64,000 nucleotides of DNA from Candidatus Bathyarchaeota archaeon (GTDB lineage: Archaea > Thermoproteota > Bathyarchaeia > Bathyarchaeales > Bathycorpusculaceae): positions 1-64,000 of the forward strand of contig JAOAIX010000008.1 in the NCBI GenBank assembly GCA_026414485.1. The letters are read 5' to 3'. The notes beneath the pieces are model-generated. The model did no database searches. It had not been told where the DNA came from and saw nothing but the letters and a program-made list of their open reading frames with translations. Positions 1-64,000 of this stretch are shown one piece after another. Each line of letters starts with the position of its first letter. The stretch's first letter is position 1. The position numbers and the translations under genes were made by a program.

Positions 1-1373
1 GGTCACACTTCAGCATACAAGCAGGACTCTTTGAAGTAGAAGGCATTGAAGAAAGCAGTGAAAAAGCAATTTTCCCCAACGCTGACATAAAAACTTCTGT
101 GGGAGGCATGCCACTTAAGCTGCCGATAATGACTGGCGCCTTTGGCTCTACCGAGGTTGCACGTGCTAATTGGGAGGGACTTGCGATTGGCGCAGCACTT
201 TCGGGAGTGGCCATAATTATCGGAGAAAACATATGTGGCATGGACGTTGAGGCAAAACTAGAAAAAGGGAAGGTTGTGCACTCGCCAGAACTGAAGCGCA
301 GAGTTGATTTGTTCCGTAAATTCTGGGATGGAAAAAACGGCGACGTTATCATCCAGACCAACGTTGAAGACCAGCGGTTAGGCACTGATGTTTATGCATT
401 ATCAAAGCTTGAAGCAAACATAATTGAACGCAAGTGGGGACAAGGAGCAAAAGCCATAGGTGGAGAAGTCAGACTAAAAAGCTTAGAGAAAGCTATCCTG
501 CTCAAGAAACGCGGCTACATTGTGATTCCAGATCCAGAAGACCCAGTTGTTCAAAAAGCCTTTAAAGAAGGGGTATTCCAGACTTTTGAGCGGCATAGCA
601 GAGTCGGCATACCTAAAGAGAAAGCCTTTATTGAAGATATAGAGTGGCTCCGCAAGCAAGGCGCAAAAAAGGTCTTCTTAAAAACAGGCGCGTATCGGCC
701 ATCGGCTGTAGCGTGGACCATGAAGATGGCTTCAGAAGCAAAAATTGACGCGCTGAGCTTTGATGGTGCAGGCGGCGGCACAGGCATGAGTCCGGTGCCC
801 ATGATGGATGAAATGAGCATACCAACGATCTACCTGCAGGCTATTGTGCTTAAATGTGCACAAATACTCAAGAAAAGAGGCAAATATGTCCCAGACTTAG
901 TTATGGCAGGCGGCTTTATCGAAGAGACCTCTATCTTCAAAACAATTGCAATGAGCAACTTTGGAGAAGGGCCACTCGTGAAGGCTGTTCTGATGGGTCG
1001 TTCACCCATAACTGCTGCCATGAAAGCCAACTACTTCAAACAATTGGCACAGGAAGGAAAACTACCGAAAGCATTCGCTGAAAAGTTTGGCACTACTCCT
1101 GACAAATTCTTCATCGCCACTCCAGAATTGAAGGCGAAATACGGCAACCGCTTCAGTGAAATTCCATTAGAAAGCATAGGAGTCTACACGTATTTGACAG
1201 ACAGAGTTGGCGTCGGTTTGAAACAGTTAATGGCGGGCAACAGAAAGTGGAAGTTAAATCTTATTGGCAGAAACGATTTGATGAGCCTTTCCGAACTTGC
1301 AACTAAAGTAACAGGCATCCCGCTGGCAAACGAAGTAGAGAAAGACGCTTTAGAGAAAATCCTGCTAGACTAA
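1..1373 (+). CDS. FMN-binding glutamate synthase domain protein (5' end outside window)
   Basis: The frame is open from the left edge (first full codon at base 3) to a TAA at 1371-1373, so the N-terminus is missing. The roughly 456 visible residues look like the FMN-binding synthase domain of GltB-type glutamate synthases, which makes glutamate from 2-oxoglutarate and glutamine-derived ammonia in the cytoplasm. Support: the glycine-rich stretch DGAGGGTGMSP, the late TIM-barrel motif MAGGF, and LMGRSPI near the flavin phosphate site. The visible part has only two cysteines, so the [3Fe-4S] cysteine cluster that follows the FMN domain in bacterial GltB is not seen. Archaeal GltB is often split into separate domain proteins, which fits. 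A T-rich stretch follows the stop. Family call is solid; the substrate is inferred. Confidence 0.85.
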   Translation, partial: SHFSIQAGLFEVEGIEESSEKAIFPNADIKTSVGGMPLKLPIMTGAFGSTEVARANWEGLAIGAALSGVAIIIGENICGMDVEAKLEKGKVVHSPELKRRVDLFRKFWDGKNGDVIIQTNVEDQRLGTDVYALSKLEANIIERKWGQGAKAIGGEVRLKSLEKAILLKKRGYIVIPDPEDPVVQKAFKEGVFQTFERHSRVGIPKEKAFIEDIEWLRKQGAKKVFLKTGAYRPSAVAWTMKMASEAKIDALSFDGAGGGTGMSPVPMMDEMSIPTIYLQAIVLKCAQILKKRGKYVPDLVMAGGFIEETSIFKTIAMSNFGEGPLVKAVLMGRSPITAAMKANYFKQLAQEGKLPKAFAEKFGTTPDKFFIATPELKAKYGNRFSEIPLESIGVYTYLTDRVGVGLKQLMAGNRKWKLNLIGRNDLMSLSELATKVTGIPLANEVEKDALEKILLD

Positions 1374-1379
1374 GCTAAA

Positions 1380-1413
1380 GACTTTTCTTTATTTTCTTTT
1401 TCAGTTTTTATTT
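1380..1413 (+). terminator. T-rich putative terminator
   Basis: Several T-runs occur just after the glutamate synthase stop codon, with no hairpin. This is the usual form of an archaeal intrinsic terminator. No gene is seen from here to the TrmB-like start at 1637. Confidence 0.4.
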
Positions 1414-1636
1414 TAGCGGTTTTCTCTTCGTAAATGAGGGATCTCGAAAAGCCAAGGCAGAGTTGTCTCTTGATTATGCCGTTGCCTCGTTGACTCCGAC
1501 AAAAAGAACCATGGCTAAAAAGGGCGAGTTTTCAGATTAACCCTGAAGCATTCGGATAGAGAAGCCAATTCATTAAATTTAAAAAAGTTAACCCGAAATA
1601 TAGGTTAGTGTAAGGAAAGATTTAGGAGAGAGTTAT

Positions 1637-2458
1637 GTGCAGGATGAAGAGGTGAGGATCCTAAAAGATTTGGGGCTCACTGCCCTGCAAGCAAAAATTT
1701 ATCTTGCGCTTATTGAAACAGGGGAAGCAACAACCAAAACAATTGCCAAAACATCAAAAATTGCGCGGCAAAACACCTACCAAGTAACCGAGGAGCTTCA
1801 AAAACTTGGACTTATAGAAAGGGTGTTGGCGAAGCCTATAAAGTTTAGAGCGATACCTCTCGAAAACGCCGTACAGATGTTACTGCAGAAAAGAGCACTT
1901 GAGTACAGGCAAATGGAAGAGGAAACTAAAAAGCTACTGCAAACCGCAAAAAATCATAAAGAAAAAAGCACAGTTACTCACTGCAGTGACGAGTTTATTT
2001 GGATACCAGACCAAGAAGCACATAAACTCAGAATCGAGCAGGCTTTTAGATACGCCCAAAAAAGCATAGACACCATGATGATATTGAAAGGAGGCAAGCT
2101 ACCGTCCCCCCAGTGTCTTCCGCCCTTGTTGAAAAAGGCAATTCTCAGAGGGGTCCGAGTTAGACAAATCTCAAACAAACCCCAAGGCTATGATGGCCCA
2201 CTTCAGAATACGTTGTGAAGAAACAAGGGTTCTTACGAAGTCAAATATCTTAACAGTGAACCAGCTGTTATGTTCTGCATCGTTGATAGCAAAGAAGTGT
2301 TTTTTTCTGTAGGGGTAGATCCAAACCCCTATAATAAAAGTGCATTGTGGACAAACAACCCTGGCATGGTAGTAATTGCGAAAGAATATTTTGAACAAGC
2401 ATGGCGAAAAGTAGAAAAAGCAAAAAAGAAAAACGTAGACATCCCTATCGCCAGATAA
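1637..2458 (+). pseudogene. TrmB-like transcriptional regulator interrupted by in-frame TGA
   Basis: The reading frame starts at a GTG (1637) behind AGGAGAG and gives an N-terminal winged helix-turn-helix of TrmB type (residues about 1-75: LGLTALQAKIYLALIE, then ARQNTYQVTEELQKLGLIE), a helical linker, and the start of a PLD-like sugar-sensing domain. After 193 codons it meets TGA at 2216-2218. The same frame then continues without a shift to TAA at 2456 and encodes the expected end of the domain (VMFCIVDSKEVFFSVG, then WTNNPGMVVIAKEYFEQAW). A single C-to-T change in a CGA arginine codon would explain the stop. TrmB proteins usually control sugar or central-metabolism genes. A TATA-like stretch lies near 1573-1585. 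The alternatives are a functional truncated protein or a sequencing error. Confidence 0.8.
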
Positions 2459-2624
2459 ATTGGCAATATCTGGGGTTTGCTGGGGCTCGGCGGCTGGAAG
2501 GATTCTTGGAGAGAGAACAGAAAACCCTGTGCTACCACCTTTTAAGTGGAACCACCGAGCCCATTCAGCCCCAAACATTTTTAGCCAATGCAATCTTAAA
2601 AAAGAAAGAAGGGAAAGTTGATTT

Positions 2625-5252
2625 TTACTTGCGTCTCCTCAGGAAAGCAGCAGCAACTGCAACGACCACGATTATGACGATGGCTGCAGCAGCGATAATG
2701 TAGATATCCATAGACGGCGCAGGAGCTTCAGGTTCAGGAAGAACTGTGGGTGAAACTATTGGAGTTGGAGCCACAGTTGGTGCGACTGTTGGAGCTATCG
2801 AAGGCGCAGATGTGGGAGCAACTGAGGGTGAAGCAACAGGAGCTTCTGAGACGACGAACGCTGTTTCAGCGGTTGAGCCCCAATAGGATTCTGAGCCGCA
2901 GAAGCTTGCTGTGATTGTGTAGAGACCTGGCACAGGTGGAGTCCATGTGATGGCGTAGTTGCCTTGTCCGTTGCTTGTAACGGTTCCTATGTCTTGGAAG
3001 TTACCGTTGGGGTCAATAGCGGTTACGTGTACTTTTACACCTTTGATGTTCGTCGGTTTTATCTGTTGCATGTATACGTACTCCATCCAGTCGGACATGT
3101 TTTCGTCAGCGATTGCAGGAACCCCTTGTGGGAAACGAGCGACGCGGTCAGCGTTCTTGGTGCCAGGTGATTCGTCGGTGACTCTACCTTCTATGAGTAT
3201 AGTGTTGCCACGTGTTGAAACTTTTGGTGACACTTCTATAGTGGTTGCTGTTGGACCTTTACCAAAGGTGTATATTTGATTGTCAAAGCTGTTCCACTGC
3301 ACCATGTAGCCATCAGCATGGGCTGCAGGACATCGTCCACTGTAGCTTAGGATCATCCATACAAAGGAGCCGTCTGTGATGTTTATTGCAACTCTATATG
3401 CTGGGTGAACAGGCGGGTTGTACATGCTACCTTCGGAGAGGAATAGTTTACCATCGCATACTGTTTGCGTTCCGAAGTGCCAAAGCGGATATATGCCGTA
3501 GGGTGCATCATAGCCAGAGCTTCTGGGCGTGATTGTCCAGAGAATTTGACCAGTTTGGAGGTCGAGGGCATTAACATAGCCACCGAAGTCCCATATGAGG
3601 ACTTTACCGTACGCGATTTCTGCATCACGTGAAATTGAGCTCCACGCGTTGCCTGGAAGTTTAACTGGGCCCCACATCTTTTGTCCGTTAGTTAGTGAGT
3701 AACCGTAAGCTTCGTTAGTATCTTTGTTGTGGAGTATGTAAACGCCGTTACGCGCTGTAAGCAACGCAATGTCTTGCAAGTAAGGCGTTGATTGGTTCAG
3801 TGGACCCCAGAGTAGATCACCTGTCTTCGCATCGAACCCTGCAGTGATCTGGTAGCCGTAGCCTATTTCTTGGAACATACCCGGTGAGGCATAGTAACGC
3901 GTGAGTATAACTTCAGGCGTGACTGCCGCCAGACTCATATTTGAGGCTAACAGTACATTTCCAATTTTATTGGGAATTTCCACCTGCCATTGGATACCGT
4001 TTGTCCAGTTATAGCTACTGCTTGACACTTTTACGGCTGTTGCGTTTGAGGGTGTTGTTGCTTTGTTACCGCCAAGAAGCATCAAAGTTGAGTTCCACTT
4101 TCTAAGCCAACCACCGCTAGCATAATAACCTATCAGGGTGCCAGGTTGGTCTTCACTGAAATCCAATAGAAATTGTGCACTTGTGATTCCTGTAACGTTG
4201 GCAAGGAATTTACCTGTCCACGCATCATATATTGAATAGAAGGTCGCTGTCTGGAAGAAACTCGTTCGTGGCGAGCTCCAGAGATATGCAATTGAACCGA
4301 ATTCCTGCTGTGTATGGAAACGGAGTATTTGACCCATCTTGATTACTTCATTACCTGATTCGCCAGCTGTTCTTTGCCAGAGTATCTCACCTGTACGCAG
4401 GTCTAATGCCGTCCAGCCACCAACCATTGAATTGGCACTGTAATAGTTAGTGTAATATAGTATACCATTTAGGATTATGGGCTCAAAATGGTTGATAGCT
4501 ATCGAGGTTGAAGTATATTGGCTGCTTGAGTCAGCAGGAATTGGTAACCCTGGTAGACCACCAAAGTGTGTGGGTTTTGTCCAGACTATGTGTGCCGTGT
4601 TTGGTGCTGTTGTGTAGAGTTGCACGTTGCCCATGGCGTCGTACTGGCCGGTTGTGGCAAATGAAGGCGCTGCAAGACCGAACCAGCTTCCACCGAGAGT
4701 AGCCCAAGCATAATTAGTGGCGTATATTGGGCGAGACCAGTATTCGGTTGGAAGACCTGGACTCTTATACGGGGAAGTTATAGGGTTCTGTTGCACTATA
4801 AGGGATATGACTTCACTGGTTGAGGGTAAAAGATTGCTACCAATCCAAGTGGCGCCACCACTCTTCAGCACACCGCCAGGATAGGACATTTGCAGATAAT
4901 AAGTACCCACCTGAGTAGGTGTAAAGCTCGCCCATGTTCCACCTGTAGAGTCAGATCTTAGAGGCCCAATTGTTTGCTTTGTACCGTCGGGTCGAGTGAT
5001 TGTTATCATTATATTTTCATATTGATCTCCGGCTCCCGCCATCCCTGCTGTAGGTGTTGGTTTAGTCATGAAAGCGTTGATGTACACTATTTGGCCTACA
5101 CCGACTGGGTTAGGGTTGGCAGTGATTTTTGGGTATGTGGGGATGTCTAATGCCTGCGCAGAAGGAAATAAAGCAATGGTCTGTAGAGACAAAGCAAGTA
5201 AAAGGATTAAGGCAACTGCAGAAAAGGTTCCTTTAACTTTTTGGTTTTTCAT
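2625..5252 (-). CDS. Secreted, membrane-anchored PQQ-like beta-propeller protein with Ig-like domains
   Basis: An 875-residue surface protein. Residues 1-35 form a signal peptide (basic start, hydrophobic core, cleavage near SAQA). An Ig-like domain follows at about 40-150. The centre (about 170-660) is a PQQ-type beta-propeller whose blades carry motifs such as ALDLRTGEILW, DAKTGDLLWG and ALDLQTGQILW. A second Ig-like domain lies at about 675-800. A Pro/Ala/Thr/Val-rich stalk then leads to one C-terminal transmembrane helix ending in RRRK, which anchors the protein in the membrane with the propeller outside. Propellers of this kind bind PQQ or act as scaffolds; no catalytic residues point to a substrate here. 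The start ATG has AAGGAGAG upstream. It stands alone, convergent with the TrmB-like gene. Architecture is clear; function is unknown. Confidence 0.85.
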   Translation of the reverse strand: MKNQKVKGTFSAVALILLLALSLQTIALFPSAQALDIPTYPKITANPNPVGVGQIVYINAFMTKPTPTAGMAGAGDQYENIMITITRPDGTKQTIGPLRSDSTGGTWASFTPTQVGTYYLQMSYPGGVLKSGGATWIGSNLLPSTSEVISLIVQQNPITSPYKSPGLPTEYWSRPIYATNYAWATLGGSWFGLAAPSFATTGQYDAMGNVQLYTTAPNTAHIVWTKPTHFGGLPGLPIPADSSSQYTSTSIAINHFEPIILNGILYYTNYYSANSMVGGWTALDLRTGEILWQRTAGESGNEVIKMGQILRFHTQQEFGSIAYLWSSPRTSFFQTATFYSIYDAWTGKFLANVTGITSAQFLLDFSEDQPGTLIGYYASGGWLRKWNSTLMLLGGNKATTPSNATAVKVSSSSYNWTNGIQWQVEIPNKIGNVLLASNMSLAAVTPEVILTRYYASPGMFQEIGYGYQITAGFDAKTGDLLWGPLNQSTPYLQDIALLTARNGVYILHNKDTNEAYGYSLTNGQKMWGPVKLPGNAWSSISRDAEIAYGKVLIWDFGGYVNALDLQTGQILWTITPRSSGYDAPYGIYPLWHFGTQTVCDGKLFLSEGSMYNPPVHPAYRVAINITDGSFVWMILSYSGRCPAAHADGYMVQWNSFDNQIYTFGKGPTATTIEVSPKVSTRGNTILIEGRVTDESPGTKNADRVARFPQGVPAIADENMSDWMEYVYMQQIKPTNIKGVKVHVTAIDPNGNFQDIGTVTSNGQGNYAITWTPPVPGLYTITASFCGSESYWGSTAETAFVVSEAPVASPSVAPTSAPSIAPTVAPTVAPTPIVSPTVLPEPEAPAPSMDIYIIAAAAIVIIVVVAVAAAFLRRRK

Positions 5253-5302
5253 TCTTTTGTTCTCTCCTTGAGATTTGCCTTACAATAGAAAGGTGTGAAA
5301 AG

Positions 5303-5314
5303 CTTTTTAAAAAA
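5303..5314 (-). promoter_or_regulatory. Putative TATA box of the PQQ-propeller gene
   Basis: On the minus strand this reads TTTTTTAAAAAG, about 55 bases upstream of the ATG at 5252. It leaves room for a short leader carrying the AAGGAGAG ribosome-binding site. Confidence 0.4.
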
Positions 5315-5491
5315 TGGCATGAATAAGTTATTCATAAAAAACATTGTTATATAATAACTCTGTTAAACGAGAAACCCGAGCGTATTTATTGATTGAAAAA
5401 CTACAAAGACACAAACTTACGCGGATTCATTGATAGTCTGGCAAATGAAGGGAAATAAACGAGTAAAAAGAGAATGAAAAGAAAAAGAGAA

Positions 5492-6724
5492 TTAGATTTT
5501 TTTAGTTTTCACGGCGGTTTCTAATGCAACCACGCCTGGGAGTTTTTTGCCCATGAGGAACTCGATGAGGGCGCCTCCTGCAGTGCTTATGTAGCCGATT
5601 TTCTTGGATAACCCGTATTCCTCGATGGCAGCAATTGTGTTGCCTCCACCTGCTAGGCTGAACGCCTTGCTGTTTGCTATGGCTTCTAGGATTTTTTTGG
5701 TACCGTAGTTAAATTCTTTGTTTTCATAGACGCCCATGGGTCCGCTGACCACAATGGATTTGGCTTCGTTGATGAGCTTTGTGAAGGCCTCCGCGGTTTT
5801 GGCTCCTATGTCAAAAATGCTGTATTCTGTGGGGAGTTGGTTCACCGAAACTTCTTTACGTTTACCATTCACGTCTAAGGCTACGTCCACAGGAAGAATA
5901 ATTGCCTTGGGATATTTTGCAAGCAACTCCTTGATGCCTGGTATAAACTGGGTGAGCTCTTTTTTCGCTAAGAAATCCATAGTTTTCTTGCCCAAGTCCA
6001 CACCTTTGGCTGCGAGGAACAACTGCGAAGTTACTCCGCCAACGACCACGTAATCTGCGATGCCGTTGCCAAGGACGTATTTGCTGATTTCCAAAGAGTC
6101 ATCAGCTTTAGCGCCGCCCATCACGTAAACACAGGGTTTGTCGGGTTTTTCTAGAGCTCTGGAGAGGGATTTGAGTTCACGTTCCATGATACGGCCTGCA
6201 GCAGAGGGAAGCACCGCTGTGAACCCCACCATTGATACGTGCCCGCGGTGCGCTGCGGCAAATGCATCGTTTACAAACAAGTCAGCTAATGGAGCTAAAT
6301 TCTGGACAAGTTCAGTTTTTGCGTGTTGCTCAGGGGTGCCGTTTTTTGTTTCACCATCAAAGCTACGAACATTTTCGAGAACAAGGATTTCGCCACTTTT
6401 GAGTTTTTTGATGGCGGCTTTGGCTTTGTCGCCGTAAACATCATCAACATATTGAACTGGACGCTTGAGAAGCTTGGCTAGGATTTCCGCGTGATCTTTC
6501 AGTGGCGTATAGTCAGGGTCGCCTTTTCTGCCTTGATGAGCAAGAATAACTGTTTTGGCGCCTTTTTCCGCGAGTTCTTTAATGGTAGATTCGCCGTGTG
6601 CTTTTATTCGCACGTCACTTGTTACTTTTTTGGTTTGGGGATCAATTTCGCTGTTGAAGTCCACTCGAACCAAAACAACTTTGTCTTTAACGTTGAAGTC
6701 ATCTAACGTGAGATATTTTGCCAT
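5492..6724 (-). CDS. pgk: Phosphoglycerate kinase
   Basis: A 410-residue phosphoglycerate kinase that interconverts 1,3-bisphosphoglycerate/ADP and 3-phosphoglycerate/ATP in the cytoplasm. N-terminal substrate-binding motifs are present: VRVDFNSE near residue 20, LAHQGRKGDPDYTPL near 62, and LENVRSFDGE near 115, followed by FVNDAFAAAHR. The nucleotide-binding half carries GGAKADDS and ends with SGPMGVYE and STAGGALIEFLMGKKLPG. The length and the RVDFN start are typical of archaeal Pgk. The ATG has AAGGAG about 10 bases upstream. It lies 64 bases downstream of gap on the same strand, so the two genes are probably cotranscribed and act in consecutive steps. Confidence 0.97.
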   Translation of the reverse strand: MAKYLTLDDFNVKDKVVLVRVDFNSEIDPQTKKVTSDVRIKAHGESTIKELAEKGAKTVILAHQGRKGDPDYTPLKDHAEILAKLLKRPVQYVDDVYGDKAKAAIKKLKSGEILVLENVRSFDGETKNGTPEQHAKTELVQNLAPLADLFVNDAFAAAHRGHVSMVGFTAVLPSAAGRIMERELKSLSRALEKPDKPCVYVMGGAKADDSLEISKYVLGNGIADYVVVGGVTSQLFLAAKGVDLGKKTMDFLAKKELTQFIPGIKELLAKYPKAIILPVDVALDVNGKRKEVSVNQLPTEYSIFDIGAKTAEAFTKLINEAKSIVVSGPMGVYENKEFNYGTKKILEAIANSKAFSLAGGGNTIAAIEEYGLSKKIGYISTAGGALIEFLMGKKLPGVVALETAVKTKKI

Positions 6725-6788
6725 ATGCTTTATTCTCCTTGTTAGCTAAAAAAAGAAGAGAGGTTTTTAAAGTTTCAGATTTTGGAGT

Positions 6789-7862
<1,074 letters not shown>

Positions 7863-8229
7863 CCGAAAGAGCAAGGCTATTTCATGTTAGAAAAATGTTT
7901 TGATAGAGAATATCAGAGGATAGTTGTCACAGAGCAAAGATTTTATGCCTTCCTCGAGGAGAAAAAAACTGCTTGCAATTAGAAAGTGTTTATGGTAGTA
8001 TAATCTAAAAAGCACTACTGCGTAGAACTACCTACCCATCCAACGCTATGTACAGAGAAGGGCTCTTATTATTTAAACTGAGTCCAAATTTGTTTGATCT
8101 TTTGAGTGAGCAGTCATCTACTATTTTAACTATTAATTGGTTTTAACTGATAAAAGCGCACTGGCCAAAATTTTTCATGGCAAATTAGAAATAAACCCAT
8201 CACTGTTATGTTGTTGGAGACTTGACGCT
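7863..8229. other. Intergenic region between gap and the GH57 gene
   Basis: This stretch separates two divergent transcription units. Besides the gap promoter, TATA-like AT-rich stretches are visible on the plus strand near 8070-8079 and 8122-8135, either of which could drive the amylase gene. No RNA gene, repeat or convincing small ORF was seen. Confidence 0.5.
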
Positions 8230-9777
8230 TTGACGGATATCGTGTTTGTATTTGAAGTCCACCAGCCGCATCGCCTGCGCAAAAACCTTTTTTGGGAAAA
8301 CAAAAATTTTAGGCGTATGCGTAAAGAAGATTTGTTCAACTACTACTTTGACCACGAAGCTGACCGGGAGATTTTTCTGCGTGCAGCCAAAAAATGTTAC
8401 TTTCCGTCAAACCAGATTCTTCTAGAACAGATCGATAAACACAAAAAAGAGAAACAAAAAGTTAAAGTTGCCTTCAGTCTCTCAGGGGTATTTCTGGAAC
8501 AATGCGAGAGGTACAGCCCTGAGTTACTGGAATCCTTCAAACAACTTGCTAAAACAGAGTGCGTTGAATTTCTAGACCAAACTTACTACCACTCAATCGC
8601 CAGTTTGTATCCTGAAAAAGAAGAATTTATTGCACAGGTAAATATGCACCGCGATGCCATCAAAGCTACTTTAGGCTACGAACCGAAGATTTTTGAAAAC
8701 ACCGAACTGCTCTACAATAACGCCATAGCCAGAATCATTGAAAGCTTAGGTTACAGAGGAATCTACACTGAAGGCGTGGAAAAGATCTTGGGAGAAAAAT
8801 CGCCAAACTATCTATACAAACCTTACGGTAGCAAAACCATCCGGCTCCTCCTACGAAACTACAAGTTAACTGATGATGTTGGCTTCCGCTTCAGCGCCCG
8901 CTGGTGGAGTGAGTGGCCTCTTACCGCCAACAAGTACGCTCAATGGCTAGCCAACACACAAGGTGACTGTATCCACATATTCCCCGACTACGAAACCTTC
9001 GGCGAACACCACTGGCCAGAAACAGGTATCCACAGTTTCCTCAAACATTTGCCCGAAGAAATCCTCAAATGGCCCCACCTCAACATGGCAACGCCCTCCG
9101 AAGTCATAGACAAATACCCTACAAGAGGAGAAGTGGATGTTCCTGAAACAGGCAAAACCATTTCTTGGGCAGACATAGAACGCGACAGCAGCGGCTGGCT
9201 AGGCAATGCCCTTCAATGGGCATACTACACAAACCTACTCAGGCTTGAGCCACTAATCCATGAAGCCGAAGACCAAGAACTCCTCCGCTTGTGGCGTTAC
9301 TTCCAAACCAGCGATCACCTCTACTACATGTTCAGCGCAGGGGGTGGTCCAGGAGAGGTTCACTCTTACTTTAGCCCCTACGAGACGCCGATCCATGCAT
9401 TCGTAGCTGCAGAAACTTCCTTGTTAGATTTTGAAACACGGGTGCGCCTAGCTGTCTTAGCGGCAAATGAACCATTTCTTTTCTACACAGGAACGGGGAA
9501 AGACAAATTCACAGGCATTATGGCTTGGAGCCTCAAAGGTTTCCTAAAAGCTATCAAAACGGTTGTCTCCCAAGCACTAGATTATCATAACCACCGTGGA
9601 GACTTTGCAAATTGGGCAGAACACTGTCTGAAAGACGAAAAACTTAACGAGCAACTGCGGAGACTTATGACAGCCGAAACTAAGGGAGAAGCTCTCAGAA
9701 GAAAACTAGTGACTATAGTTAAAAGAAGATTTCAAGAGGCTACGCGGCAAGTTCAAGCAAATACAAAACTACTCTAA
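8230..9777 (+). CDS. Glycoside hydrolase family 57 (alpha-amylase type)
   Basis: A GH57 enzyme of about 515 residues. GH57 members hydrolyse or transfer alpha-1,4-glucan. The first conserved region (FVFEVHQPHRL) lies right at the N-terminus, region 3 is represented by FENTELLYNN (candidate nucleophile Glu), and region 4 by FPDYETFGEHHW. The long middle and C-terminal helices (YYMFSAGGGPGEVHSYF) resemble the Methanocaldococcus-type alpha-amylase subgroup. The frame is open back to a TTG at 8137, but I prefer TTG at 8230: it has GGAGA at 8216-8220 and places the family's first motif at residue 5. It lies upstream of glycosyltransferase genes on the same strand, suggesting intracellular glycogen-like polymer turnover. 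Confidence 0.9.
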   Translation: MTDIVFVFEVHQPHRLRKNLFWENKNFRRMRKEDLFNYYFDHEADREIFLRAAKKCYFPSNQILLEQIDKHKKEKQKVKVAFSLSGVFLEQCERYSPELLESFKQLAKTECVEFLDQTYYHSIASLYPEKEEFIAQVNMHRDAIKATLGYEPKIFENTELLYNNAIARIIESLGYRGIYTEGVEKILGEKSPNYLYKPYGSKTIRLLLRNYKLTDDVGFRFSARWWSEWPLTANKYAQWLANTQGDCIHIFPDYETFGEHHWPETGIHSFLKHLPEEILKWPHLNMATPSEVIDKYPTRGEVDVPETGKTISWADIERDSSGWLGNALQWAYYTNLLRLEPLIHEAEDQELLRLWRYFQTSDHLYYMFSAGGGPGEVHSYFSPYETPIHAFVAAETSLLDFETRVRLAVLAANEPFLFYTGTGKDKFTGIMAWSLKGFLKAIKTVVSQALDYHNHRGDFANWAEHCLKDEKLNEQLRRLMTAETKGEALRRKLVTIVKRRFQEATRQVQANTKLL

Positions 9778-9842
9778 ATCTGATGGAGTATGAGTTTATA
9801 AGCAAAAAACTCTGACTATTCAGTAGTAAGAAGGCTAAAAAT

Positions 9843-10094
9843 ATGAGAGAAGAACTACCATTTCCCGACAAAGTTCTGCAAACTCTCCACAACCTGTGTT
9901 CCACAGCGGCAGATTTGGCGCGGAGAGGCGAAGAGGTGGCGCGAATTTTAGAAAAAGAACCTGCAGAAATTGAAGGGATACTAGACCGATACAAATCTGA
10001 AGGCTGCGTTGAAAGCTTCTCTGATAATGAAGGAAAAAAACGCTACTATCTCACAGGAAAGGGCATAATTAAAGTCTGTTCGATTTTCACTTAG
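9843..10094 (+). CDS. Small winged-helix-like protein
   Basis: An 83-residue protein starting at ATG behind AGAAGG, with a TATA-like element (GTTTATAAG) near 9792-9800. The sequence has the pattern of a small winged helix: a helix pair (DLARRGEEVARILEKEPAEIEGILDRYKSEGCVE) followed by a wing (GKKRYYLTGKGI). It may be a local transcription factor, but I do not recognise a named family. It sits between the GH57 amylase and two glycosyltransferase genes with only 8 bases to the next start, so it is probably in the same operon and may regulate it. The function is inferred from shape only. Confidence 0.65.
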   Translation: MREELPFPDKVLQTLHNLCSTAADLARRGEEVARILEKEPAEIEGILDRYKSEGCVESFSDNEGKKRYYLTGKGIIKVCSIFT

Positions 10095-10102
10095 GGACGG
10101 AA

Positions 10103-10729
10103 ATGCGAGTTATAATTTTTTCTTGGGAGTACCCACCGAGAGTCATTGGAAAACTCGCTGAGTACGTTAGTAACCTGTCCGCCCGACTCGTAAAAAGCAA
10201 AGTGGAAACTTACGTGGTCACCTACCACGACACCATGACCGGCGTAGCGGAGGAGAGTAACGGCGTCAAGGTTATCCGAGTGGCAAACCCCGTGCAGACT
10301 CACATCAGCCTTTTAACATGGGTTTTGACGCTCAACCAAGAAGTGGAACGGGTAGCCTCCAATGTATTTTATCAAACAAAACATATTGACCTTATAGACG
10401 TCCACGACTGGCACTTCGTACCCGCAGCAGTTACCTTAAAAAACGCGCTAGGGATACCCTTTATTTACTCTGTAGAGAGTCTCGAAGATCACCGTTCCCC
10501 TAGCGCTAATCAACCCTTCAACATGGCTATTCGCGGAATAGAGTGGCTGGGTTTCTATGAGGCGCAGGAAGTTTCAACAAAAACTGAATGGATGCAGGGA
10601 GAGGTAAACCGGCTTTATCAGGTGCCTAAAGAAAAAATCAGAGTCATCACACCAAACGTTAACAGTTGGATAAAAAATACTATAGAAACCTACAGCAGTG
10701 CGGTAGAGACAGGAGTCAAAAACAAATGA
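10103..10729 (+). CDS. Half-length glycosyltransferase (GT-B N-terminal domain only)
   Basis: A 208-residue protein equal to the N-terminal, acceptor-binding half of a GT4/GT5-type glycosyltransferase. It starts with SWEYPPRVIG and has VHDWHFVPAAVTLKN, both paralleled in the full-length enzyme encoded immediately downstream (SWEFPPRVIG, HAHDWLVATASIGLK). It stops near VITPNVNSW, just where the second Rossmann domain with the nucleotide-sugar site should begin. The GG after VIG in the neighbour is GK here, so the usual glycine loop is altered. It cannot be an active transferase alone and may be a partner of, or relic from, a duplication of the next gene. Its TGA overlaps that gene's ATG (ATGA). 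The start ATG follows AGGGACGG. Confidence 0.8.
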   Translation: MRVIIFSWEYPPRVIGKLAEYVSNLSARLVKSKVETYVVTYHDTMTGVAEESNGVKVIRVANPVQTHISLLTWVLTLNQEVERVASNVFYQTKHIDLIDVHDWHFVPAAVTLKNALGIPFIYSVESLEDHRSPSANQPFNMAIRGIEWLGFYEAQEVSTKTEWMQGEVNRLYQVPKEKIRVITPNVNSWIKNTIETYSSAVETGVKNK

Positions 10730-11934
10730 AGGATACTCTTAATGTCATGATGCTCAGTTGGGAGTTTCCACCCAGAGTCATCGGCGGTATTTCACCTCAC
10801 ATGTACTTCTTATCTAAAAGCTTGGCGAAAAACGGCGTTAAAGTTCATGTCGTAACTTGCGACTTTCCAGGGGCGCCTACCAACGAAGTCATCGACGGCG
10901 TCGAAGTGCACCGCATAGACTCCTACAAGAATCCTTCACCAGACTTTGCCACGTGGGTTTACCTAATGAACCTAAATATGCAAAAAGAAGCAGCTGCCAT
11001 AGTTGCTAGGCTTCCTGAAAAAATTGACGTGTTTCACGCACACGACTGGCTAGTTGCAACGGCAAGCATCGGATTAAAACATGTTTTCCGCAAACCTCTT
11101 TTGGCTACCATGCATTCAACCGAAATTGGACGCCGAGACGGATTACACACTAACACTGAAAGAATGATTCATGAAACTGAAGGTTGGCTTACCTACGAGG
11201 CATGGCGAGTAATATGCTGCAGTGATTATATGGTTCAACATGTGAAGTGGGCGTTTGGCTTGCCCCATGATAAGCTGGTTATGGTGCCTAATGGTGTCAA
11301 TCCGCATGTTTATGACGACCTAGAAAAACAAGATTTGAAGGCTTTCAGAAGCAAATATGCTTTGCCTGAAGAGAAAATTGTCCTTTACGTAGGACGATTG
11401 GTTTACGAGAAAGGCATTCATGTACTAATAAATGCCGTCCCTAAAGTGCTTGAAAAGGTTAACGCCAAGTTTGTCATAGTCGGCACAGGCTACATGAAGG
11501 AGCAACTTGCCAACATTGTCAAGAGCATGGGCCTGGAGCATAAAGTGCTTTTCACAGGGTTTGAAGAAGAAGCCAACGTGCTTAAACTACAAAAAATTGC
11601 GGACGTCGCGGTGGTTCCGTCGCTCTTTGAACCCTTCGGAATTGTGGCTCTCGAAGCGATGGCCGCTAAAAGCCCTGTAGTTGTCTCAGACACAGGGGGT
11701 CTATCTGAAATCGTAGACCACGAGTACACAGGCATGAAAGCGTACGCTAACGATACGGAGTCTCTGGCTTGGGCTATAACTAAAGTTTTGCTAGATGAGA
11801 ATTTACGCCGGCGCATACAAGAGAATGCTTACAAGAAGATTTTGGAAAAGTACGACTGGAACAAAATTGCTCAACAAACACGGCAAACCTATGAAGGGGT
11901 AATTGGCGAGTACTCGAAAAGTTTTTGGGCATGA
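10726..11934 (+). CDS. Glycosyltransferase family 4/5, glycogen-synthase-like
   Basis: A 402-residue GT-B glycosyltransferase, probably transferring glucose from a nucleotide sugar to an alpha-glucan. N-terminal domain: SWEFPPRVIGGISPH (glycine loop) and HAHDWLVA. C-terminal donor-binding domain: LYVGRLVYEKGIHVLI near residue 220, and the conserved E-x7-E region PSLFEPFGIVALEAMA near 305-320, followed by VSDTGGLSEIV. The frame is open back to 10666, but ATG at 10726 is preferred: it overlaps the previous stop codon, follows AGGAG, and puts the family motif at residue 10. Clustering with GH57 amylase supports a role in storage-glucan metabolism; a role in protein or lipid glycosylation is the alternative. 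Confidence 0.9.
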   Translation: MKDTLNVMMLSWEFPPRVIGGISPHMYFLSKSLAKNGVKVHVVTCDFPGAPTNEVIDGVEVHRIDSYKNPSPDFATWVYLMNLNMQKEAAAIVARLPEKIDVFHAHDWLVATASIGLKHVFRKPLLATMHSTEIGRRDGLHTNTERMIHETEGWLTYEAWRVICCSDYMVQHVKWAFGLPHDKLVMVPNGVNPHVYDDLEKQDLKAFRSKYALPEEKIVLYVGRLVYEKGIHVLINAVPKVLEKVNAKFVIVGTGYMKEQLANIVKSMGLEHKVLFTGFEEEANVLKLQKIADVAVVPSLFEPFGIVALEAMAAKSPVVVSDTGGLSEIVDHEYTGMKAYANDTESLAWAITKVLLDENLRRRIQENAYKKILEKYDWNKIAQQTRQTYEGVIGEYSKSFWA

Positions 11935-12133
11935 ACCCAAGTTTTTCCTGCGACTCCTATTTTTTGCTGAAAGAATACTACTTTACAGGAAAACAAACCC
12001 AAAAAGTTACACAAATTAAAAGAATCCTGGAACTTTTAGTGAAATAGAATAGGATGCTTTAGTATTATTTCCACTTTAAAACTAATTTTACTCATAATTA
12101 GCCATATTAGTGAGAAGCACTCAGAAGGTATTA

Positions 12134-13036
12134 ATGACACACACCCACAAACCCAGGCAAGAATCCACTTCAGATATTCATGAATATAGAAGCGTGACTA
12201 AAAATAGACTTGCCCTTGCGATGTCTATAACGGGGGCTGTGATGGTTTTAGAGGTTATTGGGAGTGTTTTAACAGGTAGCTTAGCCTTGGGCAGCGACGC
12301 GGGACATATGTCTACACACTTGTTCGCTCTGGCAATCAGCTTCACAGCCACTACGATAGCCTGCAAAGAACCATGCCACCACCGCACATTTGGCTTTTAC
12401 CGCGTTGAAATTCTAGCAGCTCTTTTTAACAGCATTTTCCTGTTTGCCATAACCGCGTATATTTTCTATCAAGGAATAGAAAGGATGCTAAATCCTCAAC
12501 CTGTTATGGGATTTGAAATGTTGATTGTTGCTTTGGTGGGACTTTTGGCTAACGGTTTGAGTATACTTATCCTAAAAAACAGCATAAAAACAAATCTCAA
12601 CGTTAAAGGCGCGTTTCTGCACATGTTTGCAGATTTAGCTTCATCTGTTGCCATCATATTTGGAGCGATTGCTGTCTCTTTGACAGGTTGGTACGTCATT
12701 GACCCCTTATTAGGTATCGGAATCTCCCTTGTGATTTTCAGTTGGGCAGCAAGTCTATTCAAAGAAGCAGTAAACGTATTGCTAGAAACAGCCCCAAAAG
12801 GCATGAGTATTGACCAGATAAGCACAGAACTAAAGGATAATCTTCCCGAAATTGCAGAAATTACAGACATGCACATTTGGGAAATCACCTCCAACATGTA
12901 CTCATTCACTGCACACATTCAAATCAAAGCAGCATACTACCCAGAATCAAAGAAAATCGTAGAAAAAATAAACAGGATTTTAGATGAAAAATACGGCATA
13001 GAACACACCACCATACAGATTGAAGCCGCCAGTTAA
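12134..13036 (+). CDS. Cation diffusion facilitator (CDF) metal exporter
   Basis: A protein of about 300 residues with six predicted membrane helices and a C-terminal cytoplasmic domain, as in ZitB/CzcD-type exporters of Zn and related divalent metals. The N-terminus is His-rich. The TM5 metal site is the expected HMFAD (HxxxD). The TM2 site reads GHMSTH, where this subfamily normally has HMLTD, so the second ligand is His instead of Asp. The C-terminal dimer domain (DMHIWEITSNMYSFTAHIQI) is typical. Start: ATG at 12134 with AAGGT; an in-frame GTG at 12110 would add eight residues. It is a single gene, convergent with tldE. Transport direction and metal are family inferences. Confidence 0.9.
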   Translation: MTHTHKPRQESTSDIHEYRSVTKNRLALAMSITGAVMVLEVIGSVLTGSLALGSDAGHMSTHLFALAISFTATTIACKEPCHHRTFGFYRVEILAALFNSIFLFAITAYIFYQGIERMLNPQPVMGFEMLIVALVGLLANGLSILILKNSIKTNLNVKGAFLHMFADLASSVAIIFGAIAVSLTGWYVIDPLLGIGISLVIFSWAASLFKEAVNVLLETAPKGMSIDQISTELKDNLPEIAEITDMHIWEITSNMYSFTAHIQIKAAYYPESKKIVEKINRILDEKYGIEHTTIQIEAAS

Positions 13037-13056
13037 AATGTACTCAACTGGTGATT

Positions 13057-14430
13057 TTATTTTCCGATAACTTTTACGCCTTCAACCAAGAGCCACGGCG
13101 CTACTAACTGCCCCATCTTACGCTCGTTATTAGCAACAACCGCTACGTTTTTGAGCAAATTAAAGATGTTACCCACCAACATGACGCCGCGGCTGGAATG
13201 CTCCAAGTGACCTTTTTTGATTCTCCACACGGGTGTCGCTACAACTGAGAATTCTCCGCTGATCGGGTTGCTGCTATGTGCCCCTTGTAGGTAATACACC
13301 AGTAAACCATCATCAACTTCATTTAGAAGTTCATCAGAAGTCTTATTTCCAGGCAATATATGGAAGTTTGTAGCTTCTATGCTGGGCGTTGACAAGTAAC
13401 CTGGCCGTGAGGCGTTACCTGTGCTTTCTTTTCCCTCTTTTTTTGCTGTGTACGTGTCGTAAAGAAAACTGCGTAACATTCCATGCTCAAGAACAGGCGT
13501 TTTTTGTCTAGGCACCCCTTCTCCGTCAAAAATACCTGTGCGTAATCCGCCGGCAAGAAGACCATCATCGTAAATTGTTAGCACTTCAGATCCGACGGGT
13601 TCACCGAGTGCCCCTTTAAAGGGAGACTGATTTCGTTGGACGTTGTCAGCTTTAACCGCGTTAATCAAAGTATAATAAAGAAGTTCCTGAAGCGCAAACT
13701 GGGTAAAGATGAGTTTGTAGTTTTTGGTTTCTATGCGCTTGGTATTCAGGGCAGAAACTGCAAGACGAGCTGCTTCCTTGCCAACCCACTCAGGGTTTAT
13801 ATTGTAAGTTCTTTCGGCGTTAAATTCAAAACAAACAGGAGTAACAACTGACCCTTCTTTAGCTATGGTAGCTAAGCTGCATTCAACAATTGTTGCTTTA
13901 TCAAAAAACGAAATCCCGTTTGAGTTAGCTATAGCGTTGGAGACATATGAAGCGCCAGCACCACCCTCAACAGGGAAAACGTGGTTATTATCTTCAGAAG
14001 CAGAGTTCAGCATCCGAGAAGCCACAGTCACCAAGTCTTCAGCGCCCAAATCCAAAATTTTGGAGTCAAAGGTTTTCTCTAAAGTTGCGTAAAAAGGTTT
14101 TATTTTGGGAAGACCACACCAATTTTTGTCAGGTTTACTGGAACGCGCGGCATTTAAGGCTTTACAGATGATTTCTTCTATTACGTCGTGGCTATCTACG
14201 ACGTTTGTGTAAGCGAACCCTATTGCTCTGTTAAGTTGCACTCTTACTCCTATACCTCTGTCAGCGATTCTTTGGCTTTTGCTTATTTGCCCCCGCTCTA
14301 TCCCTACCGTGGTGGCTGTTGAATCATAAACGAAAACTTCTGCTTCCAAAGCACCACACCTCAGAGCGGTTTTTACCGCCTTCTCTGCCAAATCCAACAC
14401 AAACTCTTTTTCAAGCACTGCCACCAACAA
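13057..14430 (-). CDS. tldE: TldE/PmbA-family metalloprotease subunit
   Basis: A 457-residue PmbA/TldE protein, the non-metal-binding partner of TldD. The TldD-TldE complex degrades unfolded peptides and in bacteria matures microcins; the archaeal substrates are unknown. Support: N-terminal [20 protein letters not shown], the [22 protein letters not shown] region, and the C-terminal [11 protein letters not shown]. There is no HExxxH motif, as expected for the E subunit. The start overlaps tldD by 20 bases. AAGGAGGTG is followed by TTG, TTG and GTG in frame (14430, 14427, 14424), so the exact start among these three is open. It is translationally coupled to tldD. Confidence 0.93.
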
Positions 14431-15796
14431 GCACCTCCTTGACTCTTATGTGAGGCCCTCCGTCACCAATAAAAGCGGTTTGCCCTTTTCCGCATCTTCC
14501 TGCGTAAAGAGCAAAATCTTTTCCCACCGCATCTACTTTGAACAAAGTTTCCAAAGTGCTACCACTGATTGAGGAGTCTCTAACTGGTTTACTAACCTCC
14601 CCATTCACGATTTCAAACGCTTCCTGAATTCCTACTTGAAATGTGCCATCTATGTTGGCTTGTCCACCGCGAAAACTTTTAAGGTAGTAGCCTTCCCTTA
14701 CGCCTTCTAAGAGTTCTTCAAATGAGTAGTCACGGGGCTCAAAGTATGTATTCCGCATACGAATTAGAGGCTCCAGCCTGAAATCTTCTGCTCGAGCGTT
14801 ACCCGTAGGCTGAGTGTTAAATTTCTGTGCGGTCTCCCTGTTATGCATCAAACCTTGAACAAAGCCATTTTTTATGAGGAGACTCTTTTGGGCGGGAACA
14901 CCTTCGTCATCGTATTTGAAGGAGCCAAAAGCACCTTCCAAGGTGCCGTCATCGTAGAAGGTAACGAGGTCAGAAGCAATTTTTTTCCCAAGGTTATTTG
15001 CTAGAACACCGCCTGCTAAAGCCAAATCTGCCTCTGCTAAATGACCGAAGGCTTCATGTACAAATACACCAACCACGTTAGGCCCAAGCACCACAGGAAA
15101 AGTTCCCCCTTTTACGGGCTCAGCACGTAACTGGTTTACTGCACGTTCCGCCAATTTTTCACCTATTTGTTCAGGGGGCTCCAAATCAAAAACTTCGTAA
15201 CCTGCAGTAGAGCCTATTTCTTCGCGGCTATATGTGAAAACTCCGTTTTGTTTGGCAGTAGCAGAAAGCTTTGACCACACGTAAAGTCTATCTTGCTCGA
15301 TGTATGTGCCGTCTGTGTTGGCGAAGTAACTGCGCCCGGTCAGGTCCAGATAGTCAACTGTACAGCTTTTTACGCGTCCATCGAACGCCAAAGCGGTTTT
15401 GTTTATAGTTTGGGCAGTTTTTATTTTGTCCTCAATGCTAACGTGTGCAGGATTTTTATTGGATTTGATTTGAACATAATCCTCAACGGTTTTTGTGGGG
15501 GCCAGTTTAACGGGTAATTTCAGATAAAACGCCGCGGCTTTTGCCATGGCGCAGGCGTTGGAAAGAGCGTCTGTCAATGCTTCAAAGCTAAATGAGCCTA
15601 CGGAGGCAAAACCCCAAGCGCCATTGACAAGTACCCGCAGTGCAACACCGTTTTCAACCCCTTGCTTAGCTGCCTCAACACACCCTTCTTTCATGGTGAA
15701 ACTGGTTTTGGAGAGTTTCTGTGCGCGAACTTCTGCATATTCAGCATCAAACTTGGTGGCGGCAACTCCTGTTAACTTTTTTAGAAGTTCTTTCAA
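14411..15796 (-). CDS. tldD: TldD-family zinc metalloprotease subunit
   Basis: A 461-residue TldD protein. The zinc-binding motif [11 protein letters not shown] (HExxxH form) lies near residue 245, preceded by GPNVVGVFV and followed by [16 protein letters not shown], all characteristic of TldD. With TldE it forms a cytoplasmic heterodimeric protease. The visible start is TTG at 15794-15796 with only weak ribosome-binding sequence. A TATA-like stretch (TTTTTTAAT on the minus strand, 15858-15866) gives a leader of about 40 bases. The tldD-tldE pair is a closed two-gene operon. Archaeal pairs of this kind are common; the substrate cannot be read from the sequence. Confidence 0.95.
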
Positions 15797-15994
15797 GCAG
15801 GTATACCCCGTAAATTGTCTGTTTTGAAGGAGGTAGAAGAATGGTTTTCTCTGATTAAAAAACTCGACTGTACTGCTTTACACAACCAAAGCTACTAGCT
15901 CTTAAAGTTCTAAGCAGCCCCCGTTCGGCTTTAACTTAAAAAGATTCGGGTTAGGTGGTAATAGAAGGAGCAACGTTGAAGAGGACTCTACTAG

Positions 15995-17287
15995 TTACCA
16001 AAAGTCTGCAAGGTTCTTTTGTTTTAAAGTTCGTGGAGACACCGTGGGCTCAGGAACATCTGTGTGAGAGTCAAGAACCAATTTGCCATAAACGCCGTCG
16101 AATCCTGGAATTACTTTCACTGAGCCTTCGCGGACTTTTATTATAGCTTCTGCAATTGAAGGCTCTACAGTTTTAATTAACTCCTCCTTAGAGGCATCAA
16201 TCAGAACTGTGTATTCGTCGCCAAATCGGTTCAAGAGAGCATTGTAAATTTTCCATACAGTTTGGGTTGAAGGCGAATCAATGTTCAGCACTGTAGCTAT
16301 TATTTCTGAAAGAGGCAGTAACCGCATAAACCCAGGTACGTTTTTTGCTTTGAAATCTGCGGGGCGGTCAGCTAGATCCTCCACTCGTTGTTCTACACCT
16401 TTAGTGAGTTCTCTGCGGCAAACAGGACAAATATTGTTGAATTTACGAGCTTCCGCAGGCGACAGAGAGACGTTGCAGTTGCGGTGTCCCGTCCAATGAT
16501 ATTTGCCGTAGGCAGGATCTGTCTCTATAGTGAATTTGAACCTTCGCGCGTCTTTAGTTCGTATGGCGTCTATAACTTCCCAGTAGCTTAAATTTTCTAG
16601 TTCAAAAACGTTGGCTTCTCTGCCAATTCTCCAAGGCCAAAAACTATGGCTGTCACTGTTCGAAACCAAAGTTAACCGGTCTATGTTACTGAGACGCCAA
16701 TTCATAGGAGGATCAGATGAAAGACCAGTTTCCAGAGCATGAATGTGTTTGGTCATATCTTGGTAGCAGTCGTCGATACTATCAAAGCCGCTGAAGGCAC
16801 CAAAAACGCTAAACCACGGCGTCCAGGCATGGGCAGGAAAAATCATGTTGGCGGTGGACACCTGCATAATTTCTTCCACAAGTTGCGGTGCAGTCATGTT
16901 AAGAATTGGCCTACCATCGCCGCTGAGACTGCCATGTTTGCAAAGTCTGTCATTAATTTGAATTGCATGATCCAAACTAGGAGTGAAAATGACATGGTGT
17001 ACTTTCTTTGTATGATTTTTATAATCGAAAATTGTGCAAACTTCTGTTGTTAACATGAAGTTGACTGAAGGCTCCACGTTGTTTGTCAACTTGAAAAGTC
17101 CTGTGGAAGAGTCAGAAACGAGGATTTCACGGATTTCGCGTAGCCATTGGGGGTGTGTAAAATCGCCTGTGCCGACAAGCTGTAAACCTTTAATTTTGGC
17201 GTATCGCGCAATTTCTCTAATGCCCATTTGCTGGCTGGTGGCTCTGCTGTATCGGCTGTGAATGTGAAGGTCGGCGATTACTCTGAT
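15995..17287 (-). CDS. Endonuclease Q (PHP-family DNA repair nuclease) with non-canonical start
   Basis: A 430-residue EndoQ-like protein. EndoQ cleaves 5' of deaminated bases (uracil, hypoxanthine) and abasic sites in archaeal DNA. The PHP metal site begins with ADLHIHSRYS; further metal or structural motifs are PAHAWTPWF and SNSDSHSFWP; a four-Cys zinc site is visible (CNVSL near CPVCRRE), then a helix-hairpin-helix-like tail. The last residues, QKNLADFW, fit a PIP box (Qxx-hydrophobic-xx-aromatic-aromatic) for PCNA. The first ATG in frame (17227) lies after the DLHIH metal motif, so it cannot be the start. Upstream to the stop there is no ATG, GTG or TTG. ATC at 17287-17285 sits 8 bases after GGAGG and is the best candidate. 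Confidence 0.88.
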   Translation of the reverse strand: MRVIADLHIHSRYSRATSQQMGIREIARYAKIKGLQLVGTGDFTHPQWLREIREILVSDSSTGLFKLTNNVEPSVNFMLTTEVCTIFDYKNHTKKVHHVIFTPSLDHAIQINDRLCKHGSLSGDGRPILNMTAPQLVEEIMQVSTANMIFPAHAWTPWFSVFGAFSGFDSIDDCYQDMTKHIHALETGLSSDPPMNWRLSNIDRLTLVSNSDSHSFWPWRIGREANVFELENLSYWEVIDAIRTKDARRFKFTIETDPAYGKYHWTGHRNCNVSLSPAEARKFNNICPVCRRELTKGVEQRVEDLADRPADFKAKNVPGFMRLLPLSEIIATVLNIDSPSTQTVWKIYNALLNRFGDEYTVLIDASKEELIKTVEPSIAEAIIKVREGSVKVIPGFDGVYGKLVLDSHTDVPEPTVSPRTLKQKNLADFW

Positions 17288-17295
17288 GTGGTTAT

Positions 17296-17300
17296 CCTCC
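17296..17300 (-). promoter_or_regulatory. Ribosome-binding site GGAGG of endonuclease Q
   Basis: GGAGG on the minus strand ends 8 bases before the ATC codon that appears to start the endonuclease Q frame. It marks the translation start region although no standard start codon follows. Confidence 0.7.
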
Positions 17301-17382
17301 GTGAGGTATTAACAAGTTTGGAGCTTTTGAGTGTTACTAAAGCGGGTTTAGATTCTAAGATACGCGTTACTAAAAGGAGTTA

Positions 17383-18477
17383 TTAGTTGAAAGTATATTT
17401 TGTTTCTGTTATTGTTCCGTTTTGCCACGTACCTTCCCAAGTAATTTTGGGAAAAGAGGATATACTTGTCTGGGTGTAGTTCACCTTTATCGTGTAAAGC
17501 GGATTATAAACTACAGGATACGTGATCTCAACAATCCACCATTGACCACCAACTGTACCATGCACAGTTTTGTAGACGTATTTTTCTGAGCCCACAAGCC
17601 CCATGTCAACTCTTCCGCCGGTCCAATTGAGACCCTGAATGTAAAAGGTGGTCTCGCTGTGTTTGGTCTTGATGTAAGACATTACCGCATCACGGATCAT
17701 AGGTTGACTCAAAAACTCAATAAAACTTGTTTCTGTAATTATGCCTTGTTGGTAGGTCCCTTGCCACTCAATTATGATATCTCCTTCCCAGAAGCTTGCA
17801 TTGACACTGTAGATGGGGTTCGTAACTACCGGATACTGCATGGTTACAGCCCAACTTCCACTGGTGTAGATGTAAGACGATGAGCCTATCAAACCTGTTT
17901 CTTGTCTGCCGCCAGCCCAAGAGAGGTTTGCCATGAACTGAACAGTTTCAGGATGATTAGTCTTCAGGTATAAAATTACCTCGTCTCGAATCTTTTCTTG
18001 AGTTGACAAGGAGGCAGGTTGATTGGCCATGTTTGAGGTGTAGCTTGTTTCAATAACGTTTTGGTTTTCGCAGAGACCTTGCCAAGAGACAGAACCCCCG
18101 CCTGACGAGTATGTGATTGTAATTGTGTATGTGGGGTTTGGAACTACCGGATAAGTGATGGAAACTACCCATTCGGTGCTTGTGTAGATGTAGGTTTCGC
18201 TGCCCAAAAGACCCGTTTCTTGCCTACCACCTACCCAAGACAGATTATTCATTAAGGGTACGGTTTCAGCGTGAGTGTTCCGTATAAAGTTCATGGCTAA
18301 ATCGCGAATTTGACTTACAGTATTATCTTCTGAAGCATAAGGTGCTGGCGTGAGTCCATTGGGAATAGGAGCAGCTCTGGGACTGTTAGAGGTTATAAGC
18401 GACCAAACGCCGTATCCACCAACGACTATAATGATGATCACTGCAATCATTATCAGCAAAATTTTTTGTTGCTTCAT
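17383..18477 (-). CDS. Membrane-anchored protein with three tandem copies of an unrecognised domain
   Basis: A 364-residue protein with an N-terminal membrane helix (residues about 6-28), a short Pro-rich linker, then three copies of a domain of about 95-105 residues at about 55-148, 160-254 and 258-362. Each copy has an amphipathic helix (IRDLAMNFIRNTH, IRDEVILYLKTNH, IRDAVMSYIKTKH), a WxGGR element, GSxxYxYxS, the signature YPVVxNPxY, and a closing WxGxxxxxxxxETxY strand. It should face the cell exterior. An isolated copy of the same domain is encoded upstream at 18594-19052, so the two genes are paralogous. TATA-like GTTAAATATTAATT lies near 18503-18518. I do not recognise the family; an adhesive or ligand-binding beta-rich role is a guess. 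Confidence 0.8.
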   Translation of the reverse strand: MKQQKILLIMIAVIIIIVVGGYGVWSLITSNSPRAAPIPNGLTPAPYASEDNTVSQIRDLAMNFIRNTHAETVPLMNNLSWVGGRQETGLLGSETYIYTSTEWVVSITYPVVPNPTYTITITYSSGGGSVSWQGLCENQNVIETSYTSNMANQPASLSTQEKIRDEVILYLKTNHPETVQFMANLSWAGGRQETGLIGSSSYIYTSGSWAVTMQYPVVTNPIYSVNASFWEGDIIIEWQGTYQQGIITETSFIEFLSQPMIRDAVMSYIKTKHSETTFYIQGLNWTGGRVDMGLVGSEKYVYKTVHGTVGGQWWIVEITYPVVYNPLYTIKVNYTQTSISSFPKITWEGTWQNGTITETKYTFN

Positions 18478-18593
18478 TTTTTACCTGCCTTTACAGAATG
18501 CTAGGAATTAATATTTAACATCTTCTCCCACTCATTAAACACAAAAATTCATAAAAATATAGTGAATTGTAAGATTGGTACATGCCATCATGC

Positions 18594-19052
18594 TCATTGA
18601 GCAAAGCAGTAACTGATCTCCGTGATGCCGTTGTTTATCCAGCGGCCTTCCCATTGAACGGTGTAGGGTATTGAAACACTACCTTCTTCAGCAGGAACAT
18701 TATAGTTTACAGTTATTATGTAAACAGGGTTGGCTACTAGGGGGTAGTTGATCTCCACAATCCAGCCTGAACTTGTATATACGTGTGTTTCTGCACCCAG
18801 CAGGTTTTTAGGTGTTACGCTACCGCCGCTCCAATCAAATTTGTCGATAAACGGCGCTACTTCAGGATGATTTACTTTGATGTATTCTACAGCAGAATCA
18901 CGAATTTGCCCGTGAATTGCAAGTTTGGGCACAGGTTTGTTTGGTTGCTGCTCATTTTGCTCGCGAACTGCACTTATTGCCCAGCAAGTTCCAGCGACAC
19001 TACTGAATACAAGCATCATGACTACTAGGGAAACAAATTTTGGATGTTTCAT
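18594..19052 (-). CDS. Secreted single-domain paralogue of the tandem-repeat protein
   Basis: A 152-residue protein with a signal peptide or membrane anchor (hydrophobic residues about 7-27) followed by one copy of the domain found three times in the neighbouring gene: IRDSAVEYIKVNHPE, WSGGSV, GAETHVYTSSGW, YPLVANPVY and WEGRW...ITEISY. The ATG has AAGGTGGTGG upstream and a TATA-like GCTATAAG near 19090-19100. The gap of about 115 bases to the next gene contains a second AT-rich promoter-like stretch, so the two may be transcribed separately. The function is unknown. The pairing with a three-domain paralogue suggests duplication of a surface module. Confidence 0.78.
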   Translation of the reverse strand: MKHPKFVSLVVMMLVFSSVAGTCWAISAVREQNEQQPNKPVPKLAIHGQIRDSAVEYIKVNHPEVAPFIDKFDWSGGSVTPKNLLGAETHVYTSSGWIVEINYPLVANPVYIITVNYNVPAEEGSVSIPYTVQWEGRWINNGITEISYCFAQ

Positions 19053-19167
19053 TTATTTTCCACCACCTTACTGGCTATGCCAGAGTTATCTTATAGCGCT
19101 ATTCTTTGGAACAAAAAACACAAAACTTGGACACTCTTGTTCTAAAAGTTGAACGGTACTAAAAAGG

Positions 19168-20256
19168 TTAAGTGATAATGTTGCATAACCCTGCGTTTTT
19201 AGCAAGTTCAAGTGCTCTATTCCTCTCTTTGGTGGTAAGGGTTCTGCGGAGGTCAGGCAACCTGTGCGCTTGCCATTCAGGGCGATACTGGAACATAAGG
19301 TTTACTCGTGTTTCTACTCCCAAGTGTTTGGCTATCCAGTTCAAAATTGGTTCAGTACAGCAGTCCAGATGATTAGGCAAGACCAGTACGCGTATAATCA
19401 ACTCGCCGTACGCTTTTGCTTTTAGGTGATTCGCAGTGCAAACTTCCCAATAGTTGGGCGCATCCGAAATTCTTCTAGCACAGACATCTGAACCATATTT
19501 GAAGTCTAAAAGATAAACGTCAGCGAAGCCTACCAGCAGTTGAGCTGTGTGGGTGCTGTAGTAACTGTTTGAGTTCCAAACTACAGGCACATTTGTCTCC
19601 ACATACTTGAATGTTTGTAACCAATGGTTCAGCCATGGCGTGGGTTCACCTCCCACAAGGTTCACATTTCTGCAACCTTCAACGCGGAGATGCTCCACTT
19701 CAACTGCCATGGCTTCTGGAGTGTAGTTAGAGCCTTTTTCAACCCACTGGCTTATGACCCAGTTTTGGCAATGGAAACACCGTATAGTGCAACCCATAGT
19801 GAAGATCGTTCCCGATGGCACCAGTTCAGGTTCTTCGCCCACATGCATGAACATGCTGGAAACCATGAGTGTGTTACCGCATCTGCAGTAACCTAATTTG
19901 CCCGCTGCACGATCCACGCGGCACTTTCGATTACAGAAATTGCAGTCCCGGATGATTCTACGCGAAAGTTCAAGTTTTAAGTCAAAATAGGATTTCTCAG
20001 GAATGTCGGTTGCTTCAACTTTTTTTGAATGATCCGTCTGGCGTTCGATTCTGGAGAATTGCTCGGTAAGTTTGGCGTGTTCCTGCCACAACTCTTCTGT
20101 AGAAGAAGAATTGGCAAATTTTGCCGGCAGACTTTTAGATATTTTGAATTTGGCGATTTTATTGTTCTGCATAACATCGAAATACCGACTTAAACTTTTC
20201 TTTGCCAGAGGATCTTCAAGAACGGTTGCAGCGTCAGGCCTTAGGAGCTTCCACAT
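19168..20256 (-). CDS. Radical SAM protein, PflA-like (COG1313-type)
   Basis: A 362-residue radical SAM enzyme. A first cysteine cluster, CNFCNRKCRVDR...GYCRCG near residues 115-140, precedes the radical SAM motif CTIRCFHC (CX3CX2C) that holds the [4Fe-4S] cluster. VGGEPTPW near residue 210 is the GGEP motif. The arrangement resembles PflA-like activating enzymes of the COG1313 group, whose substrates are unknown. It is 35 bases downstream of another PflA-like radical SAM gene (20292-21350), so the two are probably cotranscribed. An N-terminal extension of about 100 helical residues is not part of the core fold. The start is ATG behind GGAAAG. Confidence 0.88.
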   Translation of the reverse strand: MWKLLRPDAATVLEDPLAKKSLSRYFDVMQNNKIAKFKISKSLPAKFANSSSTEELWQEHAKLTEQFSRIERQTDHSKKVEATDIPEKSYFDLKLELSRRIIRDCNFCNRKCRVDRAAGKLGYCRCGNTLMVSSMFMHVGEEPELVPSGTIFTMGCTIRCFHCQNWVISQWVEKGSNYTPEAMAVEVEHLRVEGCRNVNLVGGEPTPWLNHWLQTFKYVETNVPVVWNSNSYYSTHTAQLLVGFADVYLLDFKYGSDVCARRISDAPNYWEVCTANHLKAKAYGELIIRVLVLPNHLDCCTEPILNWIAKHLGVETRVNLMFQYRPEWQAHRLPDLRRTLTTKERNRALELAKNAGLCNIIT

Positions 20257-20291
20257 TGTCTTTCCATAATTAAGTAGAGGTTGAGGCCTTA

Positions 20292-21350
20292 TTAAAATAA
20301 GGCATATGGAAAAGCTGAACCTTTAGGATGTAGCTTACCTTTGATTGGTATGTATTGTCCGCAGACAGGACAACGCGTATCTTTTGTAAGGTTCCAGCAG
20401 GTAATTTCGAAGCTGTAACGTTTAATTACTGTTTCATTGCAATTGGGACAATATGTGTTTTCGGCCGGGTGCCCTGGCACATTTCCTAAATAGACATAGT
20501 TTAAACCAACGTCCTTGCAGACCATGTAAGCATGCTCAAGCGTCTCCACAGGCGTCGCAGGCGTCGTGGTCATTTTGTAGTCAGGGTGAAAACGCAACAA
20601 ATGAAAGGGTGTATCTCTTCCTAAGTAATCTTTAATCCAGATAGCCATATCTTTTATTTTGTCCACGTCATCGCCGATTTTTGGGATAACCAAGTTTGTT
20701 ATTTCTATGTGGGTGCCGTTCAGTTTGAACTCCTTTAATGCATCGAAGATCGGAGAAACCTTGGGCACTGCCGAAAAATTCTTGTAAAAGTTAGGGTCTC
20801 CAGCCGCTTTAAAATCGACAGTGACTGCATCCAAAAAAGGCGCGATTAACCTGACGGCTTCAGGTGTCATGTAGCCGTTGGTTACAAAAGTGTTAAAGAG
20901 CCCCACTTGTTGCGCAATTTTCGCAGTGTCTAAAGCGTATTCCATGTAGATGGTAGGTTCCGTGTATGTGTAACTTATACCCTGACAGCTTTTTTCCTGC
21001 GCCAACTTAACTACAGCTTCAGGTGGAAAATTTTTTCCCAAAACTTCTTTTTCTTGACTGATCATCCAGTTATCGCAGAACTGACAGCAAAAATTGCAGC
21101 CTACCGCCGCTATGGACATCACTAAAGCGCCTGGGTGAAAGTGAGAGAGAGGCTTTTTGCTTATTGGATCAACACATGCGGAAACTGCTTTGCCGTAATT
21201 CAAAGAAAAGAGGGTTCCGCCTTCGTTTTTACGCACTAAACAGAAGCCTTTTGCGCCGTCACTAATGACGCAGCGGCGAGCACAAAGAAAACATTGGACT
21301 TTGTTGTCTTTTTGTTTTTCGTAAAGTAAGGCTTCATGTAGCGCCGACAT
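20292..21350 (-). CDS. amrS: AmmeMemoRadiSam-system radical SAM enzyme
   Basis: A 352-residue PflA-like radical SAM protein of the AmrS type. The N-terminal Cys set CFLCARRCVISDGAKGFCLVR is diagnostic. The radical SAM motif is CNFCCQFC (CX3CX2C) near residue 87, followed by YTEPTIYMEYALDTA. A C-terminal zinc-ribbon-like pair (CPNCNE, CPVCGQ) follows. AmrS is usually found with AmmeMo and Memo domain proteins, whose shared role is unsettled; neither partner is visible nearby. It lies 67 bases downstream of hisI with its own TATA-like CATATTTTTAAG and GAGGCGA ribosome-binding site, so it is probably its own unit with the radical SAM gene behind it. Confidence 0.9.
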   Translation of the reverse strand: MSALHEALLYEKQKDNKVQCFLCARRCVISDGAKGFCLVRKNEGGTLFSLNYGKAVSACVDPISKKPLSHFHPGALVMSIAAVGCNFCCQFCDNWMISQEKEVLGKNFPPEAVVKLAQEKSCQGISYTYTEPTIYMEYALDTAKIAQQVGLFNTFVTNGYMTPEAVRLIAPFLDAVTVDFKAAGDPNFYKNFSAVPKVSPIFDALKEFKLNGTHIEITNLVIPKIGDDVDKIKDMAIWIKDYLGRDTPFHLLRFHPDYKMTTTPATPVETLEHAYMVCKDVGLNYVYLGNVPGHPAENTYCPNCNETVIKRYSFEITCWNLTKDTRCPVCGQYIPIKGKLHPKGSAFPYALF

Positions 21351-21417
21351 AAAGGTCGCCTCATGCTTCGATAAAATAGGTAGTTCGTGAGCAGCTTAAA
21401 AATATGGGGTTTTGGGT

Positions 21418-21768
21418 TTAAAAACTATTCAGATCATCTTTAAGAATGTTATGAAAACAAGTAGTTTTTCCTGTGTGACAAACAGGCCCTTTCTGCTCTA
21501 CAAGGTAAAGCAGCGCATCGTAGTCGCAGTCGACAACAACAGATTTTATTTTCTGTGTGTGTCCAGAGGTTTCACCTTTCATCCAAAGTTGCTGGCGTGA
21601 CCTGCTCCAGTAGTGTGCAAATCCAGTTTGCAACGTTTTCTCTAAAGCTTCCTTATTGACGTATGCCAGCATGAGCAGTTCTTTGCTATTAGCATCTTGC
21701 ACCACAACAGGTATGAGCCCACCCATCTTTTTCCAATCAAGTTTCTGTAACAATGCTTCGTCAGTCAT
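21418..21768 (-). CDS. hisI: Phosphoribosyl-AMP cyclohydrolase
   Basis: A 116-residue HisI that opens the adenine ring of phosphoribosyl-AMP, the third step of histidine synthesis. Motifs: the [18 protein letters not shown] core, the metal-binding region [13 protein letters not shown], and CHTGKTTCF. It is the last gene of the histidine operon and overlaps hisF by 4 bases (ATGA). It has only the cyclohydrolase domain: the phosphoribosyl-ATP pyrophosphatase domain (HisE), which is often fused or adjacent, is absent here. Confidence 0.95.
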
Positions 21769-22568
21769 GACCGAATTATCACCCCCTGCTTACGTAAGTA
21801 TTCCTTGATAACAGGCACTGGGTATTTGTTGTAGTGAAAAACTGAGGCTGCTAAGGCTGCATCTGCCTTGCCCTTCGTAAACGCCTCTAAGAAGTGCTCA
21901 GGTCTGCCTGCACCACCACTGGCTATAACGGGCACGGTCACTCTTTCAGAAAGTGCACGCGTCAACTCGAGGTCGTAGCCGTCTTCTGTTCCATCGCGGT
22001 CCATCGAAGTTACCAAGAATTCTCCTGCGCCTAGCTTCATAGCTCTTGTTGCCCACTGAAGGGCATCAATACCTGTGGGTTTACGGCCGCCATAAGTGTA
22101 AACTTCAAACCACACTGGACCAGTGGAGGTTTGAATGGTAACTTTGCCCTGTTCGATTTTGCGGTTTCGTTTGGCGTCTATAGCTACCACGACGCATTGC
22201 TGTCCGAAAAGGTCGGCAAGTTTAGTTATCAAGTCAGGGTTTTGAACTGCAGCGGTGTTCACGGAAACTTTGTCAGCTCCACTACACAGAATTAACCGGG
22301 CGTCTGCTGTGGTGCGGATACCGCCGCCCACTGTGAATGGTATGTTTATGGCTTTTGCTACGCCTTCCACTATGTCGCGTAAGGTTTCACGGTTATCTGA
22401 AGAGGCAGTTATATCTAAGAAAACCAATTCATCTGCTCCTGCGTCAGAGTAACGTTTTGCCAACTCAACAGGGTCGCCTGCATTTTTCAGATTAAGGAAG
22501 TTTATGCCTTTGACGACGCAACCGCCCGTCACGTCCAAACATGGAATTATACGTTTAGCTAGGGGCAT
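21765..22568 (-). CDS. hisF: Imidazole glycerol phosphate synthase, cyclase subunit
   Basis: A 267-residue (beta/alpha)8 cyclase. With HisH it converts PRFAR and ammonia to imidazole glycerol phosphate and AICAR. The N-terminal catalytic Asp is in [10 protein letters not shown]; further motifs are [22 protein letters not shown] and the late phosphate site TSMDRDGT followed by [13 protein letters not shown]. It overlaps hisI by 4 bases and follows hisA by 2 bases. Length and motifs are normal for the family. Confidence 0.97.
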
Positions 22569-22570
22569 TG

Positions 22571-23296
22571 CTATGCCTCCTTGACTGTTTTTATAGCCTC
22601 TGTTAACGTAAATCTACCTTCGTAGATGGCTTTTCCAACTACAGCACCTGCCACGCCTACATTTTTGAGCGCAACCAAATCTTTCAGGTTGCTTATACCG
22701 CCTGCAGCTATGATGTTCAAATCTTGATTTTGGCAGGCTTGATGTAGCGTCTCAAGGTCTGGTCCCTCCAGCATTCCGTCTTTGGCTATGGATGTTATGA
22801 GAAAGGTTTTGACGCCCATTTTGGAAAATTTTTCCAAGGCCTGGTTTACTGTAAATGACGTGGGAGTCTGCCAGCCTGAAACCATTACCTTGCCGTCTTT
22901 ATTGTCCAACGCCACAATTAAGGGCTCGCTGCCAAACTTTTTCTGAACCCGTGTTACCACGCTGGGTTCGCTGAACGCCAACACACCTAATATAACGTAG
23001 TTTATGCCTGACTTGAGGAGACGCTCTATTGTTTCAAATGAGTGAATACCGCCGCCTACCTGAATTGGTAAAGCTGTGGCTTTTGCGATTTCCTCCACTA
23101 CGTCAAGATTATTTCCGCGTTTAAACGTAGCATCTAAATCAATGAGATGTAGTCGCTCTGCGCCTTGACTTTTCCACTTCAAAGCAACCTCTACGGGTGT
23201 ACCTAGATAATCATAGACTTTGGCTGTATTTGGGTCACCACGGCTTAAGCGGACCACTTGGCCGTTTATCAAGTCAATGGCGGGGATAACTTTCAT
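22571..23296 (-). CDS. hisA: ProFAR isomerase
   Basis: A 241-residue (beta/alpha)8 isomerase that converts ProFAR to PRFAR in histidine synthesis. The catalytic Asp lies in [35 protein letters not shown] and the second acid in [13 protein letters not shown] follow, then [13 protein letters not shown]. It is related to HisF by ancient duplication. It sits between hisH (6-base gap) and hisF, in the middle of the operon. Confidence 0.97.
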
Positions 23297-23302
23297 TGAC
23301 AG

Positions 23303-23908
23303 TCACCTAGATACGATTCGGGCGAAGTTTTGCAGAATCTGCAACCCCACGTCGCCGCTTTTTTCAGGGTGAAACTGGGTACCAAAAATGTTTTTGTCTG
23401 CTACTGCAGAAGTGAATAAGTTACTGTACTCCGTTTGAGCGCAAATTATCGTTTTATCTTCAGGTTCTGGATATAGTGAATGCACAAAATACACGTAAGC
23501 ACCGTCAGAGACGCCGTCGAATAGCTCGTTTTGCTTCACTATTCTCAGCGAGTTCCAGCCCATGTGGGGAATTTTCAAGTTTCCTTTTAAACGGATATTT
23601 TTCCCTTTAAATAAGGCTAAGCCTTCGCCTGGACCTTCTTCGCTTGTCTGAAAGAAAAGTTGTAGCCCAAGACAAATTCCAAGGATGGGTACTCCATCCT
23701 GTACGACGTTCACTAAGTCAGATTTTACTGGCGCTAGCGATTTGGAGGCGGCCGTAAAGTTTCCCACCCCCGGTAAGGTTATTGCATCGGCTTTTTTCAG
23801 TTGTGTATCTGGCGGAGTAATTTTCGCGTTTAGACCTACTTTTTCCAAGGCGACTTTGAGGCTGAGCAGGTTGCCCACCCCGTAGTCTAAGATGAATACC
23901 TGTGTCAT
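23303..23908 (-). CDS. hisH: Imidazole glycerol phosphate synthase, glutamine amidotransferase subunit
   Basis: A 201-residue class I glutaminase that supplies ammonia to HisF. The catalytic Cys is in GICLGLQLFF (near residue 80); the His-Glu pair is in GTQFHPEKSG near the C-terminus. The N-terminus DYGVGNLLSL and the GVGNF oxyanion-strand motif are typical. Its start codon shares one base with the hisB stop (TGATG), suggesting translational coupling. Confidence 0.96.
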   Translation of the reverse strand: MTQVFILDYGVGNLLSLKVALEKVGLNAKITPPDTQLKKADAITLPGVGNFTAASKSLAPVKSDLVNVVQDGVPILGICLGLQLFFQTSEEGPGEGLALFKGKNIRLKGNLKIPHMGWNSLRIVKQNELFDGVSDGAYVYFVHSLYPEPEDKTIICAQTEYSNLFTSAVADKNIFGTQFHPEKSGDVGLQILQNFARIVSR

Positions 23909-24483
23909 CAGATGGCTCCTTTTGAGCTGGGAACTCCTTTTCTGCGTGGATCCATTGTTATCGCTTGTTTTAGGCTGAGCGCCAAGGCTTTGATGGCGGC
24001 TTCTGCTTTGTGGTGGTCGTTGCCACCGTATTCGGTCCAGATGTGAATGTTTGCGGTAAGCGATGTGGATAAGGTTTCAAAGAAGTGGGCGACATCTTCG
24101 GTTTGCATATCTTCAATTTTTTTGCCGCGTAACTTCAAGTTAATAACAGCGTAGGGGCGTTTAACAAGATCTACGGCTGCAGAAGCTAACGAATCATCCA
24201 TTGGCACAGTTGCGTATCCAAAGCGGTTTATGCCTTCGCGGCTGTTTAGGGCTTTGCTTAGGGCGTCTCCTAGGCCGATGGCTAAGTCTTCTATGGCGTG
24301 GTGTTTGAGATCCCCTTTAACCTTGGCTGTAACGTCGATAAGGCTGTGCGTTGAAAAGGAGGTCAAGAGGTGGTCAAAAAAGCCTATGCCTGTGTCAACT
24401 TCAATTTTGCCTTCACCGTCAAGGTTCACTTTAACGGTAACTTCAGTTTCCCGGGTTTTTCTATAGACTTCGGCGGTTCTCAT
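23908..24483 (-). CDS. hisB: Imidazoleglycerol-phosphate dehydratase
   Basis: A 191-residue monofunctional dehydratase that turns imidazole glycerol phosphate into imidazole acetol phosphate. Both duplicated halves have manganese ligands: GFFDHLL and HHAIEDLAIGLG in the first, and NDHHKAEAAIKAL in the second. No HAD-type histidinol-phosphatase domain is fused, unlike the enterobacterial HisB. It overlaps hisC by 4 bases and meets hisH by 1 base. Confidence 0.96.
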   Translation of the reverse strand: MRTAEVYRKTRETEVTVKVNLDGEGKIEVDTGIGFFDHLLTSFSTHSLIDVTAKVKGDLKHHAIEDLAIGLGDALSKALNSREGINRFGYATVPMDDSLASAAVDLVKRPYAVINLKLRGKKIEDMQTEDVAHFFETLSTSLTANIHIWTEYGGNDHHKAEAAIKALALSLKQAITMDPRRKGVPSSKGAI

Positions 24484-25601
24484 GCTTCTTCCTCCATGTA
24501 CGCTTTTAGAGCTGTAATTAGTTTAAGGTTCATTTCAGGTAAACCCACTGTGCTCCGCAAGCAGTTTTCATACACGAGTATCTTGCCAAGTTTCTTGATG
24601 ACTAAACCCTTCTGTAGGGCGCGCTCGTAGACCTCTTCATAGGATTTGAGGGTGTTGAAGAGCACAAAGTTTGCCTTGGAATCGAACGCTTGAACACCTT
24701 TTATCTGGTTGAGTTGGTTTATGAGGTTTCTGCGTTCTGCTTTCAGTGCTTTGACACTCTCTTGCACAAGATTGATGTTTTCCAGCATCTTTCTACCCAT
24801 ACTTAAAGAAACGACGTTAACGGGGTAGGGCGCAGGCGTTTTATCAAGCGCCTTGGCAAGGTTTGGGTTGGCTACCGCGTAACCCAACCGAAGCCCGGCT
24901 AAACTGAAAGCTTTAGAAAACGTACGTAGCACAATTAGGTTTTCGTATCTGCTTATAAGTGGAACCACTGAGAAATCAGCGTACTCGGCGTAAGCTTCAT
25001 CAACCAGCACTATGCCTGGGAACTCTTCGGTTAGAGCTTGAATTTCTTCTAGTTTAAGTTGGTTGGCGGTGGGGTTATTTGGGGAACACAGGTATAGAAG
25101 TTTGCTTTTTTTGTTGAAGGCCGTGCGCATGCCGTTAATGTCTATCGAGAAGTCGTTTTTCAGGGGCACAGCTACGAAGTTGGCGTTTTGATACTGTACG
25201 CAGTACTTGAAAACTGTGAATGTAGGGGTGAATGTTACTGCGTTGTTTCCAGCGTCTAGGAATATACGAATTACACGTTCCATGACTTCGTCGCTACTGT
25301 TTCCTATGGTTATGCTGTCAACTGGGATTTTGAGGTAGTCGCTGATTTTTTCTTTGAGAAGAGTTTCTTCTTCTTGTGGATAAATTCGAAAGTCACATTC
25401 TTCAGCCACTTGTTTGAGAAGAGGGATGACTTTTTCTCGTGGAATATAGAGGTTCTCATTGTAGTTTAACTTCACGATATCATTCAATTTGAGGCCGTAT
25501 TGCTTTGCTATGGCTTCGTTGGTTTTTTCTGGCGTGTAATTCTCAGAGTCTTGCAATTTTGCAATTTTCGTTTCCAGCCACTGTTTACAGTCTTTGTTCA
25601 T
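24480..25601 (-). CDS. hisC: Histidinol-phosphate aminotransferase
   Basis: A 373-residue fold-type I PLP aminotransferase. The PLP lysine is in RTFSKAFSLAGLRLGY near residue 230; YLCSPNNPTAN and VDEAYAEYAD are standard cofactor-pocket motifs. It converts imidazole acetol phosphate and glutamate to histidinol phosphate. It overlaps both hisD and hisB by 4 bases in a tightly packed operon. Broad aminotransferases share these motifs, but the operon fixes the role. Confidence 0.95.
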   Translation of the reverse strand: MNKDCKQWLETKIAKLQDSENYTPEKTNEAIAKQYGLKLNDIVKLNYNENLYIPREKVIPLLKQVAEECDFRIYPQEEETLLKEKISDYLKIPVDSITIGNSSDEVMERVIRIFLDAGNNAVTFTPTFTVFKYCVQYQNANFVAVPLKNDFSIDINGMRTAFNKKSKLLYLCSPNNPTANQLKLEEIQALTEEFPGIVLVDEAYAEYADFSVVPLISRYENLIVLRTFSKAFSLAGLRLGYAVANPNLAKALDKTPAPYPVNVVSLSMGRKMLENINLVQESVKALKAERRNLINQLNQIKGVQAFDSKANFVLFNTLKSYEEVYERALQKGLVIKKLGKILVYENCLRSTVGLPEMNLKLITALKAYMEEEA

Positions 25602-26902
25602 TCTTTGAATCTTGCCTCCACTGCGCGATAGTGATTTGGAAGATTCTCTGTATCCGTGAGCACCTTGATGCTTTCTTTGACTTTTTGCAAACCGTCTTTG
25701 GTGCTTTCCACGATATTAACGCGACGCAAGAAATCAAGAACACTCAAGCCTGAGAAGGAGTGCCCAAAACCTGCAGTGGGTAACACGTGATTAGTTCCAC
25801 TGGCATAGTCACTTAATGCAACAGGACTGTATGGTCCAACAAGGATGACGCCGGCAGAAGTTATTTTTTCAGCAATTTTCTGTGCGTCCCGTGTTATTAT
25901 TTCCAAGTGTTCAGGAGCGAAAACATTTGCTAGCTCAACCATCTCCTCTACGGTTTGGCAAACAATTATGAAACTATAGGTTGAAAGAGCTGCTTTAACT
26001 ATGTCAGCACGCGCGGTTGAAACGGACAGTTCTTCTAACGCCGCTGCTACAGCTTGGGCAAACCTTTTGGATGTTGTTATCAGCCCTGCAATGCTGTCTG
26101 CACCATGCTCTGCCTGTGAGATCATGTCTGCCGCAACTATTTGTGGGTTTGCTGTTTCATCTGCCAAGACGAGAACTTCGCTGGGTCCAGCAGGCACATC
26201 TATGGCTACATCTTGGGAAACCAAAATTTTTGCTATTGTGACGTATGTGCTGCCTGGCCCCACAATTTTTTTAACTGCTTTTATGGTTTTTGTTCCGTAA
26301 GCCATAGCGGCTATGGCTTGAGCGCCGCCTACTTTGTAGATTTCTTCTACACCGCATATGTCGGAAGCTACTAAAATCAGAGGGTTGATTGTTCCTTGCT
26401 CCGTCGGAGGCGAACAGACTACTACTCTTTTGACGCCTGCGATTTTCGCTGGAAGTGCAGTCATAACCACGGTGCTGGGGTAAACGGCGCGCCCGCCGGG
26501 AACATAGCAACCTACGCTTTCAAGGGGACGTAGCACCGTTTGAACGGTGATGCCTTCACAAGAGGTTTGTATGGGTATTTGCCTTAAGGCGTGTTTTTCT
26601 CTTGAGGCAAGTCTGTCCTTCATGAGTTTTAGAGCTGCTATTTGTTCTTGTTTGACTTTTCTGTAGGCGTTTTCAATTTCTTTTTGGGTCACCTGTAATG
26701 TTTGTTCGGTCAATTGCACTTTGTCAAATTTCTCTGTGAATTCAAAGAGAGCCGCGTCACCGTTAAGTCGCACCTGCGATATTATGTGTCTGATTTTTGC
26801 TTCCAGTGAAGCGTTGTCTTTTTCAACAGGGTTTTTTCTTTTGAACCAGTCCGCTGGCAAATTTGGGGTTTTCCAGACATTTATGCAGGGTTTGTTTGGC
26901 AT
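25598..26902 (-). CDS. hisD: Histidinol dehydrogenase
   Basis: A 434-residue NAD-dependent, zinc-containing dehydrogenase that oxidises histidinol to histidine in two steps. Diagnostic motifs: CYVPGGRAVYPSTVVM, IYKVGGAQAIAAMAYGT, IVGPGSTYV, DVPAGPSEVLVLAD, AEHGADS with the metal/catalytic residues, and the C-terminal FAPEHLE and DYASGTNHVLPT. It overlaps hisG by 22 bases and hisC by 4 bases. Confidence 0.97.
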   Translation of the reverse strand: MPNKPCINVWKTPNLPADWFKRKNPVEKDNASLEAKIRHIISQVRLNGDAALFEFTEKFDKVQLTEQTLQVTQKEIENAYRKVKQEQIAALKLMKDRLASREKHALRQIPIQTSCEGITVQTVLRPLESVGCYVPGGRAVYPSTVVMTALPAKIAGVKRVVVCSPPTEQGTINPLILVASDICGVEEIYKVGGAQAIAAMAYGTKTIKAVKKIVGPGSTYVTIAKILVSQDVAIDVPAGPSEVLVLADETANPQIVAADMISQAEHGADSIAGLITTSKRFAQAVAAALEELSVSTARADIVKAALSTYSFIIVCQTVEEMVELANVFAPEHLEIITRDAQKIAEKITSAGVILVGPYSPVALSDYASGTNHVLPTAGFGHSFSGLSVLDFLRRVNIVESTKDGLQKVKESIKVLTDTENLPNHYRAVEARFKE

Positions 26903-27885
26903 TTACCTTCTTTTCTCCTGACTATCTCATCCAACGCCAGCACTTGCCGTGGTTCATAAACTACTATACCTTGCGCGAGTTTTCGGATTTTAGGCAACAA
27001 CTCTATGAAGCAGTCTTTTTCAATAATTGTGTTTACACCGCACCAGTTTTCATCTGCCAACGGCGAAATTGTGGGATTTTTTAATGCTGGCAGCTCGCTG
27101 AGTAGCTTCTGCAGATTTGACTTTTTGACGTTCACAAAAATGTGGATTCTCTTGGAGCCATCAACCACGCCTTTGAGCAAGCTGAGTATGTCATAGATTT
27201 TCTCGCTTTTCTGCGGATCCTCCATGGTTTTCTTGTTTGCTATGAGCACTGCCGAAGAAGTCATCACGGTATCTATAATTTTCAGGTTGTTGGCTTCTAT
27301 TGTGGAGCCTGTTTCAGTTACATCAATTATGCAATCTGAGTTCTCCGGCGGCTTGGCTTCGGTTGCTCCAAAGGAGAGGAAAATTTTAACTCTGGGGTTG
27401 TCGCCTTTTCGCCACCACGGTGTCACAATCATGGGGTTGCTTTCGCCAAAGCGGTTCTTGTATGCTGGTTGATTTTTGATGTATTCTGAAGCTATGTTGA
27501 GATATTCAGTGGAGACACGGAAGTTCTTGCCTTTACTCCAGACTTCCTCCATAAAGTTGTTCACGGAGTTCATTTTTTCACTTATACTTTTTGGGACGGC
27601 AACAACAAGTCTTATTTTTCCATATTCCAGATTCTGCAGAATTTCCACGTCAGCGCGGGTTTCCTTAATCCAGTCTTGTCCTGTGATGCCCAAGTCTTGA
27701 AGACCTTCACCAACAAAGACTGGAATTTCTTGGGGTCGAAGGATTTTAAGTTCTATATTTGGATCGTTTATGGTAGGTCGATATGTGCGTTCTTGACCTG
27801 AAATTTTGTATCCTGAACGCCCAAAGAAGTCGTAGGTTGCTTTGGCTAGAGAGCCTGCAGGTAGAGCTAATTTGACTTTATCCAT
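26881..27885 (-). CDS. hisG: ATP phosphoribosyltransferase, long form
   Basis: A 334-residue HisG, first enzyme of histidine synthesis (ATP + PRPP to phosphoribosyl-ATP). The start LALPAGSLAKATYDFFGRSGY, the FVGEGLQDLGITGQDWI region, VVAVPKS and the PRPP loop DVTETGSTIEANNL are present. A C-terminal domain of about 85 residues (KRIHIFVNVKKSNLQKLL, ending RKLAQGIVVYE) is the ACT-like regulatory domain of the long form, so no HisZ partner is needed and feedback by histidine is expected. It heads the operon. The ATG has AGGTGA six bases upstream and an AT-rich element beyond it. Confidence 0.95.
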   Translation of the reverse strand: MDKVKLALPAGSLAKATYDFFGRSGYKISGQERTYRPTINDPNIELKILRPQEIPVFVGEGLQDLGITGQDWIKETRADVEILQNLEYGKIRLVVAVPKSISEKMNSVNNFMEEVWSKGKNFRVSTEYLNIASEYIKNQPAYKNRFGESNPMIVTPWWRKGDNPRVKIFLSFGATEAKPPENSDCIIDVTETGSTIEANNLKIIDTVMTSSAVLIANKKTMEDPQKSEKIYDILSLLKGVVDGSKRIHIFVNVKKSNLQKLLSELPALKNPTISPLADENWCGVNTIIEKDCFIELLPKIRKLAQGIVVYEPRQVLALDEIVRRKEGKCQTNPA

Positions 27886-28147
27886 TTTTTGTCACCTAAA
27901 TTTTTAATTAAACTATAGTTCAGTTTTTTTGTTAGAAAACTCTTTGAAAAGTTCATTGCGGCTTGCTGAGAGATGCGGACTATAGAGTGAAATTTTGTGC
28001 TTAGGAAAGCACTGTACTGATTGCCTTTATTGGAGATGAAGGCAACCGCCTTTTGTGAACGCGATCCCTCATTTTTCGCCACTGAAATGCAACCATAAGC
28101 AAGCCTAGCTAATAAACATATCTTAGCAGCGACAAAGGCATTTAAAC

Positions 28148-28744
28148 TTAAACCTCAGCAGTCACAGGCGTCGCACTTCTTTTGACTTCGAAAACAAGAG
28201 GGGGAACTACCGTTTTCACTTCCAAAGTGACGCCTAAAAGCGTCTCCATTAGACCTGCTAAAACTTCTGGTTCGCTAATGAAGGGTGTTTTTACTATGAG
28301 GTACTTGTCTTTTAAAGAGAAGTCACCCCAGCCTTGCACACTTAACCTTTTGAAAACCTTTGACCAGTTATCAGAGGTAATTGTCGACACGTCCAGGGTT
28401 GTTTCCATGGAAACTTTCATAGCAACTCCCATTGTTTTGCCCAATATACGCCGTTTTTCTTTTGGAACCTGCTTAATCAGCAAAGTTATTAATTCAACAT
28501 TAACGAAGGCGACACGGCTTATGCCAAAGTAGTATTCTCCGGGAAAACGCCAGTCTTCAATCATCATGTTCTTGTAGATTGTGAGCATTTTTGAGATGAG
28601 GTGTTTAATTCCAGGTTCTTTGCCTTCACTTATAAGTTGATCAACATATTGTCGCTCGTCTTTTTCTAGGATTATTGTTGTTCTTTTTGTTGCACTTTCT
28701 GTAGAATCTGTGGAGTGCCGGGAAGGTTTACGATTACTTTGCAT
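28148..28744 (-). CDS. Ribbon-helix-helix-like protein with unknown C-terminal domain
   Basis: A 198-residue protein. Residues about 20-55 (KRTTIILEKDERQYVDQLISE) look like a MetJ/Arc-type ribbon-helix-helix DNA-binding segment. The remaining roughly 140 residues, including FKRLSVQGWGDFSLKDK and VLAGLMETLLGV, suggest a small alpha/beta sensor domain, perhaps V4R-like, but I cannot name it. A TATA box 25 bases upstream of the ATG and lack of any Shine-Dalgarno point to a leaderless transcript. It stands alone between the his operon and a small membrane protein. A transcription regulator with a ligand-binding domain is the likeliest reading. Confidence 0.7.
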   Translation of the reverse strand: MQSNRKPSRHSTDSTESATKRTTIILEKDERQYVDQLISEGKEPGIKHLISKMLTIYKNMMIEDWRFPGEYYFGISRVAFVNVELITLLIKQVPKEKRRILGKTMGVAMKVSMETTLDVSTITSDNWSKVFKRLSVQGWGDFSLKDKYLIVKTPFISEPEVLAGLMETLLGVTLEVKTVVPPLVFEVKRSATPVTAEV

Positions 28745-28764
28745 ATAAAGTATATCTATGTGAA

Positions 28765-28773
28765 TATTTTATA
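28765..28773 (-). promoter_or_regulatory. TATA box, leaderless promoter of the RHH-like gene
   Basis: The minus strand reads ATATAAAAT. Its centre is 25 bases from the ATG at 28744, the spacing that puts transcription start at the start codon. Confidence 0.55.
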
Positions 28774-28833
28774 TGCCTTTCCAAAATTCCCAGAATACAA
28801 AGAAGACTTAATAGCAGAGGTAAACATTTTAGA

Positions 28834-28900
28834 AAATTGCCGATGACGTATCTTTAAAGCTGAGTTGATGATGCACCCTAGGGTATCTGAGGCATTTTTA
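28834..28900 (+). ncRNA. Possible C/D box guide RNA
   Basis: The order of boxes fits a C/D sRNA: GATGA (28843-28847), 13 bases, CTGA (28861-28864), TGATGA (28867-28872), 15 bases, CTGA (28888-28891). Flanks AAAATTGCC and GGCATTTTT can pair over 8 of 9 positions. A TATA-like CTTAATAG near 28809-28816 would start transcription close to 28836. Against it: the first C box lacks the usual RU, the second guide is longer than the normal 12, and its centre is a palindrome. Confidence 0.3.
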
Positions 28901-29116
28901 TTCGATGACTTTGTTTTTCAGTAGATACCACAATAGCATCATCCCCACGGCGAATAAAATGAAGCCTGTGGCAAATGAGACAGCAAGGTTTACCTTGAGA
29001 ATGACGGCAAGCACGTAGATGCCGTAGGTGGGACCTGCAAAAATAAGTATAACTGAGACTAACGTGAGGAGAGTTCTCCAGAATTTGGAGCTAAACAAAG
29101 TTTGGGTTTCAGTCAT
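28898..29116 (-). CDS. Small two-helix membrane protein
   Basis: A 72-residue protein with two predicted membrane helices (residues about 15-36 and 42-64) and a short charged C-terminus (KNKVIE). The polar N-terminus starts MTETQ. I do not recognise the family. It lies 26 bases downstream of the PAC2-family gene on the same strand and is probably cotranscribed with it. Its 3' end abuts the possible C/D box RNA on the other strand. Confidence 0.7.
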   Translation of the reverse strand: MTETQTLFSSKFWRTLLTLVSVILIFAGPTYGIYVLAVILKVNLAVSFATGFILFAVGMMLLWYLLKNKVIE

Positions 29117-29142
29117 GAATATTCGTCCAACAGGAGTTTCTG

Positions 29143-29799
29143 TTAATGTTTGTCTTGCGATCCTTCTTTTATTTCTTTTCCTAACGCTTTCATTAAAAAC
29201 TTAAAAGTGAAAGCTGCAGCTTCATGGTCAGCGGTGAATCCTGTGGTTGCCCCCAAAAGGCAGACGCCGTCTATGCCGCGTTCTTTTGCTATTGCTAAGG
29301 TCAAGCCTGTGCCGCCTACTATTTTTCCTTGGCTGTATATAACTGCGCCTTTTTCCATAAATTCAGCTGCGAGTCTAGGTGTGGTGGCGGCAACGTAAAC
29401 TTGTGCTTTTTCCTCGGTGATTGGTACGCCGCCGACTGTTATGAGAAAACGGCAACCCAGTTTTTCCAAAAAATCGACGATTTCGCCGCAGACTTTGTAG
29501 TGAGCCAAAACATCGTCAAAAGAAGGCTGAGTTTCGCCTGTCATTATAACGAGGTTTGTTTCGTCAAGGGTAGCGGAATAAAATTCGTAGTGTGGTAGAT
29601 GACAAATACCTTTTGAACTGACGGTAACGTAGTCAGGAAAACTTGGAGAATAGAATTCTGCAAAAGGCTTGGCACCCAAATGCTTTATGAGTAAATGCGC
29701 TACTATTTGTCCAACATTACCAAAACCTGGAAGGCCCTGAACAAAAACAGGGTTCTCCAAAGTAGTCTTGGATATCTCGCGCAGATATGGCTTGTCCAA
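29143..29799 (-). CDS. PAC2-family protein (proteasome assembly chaperone-like)
   Basis: A 218-residue protein of the PAC2 family, related to eukaryotic proteasome assembly chaperones. Typical motifs: VFVQGLPGFGNVGQIVAHLL at the N-terminus, VIMTGETQPS, FLITVGGVPI, and GGTGLTLAIAKERGIDGVCLLGATTG near the C-terminus. Archaeal homologues (PbaA/PbaB-like) bind the proteasome or related complexes, though the precise role is unsettled. It is followed by a small membrane protein on the same strand and lies divergent from the initiator tRNA gene. Confidence 0.88.
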   Translation of the reverse strand: MDKPYLREISKTTLENPVFVQGLPGFGNVGQIVAHLLIKHLGAKPFAEFYSPSFPDYVTVSSKGICHLPHYEFYSATLDETNLVIMTGETQPSFDDVLAHYKVCGEIVDFLEKLGCRFLITVGGVPITEEKAQVYVAATTPRLAAEFMEKGAVIYSQGKIVGGTGLTLAIAKERGIDGVCLLGATTGFTADHEAAAFTFKFLMKALGKEIKEGSQDKH

Positions 29800-29928
29800 A
29801 CGTATAACCCCAAAGGTACAAAGAGAATTGGGTGATACTAAAATGCTTTTGCGCCTTACGAAAAAGAAACTATTAATAATCGGCAGAGCGGTAGTACTAA
29901 AAGACCTAGAAAATAGTTTGAAACTCGT

Positions 29929-30029
29929 AGCGGGGTGGGGTAGCCAGGATTAACCCGCTGGGCTCATAATGACACTTTGTGTCATGAGAGACCCAGAGAT
30001 CAGTAGTTCAAATCTACTCCCCGCTACCA
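29929..30029 (+). tRNA. Initiator tRNA-Met (CAT) with 22-nt intron
   Basis: Acceptor AGCGGGG (29929-29935) pairs with CCCCGCT (30019-30025); A73 and an encoded CCA follow. The A1-U72 pair and the GGG/CCC run in the anticodon stem (CTGGG...CCCAG) mark an initiator. The anticodon CAT is at 29965-29967. The intron, 29969-29990, lies between positions 37 and 38. Its junctions form a canonical bulge-helix-bulge: outer helix CTGGG/CCCAG, central helix CTCA/TGAG, bulges TAA and AGA, inner helix TGACAC/GTGTCA with a TTT loop. Confidence 0.93.
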
Positions 30030-30172
30030 TCTTTTACAATGCTAATGGTTTCTTTTGTGGAAGACAGGTTGCTGTAGCCTAGTGGTTCAGAGAAATTAGT
30101 TTTTCACAACATTACGTGTGTTAGATTGAAATCAAAAAAATGTTGGATTAGTATTTTTGGAGTTGTTGCGGT

Positions 30173-30370
30173 TTAGGCTTTACCTTTTTCTTCTTTCCCG
30201 AAGTATTTGGTCCATTTAAGTTTGCGTGCGTCGCGACTAAATTGTAGGGAGCTTTTTTTGCATTTACTTGCGCAAAACCAGAGGATTGTGCCGTCGTTTT
30301 TTACGTACATCATGCCAGTGCCAGCTGGGAATTCGTTACCGCAGAAGGAGCATTTTCGATTTTTTGGCAT
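30173..30370 (-). CDS. rpl24e: 50S ribosomal protein L24e
   Basis: A 65-residue zinc-ribbon ribosomal protein of the large subunit. [13 protein letters not shown] and [13 protein letters not shown] provide the four zinc ligands (CX2C...CX3C), and RKLKWTKYF is the conserved tail. It follows rps28e after 29 bases on the same strand, in the widely conserved archaeal order L7Ae-S28e-L24e. The genes that often come next in other archaea (ndk, infB) are not here; a relic region and the initiator tRNA follow instead. Confidence 0.95.
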
Positions 30371-30399
30371 TGGTTATTCCTCCGCTTGTTTAAGTGTTT

Positions 30400-30630
30400 T
30401 TATCGGTTGATTTTCTTTGCTTCTCTTTCTGTTTCCCTGAGCATGAGAATATCTTGTACTCGTATTGGTCCTTTGACGTTGCGTGTGATGATTCGACCTT
30501 TGTCTCTGCCTTCAAGTATGCGTACTCTAGCTTGGGTAATTTCGCCTGTTACGCCTGTGCGGCCTATGATTTGGATAACTTCTGCAGGTGTCAGCTCTTC
30601 AGACGATGATGTTTTTTCTTCTTTGCTCAT
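30400..30630 (-). CDS. rps28e: 30S ribosomal protein S28e
   Basis: A 76-residue OB-fold ribosomal protein of the small subunit near the mRNA exit. Conserved core: [46 protein letters not shown]. Its start overlaps the L7Ae stop by 1 base, so the two are coupled. The N-terminal extension rich in Ser/Glu is a few residues longer than many homologues. Confidence 0.95.
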
Positions 30631-31010
30631 TACTCTGAGCCTCTTTTAACCTGCTCAAGTCGCGTGATGATTTCTTTTATGAGTCCTGTGGCTTCTCCTT
30701 CTTTGATTATGCAGGCTGATGCGCAGGGAACTTCAATACCTATGGATTTGCCGAGTTGTGCTTTGCTGGGGACAAAGACGTAGGGAATTTTTCTTTCTTC
30801 ACAAAGGAGTGGCAAATGTGCAATGACTTCTGGAGGGTCGACGTCTTCAGCTATAACCACAAGTTTGGCTATAGCGCGTTCAACAGCTTTTGTTGCTTCA
30901 TTTGTCCCTTTCTTAACTACGCCTGACTTTGAAGCTATCGAGAGGGCTTCATAGGCTGCATCTACAACTTCTTTTGGTGCTTCATATTTTACATAGAATG
31001 GTTTTGACAT
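30630..31010 (-). CDS. rpl7ae: Ribosomal protein L7Ae (kink-turn-binding protein)
   Basis: A 126-residue L7Ae that binds kink-turns in 23S rRNA, C/D and H/ACA guide RNAs and RNase P. Signature: [14 protein letters not shown] and [23 protein letters not shown], with the RNA-recognition loop near PCASACII. It leads the L7Ae-S28e-L24e operon, which runs away from the divergent gar1-tfb pair; L7Ae and Gar1 act together in H/ACA particles. The ATG follows GGTGAG, with a TATA-like TCTTAAATAAGA at 31055-31066. Confidence 0.97.
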
Positions 31011-31121
31011 ATTTTCTTCGCCTCACCCTTTTAAGGCACAGTCTTATCTTCACTTCTTATTTAAGAAGGTTTCTGCTGAAAAACTGTGTATGAAAAGTCA
31101 AGTATCGGATTTTGCAGAAAA

Positions 31122-31129
31122 CTTTATAA
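31122..31129 (+). promoter_or_regulatory. TATA box, leaderless promoter of gar1
   Basis: CTTTATAA is centred about 25 bases before the ATG at 31150. This supports 31150, not the upstream in-frame ATG at 31090, as the start of gar1. Confidence 0.6.
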
Positions 31130-31149
31130 GGCGTATTACGTTGACGTTG

Positions 31150-31404
31150 ATGTTTTCGAGGGGGACGTTGTTGCAAAAATTGGGCAGGGTGCTCAGCGTT
31201 ACGCCGTCACAGAATCTTATTGTGAAGCTCAACAACGCTCCGAAAATTGGCGCTTCAGTAATCGATGAAAACCTGAATACGGTGGGCAGAATCTTTGACC
31301 TAATTGGTCCTGTTTCTTCTCCATACGCGGTGGTAAAAGCTTCAGTTAAGGATCCTAAAAAACTCGTGAATAAGCAGTTGTATGTCTCTCCCTTGAGAAG
31401 GTAA
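31150..31404 (+). CDS. gar1: H/ACA RNA-protein complex component Gar1
   Basis: An 84-residue beta-barrel protein of the archaeal pseudouridylation complex (Cbf5-Nop10-Gar1-L7Ae). Motifs: [48 protein letters not shown] and the end [13 protein letters not shown] are typical. An upstream ATG at 31090 would add 20 residues, but the TATA box lies between the two ATGs, so a leaderless transcript from 31150 is preferred. It is followed by TFB after 14 bases; gar1-tfb adjacency is conserved in archaea. Confidence 0.92.
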
Positions 31405-31418
31405 CGGAGCTAAAAAGA

Positions 31419-32390
31419 ATGAGTGGAAAAAACGAGCTGCATGAAAACATAGAGTCATCAATAGCGCAAAAAGTTGAACCAAGCAGGGTTCAAGCTTGCC
31501 CTGAATGTGGCAGCACAAGACTCATGCGCGACTATGAATGCGCCGAGATTGTTTGTATGGATTGCGGCATGGTTGTAGCTGCAAAAATCGCTGACAGAGG
31601 TCCAGAGTGGCGTGCTTTTGACGATGACCAGAGATCCAAAAGGACAAGGGTTGGGGCGCCTTTAACGTACACCATTCACGACAAGGGCTTATCCACCACT
31701 ATTGACTGGCATGATAAAGATGTTTATGGTAAAAGTCTCTCGCCTGGACAGAAGGCACAGGTGTATCGTTTAAGGAAGTGGCAGCGTCGCATCAGGGTTT
31801 CTGATGCTACCGAACGTAACTTAGCGTTTGCTTTGTCTGAAATTACAAAGATTTCTAATAATTTGAATCTCCCAAAAAACATTCTTGAAACTGCATCTGT
31901 TATCTACCGTAAAGCTGTGAAAGAGAGACTTATCAGAGGTAGATCGATTCAGGGAGTGACTTCTGCGGCGCTTTATTTGGCATGTAGACAATGTGGGTTG
32001 CCTCGGACTCTAGACGAGATATCTCAGGCGTCAACAGTTAACAAGAAGGAAGTGGGGCGGAGTTACCGTTTCTTAATTAAAGAACTTAACTATTCTATTC
32101 CGCCGCTTAAACCTAGTCAATACATCACAAAGTTTTCCAATCAATTAACGATGCAAGGTAAAGTTGAGGAAATCGCTCATAAAATTTTGACTTCAGCGAA
32201 AAATCTCAAACTGACGTCCGGGCGTGGCCCTACAGGGATTGCGGCGGCGGCAAGCTACATCGCGTCAGTTTTGACGGGTGAACGGAAGACTCAGCGGGAG
32301 ATAGCTGAAATTGCACAGGTAACTGAAGTAACTATCAGGAACAGGTACAAGGAACTGGTTGAGCGGTTAATGTTCCAACTCAGCCTCTAA
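31419..32390 (+). CDS. tfb: Transcription initiation factor TFB
   Basis: A 323-residue archaeal TFIIB homologue that bridges TBP-TATA and RNA polymerase. The N-terminal zinc ribbon is CPECGSTRL...CMDCGMVV (residues about 25-50). The B-reader/linker follows with [21 protein letters not shown]. Two cyclin folds occupy about 120-320, the second starting near [12 protein letters not shown]; the helix-turn-helix end [24 protein letters not shown] recognises the BRE. It is cotranscribed with gar1. Length and domains are complete. Confidence 0.97.
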
Positions 32391-32537
32391 ATCAGGCACC
32401 TCTCTTTTTCTTTTTTAGTTTTCCAGATGGTTTGACGTTCTTATTGTACTGTAACATTCGGGGTTGTGGCAGGACAAAACGTTAATAACTGAAATTAACC
32501 GAAGCACGTTCTACTCCTGTAGCAGAAATAGGGATAT

Positions 32538-32762
32538 ATGTTGAGGACCCATCCAAAATGTGGCGCCAATGTCATCGAAGCTGCAGGTTCACGGTCTTCT
32601 GTCAACACAAATGCAAAAGTCAATGAAAAAAGATGCAGGGTGTTGATAGAAGTTTTTGAGCCTTTGTCTGCAAAACCAAGTTCTGTGCTAGAGTACACCA
32701 AAAAAAGGAAGTGCAACGGATGGCAAACGTTAAAAACAGCGTTGAAAAAATTAGAGATTTAA
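32538..32762 (+). CDS. Doubtful small ORF downstream of tfb
   Basis: A 74-codon frame beginning at ATG, with TATA-like ACGTTAATAAC near 32478-32488. The product is basic and Ser/Lys-rich with four cysteines but no pattern I recognise. Its last 43 bases overlap the better-supported coiled-coil frame starting at 32720, so it could be a chance frame or a decayed gene. It fills an otherwise empty interval. Confidence 0.25.
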   Translation: MLRTHPKCGANVIEAAGSRSSVNTNAKVNEKRCRVLIEVFEPLSAKPSSVLEYTKKRKCNGWQTLKTALKKLEI

Positions 32763-32993
32763 GGGCGGATTTGATGCAGACGTTGAAGGCGTTAAGAGAA
32801 AAAATCCAGATACTGGAATCTGAAAAGAAAAATCTTCTATCGTAGATTTGAGGCTTTGCGGAAAACAGCAGAGGCGCGGGTTACCACTCCTGAAGGCGAA
32901 GTAAATCAGATGCGTGAAGAAGGGAAAGCGTTAAAGGAGCTACTCAAAGATTCTGCTTCTGCTCAGACAACTTGGGCTGCCAAGTTAAACTAG
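32720..32993 (+). pseudogene. Small coiled-coil protein gene with a one-base frameshift
   Basis: ATG at 32720 behind AGGAAG starts a coiled-coil frame (VEKIRDLRADLMQTLKALRE, KIQILESEKKN) that stops at TAG 32843-32845 after 41 codons. Dropping one A from the AAAAA run near 32828-32832 joins it to the frame that continues YRRFEALRKTAEARV, then EGEVNQMREEGKALKELL, and ends at TAG 32991-32993. The joined product is about 90 residues of continuous heptad-like sequence. Either the gene is broken, the base count is wrong, or translation shifts at the A-run. The function is unknown. Confidence 0.65.
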
Positions 32994-33021
32994 GGGTAGG
33001 AACATGTATTTTTTGGGGATA

Positions 33022-33031
33022 TTCTTTTAAG
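33022..33031 (+). promoter_or_regulatory. TATA-like element of the DUF116 gene
   Basis: TTCTTTTAAG is centred about 28 bases before the ATG at 33055, where no Shine-Dalgarno is seen. This suggests a leaderless transcript. Confidence 0.4.
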
Positions 33032-33054
33032 CTGCTGCTCAGTAGAAATTGGTC

Positions 33055-33669
33055 ATGCCCTATAAGTTTACGTTTGATATCTCAAAGGCGCCGCATCACT
33101 TTTTTGCTGAGATAGCTGTGGCAAGTTACCAGCGGGGCATGCATAAGGTTTTTCTGAAAAGTTTGCAGGATATAATTAAGAAATTCAAGATTCAGGAAGC
33201 TACAGGACTAAATCTTCAGGATGCAGTTATGCTTATCCAAGACCTCATCGATATGCAAGCTGCAAATCTTATGCAGAGAGGTAAATTTTTGAAAACAAAA
33301 AAGCGCGCACTGTTTTTACCGCACTGCTCCAGAAAATACATGGATAGTAGATGCAAAGCCATATTTGACCCAACTTTACCTTCGTATATTTGTGCCCATT
33401 GTTCTCCTGACTGTGTAATAAATAAGGCGGCGGTAGCTGCTAGTGAAAAGGGGTATGATGTTTATGTTCTGCCTGGCGGTTCATGCATCCCAAAAATTTT
33501 GAGCACTAAAAAGTATGAGGGCGTAGTGGGTGTTGCCTGTGGCGAAGAAGTAAAGTTGTCTGGGGAACTTCTGAATAACATGAGTGTTGCAGGTCAAGCA
33601 GTACCGTTATTAAAGAATGGCTGTGCCAACACGGTGTTCAACGTGGACACCTTGATTAAAACGCTTTGA
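33055..33669 (+). CDS. DUF116 family protein
   Basis: A 204-residue cytoplasmic protein of the DUF116 family. The C-terminal half contains the family's cysteine pattern: LFLPHCSRKYMDSRC, ICAHCSPDCVINKAA, LPGGSCIPKIL and GVACGEEVKLSGE, which suggests a metal or Fe-S site. The N-terminal half is helical. The biochemical role of DUF116 is not established. The frame can start at TTG 33049 or ATG 33055; the ATG and its TATA spacing are preferred. No operon partner. Confidence 0.88.
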   Translation: MPYKFTFDISKAPHHFFAEIAVASYQRGMHKVFLKSLQDIIKKFKIQEATGLNLQDAVMLIQDLIDMQAANLMQRGKFLKTKKRALFLPHCSRKYMDSRCKAIFDPTLPSYICAHCSPDCVINKAAVAASEKGYDVYVLPGGSCIPKILSTKKYEGVVGVACGEEVKLSGELLNNMSVAGQAVPLLKNGCANTVFNVDTLIKTL

Positions 33670-33759
33670 TCAAAGAAAGAAAAAGTGGCGGTTATGAATT
33701 GCAGCCCTAAACGATTTTAACGTTGAAATAAAACGCGCAGAATAAAAAGATGAGAAGTT

Positions 33760-33921
33760 TTACTTAACGAGTTCTCTCTTCTTCCACCGCAGGTTTTTGC
33801 CGCGGCATTTTCTGCATTTAGTTGCAGTTGAAGCATTTCTGGCTCCGCAGTCCCTGCAAATCTTCAAATGTAACCGCGCTTTCTGAGCAATGGCTTTCTT
33901 AACTGGATCTAATATAGGCAT
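33760..33921 (-). CDS. rpl40e: 50S ribosomal protein L40e
   Basis: A 53-residue ribosomal protein with a zinc finger, CRDCGARNASTATKCRKC, and the basic tail KNLRWKKRE. The archaeal form is not fused to ubiquitin, as here. The frame is open to 33951, but ATG at 33921 gives the conserved start MPILDPVKKAIAQKARLHLK and has GGAAGG seven bases upstream. A TATA-like AAAGTATATTT lies near 33967-33977. It is a single gene. Confidence 0.93.
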   Translation of the reverse strand: MPILDPVKKAIAQKARLHLKICRDCGARNASTATKCRKCRGKNLRWKKRELVK

Positions 33922-34371
33922 AGGTAACCTTCCACTGTAGGCTAAAACCAAGATGCTGACCTGTCAAATATACTTTTTGCCCCGCAACCACAAAATAATC
34001 GCTAACTATTCAAACCGTTTGTAAACAACCCTGCAACTCAACTAGGTAGTACATATTACACAAGCAGCAGTTTCAAAGCGTCTCTCTTTATTTTGCTGCA
34101 GTTTAACTTACCTCGCTACTAATTACACCTTGCAGACCCACGTGTTCCACTAAAAATCCAAAAACATCGAACTAAAAGGTACCATTTCTTGGAAACTGAG
34201 ACTAAGTTGTTAGGGGTGAGGACACTAATGCCTGCCGCTTACTCATAATATACTGTGTGATTTTTCCTCTTTGGTTTTTTGAGGTTAAGCACTACATACT
34301 TTTAAAGAATAACTTATTTTTATATTAAGTTTCAAAGTAGAATTCGGTTTAGTTTTGATGTTAGGTGGTAC
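33922..34371. other. Gene-free interval between rpl40e and the Lrp-like gene
   Basis: About 450 bases, AT-rich, with the L40e promoter at the left end. No tRNA cloverleaf, coding frame with plausible composition, tandem repeat or palindrome was seen. The right end is the 3' flank of the Lrp-like gene. Confidence 0.5.
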
Positions 34372-34839
34372 TTACTTTATGACTTCGATGGTAACGTAGC
34401 TTCGGGTGTCTTCTATACCATCTACAGTGTAGAGTTTTTTGAGAGTTTCATCCATGTTTTCGCGTTCAACCATGAGCAGGGCGTCTATATCGCCGGCTAT
34501 ACGGAAGGCGCGGGCTCCTGCAATTTCTTTGATTCTTTCGTAAACTTGGATGCGTTTTACAGGGGAAATTTTGAGGAGTATGAATGCAGGGGTTGTGGAT
34601 ACGCCAAGTGCATTGAGCCCTTTCTCGGTTACGTCTATGAAGCCCCGGCCAGTTCGGATGTAGCCTGTGGCTTTTAATTTGCGGAGGTGAACGTTGAGAG
34701 CTTGGCGGCTTATGCCTAATTGTTTAGAAAGTTCGTCTTGTTTTACACGTAAAGTGTATGTGTTTGTTGATTTTCCTCGGTCGTAGAGCATTCTGAGGAG
34801 TTGAACTGAACGTTTGGTTAAGGGTTCCACATTTACCAT
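34372..34839 (-). CDS. Lrp/AsnC-family transcriptional regulator
   Basis: A 155-residue regulator. The N-terminal winged helix has QDELSKQLGISRQALNVHLRKLKATGYI (residues about 30-58). The C-terminal RAM/ACT-like domain has AFILLKISPVKRIQVYERIKEI, then GARAFRIAGDIDALLMV and a final VTIEVIK. These proteins sense amino acids or related metabolites as octamers. It starts at ATG 34839 with no Shine-Dalgarno and a TATA box about 23-25 bases upstream, so it is probably leaderless. It is divergent from csl4-rpo11. Confidence 0.9.
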   Translation of the reverse strand: MVNVEPLTKRSVQLLRMLYDRGKSTNTYTLRVKQDELSKQLGISRQALNVHLRKLKATGYIRTGRGFIDVTEKGLNALGVSTTPAFILLKISPVKRIQVYERIKEIAGARAFRIAGDIDALLMVERENMDETLKKLYTVDGIEDTRSYVTIEVIK

Positions 34840-34856
34840 CTTCAGGTCGTAATATG

Positions 34857-34867
34857 TTAAATAAAAG
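34857..34867 (-). promoter_or_regulatory. TATA box, leaderless promoter of the Lrp-like gene
   Basis: The minus strand reads CTTTTATTTAA. Its centre is about 23 bases from the ATG at 34839, consistent with transcription starting at or next to the start codon. Confidence 0.5.
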
Positions 34868-35115
34868 GTTTACAATTGACCACTATTTAAGATTTAAGGA
34901 CGAGTCGTCACTATTTCTAGCAATCAGATTCAACTGAACTTTTATAATAAAAACTACTTTTTAGAACGAGCAAAAGAGTCTGATTTTGCACGATGAGTAA
35001 ATGTTATGTTTCAAGTCAGTTAATCAAAAGGTTTATTGCGAACAGTTAAATCTATGAAGTGTACTCGTTTAACGGACATCCAAGTAGGCTTTATGTTAAC
35101 GGCAAAGGGAAATGC

Positions 35116-35700
35116 ATGACTTTAAAATCATTTGAACAAAGGAACGGCAACCTTGTGTTACCGGGTGAGCGCTTGGGCGTTATTGAAGAGTTTATTCCTG
35201 ACTCAGGCACTTACGTTAAAGACGGCGTTATCTACGCTAAAATCATAGGTAGAGCACTAATGGACATGCTTAATCGTCGTGTTTCAGTGTATCCTCTCAA
35301 CGAAGGCGCTGTTGTTCCTAGGATTGGTTCAATTGTGGTAGGTCAGGTAGGCAATGCTCAGTCGGACAACGTGTTAGTTCGCATCTTCCAGGTGGGCGCC
35401 AAAAAGAAGATGACCGGTTTTTTCGGGGGGATCCTGCATGTTTCTGATGTTTCAGAAAGGTACGTTGACTCTATAAGTGATGCATGTAAGCCTGGAGATA
35501 TAATACGAGCTAAAGTTATAAGTGGGAAAAACCAGATTTATCATCTTTCAACTGCCGATAAAAATTTGGGTGTAATTTATGCTTTCTGTTCACTGTGCAG
35601 TAATTTGTTGGAGCAGAGACGCCATGAAATGTACTGCTCAAAATGCGGTAATATAGAAAAACGTAAAACCGCATATGATTATGGAAAGGAGGTTTTGTAA
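35116..35700 (+). CDS. csl4: Exosome complex RNA-binding protein Csl4
   Basis: A 194-residue cap subunit of the archaeal RNA exosome. The N-terminal domain starts VLPGERLGVIEEFIPDSGTY; an S1-like OB fold covers about 70-150 (GSIVVGQVGNAQSDNVLVRI, GGILHVSDVS); a zinc ribbon ends it (CSLCSN...YCSKCG). The frame is open to GTG 35059, which sits 25 bases from a TATA-like AGGTTTATTGC and could be a leaderless start. ATG 35116 (AAAGGGA just before it) gives a length nearer the family norm. It abuts rpo11. Confidence 0.93.
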   Translation: MTLKSFEQRNGNLVLPGERLGVIEEFIPDSGTYVKDGVIYAKIIGRALMDMLNRRVSVYPLNEGAVVPRIGSIVVGQVGNAQSDNVLVRIFQVGAKKKMTGFFGGILHVSDVSERYVDSISDACKPGDIIRAKVISGKNQIYHLSTADKNLGVIYAFCSLCSNLLEQRRHEMYCSKCGNIEKRKTAYDYGKEVL

Positions 35701-35982
35701 ATGAAAGTGAAAGTTCTAAAGAAGGCTCCAAGCGAACTAAAAATAGAAATTGAGGGTGCAGGGCATGGACTCTGCAACTTGCTGCAAAAGAAGCTTTTAG
35801 AGGACAAAAATGTTGATCAAGCAGGCTACGATGTACCACATCCGTTGGCTTCCAACCCTGTGATTTATCTTCGCATGAAAGGTTCAGCAAAAGCTGAGTC
35901 AGCGTTGCTTGAGGCCGCTGAGAAGGCACGTGAAGAGAACGAGGAATTTAGTAAAGCCTTGAAGGTAGCCCTTAAAGGGTAA
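35701..35982 (+). CDS. rpo11: DNA-directed RNA polymerase subunit Rpo11 (RpoL)
   Basis: A 93-residue subunit that pairs with Rpo3 during polymerase assembly, equivalent to eukaryotic Rpb11. Motifs: LKIEIEGAGHGLCNLLQKKLLED, then AGYDVPHPLASNPVIYLRMKG. It begins directly after the csl4 stop codon, with AAAGGAGG inside the end of csl4, so the two are coupled. Confidence 0.95.
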   Translation: MKVKVLKKAPSELKIEIEGAGHGLCNLLQKKLLEDKNVDQAGYDVPHPLASNPVIYLRMKGSAKAESALLEAAEKAREENEEFSKALKVALKG

Positions 35983-36031
35983 ATTTTTTCATTTTTAGCG
36001 TAAAAGTAAAGATCCAGCTTTTGCGTTCTTG

Positions 36032-37348
36032 CTATGGTGTAAGTCTGACGCGGTCTCTTGGGTAAAGTGAAACTTCTCGTATAGTCTTTTTTCCGGTTAA
36101 AACCATGGTGAGTCTTTCCAGACCAATTGCCCAGCCAGCGTGAGGTGGCATGCCGTAGTCGAATGCTTGCAGGTGGTACTTAAATGAGTCTGGGTTTAGC
36201 CCTTTTTCCTTCATTCTTTCCATTAATAGGGCTTTGTCGGCAATGCGGGTTCCACCAGAGACAAGTTCAATCCAACGCCACATGAGATCGAAGCCTTCAC
36301 AAAGTTCAGGTCTGTCGCTGCGAGGTTTAATGTAGAAAGCTTTTGCATGAGTTGGCCAGTCAGTTATGAAGTAGTAGCCGCGTTCTTTTCCTAAGGCGCG
36401 GAACGCAGGTGTCGGTACATCTTCCCCCCAGGGAATGTTTATGCCTTGTTTCTTCAAGTCAGATAGAACTTCGTCATAGGTAACCCTTTTGAAGGGTAAT
36501 TCTGGAACTGTTACTTTGTAATTTAAGGTAGCCAGTTCCTTGGAGCATTTCTCTTTGACTGTTTTACAGGTGTATTGTATGACTTGCTCGAGAAGTTGCA
36601 TGACATCTTCTGCGTTGGCAAACGCTTCTTCTATATCCACGCTTACGAATTCGCTTAAGTGTCTGCGAGTGCGAGATAATTCTGCTCGGAAAAAAGGCCC
36701 AACTTCAAAAACTTTCTCTAAACTCATTGTTAATTGTTCCTTGTACAGTTGGGGGCTCTGTGCTAGGAAAGCCTTCTGCCCAAAATATTCAACAGGAAAA
36801 AGTTCTGCTCCGCCTTCTGTGGCTGAGGCAATTATTCTTGGGGTGTGAACTTCCAAGAAGCCTTTGTCAAAAAGAAAGTCGCGTATGGCAGCCAGGGCGT
36901 GGTGTTGAATTTTAAAGGCTGCAGCGTTTTGTTCTTGGCATAGATCTAAGGCCCTTGCGTCTAAACGGACTTCGATGTTGGCAGGTGTTTTACCTGTGAT
37001 GTCTAGGGGCAACTGTTCAGAGGCAGTACTGAGGATTTTAATTTCTTTTGGAAGAACTTCGACGCCTCTGGGAGTCATGTTGGTCTTTTTAACTGTGCCT
37101 TTTACGCCTACACTGAACCTTTTTTGTAGAGCCTCTGACTTGGATAGAACTTCAGCGGGAACTTTTTTCTTGGGGATTGTAATTTGTATGGTTCCTTCGC
37201 GGTCTTGCAGGATTATAAAGCGAATGCCGCCTAAATCTCGGATTTCTTGAACCCAGCCTAACAGGGTGACTTCTTCGCCGTCGTTGAGTGGTGTTATATT
37301 TGCAGAATAACAGGTTCTGACCCAATTGTCTAGAGAATCTAACTGCAT
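36032..37348 (-). CDS. aspS: Aspartyl-tRNA synthetase
   Basis: A 438-residue class II synthetase of archaeal AspRS type. The N-terminal OB fold binds the anticodon (VTLLGWVQEIRDLGGIRFIILQDREG). Class II motif 2 is FRAELSRTRRHLSEFVSVDIEEA, and motif 3 is GWAIGLERLTMVLTG followed by YPRDRVRLTP. The frame is open to a TTG at 37375, but ATG 37348 has AAGGAG at the right distance and matches the family start. It lies 16 bases after the KH-domain gene. Whether it also charges tRNA-Asn cannot be told from the sequence. Confidence 0.95.
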   Translation of the reverse strand: MQLDSLDNWVRTCYSANITPLNDGEEVTLLGWVQEIRDLGGIRFIILQDREGTIQITIPKKKVPAEVLSKSEALQKRFSVGVKGTVKKTNMTPRGVEVLPKEIKILSTASEQLPLDITGKTPANIEVRLDARALDLCQEQNAAAFKIQHHALAAIRDFLFDKGFLEVHTPRIIASATEGGAELFPVEYFGQKAFLAQSPQLYKEQLTMSLEKVFEVGPFFRAELSRTRRHLSEFVSVDIEEAFANAEDVMQLLEQVIQYTCKTVKEKCSKELATLNYKVTVPELPFKRVTYDEVLSDLKKQGINIPWGEDVPTPAFRALGKERGYYFITDWPTHAKAFYIKPRSDRPELCEGFDLMWRWIELVSGGTRIADKALLMERMKEKGLNPDSFKYHLQAFDYGMPPHAGWAIGLERLTMVLTGKKTIREVSLYPRDRVRLTP

Positions 37349-37364
37349 GAATAAGTTCTCCTTT

Positions 37365-37874
37365 TTAGTCGGCAAATTCGACGCGTAACGTCATTTTTCT
37401 TACAGCGCGGGCAATTTCTTTTAAGGCTTTCAAGTCAAAAGGTAACTGGGAACCGCGTTTCCTGCGCAAGATAACTCGAGTTTCTGTGGTACCATCGGGT
37501 AGCCAGATGGTATTTATAGTTAAAATACTGAGGGGCATAAATAGATCTTCGAGGAATTTGCGGTCGTCGACGCCGTGTTCTAAAATTCGAACTGATTTGC
37601 CTGTTTCCTCGCTAAGGGCTTTAATAATTTTGCCTCCGTAGCCCAACAATCTGGGAACGTCTCCGTGGCCCACTATGAGTGCAAGAGTTCTATTAGCTTC
37701 CACAGCTTTGTAGAAGCAGACGTTTTGAAGGGAAGGATATTTTTCTTCAAGAAGGAGGAGTTGGCGAGCGATTTTCAGGTCTAGGTCGCTTATTTCGCCA
37801 GTTTTAACTTTTGTTGCACATTTTTGGCATAGCATGCCACTTTTTAGACAGAAACTACAGAGTTCAGTCTTCAT
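37365..37874 (-). CDS. KH-domain, NusA-like archaeal protein with N-terminal zinc finger
   Basis: A 169-residue protein. The N-terminus has a Cys set (CSFCLKSGMLCQKC) that likely binds zinc. A KH-type RNA-binding fold follows, with the GxxG-like loop in LGYGGKIIKALSEETGKSVRILEHG and a second segment ending LKEIARAVRKMTLRVEF. It belongs to the archaeal NusA-like group of uncharacterised RNA-binding proteins. It is upstream of aspS with 16 bases between them, probably one operon, and downstream of alba on the same strand. Confidence 0.85.
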   Translation of the reverse strand: MKTELCSFCLKSGMLCQKCATKVKTGEISDLDLKIARQLLLLEEKYPSLQNVCFYKAVEANRTLALIVGHGDVPRLLGYGGKIIKALSEETGKSVRILEHGVDDRKFLEDLFMPLSILTINTIWLPDGTTETRVILRRKRGSQLPFDLKALKEIARAVRKMTLRVEFAD

Positions 37875-37938
37875 TTGAAGGTTCTTCCCTTAAACTTGAA
37901 GGGTAGAGCGGTTTTACCGCTCGGTGATGAGGGGTAGT

Positions 37939-38217
37939 TTAACGTGTAATTGTGATTTCTATGGTGCTGACGTTTGTTTGACCGTCAGTTTCAGCTTGGG
38001 GAACTACTTTATCTGTTCCTATATTGATGGTTTTTATTTTTACGTCTGGTAGAAATCGACGCCTGACGACTTCCACGACGTCTATGGCGTGGCTTATAGC
38101 TTTTCCGCGCGCTTTAACTGTGACTTCTTTTGCGCCGCTGTGAAACAGCGTGATGCAGGCAAGTACATAGTTCATGGCAGGTTTTCTCCCAATTAGAACA
38201 GTATTTGCTTCGGCCAT
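37939..38217 (-). CDS. albA: Alba, chromatin and RNA-binding protein
   Basis: A 92-residue Alba protein that coats DNA and RNA as dimers. The core is [20 protein letters not shown] (the lysine in GRKP is the acetylation-type site in Alba), [26 protein letters not shown], and STIEITITR at the end. The frame is also open to a GTG at 38259, about 25 bases from a TATA-like GCTATTTATG, which would be a leaderless start adding 14 basic residues. ATG 38217 has AAGGAAG upstream and matches the usual length. Both remain possible. Confidence 0.94.
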
Positions 38218-38432
38218 AGTGCTGCGCTTCCTTAGTTTGCTGGTTTTATTTGGCTTCACTATGTGAATTTATCTTGGCATAAATAGCTTGTGGTGCGGTT
38301 TTGTTGTTTGTTTTGTGTTATTTAGGCGGGCTATATTTTTGGGTTGCTTTGGATTTTAGGTGGTTTTGTGAGTTTTGCATTTTTGGAGGGGTACTTGTTG
38401 TTTGTGTAACTAGGGTTTGATCAAGTGCTATT

Positions 38433-39125
38433 TTAAATTCTTCGGATAACATATAGGTCAATAAAAATCTCTTGTTTTGCCTTAGTGTGGAAGTTGAACA
38501 TGCGTGGAATGATGAAAGACATCGTGAATACCGCTTCCACGCTGCCTCCATGTTCTTTGACGCACCTCTGAATAAAGGGGGAGGGTCCACCTCGAATTGT
38601 GTCGTTTGGTTTCAAATGGTCGGCAGCGAGTGTATCTGTGTGGGGGTGATTGTGAAAAGAATACACTGTTGTGCCAGTCTCTAAGGCTTTTGCCAAAAAT
38701 CTTCGGTCAGCAGCGTGTCTCTGGACTCCGAAAGGGGGGTTCTCCACGACTGTATCGAACTTTCCTGTAACAGCGTCTAAGTCACCGATGAGCCAATTGA
38801 TGTCGGCGTTTAAATTTGAGTTCTTTGTGTTGTGGATTGCTGTCGCTATGGCTGTTTTGTCTATGTCTACGCCGACAACTGTTTTTGCGCCTAAAAAGGC
38901 AGCACCCAAGCTTAGTCTTCCTGTGCCGCAGCCTAAGTCCAGCACTGTCTTACCTGTGATGTCGCCAAAAGTGTAAGCTGCAAGGTGTAGCATGGCGGCA
39001 GCAACTTGTTCAGGAGTTGTGTATTGTTCAAGACTTGCTTTGGGTGAGGGGTGCGGTTTGACTTTGGAGAGGAACAGCTCTAGGTCTAGTTTTCGAACAA
39101 GCCTTTTTTGAGTATGTTCTCCCAT
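38433..39125 (-). CDS. METTL5-like RNA methyltransferase (COG2263)
   Basis: A 230-residue SAM-dependent methyltransferase. Motif I is VLDLGCGTGRLSLGAAFLGA (residues about 60-80), acidic motif II VVGVDIDKTAIA, and the catalytic NPPFGVQRH indicates N6-adenine or exocyclic amine methylation, as in METTL5/COG2263 proteins that act on 18S/16S rRNA. The C-terminus has FIIPRMFNFH. The start ATG 39125 overlaps the end of dph2 by 40 bases; a longer frame to 39215 would overlap far more and lacks family sequence. Confidence 0.88.
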   Translation of the reverse strand: MGEHTQKRLVRKLDLELFLSKVKPHPSPKASLEQYTTPEQVAAAMLHLAAYTFGDITGKTVLDLGCGTGRLSLGAAFLGAKTVVGVDIDKTAIATAIHNTKNSNLNADINWLIGDLDAVTGKFDTVVENPPFGVQRHAADRRFLAKALETGTTVYSFHNHPHTDTLAADHLKPNDTIRGGPSPFIQRCVKEHGGSVEAVFTMSFIIPRMFNFHTKAKQEIFIDLYVIRRI

Positions 39126-40087
39126 GTTGACTCCCCAGATATCACCTTGAACTCGTTTGTTGTTAGAATGGGTTTTCTGAATTTGGAGGCGTCGTCTACG
39201 GATATTCTGGGGCATGCAGTGTTGATATAAGCGTCCACTGTAGGAAATTCCAGTGTTATTTCAGGCTGGATTTCGTGCAGGGCAAAAATAAGGACGTGCT
39301 TGCCCATTTTTTCGAGCCTCTCTTTGATTTTTAAAGCCTCATCTAAATGTTGTTGTCCCTGCTTTAGGCTAACTAAAACTCCTACTGTTTTGGCTTTTGC
39401 AGTTTCTTGTATGCTTGACCATCGCTGTTTTAAGATTTTTTGGGCTTCTTTGTCTACCGAATACGCCGTCTCATCGTAGGGGTCTGCTACTATAGTAGGT
39501 TTGGAGGTGGCAAGGGCAACGCCTACGGCGTGAAATTTGCCGCCGCCTACAAAAAGAAACGCGTCGACATCTGAGGCAACGGATTTTACGTTGCTGAAGT
39601 CGCAACCAATCACTTGTGCTGGATAATTTAATCTGCCGGCGTCGCCGACAACAACCACTTTACCTGCGCGGACCAAGCTTTCTCTGACCGTGTCTATAGT
39701 TTGGACGTGCTGGATTGTTGTTGCCAACCCAATTTTGTTGTATTCAGTCAATAAAGGAAGGGCCTGCGCAACTGCAGCGTCAACGTTAACGGTGGATCTT
39801 GACTCGATATAGATTGTGGGAACTTTTTCGTGTGCTAACATTTTAGCGTGCCCAAAATGTAGGATAAGGTCAATATCTAACGCTTCGGCTTCTGAAGTTG
39901 CAACGTCACATGCACCGTAGCAAGGATCTGCAGAAACTAGCGGTAACGCCCCCGCTTTTTCCACTAACTTGGCTAGTCGGGGCGCCTCGGGTTTTAAGCC
40001 TTCAGGCAGTTGGAGAAGGACACGTTTAGCTTTGACCTTAGCAATTTCTTGTTTTATGCGTTCTTCTTCAAAATCGAAAACTTTCAT
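39086..40087 (-). CDS. dph2: Diphthamide synthase subunit Dph2
   Basis: A 333-residue radical enzyme that transfers the 3-amino-3-carboxypropyl group of SAM to a histidine of elongation factor 2. Three conserved cysteines for the 4Fe-4S cluster are visible: DPCYGACD, VIGCDFSN and NTACPRIS. The start is QLPEGLKPEAPRLA-like in the first 45 residues. ATG 40087 is preferred; ATG 40108 is also in frame with no ribosome-binding site. It overlaps the downstream methyltransferase gene. Confidence 0.94.
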   Translation of the reverse strand: MKVFDFEEERIKQEIAKVKAKRVLLQLPEGLKPEAPRLAKLVEKAGALPLVSADPCYGACDVATSEAEALDIDLILHFGHAKMLAHEKVPTIYIESRSTVNVDAAVAQALPLLTEYNKIGLATTIQHVQTIDTVRESLVRAGKVVVVGDAGRLNYPAQVIGCDFSNVKSVASDVDAFLFVGGGKFHAVGVALATSKPTIVADPYDETAYSVDKEAQKILKQRWSSIQETAKAKTVGVLVSLKQGQQHLDEALKIKERLEKMGKHVLIFALHEIQPEITLEFPTVDAYINTACPRISVDDASKFRKPILTTNEFKVISGESTWENILKKGLFEN

Positions 40088-40173
40088 GAATTTCGCCCTT
40101 TTCTGCATGTGGCCAATAATCTATAGATGGTAAAAAATAGGGAAAAAGTTTCTTTTGAAGTAAGTTAAAAGGG

Positions 40174-42606
40174 TTATTCCCATTCCCAGTCAGGAGTGGG
40201 TTTCTTTATTGGTTTTCCAGCTGCTATGGCGGCTTGCTCGGCAAGACGCTCCAGAATAATTTTTTGTTCAACTGCAGCTACATTTTGTTTGGTGGCGATG
40301 ACAGCGTCGTTGTTTACGGAGATACTGTCTATTCCAGCTCGGACAAGAAATTCTGCAAAGTCAGGCAGGTTAGATGGGCCTTCTCCGCATATTGAAACGG
40401 TGCAACCGTTTTCATGAGCTACCTTGATGAGGTGTGCTATAATTCTTTTGACGGCGGGGTCACGTTCGTCGAAGTATCCCATTTGGCCTAGGCGCTCAGA
40501 GTCGCGGTCAATCATCAGGATACCCTGCGTCATGTCGTTTGAACCTATACTGAAGCCGTCGACGAGTTTGCTGAATTCATCTGCCATAATTGCGATGCTG
40601 GGAGTTTCTGCCATGAACCATATTTTGAAGTCGCGGCTGCGCTCTAAGCCTTCTTCTTTCATGATTTCAAGCACTTTCTTAGCTTCCCAAAGTGTGCGGA
40701 TCATAGGCAACATGACCCAGACGTTTTTAAGACCCCATTCTGTACGGCATTTCTTGATGGCGCGGCATTCCAGTCTGAAGGCGTCGATGTACCATTTGCT
40801 TATATAGCGGCTGCACCCTCTCCAACCCAACATGGGGTTTTCTTCGAGGATTTCGTATTTTTCTCCGCCTTTCAGGTTGCGGTACTCGTTGGTTTTGAAG
40901 TCGCTGAATCTGACGACTACTGGGCGAGGTTGTATGGCGCGGGCTACCGTGGCTACGCCTTCAGCGAATTTGTCAATGAGTTTCTGACTTTGACCTGTCT
41001 CTAAGAGGTAGAGGGGGTGCTCACCTATGTAATCTGCGAAAATGAATTCAGTACGCATTAAGCCGATGCCTTGGAAAGGCAAATGCTTATACTGCTCTAT
41101 CATATCAGGAATTGCCAAGTTCATGTAAATTTTTGTTGCGGTGACGGGTGCAGATTCAGCCTGAAGCATGATGGTGCCGGCAGTTGAAGTTTGTGCATTG
41201 GTTGCTGGTTGAGTAGCTTGGGCTAAAATGCCTTCGTAAACGACGCCGTTTCTGGAGTCAACTGTGTACTCTTTGCCAGTTTTCATTATTTGCGTTGCAG
41301 TTTCTGTGCCTACAACACATGGAATGTTGAGTTCTCGGCTTACGATGGCGGCGTGTGAAGTGATGCCGCCTTTGTCGGTGACTATGGCGCTGGCGATTTT
41401 CATGAAAGGTACAAAGTCAGGGTTAGTCATATCTGTGACGAGTATGTCGCCTTTTTTCATGCCTGCGTGAGCTTCTTCTGGCGACAAAACAACTTTAGCT
41501 ACGCCTATGCCGTAGCCTCGTCTGCCTGCAGAAATGCCTTTAACTACAACTTTGGCTTGGCTGGTTACTTTTTCTTCAGTTGTGACTTCTTCTTCAGTTT
41601 TTGAGCTCCAGACGGTTTCTGGGCGAGCTTGAACAATAAACAGGTTATTTGGGAAAGGTAAGTCTTGATCTATTGCCCATTCAATATCCATGGGCTTGCC
41701 GTAGTGTGCTTCAATACGTTTGGCGATTTCGGCGAGTTTCAAAACTTCCTCGTCGTTGACGCATGGTGCCTTCTGTTTATCTTCTGGCACGTCTAGATGG
41801 ACAGTTTTGCCTGTTTTGGGGTCACGCACGTATTGTATGGTTTTCTTTGCCATGCGGCGCTCCTTAATGGTGAGGGCTGCCTTGTCGACGACGAAGTCGT
41901 CAGGGTTTACGGCGCCTGAAACCACTGTTTCTCCTAATCCATAGTTACCTTCAATAACTATTTCTCCACGGTTTCCCGTTACAGGGTTGATTGTGAACAT
42001 AACGCCTGCTGCACGGGAGTTAACCATTTTCTGAACGCCTACGCTGATGAAGACTTTTTCGTGAGCAAAGCCTTTTTCGTTACGGTAGAAAATGGCGCGT
42101 GGGGTGAAAAGGCTAGACCAGCATTTCATGACTTTGTCGAGGAGGTCGGCGACGCCTTTCACGTTGAGGTATGTTTCTTGTTGTCCAGCAAAGGAGGCGT
42201 CAGGCAGATCCTCTGCGGTGGCGCTTGATCTTACAGCTACAAATGTGTCTTTTAAGTTCAGTCGCTTGTCAAGCTCTTTGTAAGCAGAAGTTATGGCGGT
42301 TTCAATGTCTTTTGGCATCTTAGATTTCTCGATAAGCGCACGAATCTTTTTGGATGCTACGTCATACTGCTTTGGGTCGTTTTTGTCCGTTATTACTTCG
42401 TCGATAACTTTGTAAATTTTTTCAGCCAACTTTGTTTCTTCAAGAAAACGCTCATATGCATAAGCCGTTACAGCAAAACCAGGGGGAACAGGTAATCCTG
42501 CACTAATCATTTCTCCGAGACTGGCGTTTTTTCCGCCTACCAGAGGGATATCTGCTACTCGGAGATTTTCAAACCAACTAACTAATTCTTTTTTTGTTTC
42601 GTTCAA
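40174..42606 (-). CDS. ppsA: Phosphoenolpyruvate synthase
   Basis: An 810-residue PEP synthase (pyruvate + ATP to PEP + AMP + phosphate), the entry to gluconeogenesis. N-terminal ATP-binding domain: PLVGGKNASLGEMI, then VAVRSSATAEDLPDASFAGQQET. Central phosphohistidine domain: DKGGITSHAAIVSRELNIPCVVGT. C-terminal TIM barrel: GIGLMRTEFIF, SIGSNDMTQ and SICGEGPSN. It overlaps the upstream rpl10e stop by 4 bases (ATGA), an unusual ribosome-metabolism pairing. It complements the Pgk and Gap enzymes in the same window. Confidence 0.96.
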   Translation of the reverse strand: MNETKKELVSWFENLRVADIPLVGGKNASLGEMISAGLPVPPGFAVTAYAYERFLEETKLAEKIYKVIDEVITDKNDPKQYDVASKKIRALIEKSKMPKDIETAITSAYKELDKRLNLKDTFVAVRSSATAEDLPDASFAGQQETYLNVKGVADLLDKVMKCWSSLFTPRAIFYRNEKGFAHEKVFISVGVQKMVNSRAAGVMFTINPVTGNRGEIVIEGNYGLGETVVSGAVNPDDFVVDKAALTIKERRMAKKTIQYVRDPKTGKTVHLDVPEDKQKAPCVNDEEVLKLAEIAKRIEAHYGKPMDIEWAIDQDLPFPNNLFIVQARPETVWSSKTEEEVTTEEKVTSQAKVVVKGISAGRRGYGIGVAKVVLSPEEAHAGMKKGDILVTDMTNPDFVPFMKIASAIVTDKGGITSHAAIVSRELNIPCVVGTETATQIMKTGKEYTVDSRNGVVYEGILAQATQPATNAQTSTAGTIMLQAESAPVTATKIYMNLAIPDMIEQYKHLPFQGIGLMRTEFIFADYIGEHPLYLLETGQSQKLIDKFAEGVATVARAIQPRPVVVRFSDFKTNEYRNLKGGEKYEILEENPMLGWRGCSRYISKWYIDAFRLECRAIKKCRTEWGLKNVWVMLPMIRTLWEAKKVLEIMKEEGLERSRDFKIWFMAETPSIAIMADEFSKLVDGFSIGSNDMTQGILMIDRDSERLGQMGYFDERDPAVKRIIAHLIKVAHENGCTVSICGEGPSNLPDFAEFLVRAGIDSISVNNDAVIATKQNVAAVEQKIILERLAEQAAIAAGKPIKKPTPDWEWE

Positions 42607-43130
42607 ACCGCTTCCACCTTACCAGCTGCATCGTTAGTTTCGAGTTTCTCGACCACAATTCTGCAGGGGATGGGGAGTTTTGCGGTTCCACGTTTCAAAG
42701 CTTCTTTGCCTGTTTCTAGAGCTGCGGCCTTCACCCTTACAATCATGAGGGGTTGACCTGGTTCTACACGGGCAGCTGTGCCAATTGTTCTTCCGAAGGA
42801 GCGGCGCATTCCTTGCTGAAGACGGTCAGCGTGGGCACCGAAAATCATCTTGTTTTCTCGGAGAATAACATGTGGATAGGGAAGAACCTGCATGTAGTAA
42901 TCGTTCACCAGTTTGTCCATGAGGACACGGTTTACCGCTACACGGCTAGCTTCTAAGGCGACATGACGAATTTGAGTTCTTTGCAGAGCAATAAGTTTGA
43001 GTTCATAGTCAAAGGTGGATTTTGTGTCGCCCATTGTAAATTTTACAATTTTAGGCGGAGGAAAACCTTTAACATATTCTTTGCGGGTGTAAGCTTGCCC
43101 CTTGACAGGACCGTAATTACGTGCCTTCAT
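42603..43130 (-). CDS. rpl10e: 50S ribosomal protein L10e (L16 family)
   Basis: A 175-residue large-subunit protein near the peptidyl-transferase centre. Family sequence starts exactly at ATG 43130: MKARNYGPVKGQAYTRKEY, then FTMGDTKSTFDYELKL, PYPHVILRENKM, DRLQQGMRRSFGR and the basic C-terminus. An AAAGGGA ribosome-binding site and a TATA-like GTATTTAAAC (43164-43173) support this start, though the frame stays open to 43469. ppsA follows with a 4-base overlap. Confidence 0.95.
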   Translation of the reverse strand: MKARNYGPVKGQAYTRKEYVKGFPPPKIVKFTMGDTKSTFDYELKLIALQRTQIRHVALEASRVAVNRVLMDKLVNDYYMQVLPYPHVILRENKMIFGAHADRLQQGMRRSFGRTIGTAARVEPGQPLMIVRVKAAALETGKEALKRGTAKLPIPCRIVVEKLETNDAAGKVEAV

Positions 43131-43163
43131 TTCATAATCCCTTTTTAGGGATACTTTCAGGCG

Positions 43164-43173
43164 GTATTTAAAC
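43164..43173 (-). promoter_or_regulatory. TATA-like element of rpl10e-ppsA
   Basis: The minus strand reads GTTTAAATAC about 38 bases upstream of the L10e ATG. It lies inside the open N-terminal extension of the frame, which argues that the extension is not translated. Confidence 0.5.
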
Positions 43174-43338
43174 GATTTGTAACTTCGGTTAAAGAAAAAA
43201 GTTTCATTTCCGCAAGTCACAGAAAGAGTAAAAAGCGTAAGCAAAAATAGGCGCGTGCAAAAACGGCGATTGCACCTCTTTAGATTTATTAATTTGTTTT
43301 GTGGAATAATCCCAATAACACAAAGGAAAGGAAGCCAA

Positions 43339-43824
43339 GTGAGCGACAAGACACGTCCTGACTGGGACAGGTATTTTTTAGATCTCTGTGAGGCAGTTTC
43401 TAAACGTGCAACATGTGATCGTGGAAGAAACGGTTGTGTTATAGTGAAAGATAAGCGGTTAATGACCACAGGTTATGTGGGAGCGCCTGCTGGGCTACCA
43501 CACTGTGACGATTCTGGGCATGACTTGCGTAAGCTTATGGATTTCAACGGCAACATTACCCAACACTGCGTACGCACACTGCATGCTGAACAAAACGCTA
43601 TCATCCAAGCAGCTAGATTTGGCATTCCTTTGGAGGGTTCCACATTGTACTGTAAAATGACGCCTTGCCGAACCTGCGCCATGATGATAATCAACGCGGG
43701 AATCAAGCGGGTAGTCTGCGAAAAACACTACCACGCTGACAAAGACACGTTAGAAATGTTTAGGCAGGCATGCATTGAACTAGTCGTGTTAAGCGATGAA
43801 GTCATGAAATATGACAAACAGTAG
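43339..43824 (+). CDS. dCMP deaminase family protein
   Basis: A 161-residue zinc-dependent cytidine/deoxycytidylate deaminase. Zinc and catalytic motifs are LHAEQNAI (HxE) and TPCRTCAMMI (PCxxC); a further conserved part is RGRNGCVIVKD near the N-terminus. It makes dUMP for thymidylate synthesis, or may act on another cytosine nucleotide. GTG at 43339 has AAAGGAAAGGAAG upstream; a frame open to 43255 has no family sequence. It is divergent from rpl10e. Upstream AT-rich GATTTATTAATTT is a possible promoter. Confidence 0.9.
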   Translation: MSDKTRPDWDRYFLDLCEAVSKRATCDRGRNGCVIVKDKRLMTTGYVGAPAGLPHCDDSGHDLRKLMDFNGNITQHCVRTLHAEQNAIIQAARFGIPLEGSTLYCKMTPCRTCAMMIINAGIKRVVCEKHYHADKDTLEMFRQACIELVVLSDEVMKYDKQ

Positions 43825-43830
43825 GAAACC

Positions 43831-45192
43831 TCAGACTTTTATTTTTTGGAGTATGTGAATTTCGCGCCCGATCTTATGGTGTTCATCAACGTCAACAAAC
43901 GTAGACAGTTCTTTCAGCGATGGCGCAGCGCTACTGTCTTGAGTGAAAAATACTGTTTGGAGAGGCTTGACTATTTTAAACCCTACTTTGAGGGCCATCT
44001 CTTGTAAGTTCATTGTTACTGGTTTGCCGGCGCGCGTTTTTACGAAGGGCGCAACAACAACTAGGTAGCCATTTTCTCTGAGTACATGGTATGCTTCGCT
44101 GAGAAAGTCTCCAAAGAGGGGTTTGAGTTTGTTGACAAGTTTGACTGCGTAGGCTTCGGTGGGGACTTGCCGAAGTGCAGGACCTAAATCAGGTTCCGTT
44201 GCTATACAGTCAATGGGCTCCCGAAGTTTGCTAGTTAAGTGCCTTGCGTCGCCTTGCAGAACAGCGAAATTGGCATCTTCTAACGAGTATTCACGCTCTA
44301 TCCAACTTAAGTTTCGCCGGGCGGCATCGACGCACCAGCGGTTTAAATCTACACCAATAACTTTGGCTCTGGCTAAGAGGGCCTCCTGCAGAATTGTGCC
44401 TACTCCGCAGAAGGGATCAAGAAAAACTTTGTCAGCTGTACAATGGGATAGGTTCACGACGATTTTTGCTATTCGAGGGGGGATAGCGAAGATTTTGCGT
44501 TGTACAGGTTTTTCGACATCTCGTTTCTGGAATTCAAAAGGGTTATGCACCGCTACCGTGTTGGCTATGGCAGTTTTATTTTTGCCTATACATAGCAAAA
44601 TCTCAGCGTTGTCTTCGACTAGACCCTTCTTTAGGACCTCAACGGCTGTCAAGTGAGGGTGCTCACGGCGCCGTGGAAAACCCATAAAACGCGTTTTTTT
44701 GTCCTGTGCTTTTAATTCGTCTTTAAGGCTGCTGCCTAAAAAGCGGTGAACTGTGTGTGCTAACTTGTTGAAGGGGAAAGGCGTTTCCGCCCAATAGACG
44801 CTGACGCCGAAAACGGCTTTACCTGAAGAAGCCTGCGGCATCTTGGAAGCCAAGACGTCAAGGGGCAAGCTGTTTTTGAGTTGAAGTTTGGCTTGTTTGT
44901 CTTCTTTGACAAACGCGTCTGCTAATTGTTGTGTGGGAACAAACGTGGCGACTTTGGCGATCTTAAGAATGCCCCCCAAAGCATCAATAATTGTAGGGTT
45001 TAAGGGCACGTCCGTTTTAAAGGTAAAGAAGGTACGTGAAATCTCGTGTACCTCAAATTTATGGTCGTGTGTTTGAAGAAAAGAAGTAACCTCTGCTAAA
45101 GAAAGCTTCCAGTTTTTTCCACAAACGAAACAGTAAAAGTTCTCATCAACGCATGACATAACAGCACAACTACAAGGATGACTCCGCGACAT
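43831..45192 (-). CDS. THUMP-domain RNA methyltransferase (Trm-G10/Trm11-like)
   Basis: About 453 residues. A helical/THUMP-type N-terminal RNA-binding region (about 20-190) is followed by a Rossmann methyltransferase domain: DPFCGVGTILQEALL (SAM site, near residue 270), VIGVDLNRWCVDAARRN, and a catalytic-position motif CIATEPDLGPAL. In Trm-G10 enzymes, which make N2-methylguanosine-10 in tRNA, this last motif is DPPY; here it is EPDL, so the activity may differ. Starts at TTG 45210, ATG 45192 or ATG 45159 are all possible; 45192 is chosen for TATA spacing. It is divergent from pyrE. Confidence 0.8.
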   Translation of the reverse strand: MSRSHPCSCAVMSCVDENFYCFVCGKNWKLSLAEVTSFLQTHDHKFEVHEISRTFFTFKTDVPLNPTIIDALGGILKIAKVATFVPTQQLADAFVKEDKQAKLQLKNSLPLDVLASKMPQASSGKAVFGVSVYWAETPFPFNKLAHTVHRFLGSSLKDELKAQDKKTRFMGFPRRREHPHLTAVEVLKKGLVEDNAEILLCIGKNKTAIANTVAVHNPFEFQKRDVEKPVQRKIFAIPPRIAKIVVNLSHCTADKVFLDPFCGVGTILQEALLARAKVIGVDLNRWCVDAARRNLSWIEREYSLEDANFAVLQGDARHLTSKLREPIDCIATEPDLGPALRQVPTEAYAVKLVNKLKPLFGDFLSEAYHVLRENGYLVVVAPFVKTRAGKPVTMNLQEMALKVGFKIVKPLQTVFFTQDSSAAPSLKELSTFVDVDEHHKIGREIHILQKIKV

Positions 45193-45266
45193 TTGAGAGT
45201 AACGGTTCAACTCTGCAATAAAGGGTTAAATGGAGGCAGAGATAATCACATGTGGGAATCTGGAAT

Positions 45267-45884
45267 ATGACAACTACAACGGAGAAAGTTGCAGGTGCTC
45301 TCTACAGGTCAGGCTGTATAAAGTTTGGCACGTTCAAAATCAAATCAGGTGCAACAAGCCCCTACTACGTGGATCTTGCGGGTTTACTTGCTGTCCCTAA
45401 GGAGCTATGCGTCATCGCTGACGCTGCGGCGCAGCAGATTCAAGCGTTGATGGCGACGGAGCAAATTGATAAACTAGCATCCATAGAACTCAAGGGCGCA
45501 CTGATTTTACCCAGTATAGGCTGCCGCCTCAATCTCCCCTGCGTAGTTGTCCGTAAAGAAGAGAAGGCCTACGGCGTCACAGGCAGAATTGCAGGCGCAA
45601 ACATAAACAAAGGTGACCGTGTTTTGTTTTTCGACGATGTCATCAGCGAAGGCTTATCTAAGCTTGAAGGCACTAAACCGCTGCAGGAACTAGGAGCCCA
45701 AGTAAAACATCTAATGGTTGTGGTTAATCGAGAACAAGGCGGTAAAGAAACTTTAGAAAAAGCAGGCTACCAAGTGCACGCGCTGGCAAAAATATCAGAA
45801 ATAACCAGTTACCTCCACAGCAAAAACTACATCTCAAAAGAACAAGCAGAAGCCGTCTTAAACTACATCAAGAATAGAGCTTGA
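45267..45884 (+). CDS. pyrE: Orotate phosphoribosyltransferase-like protein
   Basis: A 205-residue type I phosphoribosyltransferase. The PRPP-binding motif is VLFFDDVISEG (near residue 125). FGTFKIKSGATSPYYVDLAGLL and VVRKEEKAYGVTGRI match OPRTase, which couples orotate and PRPP to orotidine 5'-phosphate in pyrimidine synthesis. ATG 45267 is preferred over an in-frame GTG at 45252. No other pyr gene is nearby; it shares a short divergent promoter region with the THUMP methyltransferase gene. Confidence 0.9.
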   Translation: MTTTTEKVAGALYRSGCIKFGTFKIKSGATSPYYVDLAGLLAVPKELCVIADAAAQQIQALMATEQIDKLASIELKGALILPSIGCRLNLPCVVVRKEEKAYGVTGRIAGANINKGDRVLFFDDVISEGLSKLEGTKPLQELGAQVKHLMVVVNREQGGKETLEKAGYQVHALAKISEITSYLHSKNYISKEQAEAVLNYIKNRA

Positions 45885-46031
45885 CCCTTACATGGTGTTA
45901 AATCTGCCCAAAGGACAAGTTTCTGTCTTTTCTCTACAGCTACTTTTCCTGAGTCAAAAATTACTCCAAATTGTGGAGCATTTCAGAACTGAAAAAGCTT
46001 TATGATGGCAAAGTAATCCATTCTATTCAAA

Positions 46032-46162
46032 GCCGGGGTGGCGGAGTGGTTATCGCGCTGGCCTCGAGATCTAAGAACGCACAAGGGGCTCTGTGTTAAA
46101 CGCAGACAAGCCAGCCAGTGGGCCTTTGGCTCGCAGGGGTTCGAGTCCCTTCCCCGGCGCCA
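46032..46162 (+). tRNA. tRNA-Ser (CGA) with about 40-nt intron
   Basis: Acceptor GCCGGGG (46032-46038) pairs with CCCCGGC (46152-46158); G73 and an encoded CCA follow. A long variable arm (GGGCC TTT GGCTC) marks a class II tRNA, and G73 with anticodon CGA (46065-46067) indicates serine. Anticodon stem CTGGC (46058-46062) pairs with GCCAG (46110-46114) only if 46069-46108 is removed as an intron after position 37. A TATA-like AAAGCTTTATG lies near 45990-46000. Confidence 0.9.
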
Positions 46163-46196
46163 TCAACATGAAAATGGACGAATCCCCGGCTAGCAG

Positions 46197-46445
46197 CTAC
46201 TTTGGCTTTCTGAATAGCTTGGCGTTTTGGTAGTCGCAGACGTATTGGAATCCCGCCTCAAGCAGCTTGACGGATTCTTCGAGTGTCCAGGCGACTTTGA
46301 CTGTGTAGTCTTGTTCGCCGAAGTCTACGAGCTGGGTGTAGCGCAGGGTGTTTTTGATATTTTCTGTGAGGGGATTGTTATCACGAATTTTACGCCTTTG
46401 CCTGGTTCGCCAGTTTCTTTGATTGCCCAGCCGTATATTTCGCAT
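46197..46445 (-). CDS. Small conserved-looking protein overlapping the kinase 3' end
   Basis: An 82-codon frame. The C-terminal 55 residues look like a compact protein: LVDFGEQDYTVKVAWTLEESVKLLEAGFQYVCDYQNAKLFRKPK. The pattern of an acidic amphipathic helix followed by LFRK resembles small archaeal proteins I have seen but cannot name. The only standard start is ATG 46445, which lies 120 bases inside the histidine kinase gene and adds an odd Arg-rich N-terminus. The protein may really begin at a non-standard codon near 46385. The function is unknown. Confidence 0.5.
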   Translation of the reverse strand: MRNIRLGNQRNWRTRQRRKIRDNNPLTENIKNTLRYTQLVDFGEQDYTVKVAWTLEESVKLLEAGFQYVCDYQNAKLFRKPK

Positions 46446-49400
46446 GCCTTTTTAATGAGGTAGAGTCCGTAGCCTGTGCCTTTTCCGAAGCCCTTTTGGA
46501 AAAGTTTCTCTTTTTCTTCGAATGTTATGCCTACGCCGTCATCTTCATAGATCAAGTCGACGAAGTTAGGTTGCTCTTTGAAGTAAATTTTTATTTTTGT
46601 GGTTTTTTCTCCGTATTTTAATGTGTTTTCAATTAAGTTACTGAAGAGCACGGATAACATTTGGTCGGATAACACTTGAAGACCTTTAACTTCGTTTTGC
46701 AGTTTTATTCCTTTGAAGTCAGGAAATAGCGCGGCAGCATCGTCGAATGCTTTACCGACGTCTATCATCTCGAATTTTTGGCTACCTAGCGATTGATAGA
46801 TTGTGGCGATCTCCAATATTCGTTCAATTGTGCCGGTGGCAGCGGCGATTTTGTCTAGGTATTTTTCGGCGTCTTGGCCTTTTATTATGTTTTTTATGAG
46901 GTACAAGTTTCCTTTGATTGTTGTGAGCTTGTTTTTTACGTCGTGGCGGGTGAAGTCTTCGATTGTTTGTAGTTTTTCTTCGAGTGTTTTTAGTTCGGTA
47001 ATGTCGTCAAGTGCAAGAATTAAGCCTTCAGGCTTTTTTTCAGGAGTCAAATATTGTTGAATCCGCATTTGATATGTGCAGTGGGCCATTTGGACTTCAA
47101 GCCTAACTTTTTTGCCTTTCGCTGCTGCGACCAGTGCATTGGCGAATTCTTCATGAGGGATTCCTAAGCGTATATCTGTTATAGGTCGACCGACGTCGGA
47201 GGGCAGAAGTTTCATTAAAGCTTCAGCTGCGTTGTTAAAGCGTCTTACTCTGTAATCGTCATTCACAATAACGACAGCTGTGTTAATATTAGTCATCAAA
47301 TTGTTCAAATCGCTGTTTAGTAAAGTAAGGGTTTCATTTCGCGCCCTAAGTTCATCATTTAGTGTCTTTAGCTCTTCGTTGGCTGAGCTTAACTCTTCTT
47401 TGGCAGTTTCTAGCTCTTCATTGGTGGTTAAAAGTTCTTCATTGGTTGACTGAAGTTCTTCGTTTGTAGAACGTAATTCTTCTTCTATGCTTTTTTGTTG
47501 TTCAAGGGTGCTACGTAGCATCTCTTTGGTGTAGGCTAACTCGTCCTCCAGCTCTTTGAGATATTGGTCTTTGTCGGTGCCTCTTTTGTAGTCGGTAATT
47601 TCTTTCGTATAGGGACTTGAGAGCACGGACATTGTGACGAGAAATAGATGTTTGTCGCTTATTGATGTTAAGAAAGGTTTTACTTGAATGTTTAATGTCT
47701 TTTTTTGTTTGTCTTTTTCCAAGAACGCTAATGCTTTACCGGTAACGTTGCGGGTTTTTGCCTCAAGAAAAGCTGTTGTTAACGCAGGTCTGAGTTCTTC
47801 TCGGATAACTTTAGAGACATTAAGGCTTGCTACGCCTGTTTCTAAAGAGACGTATGGACTTACGTTTCCGCGGAGGGCGAGAATGTCCATGTTCTCATTA
47901 ATAACTATTGTAGGGGGAGCATAGTCAGCTATCAGGTTATTGTCAACTTCCAATAACAGTTTCGTTACGTCAACGTTCGTAGGAGTCGGCAGCGTCGGTT
48001 TCTCGACTGTAAATGTGGAGGGTTGCCAAGTGTCTGTTTTGAGGGCGGCGGCTACGCTTCTTTTTATGAAAATACTTGTTGACGCTACTTGTTCAAACAG
48101 ATTTGTTTGTTTGCCCACTGTTTCGGATTCGCCTAACACGAGAAAGCCGTTTGGGTTTAGTGCACGGTGGCACGTAGCAATTACTTTTTCCTGGGTGGGT
48201 TTATCAAAATAGATGAGGAGGTTACGACAGAAAATTATGTCCATTCCTGAAAAGGGTATGTCCCTTGTTAGGTCATGTTTGGCAAACAGGCACATTTCTC
48301 TTATTTTTTTGGAAATCTCGTATCCATCTTTTGTGGTCGTAAAAAATTTCTCTAGTCTGTCTTGAGAAATGTCTCTGTTTATGCTTTTTGGGTAGATTCC
48401 TCTGCGGGCTTTATTCACGTTTTTCTCGTTGACGTCAGTTCCATAGATCTGGACTTGTTTGTCAGTATGTCCTGTTTCTTCTAAGAACTCCATCAAGGCA
48501 ATGGCTAATGAGTAGACTTCTTCGCCGCTAGAACATGCAGGAACCCAAATGCGAATAGGTTGACCACTTACTTTACTTTTGATAATTGCCGGCAAGACAG
48601 TTGCTTTTAAAACTTGGAAAGCGCGAGGCTCTCTGAAAAACTTAGTTACAGAAATCAGCAAATCACTATATAACATGTACAGTTCATCTTTATCTTTCCT
48701 TAAAGTGTCAACATATTTTTCGAGGCTTCCGATGTTACTCAGTAGCATTCGTCGATTAATTCGCCGTTCAATTGTAGACCTTCGATAATTAGCAAAATCT
48801 ACATTGAAAAAAGTTTGTAGTAAAGCAAAAACATCGCTCAATGCATGTTCAGGTAGAGCTAAATCTTGAGACACTGCATTGGGACGGTTCATATTTGGTC
48901 GCTGTGAAATTCGGTTCAGTTCGTGTGCAATTTTCTCTGGAGAAAGAACTAAATCTACGACTCCGGCGTCTATGGCGTTTTTGGGCATGTCAGGAAATTG
49001 ACAAGTCGCGGGGTCTTGTACAATTGTTAAACCGCCTGAAGCCTTTATGCATTGTAACCCTTCGGTGCCGTCATCGCCTGTCCCTGACAAGACTATGCCT
49101 ATGGGGAATACGTTCTGTTCAGACGCCAAAGACTGCATAAACGCGTCTATTATTTTTTGGAGCCTCTGCTTTTCTTGAAGATGCAGAACTCCATTTTTTA
49201 TAGTTAACACTTTAGCGGGAGGATTAACGTAGATACAGTTTGATTGTATATTTAAACCGTTTTGAGCCACCTGAACAGGTATGCCAGTCACTGTGGATAA
49301 TATGTCAGGCAATAAAGTTCTCTGGCTTGGAGAGAGATGCTGAATAATTATTACCGCTAAAGAAAATTTTTCATCCAACTTTTTTACAAGTTCTTTTAAA

Positions 49401-49516
49401 GCGTTCAAACCACCCGCTGAAGCACCAACAGCCACAACTGCAACGCCGCGATCACCTAAATTAACATCAGTCACGTCCTTTTTTGCTTCCCCAACTGCTT
49501 TTTCCCCAGAGCTCAA
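46325..49516 (-). CDS. CheB-CheR-PAS histidine kinase hybrid
   Basis: A 1063-residue signalling protein. Order: CheB methylesterase (about 25-205; active residues in GASAGGL, QHLSPSQ and GTGDDGTEG), CheR methyltransferase (about 225-490; STIERRINRRM, ACSSGEEVYSLAI, CRNLLIYF), a PAS-like segment, a long coiled coil of repeated EELxSTNEEL units (about 650-770), a PAS domain (about 775-880), the phospho-acceptor motif RHDVKNKLTTIKGN near 897, and a HATPase domain (NLIENTLKYG, DDGVGI, GTGYGLYL). No membrane helix, so it senses in the cytoplasm. TTG start behind GGAGGGG. It follows a REC-PAS gene. Confidence 0.93.
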   Translation of the reverse strand: MSSGEKAVGEAKKDVTDVNLGDRGVAVVAVGASAGGLNALKELVKKLDEKFSLAVIIIQHLSPSQRTLLPDILSTVTGIPVQVAQNGLNIQSNCIYVNPPAKVLTIKNGVLHLQEKQRLQKIIDAFMQSLASEQNVFPIGIVLSGTGDDGTEGLQCIKASGGLTIVQDPATCQFPDMPKNAIDAGVVDLVLSPEKIAHELNRISQRPNMNRPNAVSQDLALPEHALSDVFALLQTFFNVDFANYRRSTIERRINRRMLLSNIGSLEKYVDTLRKDKDELYMLYSDLLISVTKFFREPRAFQVLKATVLPAIIKSKVSGQPIRIWVPACSSGEEVYSLAIALMEFLEETGHTDKQVQIYGTDVNEKNVNKARRGIYPKSINRDISQDRLEKFFTTTKDGYEISKKIREMCLFAKHDLTRDIPFSGMDIIFCRNLLIYFDKPTQEKVIATCHRALNPNGFLVLGESETVGKQTNLFEQVASTSIFIKRSVAAALKTDTWQPSTFTVEKPTLPTPTNVDVTKLLLEVDNNLIADYAPPTIVINENMDILALRGNVSPYVSLETGVASLNVSKVIREELRPALTTAFLEAKTRNVTGKALAFLEKDKQKKTLNIQVKPFLTSISDKHLFLVTMSVLSSPYTKEITDYKRGTDKDQYLKELEDELAYTKEMLRSTLEQQKSIEEELRSTNEELQSTNEELLTTNEELETAKEELSSANEELKTLNDELRARNETLTLLNSDLNNLMTNINTAVVIVNDDYRVRRFNNAAEALMKLLPSDVGRPITDIRLGIPHEEFANALVAAAKGKKVRLEVQMAHCTYQMRIQQYLTPEKKPEGLILALDDITELKTLEEKLQTIEDFTRHDVKNKLTTIKGNLYLIKNIIKGQDAEKYLDKIAAATGTIERILEIATIYQSLGSQKFEMIDVGKAFDDAAALFPDFKGIKLQNEVKGLQVLSDQMLSVLFSNLIENTLKYGEKTTKIKIYFKEQPNFVDLIYEDDGVGITFEEKEKLFQKGFGKGTGYGLYLIKKACEIYGWAIKETGEPGKGVKFVITIPSQKISKTPCATPSS

Positions 49517-49604
49517 TTTGCTTCCCCTCCCCTCTCCAAAAGGTTGTAAAGCTGAACCTTAATTACCACTTAAAGCGGCAGGTTCACCTATTTTTACTTG
49601 AACG

Positions 49605-50363
49605 CTATTTTTCAGGTATATCTTTCGCAAACCTGAATATTGCTTTTTGCCCGCTTCGTTTCGTAGCCACAAGGGTGACTTCAACAGGAAAAGTGGTGCC
49701 ATCTTTGCGTCTTTGCACTCCCTCAAAAAAGACTTGCTGCCCTGTAAGGGTTTTGAGCAAAAGTTCATTGTCCACTTTGTAAGTGCCAGCTTCAAGGTCC
49801 TTTATGTTCATCGCCAGCAACTCTTCACGCGTGTAACCGACGCTTGTACAGGCTTGTGGGTTAACATCTAAAATTCGTCCCTCTAAGTCATGGATAAAAA
49901 TGGCGACTGGGCAATGCTCCAGTATCAAACGACAAATCCGTTCATTCTCCTCAAAAGCAGACTTCATTTTAGCTCGTTCAATAGCGCCACGAATAACATG
50001 TACAAGCTCAGCGTAAACCGTACTTGGCTTGCCATGTTTGTTAACATAGCCGTCAGCCCCCAAATTAAGCGCTTTAATAGCTATTTCTTCTCTGCCCTTC
50101 CCAGTAAAAATTACAAAAGGCAGGCCATAGAAGCGTTGGCGAAATTCCACAAGAAACTGTAAGCCGTCCTTTGGAGACATTTCATAATCTGAAACAACAA
50201 CATCGTATTTCTGTGAATCTAACTTACTGAAAGCCTCATCCACGGACAAAGCAGTATCAACCTTAAAGCCACCATCCAACTCCAAAAGATCCTTAGAAAC
50301 ATCAAGAAAAGCGGCGTCATCATCCACGTGTAAAACCCGAATAACAGAAGTACCACCAAACAT
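49605..50363 (-). CDS. Response regulator REC-PAS protein
   Basis: A 252-residue protein. The REC domain (about 8-125) has the acidic pair in VLHVDDD, the phosphorylated Asp in VVVSDYEMSPKDG, the switch Thr in FVIFTGKG, and the lysine in GYVNKHG. A PAS domain follows (about 140-250: IFIHDLEGRILDVNPQACTSVGYTREELL). There is no DNA-binding output domain, as in many archaeal response regulators. A TATA box 25 bases upstream of the ATG suggests a leaderless mRNA. It precedes the CheB-CheR kinase by 88 bases on the same strand, so the two likely form a signalling pair. Confidence 0.92.
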   Translation of the reverse strand: MFGGTSVIRVLHVDDDAAFLDVSKDLLELDGGFKVDTALSVDEAFSKLDSQKYDVVVSDYEMSPKDGLQFLVEFRQRFYGLPFVIFTGKGREEIAIKALNLGADGYVNKHGKPSTVYAELVHVIRGAIERAKMKSAFEENERICRLILEHCPVAIFIHDLEGRILDVNPQACTSVGYTREELLAMNIKDLEAGTYKVDNELLLKTLTGQQVFFEGVQRRKDGTTFPVEVTLVATKRSGQKAIFRFAKDIPEK

Positions 50364-50382
50364 TTGAGTCTTCTTCGCTCCA

Positions 50383-50393
50383 TTATTTAAACG
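50383..50393 (-). promoter_or_regulatory. TATA box, leaderless promoter of the REC-PAS/kinase operon
   Basis: The minus strand reads CGTTTAAATAA, centred 25 bases from the ATG at 50363. No Shine-Dalgarno precedes that ATG. Confidence 0.55.
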
Positions 50394-50622
50394 GCGAACT
50401 TTGTATAAAGATAGCCGAACGCGATATATAATAATTCACTATATGTTCATATTTGTATAAAACTAGTCACTTAAAGGTAAACCACTACTTAAAATAAAAA
50501 AGAGCGTAGTGATGTCAACGTAACCTTCTATGGCCTGACACTTTCAAAAGCTACCAAACATTCTCTGGTTTTATTCAGGACGCAAAAAAGGAGAAACAAA
50601 AACAGAGGCGCTTTTAGTCTGC

Positions 50623-51837
50623 CTATATGTTCTGTCGTAGTTTTTTTGCTATTTGGTCGATGAACTCTTCAGTGTAAACTTGCCTGTTTTGAGGACTTGG
50701 AGTAGCAACAGCCATCAAATCACTAGTCAAAACGCCGCTTTCCACAGTTTCAAGCGCCGCCTCTTCTAGTTTAGAGGCGAAAGCCACAACCTCTGGCGTT
50801 TTGTCTAGGGCTCCTCTCTTTTTGAGGGCACCTGTCCACGCGAAAATCAAAGCCATGGGATTAGTGGAGGTTTTTTCACCCTTCAAATATTTGTAGTAGT
50901 GTTTCTGAACCGTGCCATGAGAAGCTTCATACTCATAGTACCCTTCTGGGCTAACCAGAACAGAAGTCATCATCGCAAGACTACCATAAGCTGAGCCCAC
51001 CATGTCGCTCATCACATCACCATCGTAGTTTTTACATGCCCAAAGCAGCCCACCTTCAGTTTTCATTACCCGCGCCACCGCATCGTCTATAAGCGTAAAG
51101 AAATAGTGGAGACCTTCTTGCTCAAATTTTATTTTCCAATTACTCAGGTACTCCTCTTCAAATATACGGCGAAACTGCGCATCGTAAGTTTTAGAGATCG
51201 TATCTTTGGCACCAAACCATACATGCAACTTCTGGTCGTAAGCATATGTAAAACAAGCCTTAGCAAAACTTGCTATTGATTTGTCAGTGTTATGGATACC
51301 TTGGATTACACCAGGCCCTCTAAATTCTTGGACAAGCCCTCGCCACAACTCTCTGCCAGTACTGCTTGTGAAAACCAACTCAGCTTTACCCGCTTCTAAA
51401 ACTCGGTATTCACAGTTTTTATAGACGTCACCATAGGCATGTCTCCCAATGTGAATGGGCTTTTTCCACGAACGCACCGCAGGCGGAATATTCTTAGCAA
51501 TAATAGGCGCCCTAAAAACAGTGCCGTCCAACACAGCCCTAATGGTACCGTTTGGACTTGGCCACTCCTCCTTGAGATTATACTCTTTTACACGATCCTT
51601 ATTGGGAGTTATCGTGGCACATTTCACACCGACACCATGTTTCTTTATAGCTTCTGCCGCCTGCAAAGTTATTTTGTCACCAGTTTCATCTCTCTTTTTA
51701 AGTTGAAGATCATAATACTCAACCTCTAGGTCAAGGTAAGGCAAAAGAAGTTTGTCTTTGACCATTTTCCACATTACACGGGTCATTTCGTCCCCGTCTA
51801 TCTCAACGATTTTGTTCTTCATCCTAATTTTTCCCAT
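50623..51837 (-). CDS. icd: NADP-type isocitrate dehydrogenase (eukaryotic-like subfamily)
   Basis: A 404-residue isocitrate dehydrogenase that makes 2-oxoglutarate, CO2 and NADPH. Motifs: [13 protein letters not shown] at the start, [39 protein letters not shown], the catalytic/metal region [21 protein letters not shown], and [18 protein letters not shown]...[14 protein letters not shown]. This is the dimeric type II subfamily of eukaryotes and some bacteria, unlike the type I enzyme common in archaea. ATG 51837 has AGGTG six bases upstream; 51861 is also in frame. The 2-oxoglutarate formed could feed the glutamate synthase at the left edge. Confidence 0.95.
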
Positions 51838-52041
51838 TCCACACACCTCAACAGCAGACAACTCATATGAAAGACAGGTAAATCCTCGTTACCCAAAGAC
51901 GACGTCTTTAGCAAAACCTTTCTGCCTTTGGCATATATAAAAAGTTGTTCACTCTAAAGCTAAAAGTCAAGTTCACAGTTACTTACTAAAAAGAGGAGCA
52001 GCAAGTTGGTTCTTGCTAAATTCTAGACGCGTGATGTTTAA

Positions 52042-52362
52042 CTAAAAACCAAATAACCCCTTGTTTTTTGCCGAGTTTTCACCATGTTCATGCTCACTTT
52101 CTTCAGAGATATGATGGGCCACATGAATGCCTAAACCTGTTGCAGCCCCCGCTGAAAGCCCCAAAAGCAGATTTGTAAGCCAAACATACTGTGCAGAGTT
52201 AAACAACGTGATTACCACCAATATGTCAAAAATCACCGAGATAGCAAGGTAACCATAACACCACGTTTTGACGCTTACACCTCTTGGCTGGTTAATTCCA
52301 ATTCCTACGAGGAAACCAAACATTACAAGGAAACCAATTAACGCGTAAATCCAATCGTACAT
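52042..52362 (-). CDS. Small membrane protein with three helices and His-rich tail
   Basis: A 106-residue protein with three predicted membrane helices (about 5-22, 32-52 and 58-80) followed by a soluble tail with HVAHHISEESEHEHGEN, rich in His and Glu, which could bind a metal. The start ATG follows GGGTGAGG. I do not recognise the family. It stands between isocitrate dehydrogenase and a divergent radical SAM gene. Confidence 0.7.
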   Translation of the reverse strand: MYDWIYALIGFLVMFGFLVGIGINQPRGVSVKTWCYGYLAISVIFDILVVITLFNSAQYVWLTNLLLGLSAGAATGLGIHVAHHISEESEHEHGENSAKNKGLFGF

Positions 52363-52524
52363 ACCGCCTCACCCTGTTGAATTTGATAATACTTTCTCCA
52401 CGCCAATTTAATAGGTTATTGTATCTTCCTTTTGCAACCAAAGGGGCACCAAACAAAACGGTTTGATTGTTTTTAACCACTATCTTTTTTACTCAACTTT
52501 CCTGTAATAACCATACACAGTCGG

Positions 52525-54615
52525 GTGATTACAGTTACAATATTTGACGAAAGACACTGCCACAAATGGGCTCTTCTTCTCAACCAGAGAAAAGAAAAAC
52601 TCAACAGTCTCTTAGAGGCAACAAACAAACAAGACTATGCAACTGCAAAACAGTTATTTAAAGAGGTCTTTTACGGAATTTCAGGTAAAAACGCTGACCC
52701 AGGAATGATGGGTTCACTGCTTTACCACATGGCTATGGTAACCAAAATGGAAACAGAAACACGTATTCTTCTGGAAGAATTAAAAGTGTCTGCGCCTAAC
52801 GTCGAGGAAAATTTGTGGAGGTTTTTTGATGAATTCACCTCAGACGCTAAAGAACTCACAAAGACGCTGGCGCTCACCTTAGACTCTAAAGTCATTGCTG
52901 AAAAACCAAGTTTAACCACAAACGAAAAAATTACCCTGTTTACATATTTGAACGAAAAAACCCGCTCAGTCGCAAACGTACTTGAGAAGCAAAACTTGAA
53001 CGCTACAGCTAACGTGGAGGCCCTCTTTCAAGAGTGGGCAAAACAAATTGTGGAGACCCGTCTGCGGCAAGAATACGAAACAATAAAAGGATTACTAACG
53101 CTGGCGGCGTTATCCAAAACTGTAGGCACACCACAGTTAAAGACAGCTATGGCGAAAATCCAAGATAAATTTGGTCAAGAAACCGTCAACATCGCCCTCA
53201 ACGTCACACTTAAGGTGGGGTTGAGAAGAGAAAAACTCCAATCCATCATGTTTAGTGACCACTACATAAACTACAACATGAACATGGAAACGTTAGATGG
53301 ACACATGGAATTCCTAAACTGCCCCATCCATGGCGCTCATAAGTACATAGGCGAAAAAATAGGCATAAATAATGAGGTAACTTCGCTTTTTTGTACCCAT
53401 TTTTGTTTTGCCCACGCCAAAGCCATGCTAGAAACAGTTCTGCCGTTTCCATTTAAGTTAACACACCCACAGCAGATGGCTACTGAGGGAAAATGTGACT
53501 TTTACATTAAACTGGGACATTCCCCCAACGCAACAAACACAGAGAAATATGTTCCACTTGTAATTTCTTGGAACATTACGCGAAAATGCAACTTGAAATG
53601 TGCCCACTGCTACATAAACTCAGTTGAAACCAACTATAAAGACGAACTGACCACCGAGGAAGGCAAACGTCTTATTGACCAAATCTGCGAAGTCAGTCGA
53701 CCGCTACTTATACTCAGCGGAGGCGAACCACTCCTAAGAGAAGACGTTTACGAACTCATCCAGTACGGCACTAAAAAAGGTCTCCGTATGGGTTTAGGTA
53801 GCAACGGTGCACTCATAGACAATACGGTAGCAAAAAAACTCAAAGAAGCAGGCATAAAAACAGTATCCATAAGCATTGATTCACACGTACCAGAGAAACA
53901 TGACGAATTCCGCGGTGTAAAAGGTTCATGGGAAAAGGCCGTCAACGCTATTAAAGCATTAAAAGAAACAGACATAATAGTGCAAGTAAACACCACGTTA
54001 ACACAACAAAACTACAACGAAATAGACGACATAATGACGCTAGCAGAAAAAATAGGCGTCGAAAACTTTCACCTATTCTTCCTTGTACCCACAGGGCGAG
54101 GTAAAAAACTCGAAGATATATCCCCCTCCATGTACGAAAAAATGATTATCAACACATTTGCAAAAACTGGTCGACACAAACTCAACGTTAAACCTTCATG
54201 TGCTCCACAATTCATGCGTATCGCAAAAGACATGAACTTAGATATGCGACAGTGGATACGCGGCTGCATGTCTGGACTTTACTACTGCAGGATCTATTCA
54301 AACGGCGAAGTCACACCTTGCCCTTACCTCCCAATTAAACTGGGAAACATACGCGAAAAACCTTTCAAAGAAATATGGTTCAACACTGAAGTCTTCAAAA
54401 AAATACGTGACTTCAACGCTCTCAAAGGAAGATGCGGCGAATGCGAACATAAAAGCATATGTGGAGGCTGCCGAGCCCGAGCCTATGGTCTCTCAAGCGA
54501 CTTTATTGACTATTGTGGAGACCTGCACGAACCTTCTGAATTAAGAGGCGACTATCTCAAAGAAGATCCATGGTGTATTTACCAGCCAAAAAAGGCAGAT
54601 ACAACCCGAAAGTAA
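52525..54615 (+). CDS. Radical SAM/SPASM enzyme with ATC-hydrolase-like N-terminal domain
   Basis: A 696-residue fusion. Residues 1-250 are mostly helical and unrecognised. Residues about 255-330 (FLNCPIHGAHKYIGE, LFCTHFCFAHAKAM, TEGKCDFYIKL; Cys 266, 290, 294, 324) resemble the L-2-amino-thiazoline-4-carboxylate hydrolase family. The radical SAM core has CNLKCAHC (Cys 355, 359, 362) and SGGEPLLRE. A C-terminal SPASM region holds extra cysteines (CMSGLYYCRIYSNGEVTPCPY, CGECEHKSICGGC) for auxiliary Fe-S clusters, as in heme-pathway (AhbC/AhbD, NirJ) and peptide-modifying enzymes. The start is a GTG with no clear ribosome-binding site. The substrate is unknown. Confidence 0.85.
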   Translation: MITVTIFDERHCHKWALLLNQRKEKLNSLLEATNKQDYATAKQLFKEVFYGISGKNADPGMMGSLLYHMAMVTKMETETRILLEELKVSAPNVEENLWRFFDEFTSDAKELTKTLALTLDSKVIAEKPSLTTNEKITLFTYLNEKTRSVANVLEKQNLNATANVEALFQEWAKQIVETRLRQEYETIKGLLTLAALSKTVGTPQLKTAMAKIQDKFGQETVNIALNVTLKVGLRREKLQSIMFSDHYINYNMNMETLDGHMEFLNCPIHGAHKYIGEKIGINNEVTSLFCTHFCFAHAKAMLETVLPFPFKLTHPQQMATEGKCDFYIKLGHSPNATNTEKYVPLVISWNITRKCNLKCAHCYINSVETNYKDELTTEEGKRLIDQICEVSRPLLILSGGEPLLREDVYELIQYGTKKGLRMGLGSNGALIDNTVAKKLKEAGIKTVSISIDSHVPEKHDEFRGVKGSWEKAVNAIKALKETDIIVQVNTTLTQQNYNEIDDIMTLAEKIGVENFHLFFLVPTGRGKKLEDISPSMYEKMIINTFAKTGRHKLNVKPSCAPQFMRIAKDMNLDMRQWIRGCMSGLYYCRIYSNGEVTPCPYLPIKLGNIREKPFKEIWFNTEVFKKIRDFNALKGRCGECEHKSICGGCRARAYGLSSDFIDYCGDLHEPSELRGDYLKEDPWCIYQPKKADTTRK

Positions 54616-54724
54616 TTTTCAAAAGCGACAACAAGAAATACCTGCTGCATATCTGCAAAACACTTTGAGAAACATATTTAAGCGCTGATAATTCACCAAA
54701 TAGAAATCTGGAGGAGAGGTTGTA

Positions 54725-54868
54725 GTGGCGCCTGCTACTAAACTAAAAATAGCGAAAGGGGCGCTATATGAGTGGACAAAAGAGAAACCTATTCGCGTAA
54801 AAAAAAGAAGCATGGTTACTGCAAAGTTGCCGCTCACCTACACAGGTACACCCTCGCCCGTTAATTGA
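54725..54868 (+). CDS. Small basic 47-residue protein
   Basis: GTG at 54725 stands five bases after GGAGGAGAGG, and a TATA-like CATATTTAAG (54673-54682) gives a short leader. The frame encodes 47 residues (ATKLKIAKGALYEWTKEK, then IRVKKRSMVTAKLPL) ending at TGA. It is Lys-rich, has no cysteines, and I do not recognise it. Strong promoter and ribosome-binding signals are the evidence that it is a gene. It lies between the radical SAM gene and the transporter operon. Confidence 0.6.
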   Translation: MAPATKLKIAKGALYEWTKEKPIRVKKRSMVTAKLPLTYTGTPSPVN

Positions 54869-54963
54869 AGCAGTTGGGACACTCTGTGCAGCATTTAACA
54901 ACTCAAGGGGTTTAGGAAAAAATTATTTAACAAAAAAGTAAAAATTAGGAGGAAAACCGCGAA

Positions 54964-56169
54964 GTGGCACACCTAGGCGGCTTAAACGTCTTAAAAACCT
55001 CAAAAGAGACGTTAATCTCCTATTTTTTCAACATAGGTGGCTTACTTGCAGGTTTCCTTGTTGCCTCTCAGTTAGGACTTTTCCAGAAAGCGCCATGGAT
55101 TTTAGCGCTTTACCCAACAGTAATCGGCGCAAAAGGGGTTCTCGAAGGCATACTAAGCGGACGGTTGAGCACGGCACTCCACTTAGGCACTGCACGCCCA
55201 CAGTTCTTGGGAAACACTAAAAGCTTCTACAAACTGGTAGAAGCAGTAATTGTTTTAACGTTTATAACAAGTTTAACAATGGGCATAATTTCACTGCTTT
55301 TCAGTCACTTCCTGTGGGAGGTAAACCTTGCTGATTTAGCAGCAGTTCCATCAGTCGCTGTAGCCACTATGACGCTTGGTTTAGCCCTCATACTCGCCAC
55401 TTTGAAAGTAGCATTCATTACGTTCAAAAAAGGAGCAGATCCAGACATAGTAATTTACCCTGTGATGTCAGCTATAGCCACAGTTTTTATAACCCTCTGC
55501 TATTTAGCTACCTTGAACCTGTTTTTCTCGCATCCCACCACAGGTAAGATTATAACCATACTCATCGGCGCAATTCACTTAGTCGCAGTGCTTTTCATTA
55601 TATCTAGAAATGTACACACAAAAGAATTCACCAAAACAATACGAGAGGCGCTGGCAGCTTTAATTATTGTAGCTTTCATAGTTAACGTAACAGGAACACT
55701 TCTGAAAGGCATCGGCAACTATGTGAGAACCAACACAGAAATACTCACAATATACCCCGCTATTATAGGGTTAGTAAGCAATGTTGGATCCGTCGTTGGT
55801 TCCACTGCAACAACAAAGCTGGCACTGGGAATACTGAAACCTAAACTGTCCGCAATAAAAAATCACATCCCAATAATCTTTGGCGCGTGGTTGCCCTCAG
55901 TTGTCATATCTGTTTTACTCGCCATAATTACGTCTCTTTTACATGGAACATCGTCATTAGCTGGCTTTTACAACCTCAGCTCAATATTGTTAACAGCCAA
56001 CGTAATTGCTATGTTTATGATTGTTTTGCTATCCTATTCAATTTCAGTTGTAACATTCCAAAGAGGACTCGACCCAGACAACTTTGTGATTCCCATTGAA
56101 ACTTCATTTGCAGCAAGCATAACTTCAACAGCACTTCTTGCAGCTGTAGTGCTGATTGGCACGGCATAG
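54964..56169 (+). CDS. MgtE/SLC41-like divalent cation transporter membrane domain
   Basis: A 401-residue membrane protein with about ten helices arranged as two repeats, each related to the MgtE permease domain. The repeat signatures are ALYPTVIGAKGVLEGILSGRLSTALHLG and IYPAIIGLVSNVGSVVGSTATTKLALG, with KKGADPDIVIYPVMSAIAT and RGLDPDNFVIPIETSFAAS as the paired second motifs. There is no cytosolic CBS gate. It likely moves Mg2+ or another divalent cation. GTG start behind AGGAGG. Two PhoU-TrkA_C genes follow in the same direction and probably regulate it. Confidence 0.9.
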   Translation: MAHLGGLNVLKTSKETLISYFFNIGGLLAGFLVASQLGLFQKAPWILALYPTVIGAKGVLEGILSGRLSTALHLGTARPQFLGNTKSFYKLVEAVIVLTFITSLTMGIISLLFSHFLWEVNLADLAAVPSVAVATMTLGLALILATLKVAFITFKKGADPDIVIYPVMSAIATVFITLCYLATLNLFFSHPTTGKIITILIGAIHLVAVLFIISRNVHTKEFTKTIREALAALIIVAFIVNVTGTLLKGIGNYVRTNTEILTIYPAIIGLVSNVGSVVGSTATTKLALGILKPKLSAIKNHIPIIFGAWLPSVVISVLLAIITSLLHGTSSLAGFYNLSSILLTANVIAMFMIVLLSYSISVVTFQRGLDPDNFVIPIETSFAASITSTALLAAVVLIGTA

Positions 56170-56223
56170 CATCATTAAAATATTTAGAAAGCCGATAATT
56201 AGTTAGGAGCGCCCTCCAACAGA

Positions 56224-56838
56224 ATGCCCCACTTTGAAAGAATAGATTACAAACCCATACCCGTACGAGATCTTCTAGTAGAAATGAAAAACCTCTCAGA
56301 ACTTATGATAGATTTAGCGTACTCCGCCGCATTATTCAACGATAAAGAACTCGCGGAAGACGTCCTCGCCCTTGAGGAACGTATTGACTATTTAGCATAT
56401 CTTTTAGAGATGGAAATCATGATTGCGGCTAGAGGCGACCCAAAAGACGCCGCCGCACTAATAGGGGTCTCCACAGTAGCAGCTGCAACCGATAAAATTT
56501 CAGATGCTGCAGCAGATATAGCTGCAATAGTAACCCGTAACATTGGGGTACACCCCATCGTTGGATCAATCTTTGAGAAAGTTGAAGAAAGGCTTATGAA
56601 AGCCACGGTTAAAGAAGGCTCAGCCATAGCAAATAAGGCAATCGGAGAATTAGAACTAGCTTCACGGATGGGAGTGGACGTAATCGCCATACGGCGAAAT
56701 CGAGACTGGATAATAGACCCCCGAGACATAGAAAAACTTCTTGTTGGTGACACGCTTATCACACGTGGAGCACCTTTTGGAACAAAAGAATTCAAAGACA
56801 TAGCCGAAGGAAAAAAGCAACTGGAGGAAAAAGCGTGA
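56224..56838 (+). CDS. PhoU-like/TrkA_C regulatory protein 1
   Basis: A 204-residue soluble protein. Residues about 10-115 form a PhoU-like helical bundle (VRDLLVEMKNLSELMIDLAYSA, LALEERIDYLAYLLEMEI). Residues about 130-200 are a TrkA_C (RCK_C) ligand-binding domain (IGELELASRMGVDVIAIRRNRDWIIDPR, VGDTLITRGAP). Such pairs are found beside MgtE-like permeases in archaea and are thought to gate them in response to a cytosolic ligand. The next gene is a paralogue that overlaps by 4 bases. Confidence 0.88.
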   Translation: MPHFERIDYKPIPVRDLLVEMKNLSELMIDLAYSAALFNDKELAEDVLALEERIDYLAYLLEMEIMIAARGDPKDAAALIGVSTVAAATDKISDAAADIAAIVTRNIGVHPIVGSIFEKVEERLMKATVKEGSAIANKAIGELELASRMGVDVIAIRRNRDWIIDPRDIEKLLVGDTLITRGAPFGTKEFKDIAEGKKQLEEKA

Positions 56839-57425
56839 CGGCGCAAAAGCAATTTGAAAAAATCGTTGCGTTCTTTGTGGAACTTAAAGACACATCTGAG
56901 TTGATGATGGATCTTGCATATTCAGCGCTTCTGCTTAACAGCCGCGAATTAGCTGAAGAGGTACAGCGCCTCGAAGAATACATGGATAAACTGCATACTG
57001 ATTTTGAATTGCTTGCCTTGCGTAGCAACTTCAAAAAAGAAGAAGCCTCAGAGTTCCTTGGTTTAATCAGATTAGGGGTTGCAACAGAAAAAATCGCGGA
57101 CGCAGCAGCAGAAATGGCAGAAGTTGTCCTAAGAGGAATTGAACCTCACCCTGTGTTGAAACTTACAATAAAAGAGGCTGAAGAAACAGTTACGCAAACC
57201 TGCGTCACACAAAAGTCGCCTTTAATCAATAAAACTTTGAGAGAAGCACGCCTCAACGAGGAAACAGGCATGTGGGTGTTAGCCATTCGGCGAGGCGAAA
57301 AAACTTTGCGCCCTAGAGGAGACTCAAAAATCGAGGTAGGCGACGTTTTGATAGCATCAGGTTACGCAGAAGGAGTAAACGACCTCAAAAAACTTGCTTC
57401 CCCTGAAGAAACATGCCACCTCTAG
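56835..57425 (+). CDS. PhoU-like/TrkA_C regulatory protein 2
   Basis: A 196-residue paralogue of the previous gene with the same two domains: PhoU-like helices (IVAFFVELKDTSELMMDLAYSALLL, EEVQRLEEYMDKLHTDFELL) and TrkA_C (TLREARLNEETGMWVLAIRRGEKTLRPRGDSKIEVGDVLIASGY). It starts at GTG overlapping the upstream TGA, with GGAGG before it. The two proteins probably form a heteromer that regulates the MgtE-like transporter. Confidence 0.87.
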   Translation: MTAQKQFEKIVAFFVELKDTSELMMDLAYSALLLNSRELAEEVQRLEEYMDKLHTDFELLALRSNFKKEEASEFLGLIRLGVATEKIADAAAEMAEVVLRGIEPHPVLKLTIKEAEETVTQTCVTQKSPLINKTLREARLNEETGMWVLAIRRGEKTLRPRGDSKIEVGDVLIASGYAEGVNDLKKLASPEETCHL

Positions 57426-57495
57426 TTTGAGTATCGATTCAGAATTCATCAATACTATAAACTTGTTTTATTAATGTAAAATAAAGGAGGCTACT

Positions 57496-57849
57496 ATAAT
57501 CTCCCACGTTGAGAAAGCCCAACAGCAAACAAACGGAGGTTTCATATGCAAAAATATTGCCTGCCATAGAACTTTCTCTAAGCCTCTTAAAACCTTTAAT
57601 CTGAAGCAAAAAACAGGAATACCCTACTACTCTTGTCCTTACTGCTTAACCGAAATAACGCTTGACGAAAAACAAGATCCAACTTCACAACCAACTGCAT
57701 CAAACATACTAGAGACTCTTTGCAAATCTTCCGCTTGCAAACACTACATAGGATATCTCTGTGAAAGACCAGCTAAAGAAGATATTCCTGATGAATGCAT
57801 GCTTTGCGGAGTTCTGATTCAATGCATGCTGGGTAAAACAAAAAAATAG
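57496..57849 (+). CDS. Zinc-ribbon protein lacking any standard start codon
   Basis: The frame is open from just after a TAA at 57472 to TAG 57847-57849 and encodes about 117 residues with 11 cysteines. The first zinc site is FICKNIACHRTFSKPLKTF...YSCPYCLTEI (CX4C and CX2C); a second set is LCKSSACKHYIGYLC...ECMLCG. No ATG, GTG or TTG occurs in frame until near the end. GGAGG at 57486-57490 precedes ATA (57496) and ATC (57499); a second GGAGG at 57535-57539 precedes an in-frame ATA (57544). One of these is the probable start. It follows the transporter operon on the same strand. The function is unknown; a nucleic-acid or metal-binding role is plausible. Confidence 0.65.
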   Translation: MISHVEKAQQQTNGGFICKNIACHRTFSKPLKTFNLKQKTGIPYYSCPYCLTEITLDEKQDPTSQPTASNILETLCKSSACKHYIGYLCERPAKEDIPDECMLCGVLIQCMLGKTKK

Positions 57850-57926
57850 TCTGTCAGTGACGATACGCACACTTCTTTTTAAGAACTATTTTAGCTCTAT
57901 AGCACATAATTAGGAGACAGGGCTAT

Positions 57927-58310
57927 TTGACTGAAACAGTACAGGAAACTCCCCCAGGAGCTATAACCAACGCAACGCCGCAACCACAGATACAAGTTAA
58001 GGACTTAAACGCTGAAACAGTGACATCCATGGTTGCCGGTTTCTTAAAACGAATTGGACATAAAGGGGGCTTGAAACCTAAGCGCGTCTCTTTAGAAGGC
58101 GAGGTGTACACGGTTGAAGTGGAGATGAAAAAATTTTCTGCAACAGTTAAAGTGGACAAATCCAACCAAGAAATCAAAGAGTACGACATCCAACCAAAAA
58201 GTGAGGAAACCGCTGCCTCGTTTTCTCCTAAAAACTTGGTTTTCATGATGGGTGTTGCCGCAGTGGTTAATGTGGGATTATATTTCGCGTTTAAACTAAT
58301 GGGTCTCTAA
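57927..58310 (+). CDS. Tail-anchored hypothetical protein
   Basis: A 127-residue protein. The N-terminal 30 residues are Pro/Thr-rich. A small alpha/beta domain follows (NAETVTSMVAGFLKRIGHKG...VSLEGEVYTVEVEMKKFSATVKVDK), then a C-terminal membrane helix (LVFMMGVAAVVNVGLYFAF) that would leave the domain in the cytoplasm. TTG start with AGGAGA upstream. I do not recognise the family. Confidence 0.7.
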   Translation: MTETVQETPPGAITNATPQPQIQVKDLNAETVTSMVAGFLKRIGHKGGLKPKRVSLEGEVYTVEVEMKKFSATVKVDKSNQEIKEYDIQPKSEETAASFSPKNLVFMMGVAAVVNVGLYFAFKLMGL

Positions 58311-58403
58311 CAAACCTTTTTACTTTGCAAACAAAGACACAAAAACAGAAACGATCACGTAAGAAAAATTAGGAAAAGAAAAGTAACTAAAAAAGACTGC
58401 TGC

Positions 58404-58751
58404 TTATTGTTTTTCTTTCTTTTTCTTTTCGGGAGCAGCACTTGCTTGAGCTGGCGGTTCAGCAGGTTTAGCTTCTTCTTTCTTTTCTTCGATCTCAGCT
58501 GTGATCTCCTCGATTGGTTTTGGCGGCGGTGTAGTTGCCATGGTCCAACCGATCCATGCGCCAATCATCAGTATGGCCACGAACGCAACAAGCACAGGCA
58601 CCGCAACTAGCCAGTATCTAACAGCCTCTTCTGAGCCAATGTTTACATAAGGTTTAACGTATGGATAAAAGAACATGCCTACAATGTAAAGTACAGCGAC
58701 GAGGACACAAACGACAAGTATAGCTCCACCTATTGCTTGATCTTTACTCAT
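58404..58751 (-). CDS. Two-helix membrane protein with charged Pro/Ala/Lys tail
   Basis: A 115-residue protein with two predicted membrane helices (about 8-28 and 42-66) and a tail rich in Pro, Ala, Glu and Lys (EEITAEIEEKKEEAKPAEPP, ending KKKKEKQ). It starts at ATG 58751 behind GGTGA; GTGs a few codons upstream are also in frame. The function is unknown. The tail is low in complexity and probably disordered. It lies convergent with the tail-anchored gene and next to ahcY. Confidence 0.72.
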   Translation of the reverse strand: MSKDQAIGGAILVVCVLVAVLYIVGMFFYPYVKPYVNIGSEEAVRYWLVAVPVLVAFVAILMIGAWIGWTMATTPPPKPIEEITAEIEEKKEEAKPAEPPAQASAAPEKKKKEKQ

Positions 58752-58828
58752 TATGTTCACCACTTTATAGAAGCATGTTTATAGTCTCAGTACTTTTAAA
58801 GTTTACCATAAAGTTTAACGCTGACGTG

Positions 58829-60085
58829 TCAAGTTGTCCCCAGTTCCCACGTTGACAAATATTTCTTCTGTTCAGGTGTAAGTTTATCAATTGTTATATC
58901 CATGGCCTTAAGTTTGAGCTCCGCAACTTTTTCATCTATTTCTTTAGGAACACTGTAGACTTTCGGCTGCATCTTTCCTGCCTTAGCTATGCTCTCGGCA
59001 CAAAGAGCTTGGTTAGCAAAAGACATATCCATTACTTCAGAGGGGTGCCCTTCCGCGGCAGCCAAGTTTACTAGCCTACCTTCTGCTAGAAGGAACAGCT
59101 TTTTGCCGTCTTTCAACGTATACTCTTCTAAGTTAGGTCTTATTGTTCGCTTTGATTTTGACAGCTCCTCTAAGTGTTTCAGACTGATTTCCACATTAAA
59201 GTGACCACTGTTTGCCAGTATTGCACCGTCTTTCATTTTCTCCATGTGCTCTTTTCGTATGACGTTGATGTCACCTGTTGCTGTTACAAAAACGTCGCCT
59301 ATTGGAGCAGCTTTAGCCATAGGCATCACACGTAAACCGTTCATTGCCGCCTCTAAAGCACGGGTGGGTTGCACCTCAGTAACAACGACGTTTGCCCCCA
59401 ACCCTTGGGCACGCATAGCAATGCCCCTGCTACACCACCCGTAACCACAGACCACAAAAGTTTTACCTGCTAACAGGGTGTTTGTAGCACGAAGTAAACC
59501 GTCAATTGTACTTTGACCTGTACCGTAGCGGTTATCAAACAAATATTTGGTATACGCGTCATTTACAGCGATGATAGCGTACTTCAAGCTACCATCCTGC
59601 TCCATTGCCCTAAGTCGCACCACACCTGTCGTCGTCTCCTCAGTTCCACCTTTCACCTTTGCTAACAGCTCTGTACGTTTGCTATGGAGAGTACCGACAA
59701 GGTCAGCGCCGTCATCTAATGTTATTGCAGGCGCAAAATCTAGCACCCTATCGATACATTTGTAATAATCTTCAGTTTTTTGACCACGCCACGCAAAAAC
59801 ATGAACTCCTTCCTCAGCTAAAGCTGCAGCTACATCATCTTGGGTGGATAGAGGGTTCGACCCACAAAGAGCAACATTTGCGCCTCCTGCAACCAAAGTT
59901 TCAACCAACACCGCGGTTTCTTTAGTCACATGGAGACAAGCACCTAACGTGAGTCCTTGAAAAGGCTTTGTTTTCATAAATCTGTCTTTAATTTGATTCA
60001 GAACAGGCATATGCGCAGTAGCCCACTCAATTTGTAAGCGACCTTGAGGCGCTAATTCTTTATCTTTAACTTGGAACTGCTCCAT
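58829..60085 (-). CDS. ahcY: S-adenosylhomocysteine hydrolase
   Basis: A 418-residue enzyme that splits S-adenosylhomocysteine to adenosine and homocysteine and so removes the inhibitor of methylation. Motifs: the N-terminal region [39 protein letters not shown], the NAD-binding [33 protein letters not shown], and [21 protein letters not shown]. It lacks the plant/eukaryote insert, as in other archaeal forms. ATG 60085 or GTG 60094 are both possible starts. Many methyltransferases in this window would depend on it. Confidence 0.97.
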
Positions 60086-60235
60086 TTTGCTCACTTCTTT
60101 TAGGAGAAGTGGTAGACTAACTATTTAGAATTTGCTTTATTCTGCAAAATAAGCGGTATAAAAAAGGTGACAGAGTAAGCATTGCTGGAAAAACTTAATT
60201 ATTTCTTGGCTGAACCTATGATGCAGGGATAAGGT

Positions 60236-60844
60236 TTGAAAGAACCTTTTGTCGAATTTGTAAAAAAAGAGTTAGAGCCAAATGTTCTGCTGATAACCTG
60301 TGGGCTGCCGGCAACTTGGAAAACTGAAACCTCTGAAGAAATATCCAAAATCAAAGGATACCCCATTCTTAGAAGTGACCTCATAAGATTGGAAGTACTT
60401 AAAAACGAAGACATTTTTGATTCAAAAGTCGCAGGCAACATGAGTAAACGTCTCTCTGTTTACGACGAAGTTTTCCGCCGAGCAAACGACCTTGCCTCAA
60501 AAAAAGAAACAGGGTTAATTTTGGATGCAACGTTTGTCACTCAAGAACTACGTCGGCGCGCCGCTGAAATCGCAGCAAGACACAACATGAGGTTTGTTAT
60601 ACTGCAAACCAGTTGCCCACAGGAGGTTTCCCTTGCACGAATCGCAAAGAGAACTAGGGAGAAATACGAATCTAACGCCCTAACGCCTGAAGCATATCTC
60701 GCAAACAAAAGTAAATTTGAACCTGTAGATTTGGAAGACTTGAAGAAGAATTATCCAACGCTTAAGGTCACCCATTTAATTGTAGACACCTCCCATGACG
60801 CCCCTCAAGACTGGTATGTAATCAGCGTGGAAAAAAGAAACTAA
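60236..60844 (+). CDS. P-loop kinase (AAA_33/COG0645-like)
   Basis: A 202-residue P-loop protein. The Walker A motif is CGLPATWKTETS near residue 23; SDLIRLEVL and LILDATFVTQELRRRA are the nucleotide-kinase-like following strands; the LID-like segment is IAKRTREK. It matches the ATP-binding COG0645 group, which in many bacteria is fused C-terminally to the COG2187 aminoglycoside-phosphotransferase-like kinase found here as a separate gene at 61743-62750. TTG start behind AAGG. The substrate is unknown. Confidence 0.82.
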   Translation: MKEPFVEFVKKELEPNVLLITCGLPATWKTETSEEISKIKGYPILRSDLIRLEVLKNEDIFDSKVAGNMSKRLSVYDEVFRRANDLASKKETGLILDATFVTQELRRRAAEIAARHNMRFVILQTSCPQEVSLARIAKRTREKYESNALTPEAYLANKSKFEPVDLEDLKKNYPTLKVTHLIVDTSHDAPQDWYVISVEKRN

Positions 60845-60863
60845 CAGAGCAACAGTTTTCCAA

Positions 60864-61748
60864 ATGATTATTGATTTACATATTCACTCTAGAAATTCAG
60901 ACGGCAAACTTGCGGTAAACGGAATTGTGAAGGAAGCAAAATCAAGAAACATCATGTTTATGTCGATTACCGATCACGATTCAATTAGCTGCCAAAAAGA
61001 GTTCCTGCAACTTGCCACGGCTGAAGGCATCCGATGTATTTCAGGCGTTGAATTAAATGTTACTTTTTCGCACCCACAATACCGCGAAGGAAAAGAGGTA
61101 AATTTGGATTTTTTAGGTTACAATTTTGATGTCGAAAATAAAGAGTTAACACGGAAGCTACAGACAATTGCAGAATATCGAGAGCAAAGAGCACAAAAAA
61201 TTCTAAACAACCTCAATGTCGAATTCCAAAAAGAGGGAATTGAGAAGTTAACTGCCGCAGATTTCGCGGCAATACAAGAATCAATTGACGGCGTACTTGC
61301 ACGCCCTCACATAGCAGATTACCTAGTAAAGAAAGGAATCGTAAAGACTCGACAAGAAGCATTTGACAAATACCTTGTGAAATGTGACGTCCAAAAGTTT
61401 CCACTCTACCTTCCAGAAGCGTCAAAACTGGTGCGTGACGCTGGAGGAAAACTTATCCTTGCTCACCCAAATGATCCCCATGGAACTTCACTAGTTTCTT
61501 TAACTAAATCCCTTGACGAGCAAACAGCAATTATTGAAAACTCAATGCTAGACTACATTGATGGTGTAGAGTGTTGGCATACACGACACGACGCTTTATC
61601 TACAGAGCATTACACCAACTTTGCCAAAAAACACCATTTGTTAATGACAGGAGGAAGTGACTGCCACCAAAAACCCATAGTTATGGGAACGGTAAACATC
61701 CCACCGTTTGTTGCTGGACAATTTTTCTTAAACAAGGGTCAGTTATAG
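60864..61748 (+). CDS. PHP-domain phosphoesterase (RNase AM/TrpH-like)
   Basis: A 294-residue PHP enzyme. Metal-binding motifs: IDLHIHSRNSDGKL at the start, SITDHDSIS, GVELNV, RPHIADYLVKKGIV, LAHPND and GGSDCHQ near the end. This set matches the family of 3',5'-nucleotide bisphosphate phosphatases/5'-3' exonucleases (TrpH, YciV). It follows the P-loop kinase by 19 bases. Its stop overlaps the convergent kinase gene by 6 bases. The exact substrate is unproven. Confidence 0.88.
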   Translation: MIIDLHIHSRNSDGKLAVNGIVKEAKSRNIMFMSITDHDSISCQKEFLQLATAEGIRCISGVELNVTFSHPQYREGKEVNLDFLGYNFDVENKELTRKLQTIAEYREQRAQKILNNLNVEFQKEGIEKLTAADFAAIQESIDGVLARPHIADYLVKKGIVKTRQEAFDKYLVKCDVQKFPLYLPEASKLVRDAGGKLILAHPNDPHGTSLVSLTKSLDEQTAIIENSMLDYIDGVECWHTRHDALSTEHYTNFAKKHHLLMTGGSDCHQKPIVMGTVNIPPFVAGQFFLNKGQL

Positions 61749-62750
61749 ACTTTTAGCGTACATGCCCGCTAGTTTAAAGTATGCCTTTGCCTCCTTTGCC
61801 GCCGCCCTCTTTTCTTGGGCACGTACATTTGGATCTTTAAATTTAAAACTTAGAACCTTGCCGCGAACATATGCCCTATAACACTTATAGAAGGGCAAAA
61901 GAAGCGCCAATTCAGAATCACCTGAAGAAGCAACATATTTCTCAACAAGGAAATTTGCCAAATCTGCTCTGTTTTTGAAGTCTAGATCCATTGCCAAAAA
62001 GGCCACGTCTGAGGCTACATCAGAGTATCTGAATCGTTCATTGAATTCAATAGCGTCAAAAATGTAGATTTTGTCGGTAACAAAAATGTTGCCTGAATGT
62101 ATGTCGCCATGGCAGTCTCGAATTTTGCCCTCTGCTACCCTCTTCTCAAAAAGAGAACCATTTCGCCGAGTAAAACTTCGGATTCTATCATGGATGGACT
62201 TGAAAAGAGGCATAGATATGGTTTTACCCACAAACTCTTCAGTTTGATCAAAGTTCTCTTTCCAATTTGTTTCCAGTATCGCCAACGAACCAAAATCACT
62301 TATTCGGTTGTTAGTTTCGGCTTTTGAATGAAAATTCGCTATTATTTCAGCTATTTTTTCAATGAGAGCTCTGTCAACTTGGTTTTTTTCCAGAAGTGTT
62401 TGCAACATTTTCTCTTGAGGTACCCTTCTCATCTTAACAGCATACTCAACCGTTTTGCCTTCGCCTTTTATTTTAATGGTATTAGCCTTGTTGATTGGAA
62501 CCACTTCAAGGTACAAGTCTTCGCAAAGGCGCTTGTTTAGGGCTAACTCTTTTTCACAATAGAGTTTTCTGTTTTCAAGCGTAGTGAAGTCTAGAAAGCC
62601 AAGGTCAACTGCTTTCTTCACTTTGTAAGCATATTTATTGGTTAAAAAAACAAAAGATATGTGTGTCTGAACGAGTTCAATCTCTCCGGGAGCCTCATCA
62701 TAAGCATCTGGTTTCTTGAGAGCATCCACTATTTGTTTCTGAATAAGCAT
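61743..62750 (-). CDS. Aminoglycoside-phosphotransferase-like kinase (COG2187)
   Basis: A 335-residue kinase-like protein. The catalytic motif is CHGDIHSGNIFV (HGDxHxxN) near residue 215, the metal-binding DFG equivalent is IFDAIEFNERFRYSDVASDVAFL, and the N-terminal lobe has YKVKKAVDLGFLDFTTLENRKLYCEKE. The C-terminal part has the family pattern RAYVRGKVLSFKF. This COG2187 family is often fused to the COG0645 kinase; here the partner is encoded on the opposite strand 900 bases away. The physiological substrate is unknown; antibiotic resistance is not implied. Confidence 0.87.
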   Translation of the reverse strand: MLIQKQIVDALKKPDAYDEAPGEIELVQTHISFVFLTNKYAYKVKKAVDLGFLDFTTLENRKLYCEKELALNKRLCEDLYLEVVPINKANTIKIKGEGKTVEYAVKMRRVPQEKMLQTLLEKNQVDRALIEKIAEIIANFHSKAETNNRISDFGSLAILETNWKENFDQTEEFVGKTISMPLFKSIHDRIRSFTRRNGSLFEKRVAEGKIRDCHGDIHSGNIFVTDKIYIFDAIEFNERFRYSDVASDVAFLAMDLDFKNRADLANFLVEKYVASSGDSELALLLPFYKCYRAYVRGKVLSFKFKDPNVRAQEKRAAAKEAKAYFKLAGMYAKSL

Positions 62751-62906
62751 GCCAAAGTTTCATCCTTTATGCTATAGAAATTTATGTTAGAAATAAAACT
62801 TTACTGAAAAGATTTTAGAAGAGGCTCATCCCACAACGTTTATCTTTTGTTTTTCACATAATGCTGTTGAAATCCAAAGTTGAACTAAAGATTAACCGGT
62901 GGAGAG

Positions 62907-63005
62907 ATGGAAAAGGAGAAAAAGAAGGAACTGCAGCAAACATTGGAAAAAGAAGGCTACTCAAAAAAAGTCGCAAAGAAAATAGTTGACTGGTACACTG
63001 ACTAA
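62907..63005 (+). CDS. 32-residue basic microprotein
   Basis: ATG at 62907 directly follows GGTGGAGAG and encodes a 32-residue Lys/Glu-rich helix-turn-helix-like peptide (KELQQTLEKEGYSKKVAKKI, then VDWYTD). The GYSKKVAKKIVDWY pattern resembles short archaeal proteins of unknown function. It is too small to be sure, but composition, ribosome-binding site and a clean stop argue for a gene. It stands alone between the COG2187 kinase gene and the PhoU gene. Confidence 0.6.
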   Translation: MEKEKKKELQQTLEKEGYSKKVAKKIVDWYTD

Positions 63006-63139
63006 AAGGCAACGTTTTAAATTAATCATAAAAAGCAAGTATACAAAAGGACAGCAACCATTTAAGCTAAAGTCAAAATTTAGGCGCATCACTTATTTCT
63101 GCTTACACTTTAAAGTTAACTAAAAACAAAAGATAAGTT

Positions 63140-64000
63140 TTAGGCAACTAAGTCAGCTAAATCCACACTGTACGCATAAACCTGTTTCAAAAAAGCAGTT
63201 ACTGCCAACGTCTGAGGTATAACTGCCAAAGATTTCTCATCAGCTGATTTTTCAATACTTGCAGAAAGAAGTTCAATTTTTTTGCGGATTTGCCTTACGT
63301 TCTCAGCTAAAGAGATATCTTTATTCACAAAAGCTTTTAATGCTTGTTCATGAGCTTCGTAGCAGAGTAGCTGTAAATCACACAGTAACTTTCTTAACTC
63401 CTCTGAAGGCCGCGTATTATTCAACTCTAAAGTTTTCTGGGCAATCTGCACGCAGGCATCACCCATGTTTTCCACCAAATTGGCAGCTAATCGATAATCT
63501 AAGCATTCAATGGGAGTTAAACCAAGCTTCCCACTTAACTCAGAGTTCTGTAGAATCGTACGCAGAATACGAACCAAAAGAAAATAGAGTCTGTTGTTCT
63601 CATCATCTCTTGCTATTACACTCTTAGCAAGTTGATGGTCAGCAGTAACGAACGCAGTCACAGAGTCCCGATGCATACCTGCTACTATGGTATAATTACG
63701 GCGCAAAATTTTGTCAGGTGGAAAACCAGACGGTTCCAGTAAACACTGTAAAACAATTTGAGAATATGTTTCCTCAACAATTTCAAGACCAATCAAAGAA
63801 CCTACTGTAGTTTTAACTGCGTTCCGAACTTCAACGCCAATTTGTTCTTTAGTCTCAATACGGATTATATCTGATCCTAAAAGATATTGCCCAATAATTT
63901 CACGTCCCAAATAGGGACCAACCTCTAAGGTGGCAACCTTGGGTTCAGGTTCAGAGTTATACCAAGGGTCAATAGTAAGTCGTCCATCGTTTGTTTGACT
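63140..64000 (-). CDS. AbrB-PhoU phosphate uptake regulator-like protein (5' end outside window)
   Basis: The frame is open to the right edge, so the N-terminus is missing. A SpoVT/AbrB-like swapped-hairpin domain (IDPWYNSE...LEVGPYLGREIIGQYLLGSDIIRIE) comes first, then a PhoU-like helical bundle of about 200 residues: AGMHRDSVTAFVTADHQLAK, ECLDYRLAANLVENMGDACVQIAQ, YEAHEQALKAFVNKDISLAE. Proteins of this build are annotated as archaeal PhoU regulators and are thought to link phosphate transport and DNA binding. An internal TTG at 63910 lies within the AbrB-like part, so the true start is outside the window. Confidence 0.87.
   Translation of the reverse strand, partial: SQTNDGRLTIDPWYNSEPEPKVATLEVGPYLGREIIGQYLLGSDIIRIETKEQIGVEVRNAVKTTVGSLIGLEIVEETYSQIVLQCLLEPSGFPPDKILRRNYTIVAGMHRDSVTAFVTADHQLAKSVIARDDENNRLYFLLVRILRTILQNSELSGKLGLTPIECLDYRLAANLVENMGDACVQIAQKTLELNNTRPSEELRKLLCDLQLLCYEAHEQALKAFVNKDISLAENVRQIRKKIELLSASIEKSADEKSLAVIPQTLAVTAFLKQVYAYSVDLADLVA

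Follow-up and report, generated by a model that had tools for sequence, protein, structure and literature searches.

A few bacterial genes have well-documented non-canonical start codons. The start of infC is AUU in E. coli and AUC in Streptomyces, and that of sigR is GTC (PMC5472188). In S. aureus, cvfC1 starts at AUU and ccpN at AUA, and both codons lower protein yield in this host (PMC13009471). The AUU start of E. coli pcnB keeps a nucleic-acid enzyme at a low level, as PMC13009471 relates from Binns and Masters (2002). Among archaea, an ATT start was assigned to the tubulin AtubA of the Asgard family Kariarchaeaceae from N-terminal alignment and the distance to the ribosome-binding site (RBS) (PMC13394414). 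This ATT was the only archaeal non-canonical start in the literature searched, a search of incomplete coverage that leaves novelty provisional.

Here, we describe a putative near-cognate start in the gene for an Endonuclease Q (EndoQ) homologue on a 64,000-nucleotide stretch of DNA (the window) from a Bathyarchaeia assembly of 1.53 Mb in 33 contigs. The gene displays four marks of conserved non-canonical starts of the infC, pcnB, sigR and cvfC1 type: no canonical codon from which the conserved N-terminus could be made, alignment with orthologue starts, a suitable RBS distance and conservation. As with infC and sigR, the candidate is a conserved near-cognate or other non-canonical start that gene finders misannotate (PMC5472188); infC, however, encodes an initiation factor and autoregulates, whereas EndoQ is a DNA-repair nuclease. 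The likeness to cvfC1 and ccpN lies in a conserved non-canonical start behind an extended Shine-Dalgarno (SD) motif in several unrelated genes, but that work is bacterial, involves IF3 and ribosome profiling and includes no ACG (PMC13009471), whereas the present starts are archaeal and read from sequence. AtubA is likewise archaeal with a deduced ATT, but it concerns one gene in one genome, with no conservation survey and no ACG (PMC13394414). As far as PMC13009471 describes it, pcnB would be the best functional analogue, although it is a single bacterial gene whose mechanism was tested there.

Endonuclease Q cleaves 5′ of uracil, hypoxanthine or abasic sites, an activity that is only predicted for the window protein. 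A phmmer comparison with Pyrococcus furiosus EndoQ (5zb8) aligned query residues 4-405 with chain residues 4-382 (E=1e-63), indicating homology over the PHP and Zn domains; residue 4 is matched with residue 4, and therefore the ATC falls at residue 1. The NCBIfam model TIGR00375 was matched over nearly its full profile at 239.1 bits, below its curated cut-off of 326.6, so the protein would be at most a divergent member by that model, and a Pfam search with it gave no match. The stop-to-stop frame (15998-17308, minus strand) reads YLTEDNH-I-RVIADLHIHSRYSRATSQQ-M(17227), and its 5′ end is TAC CTC ACG GAG GAT AAC CAC ATC AGA GTA ATC GCC GAC CTT CAC ATT CAC. No ATG, GTG or TTG occurs in it between the TAA at 17311-17309 and the ATG at 17227. 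Pairing of the window SD with the anti-SD AUCACCUCCU was calculated at -9.5 kcal/mol. The arrangement GGAGG-N8-ATC occurs three times in the 64 kb window against 0.82 expected by chance, and two of the three sites are putative starts (EndoQ and 57499-57501); alone, this is mildly non-random, and it is conservation that lifts the EndoQ case above chance. These readings bear out an earlier note made from the same DNA, which had placed the DLHIH metal motif upstream of the first in-frame ATG, had seen no canonical codon between that ATG and the upstream TAA, and had set an ATC start at 17287-17285, 8 bases after a perfect GGAGG (17300-17296). The coordinates are collected in the table.

Table. 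Coordinates of the EndoQ locus, the initiator tRNA gene and other genes with putative non-canonical starts. Plain ranges are window positions; ranges after a colon are positions in the named locus.
Feature	Position	Strand	Basis or remark
Endonuclease Q homologue, 430 aa	15995..17287	-	PfuEndoQ 5zb8, E=1e-63; PHP motif DLHIH = residues 6-10
ATC, putative EndoQ start codon	17285..17287	-	ATC/ATT kept at this column in relatives
GGAGG Shine-Dalgarno motif	17296..17300	-	Sequence; exactly 8 nt, then ATC
In-frame TAA, limit of possible start region	17309..17311	-	Sequence
First in-frame canonical start, ATG	17225..17227	-	Too far downstream; DLHIH metal motif would be deleted
Initiator tRNA-Met gene, 22-nt intron just after anticodon loop	29929..30029	+	aragorn, introns allowed; compared with G005 L192 and G012 L304
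Small Cys-rich protein, second window gene without canonical start	57499..57849	+	Putative ATC start 57499-57501; ATT in G003 L202
GGAGG, 8 nt before ATC 57499	57486..57490	+	Sequence
SudB-like flavoprotein (PRK06222)	L157:1346-2188		Putative ACG start; GGAGG upstream; orthologue columns
CshA-like DEAD helicase	L163:12190-13338		Putative ACG start; six of seven genus species have ACG, the other has ATG
SufS	L162:2780-4021		Putative ATT start, opposite ATG of G012
GINS protein	L153:13115-13675		Putative ACG start, opposite GTG of G003, one extra codon allowed
Lrp/AsnC-type regulator	L140:620-1597		Putative ATT start; conserved N-terminus

Two neighbouring proteins that look exported (17383-18477 and 18594-19052, minus strand) are built from a repeat about 110 aa long with the pattern ..NHPE..F...L.W.GG..........YIYTS..W.V...YPVV.NP.Y.I...Y, in three copies and one copy, respectively. 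A Pfam search with the 17383-18477 protein gave no match.

EndoQ was found in 57 of 61 relatives searched, and 80 additional loci were taken from named MAGs. Over 92 distinct loci, 91 of them readable and the last an unreadable contig artefact, the start column holds ATG in 33, TTG in 32, ATC in 13, ATT in 10, GTG in two and CTG in one; it is restricted to AUG and its single-base variants. Read at the exact column, ATC or ATT stands in all seven species of the window genus. A pattern search placed it at the corresponding site in 22 of the 257 Bathyarchaeia genomes, which belong to the window genus and five others, and among 300 genomes sampled evenly across the phylum, the pattern was confined to the class. 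The putative EndoQ start of an enriched relative, Ca. Bathyarchaeum tardum M17C-73-01 (L106), is ATC behind the leader GTGATTTAA-ATC. In 12 of the 23 ATC/ATT loci, the frame runs upstream into a stop without passing a canonical codon, and five of these twelve (L112, L113, L114, L117 and L118) have a TAA immediately before the ATC/ATT; about 10 of the 23 have some in-frame ATG, GTG or TTG a few codons upstream. On the EndoQ tree, at least eight switches between ATC/ATT and canonical starts are needed; closely related genomes differ in having ATG or ATC/ATT, and the entire window genus is in the ATC/ATT state. The earlier note had proposed a check in sister genomes, in which ATG in close relatives without conservation of ATC would have told against it; the seven species leave it standing, and its proposal of an ATC start draws strong support from where the SD lies, from the lack of other candidate codons and from conservation across independent assemblies. 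Two side observations concern the same column. ATC and ATT are freely exchanged: L112 and L113 encode nearly identical EndoQ proteins yet carry ATT and ATC, respectively. The single CTG belongs to B95_G9, from another family of the order (L084; L029 is the same locus), where the 14 codons between it and the upstream stop include no canonical one.

The leaders of the ATC/ATT loci are uniform in layout. In 19 of 22 loci, the SD and the ATC/ATT are 7-9 nt apart, exactly 8 in 12 of them, unlike the strong SDs of canonical orthologues, whose spacing is scattered. Where upstream in-frame ATG, GTG or TTG codons are present, most overlap the SD or lie <4 nt from it (as in AGGGGATGTT and AGGACGTGAG), and the remainder are positioned upstream of it. 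SD pairing averages -8.4 kcal/mol at ATC/ATT loci and -5.8 kcal/mol at canonical ones (Mann-Whitney p 5e-7, a value inflated because related sequences are counted), and it reaches -6 kcal/mol or stronger in all ATC/ATT loci compared with 49% of canonical ones. Across four phylogenetically independent pairs, the contrast agrees in 2.5-2.8 and disagrees in none, which is not significant. The L117 leader, AAGGACGTGATTTAA-ATC, has the same layout as that of P. abyssi aEF1A, GGAGGUGAUUUAA-AUG (PMC6237735). A conserved GTG-NNN-TAA mini-ORF that seemed to precede the ATC/ATT in five loci was reread as an SD (AGGANGTGAT) followed by an A/T-rich spacer.

In the initiation machinery, an altered initiator anticodon was rejected, as the anticodon loop is standard: the spliced anticodon arm reads TGGGCTCATAACCCA. 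The tRNA gene itself is missed by aragorn when introns are disallowed, and its intron varies among relatives, with none in G005. Loss of aIF1 was likewise rejected, since the factor is present throughout the genus; aIF1 discriminates against non-AUG starts, and we counted its presence against a near-cognate reading. The two genus aIF1 sequences L228 (G003) and L229 (G004) have CACGGTSK where all 18 others have CACGGTAK, and they carry a C-terminal Arg next to the last residue that is absent from those 18. The TSK and Arg changes may go together with relaxed start selection, which is offered as a lead and not a result.

EndoQ is not the only gene of this kind. The survey covered 660 kb of the window genome (about 43%), 192 kb of G003, 400 kb of G005 and 736 kb of G012, and it required a conserved N-terminus upstream of any canonical start. 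The SudB-like flavoprotein has ACG at its start in 12 of 30 orthologues read, namely all seven genus species and five other genomes, and the others have ATG, TTG or GTG at that column, one of them shifted by a codon; in G006, a TAA directly precedes the ACG. The corresponding motif, GGAGG-N5-12-ACG-TAY-RAR-ATH, occurs in 19 of 257 class genomes, from seven genera of one family only, and its reversed control gave no matches. At least two SudB-like paralogues are present in many genomes, and the close copies G004:C58 and G004:C74 both have putative ACG starts behind GGAGG. The SufS, GINS, Lrp-like and 57499 cases are weaker than those of the SudB-like gene and the helicase: each is based on one relative, or on none with a close N-terminus; in the 57499 frame, the first canonical codon is the 109th.

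Conservation between near species proved a poor screen, with many false candidates from conserved 5′ leaders and intruding antisense ORFs; pairs with the more distant G012 were therefore used, and shadow ORFs were removed. Among reciprocal-best pairs with G012, non-canonical starts that we judged convincing, out of 17 and 7 raw candidates, numbered 4/134 in the window genome (0/134 in G012) and 3/64 in G005 (0/64 in G012), counts that are not independent because both genus members share the same genes. The rejected candidates were short leader similarities, antisense frames, a tRNA and one ambiguous case. A comparison of SD enrichment among codon types, made on all long ORFs, was dropped for low power, because strong SDs accompany only about 14% of the ATG codons close to ORF starts.

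We think it very probable that EndoQ in the window genus is translated from near-cognate AUC/AUU by SD-anchored initiation with the ordinary Met-tRNAi. The strong SD 7-9 nt upstream would put AUC/AUU in the P site, where the initiator (anticodon CAU) would pair with it despite the third-base mismatch, and the protein should therefore begin with Met. Several unrelated genes of the clade would initiate similarly at ACG, AUU or AUC. The near-cognate start likely lowers initiation and would act as a constant brake on expression and not as a feedback loop; by analogy with pcnB or cvfC1/ccpN, EndoQ probably has a permanently low translation rate. Alongside the observed start position, its conservation, the lack of alternatives, the SD spacing and the intact initiator tRNA, we infer actual initiation at AUC/AUU, Met as residue 1 and a reduced yield.

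Translation might instead begin elsewhere in the frame: at an upstream canonical codon where there is one, at the ACG within the SD (17302-17300) or, to give a shorter protein, at ATG 17227. In G003, the nearest relative, an ATG precedes the ATC by two codons, and the roughly 10 of 23 loci with an upstream codon could use it, for example on a leaderless transcript. The window, however, has no such codon, 12 loci lack any alternative, and where upstream canonical codons exist they fall inside the SD, within 3 nt of it or upstream of it; a start at 17227 would also remove the conserved DLHIH metal motif. A start at another codon is quite unlikely on these grounds. A sequencing or assembly error that turned ATG into ATC would need to alter a single base, and the window does come from a metagenome-assembled genome, but 22 independently derived genomes, single-contig assemblies among them, share ATC/ATT at this column, and error is excluded by this conservation.

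Non-standard initiation is also very unlikely, whether by an elongator tRNA (such as tRNA-Ile GAU reading AUC/AUU, with N-terminal Ile or Thr) or by RNA editing to AUG. None of the 23 loci has ATA, which accounts for 24% of the Ile codons of these genes, and ATC and ATT are the codons that a GAU anticodon reads; the absence of ATA is weak evidence, as P is about 0.002 if loci are independent but about 0.11 with eight independent origins. C-to-U editing could turn ACG into AUG but cannot do so with AUC/AUU, and near-cognate reading by Met-tRNAi would explain both codon types. The earlier note had further hinted at autoregulation. Autoregulated or conditional expression through the rare start, like that of infC by IF3, has precedent in infC and sigR (PMC5472188), and aIF1, a fidelity factor that could have a global effect, is present. 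The hint nonetheless found no support: an infC-like loop is not indicated because the product is a nuclease homologous to EndoQ rather than an initiation or start-codon fidelity factor, and because functionally unrelated genes of the same genomes share the start type. Close genomes also switch between ATG and ATC/ATT, in line with the repeated changes on the tree, and regulation of this kind seems quite unlikely. Near-cognate initiation by Met-tRNAi remains our preferred reading, and such starts appear to be a habit of the lineage rather than an EndoQ circuit.

More broadly, one Bathyarchaeia clade may have relaxed start-codon selection throughout the lineage, a proposal for which we judge the chances to be even. 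Roughly 2-3% of its genes, some of them essential (GINS, SufS), would begin with ACG, AUC or AUU, tolerated through a strong SD at about 8 nt and possibly through aIF1 changes. As EndoQ and several unrelated genes lack a normal start codon, standard gene finders would cut their true beginnings, systematically truncating or missing N-termini in Bathyarchaeia; at the window EndoQ, such truncation would remove the metal motif. If true, a conserved multi-gene archaeal set with third-base (AUC/AUU) and second-base (ACG) mismatches would make the start fidelity of aIF1 and aIF2 testable by comparison.
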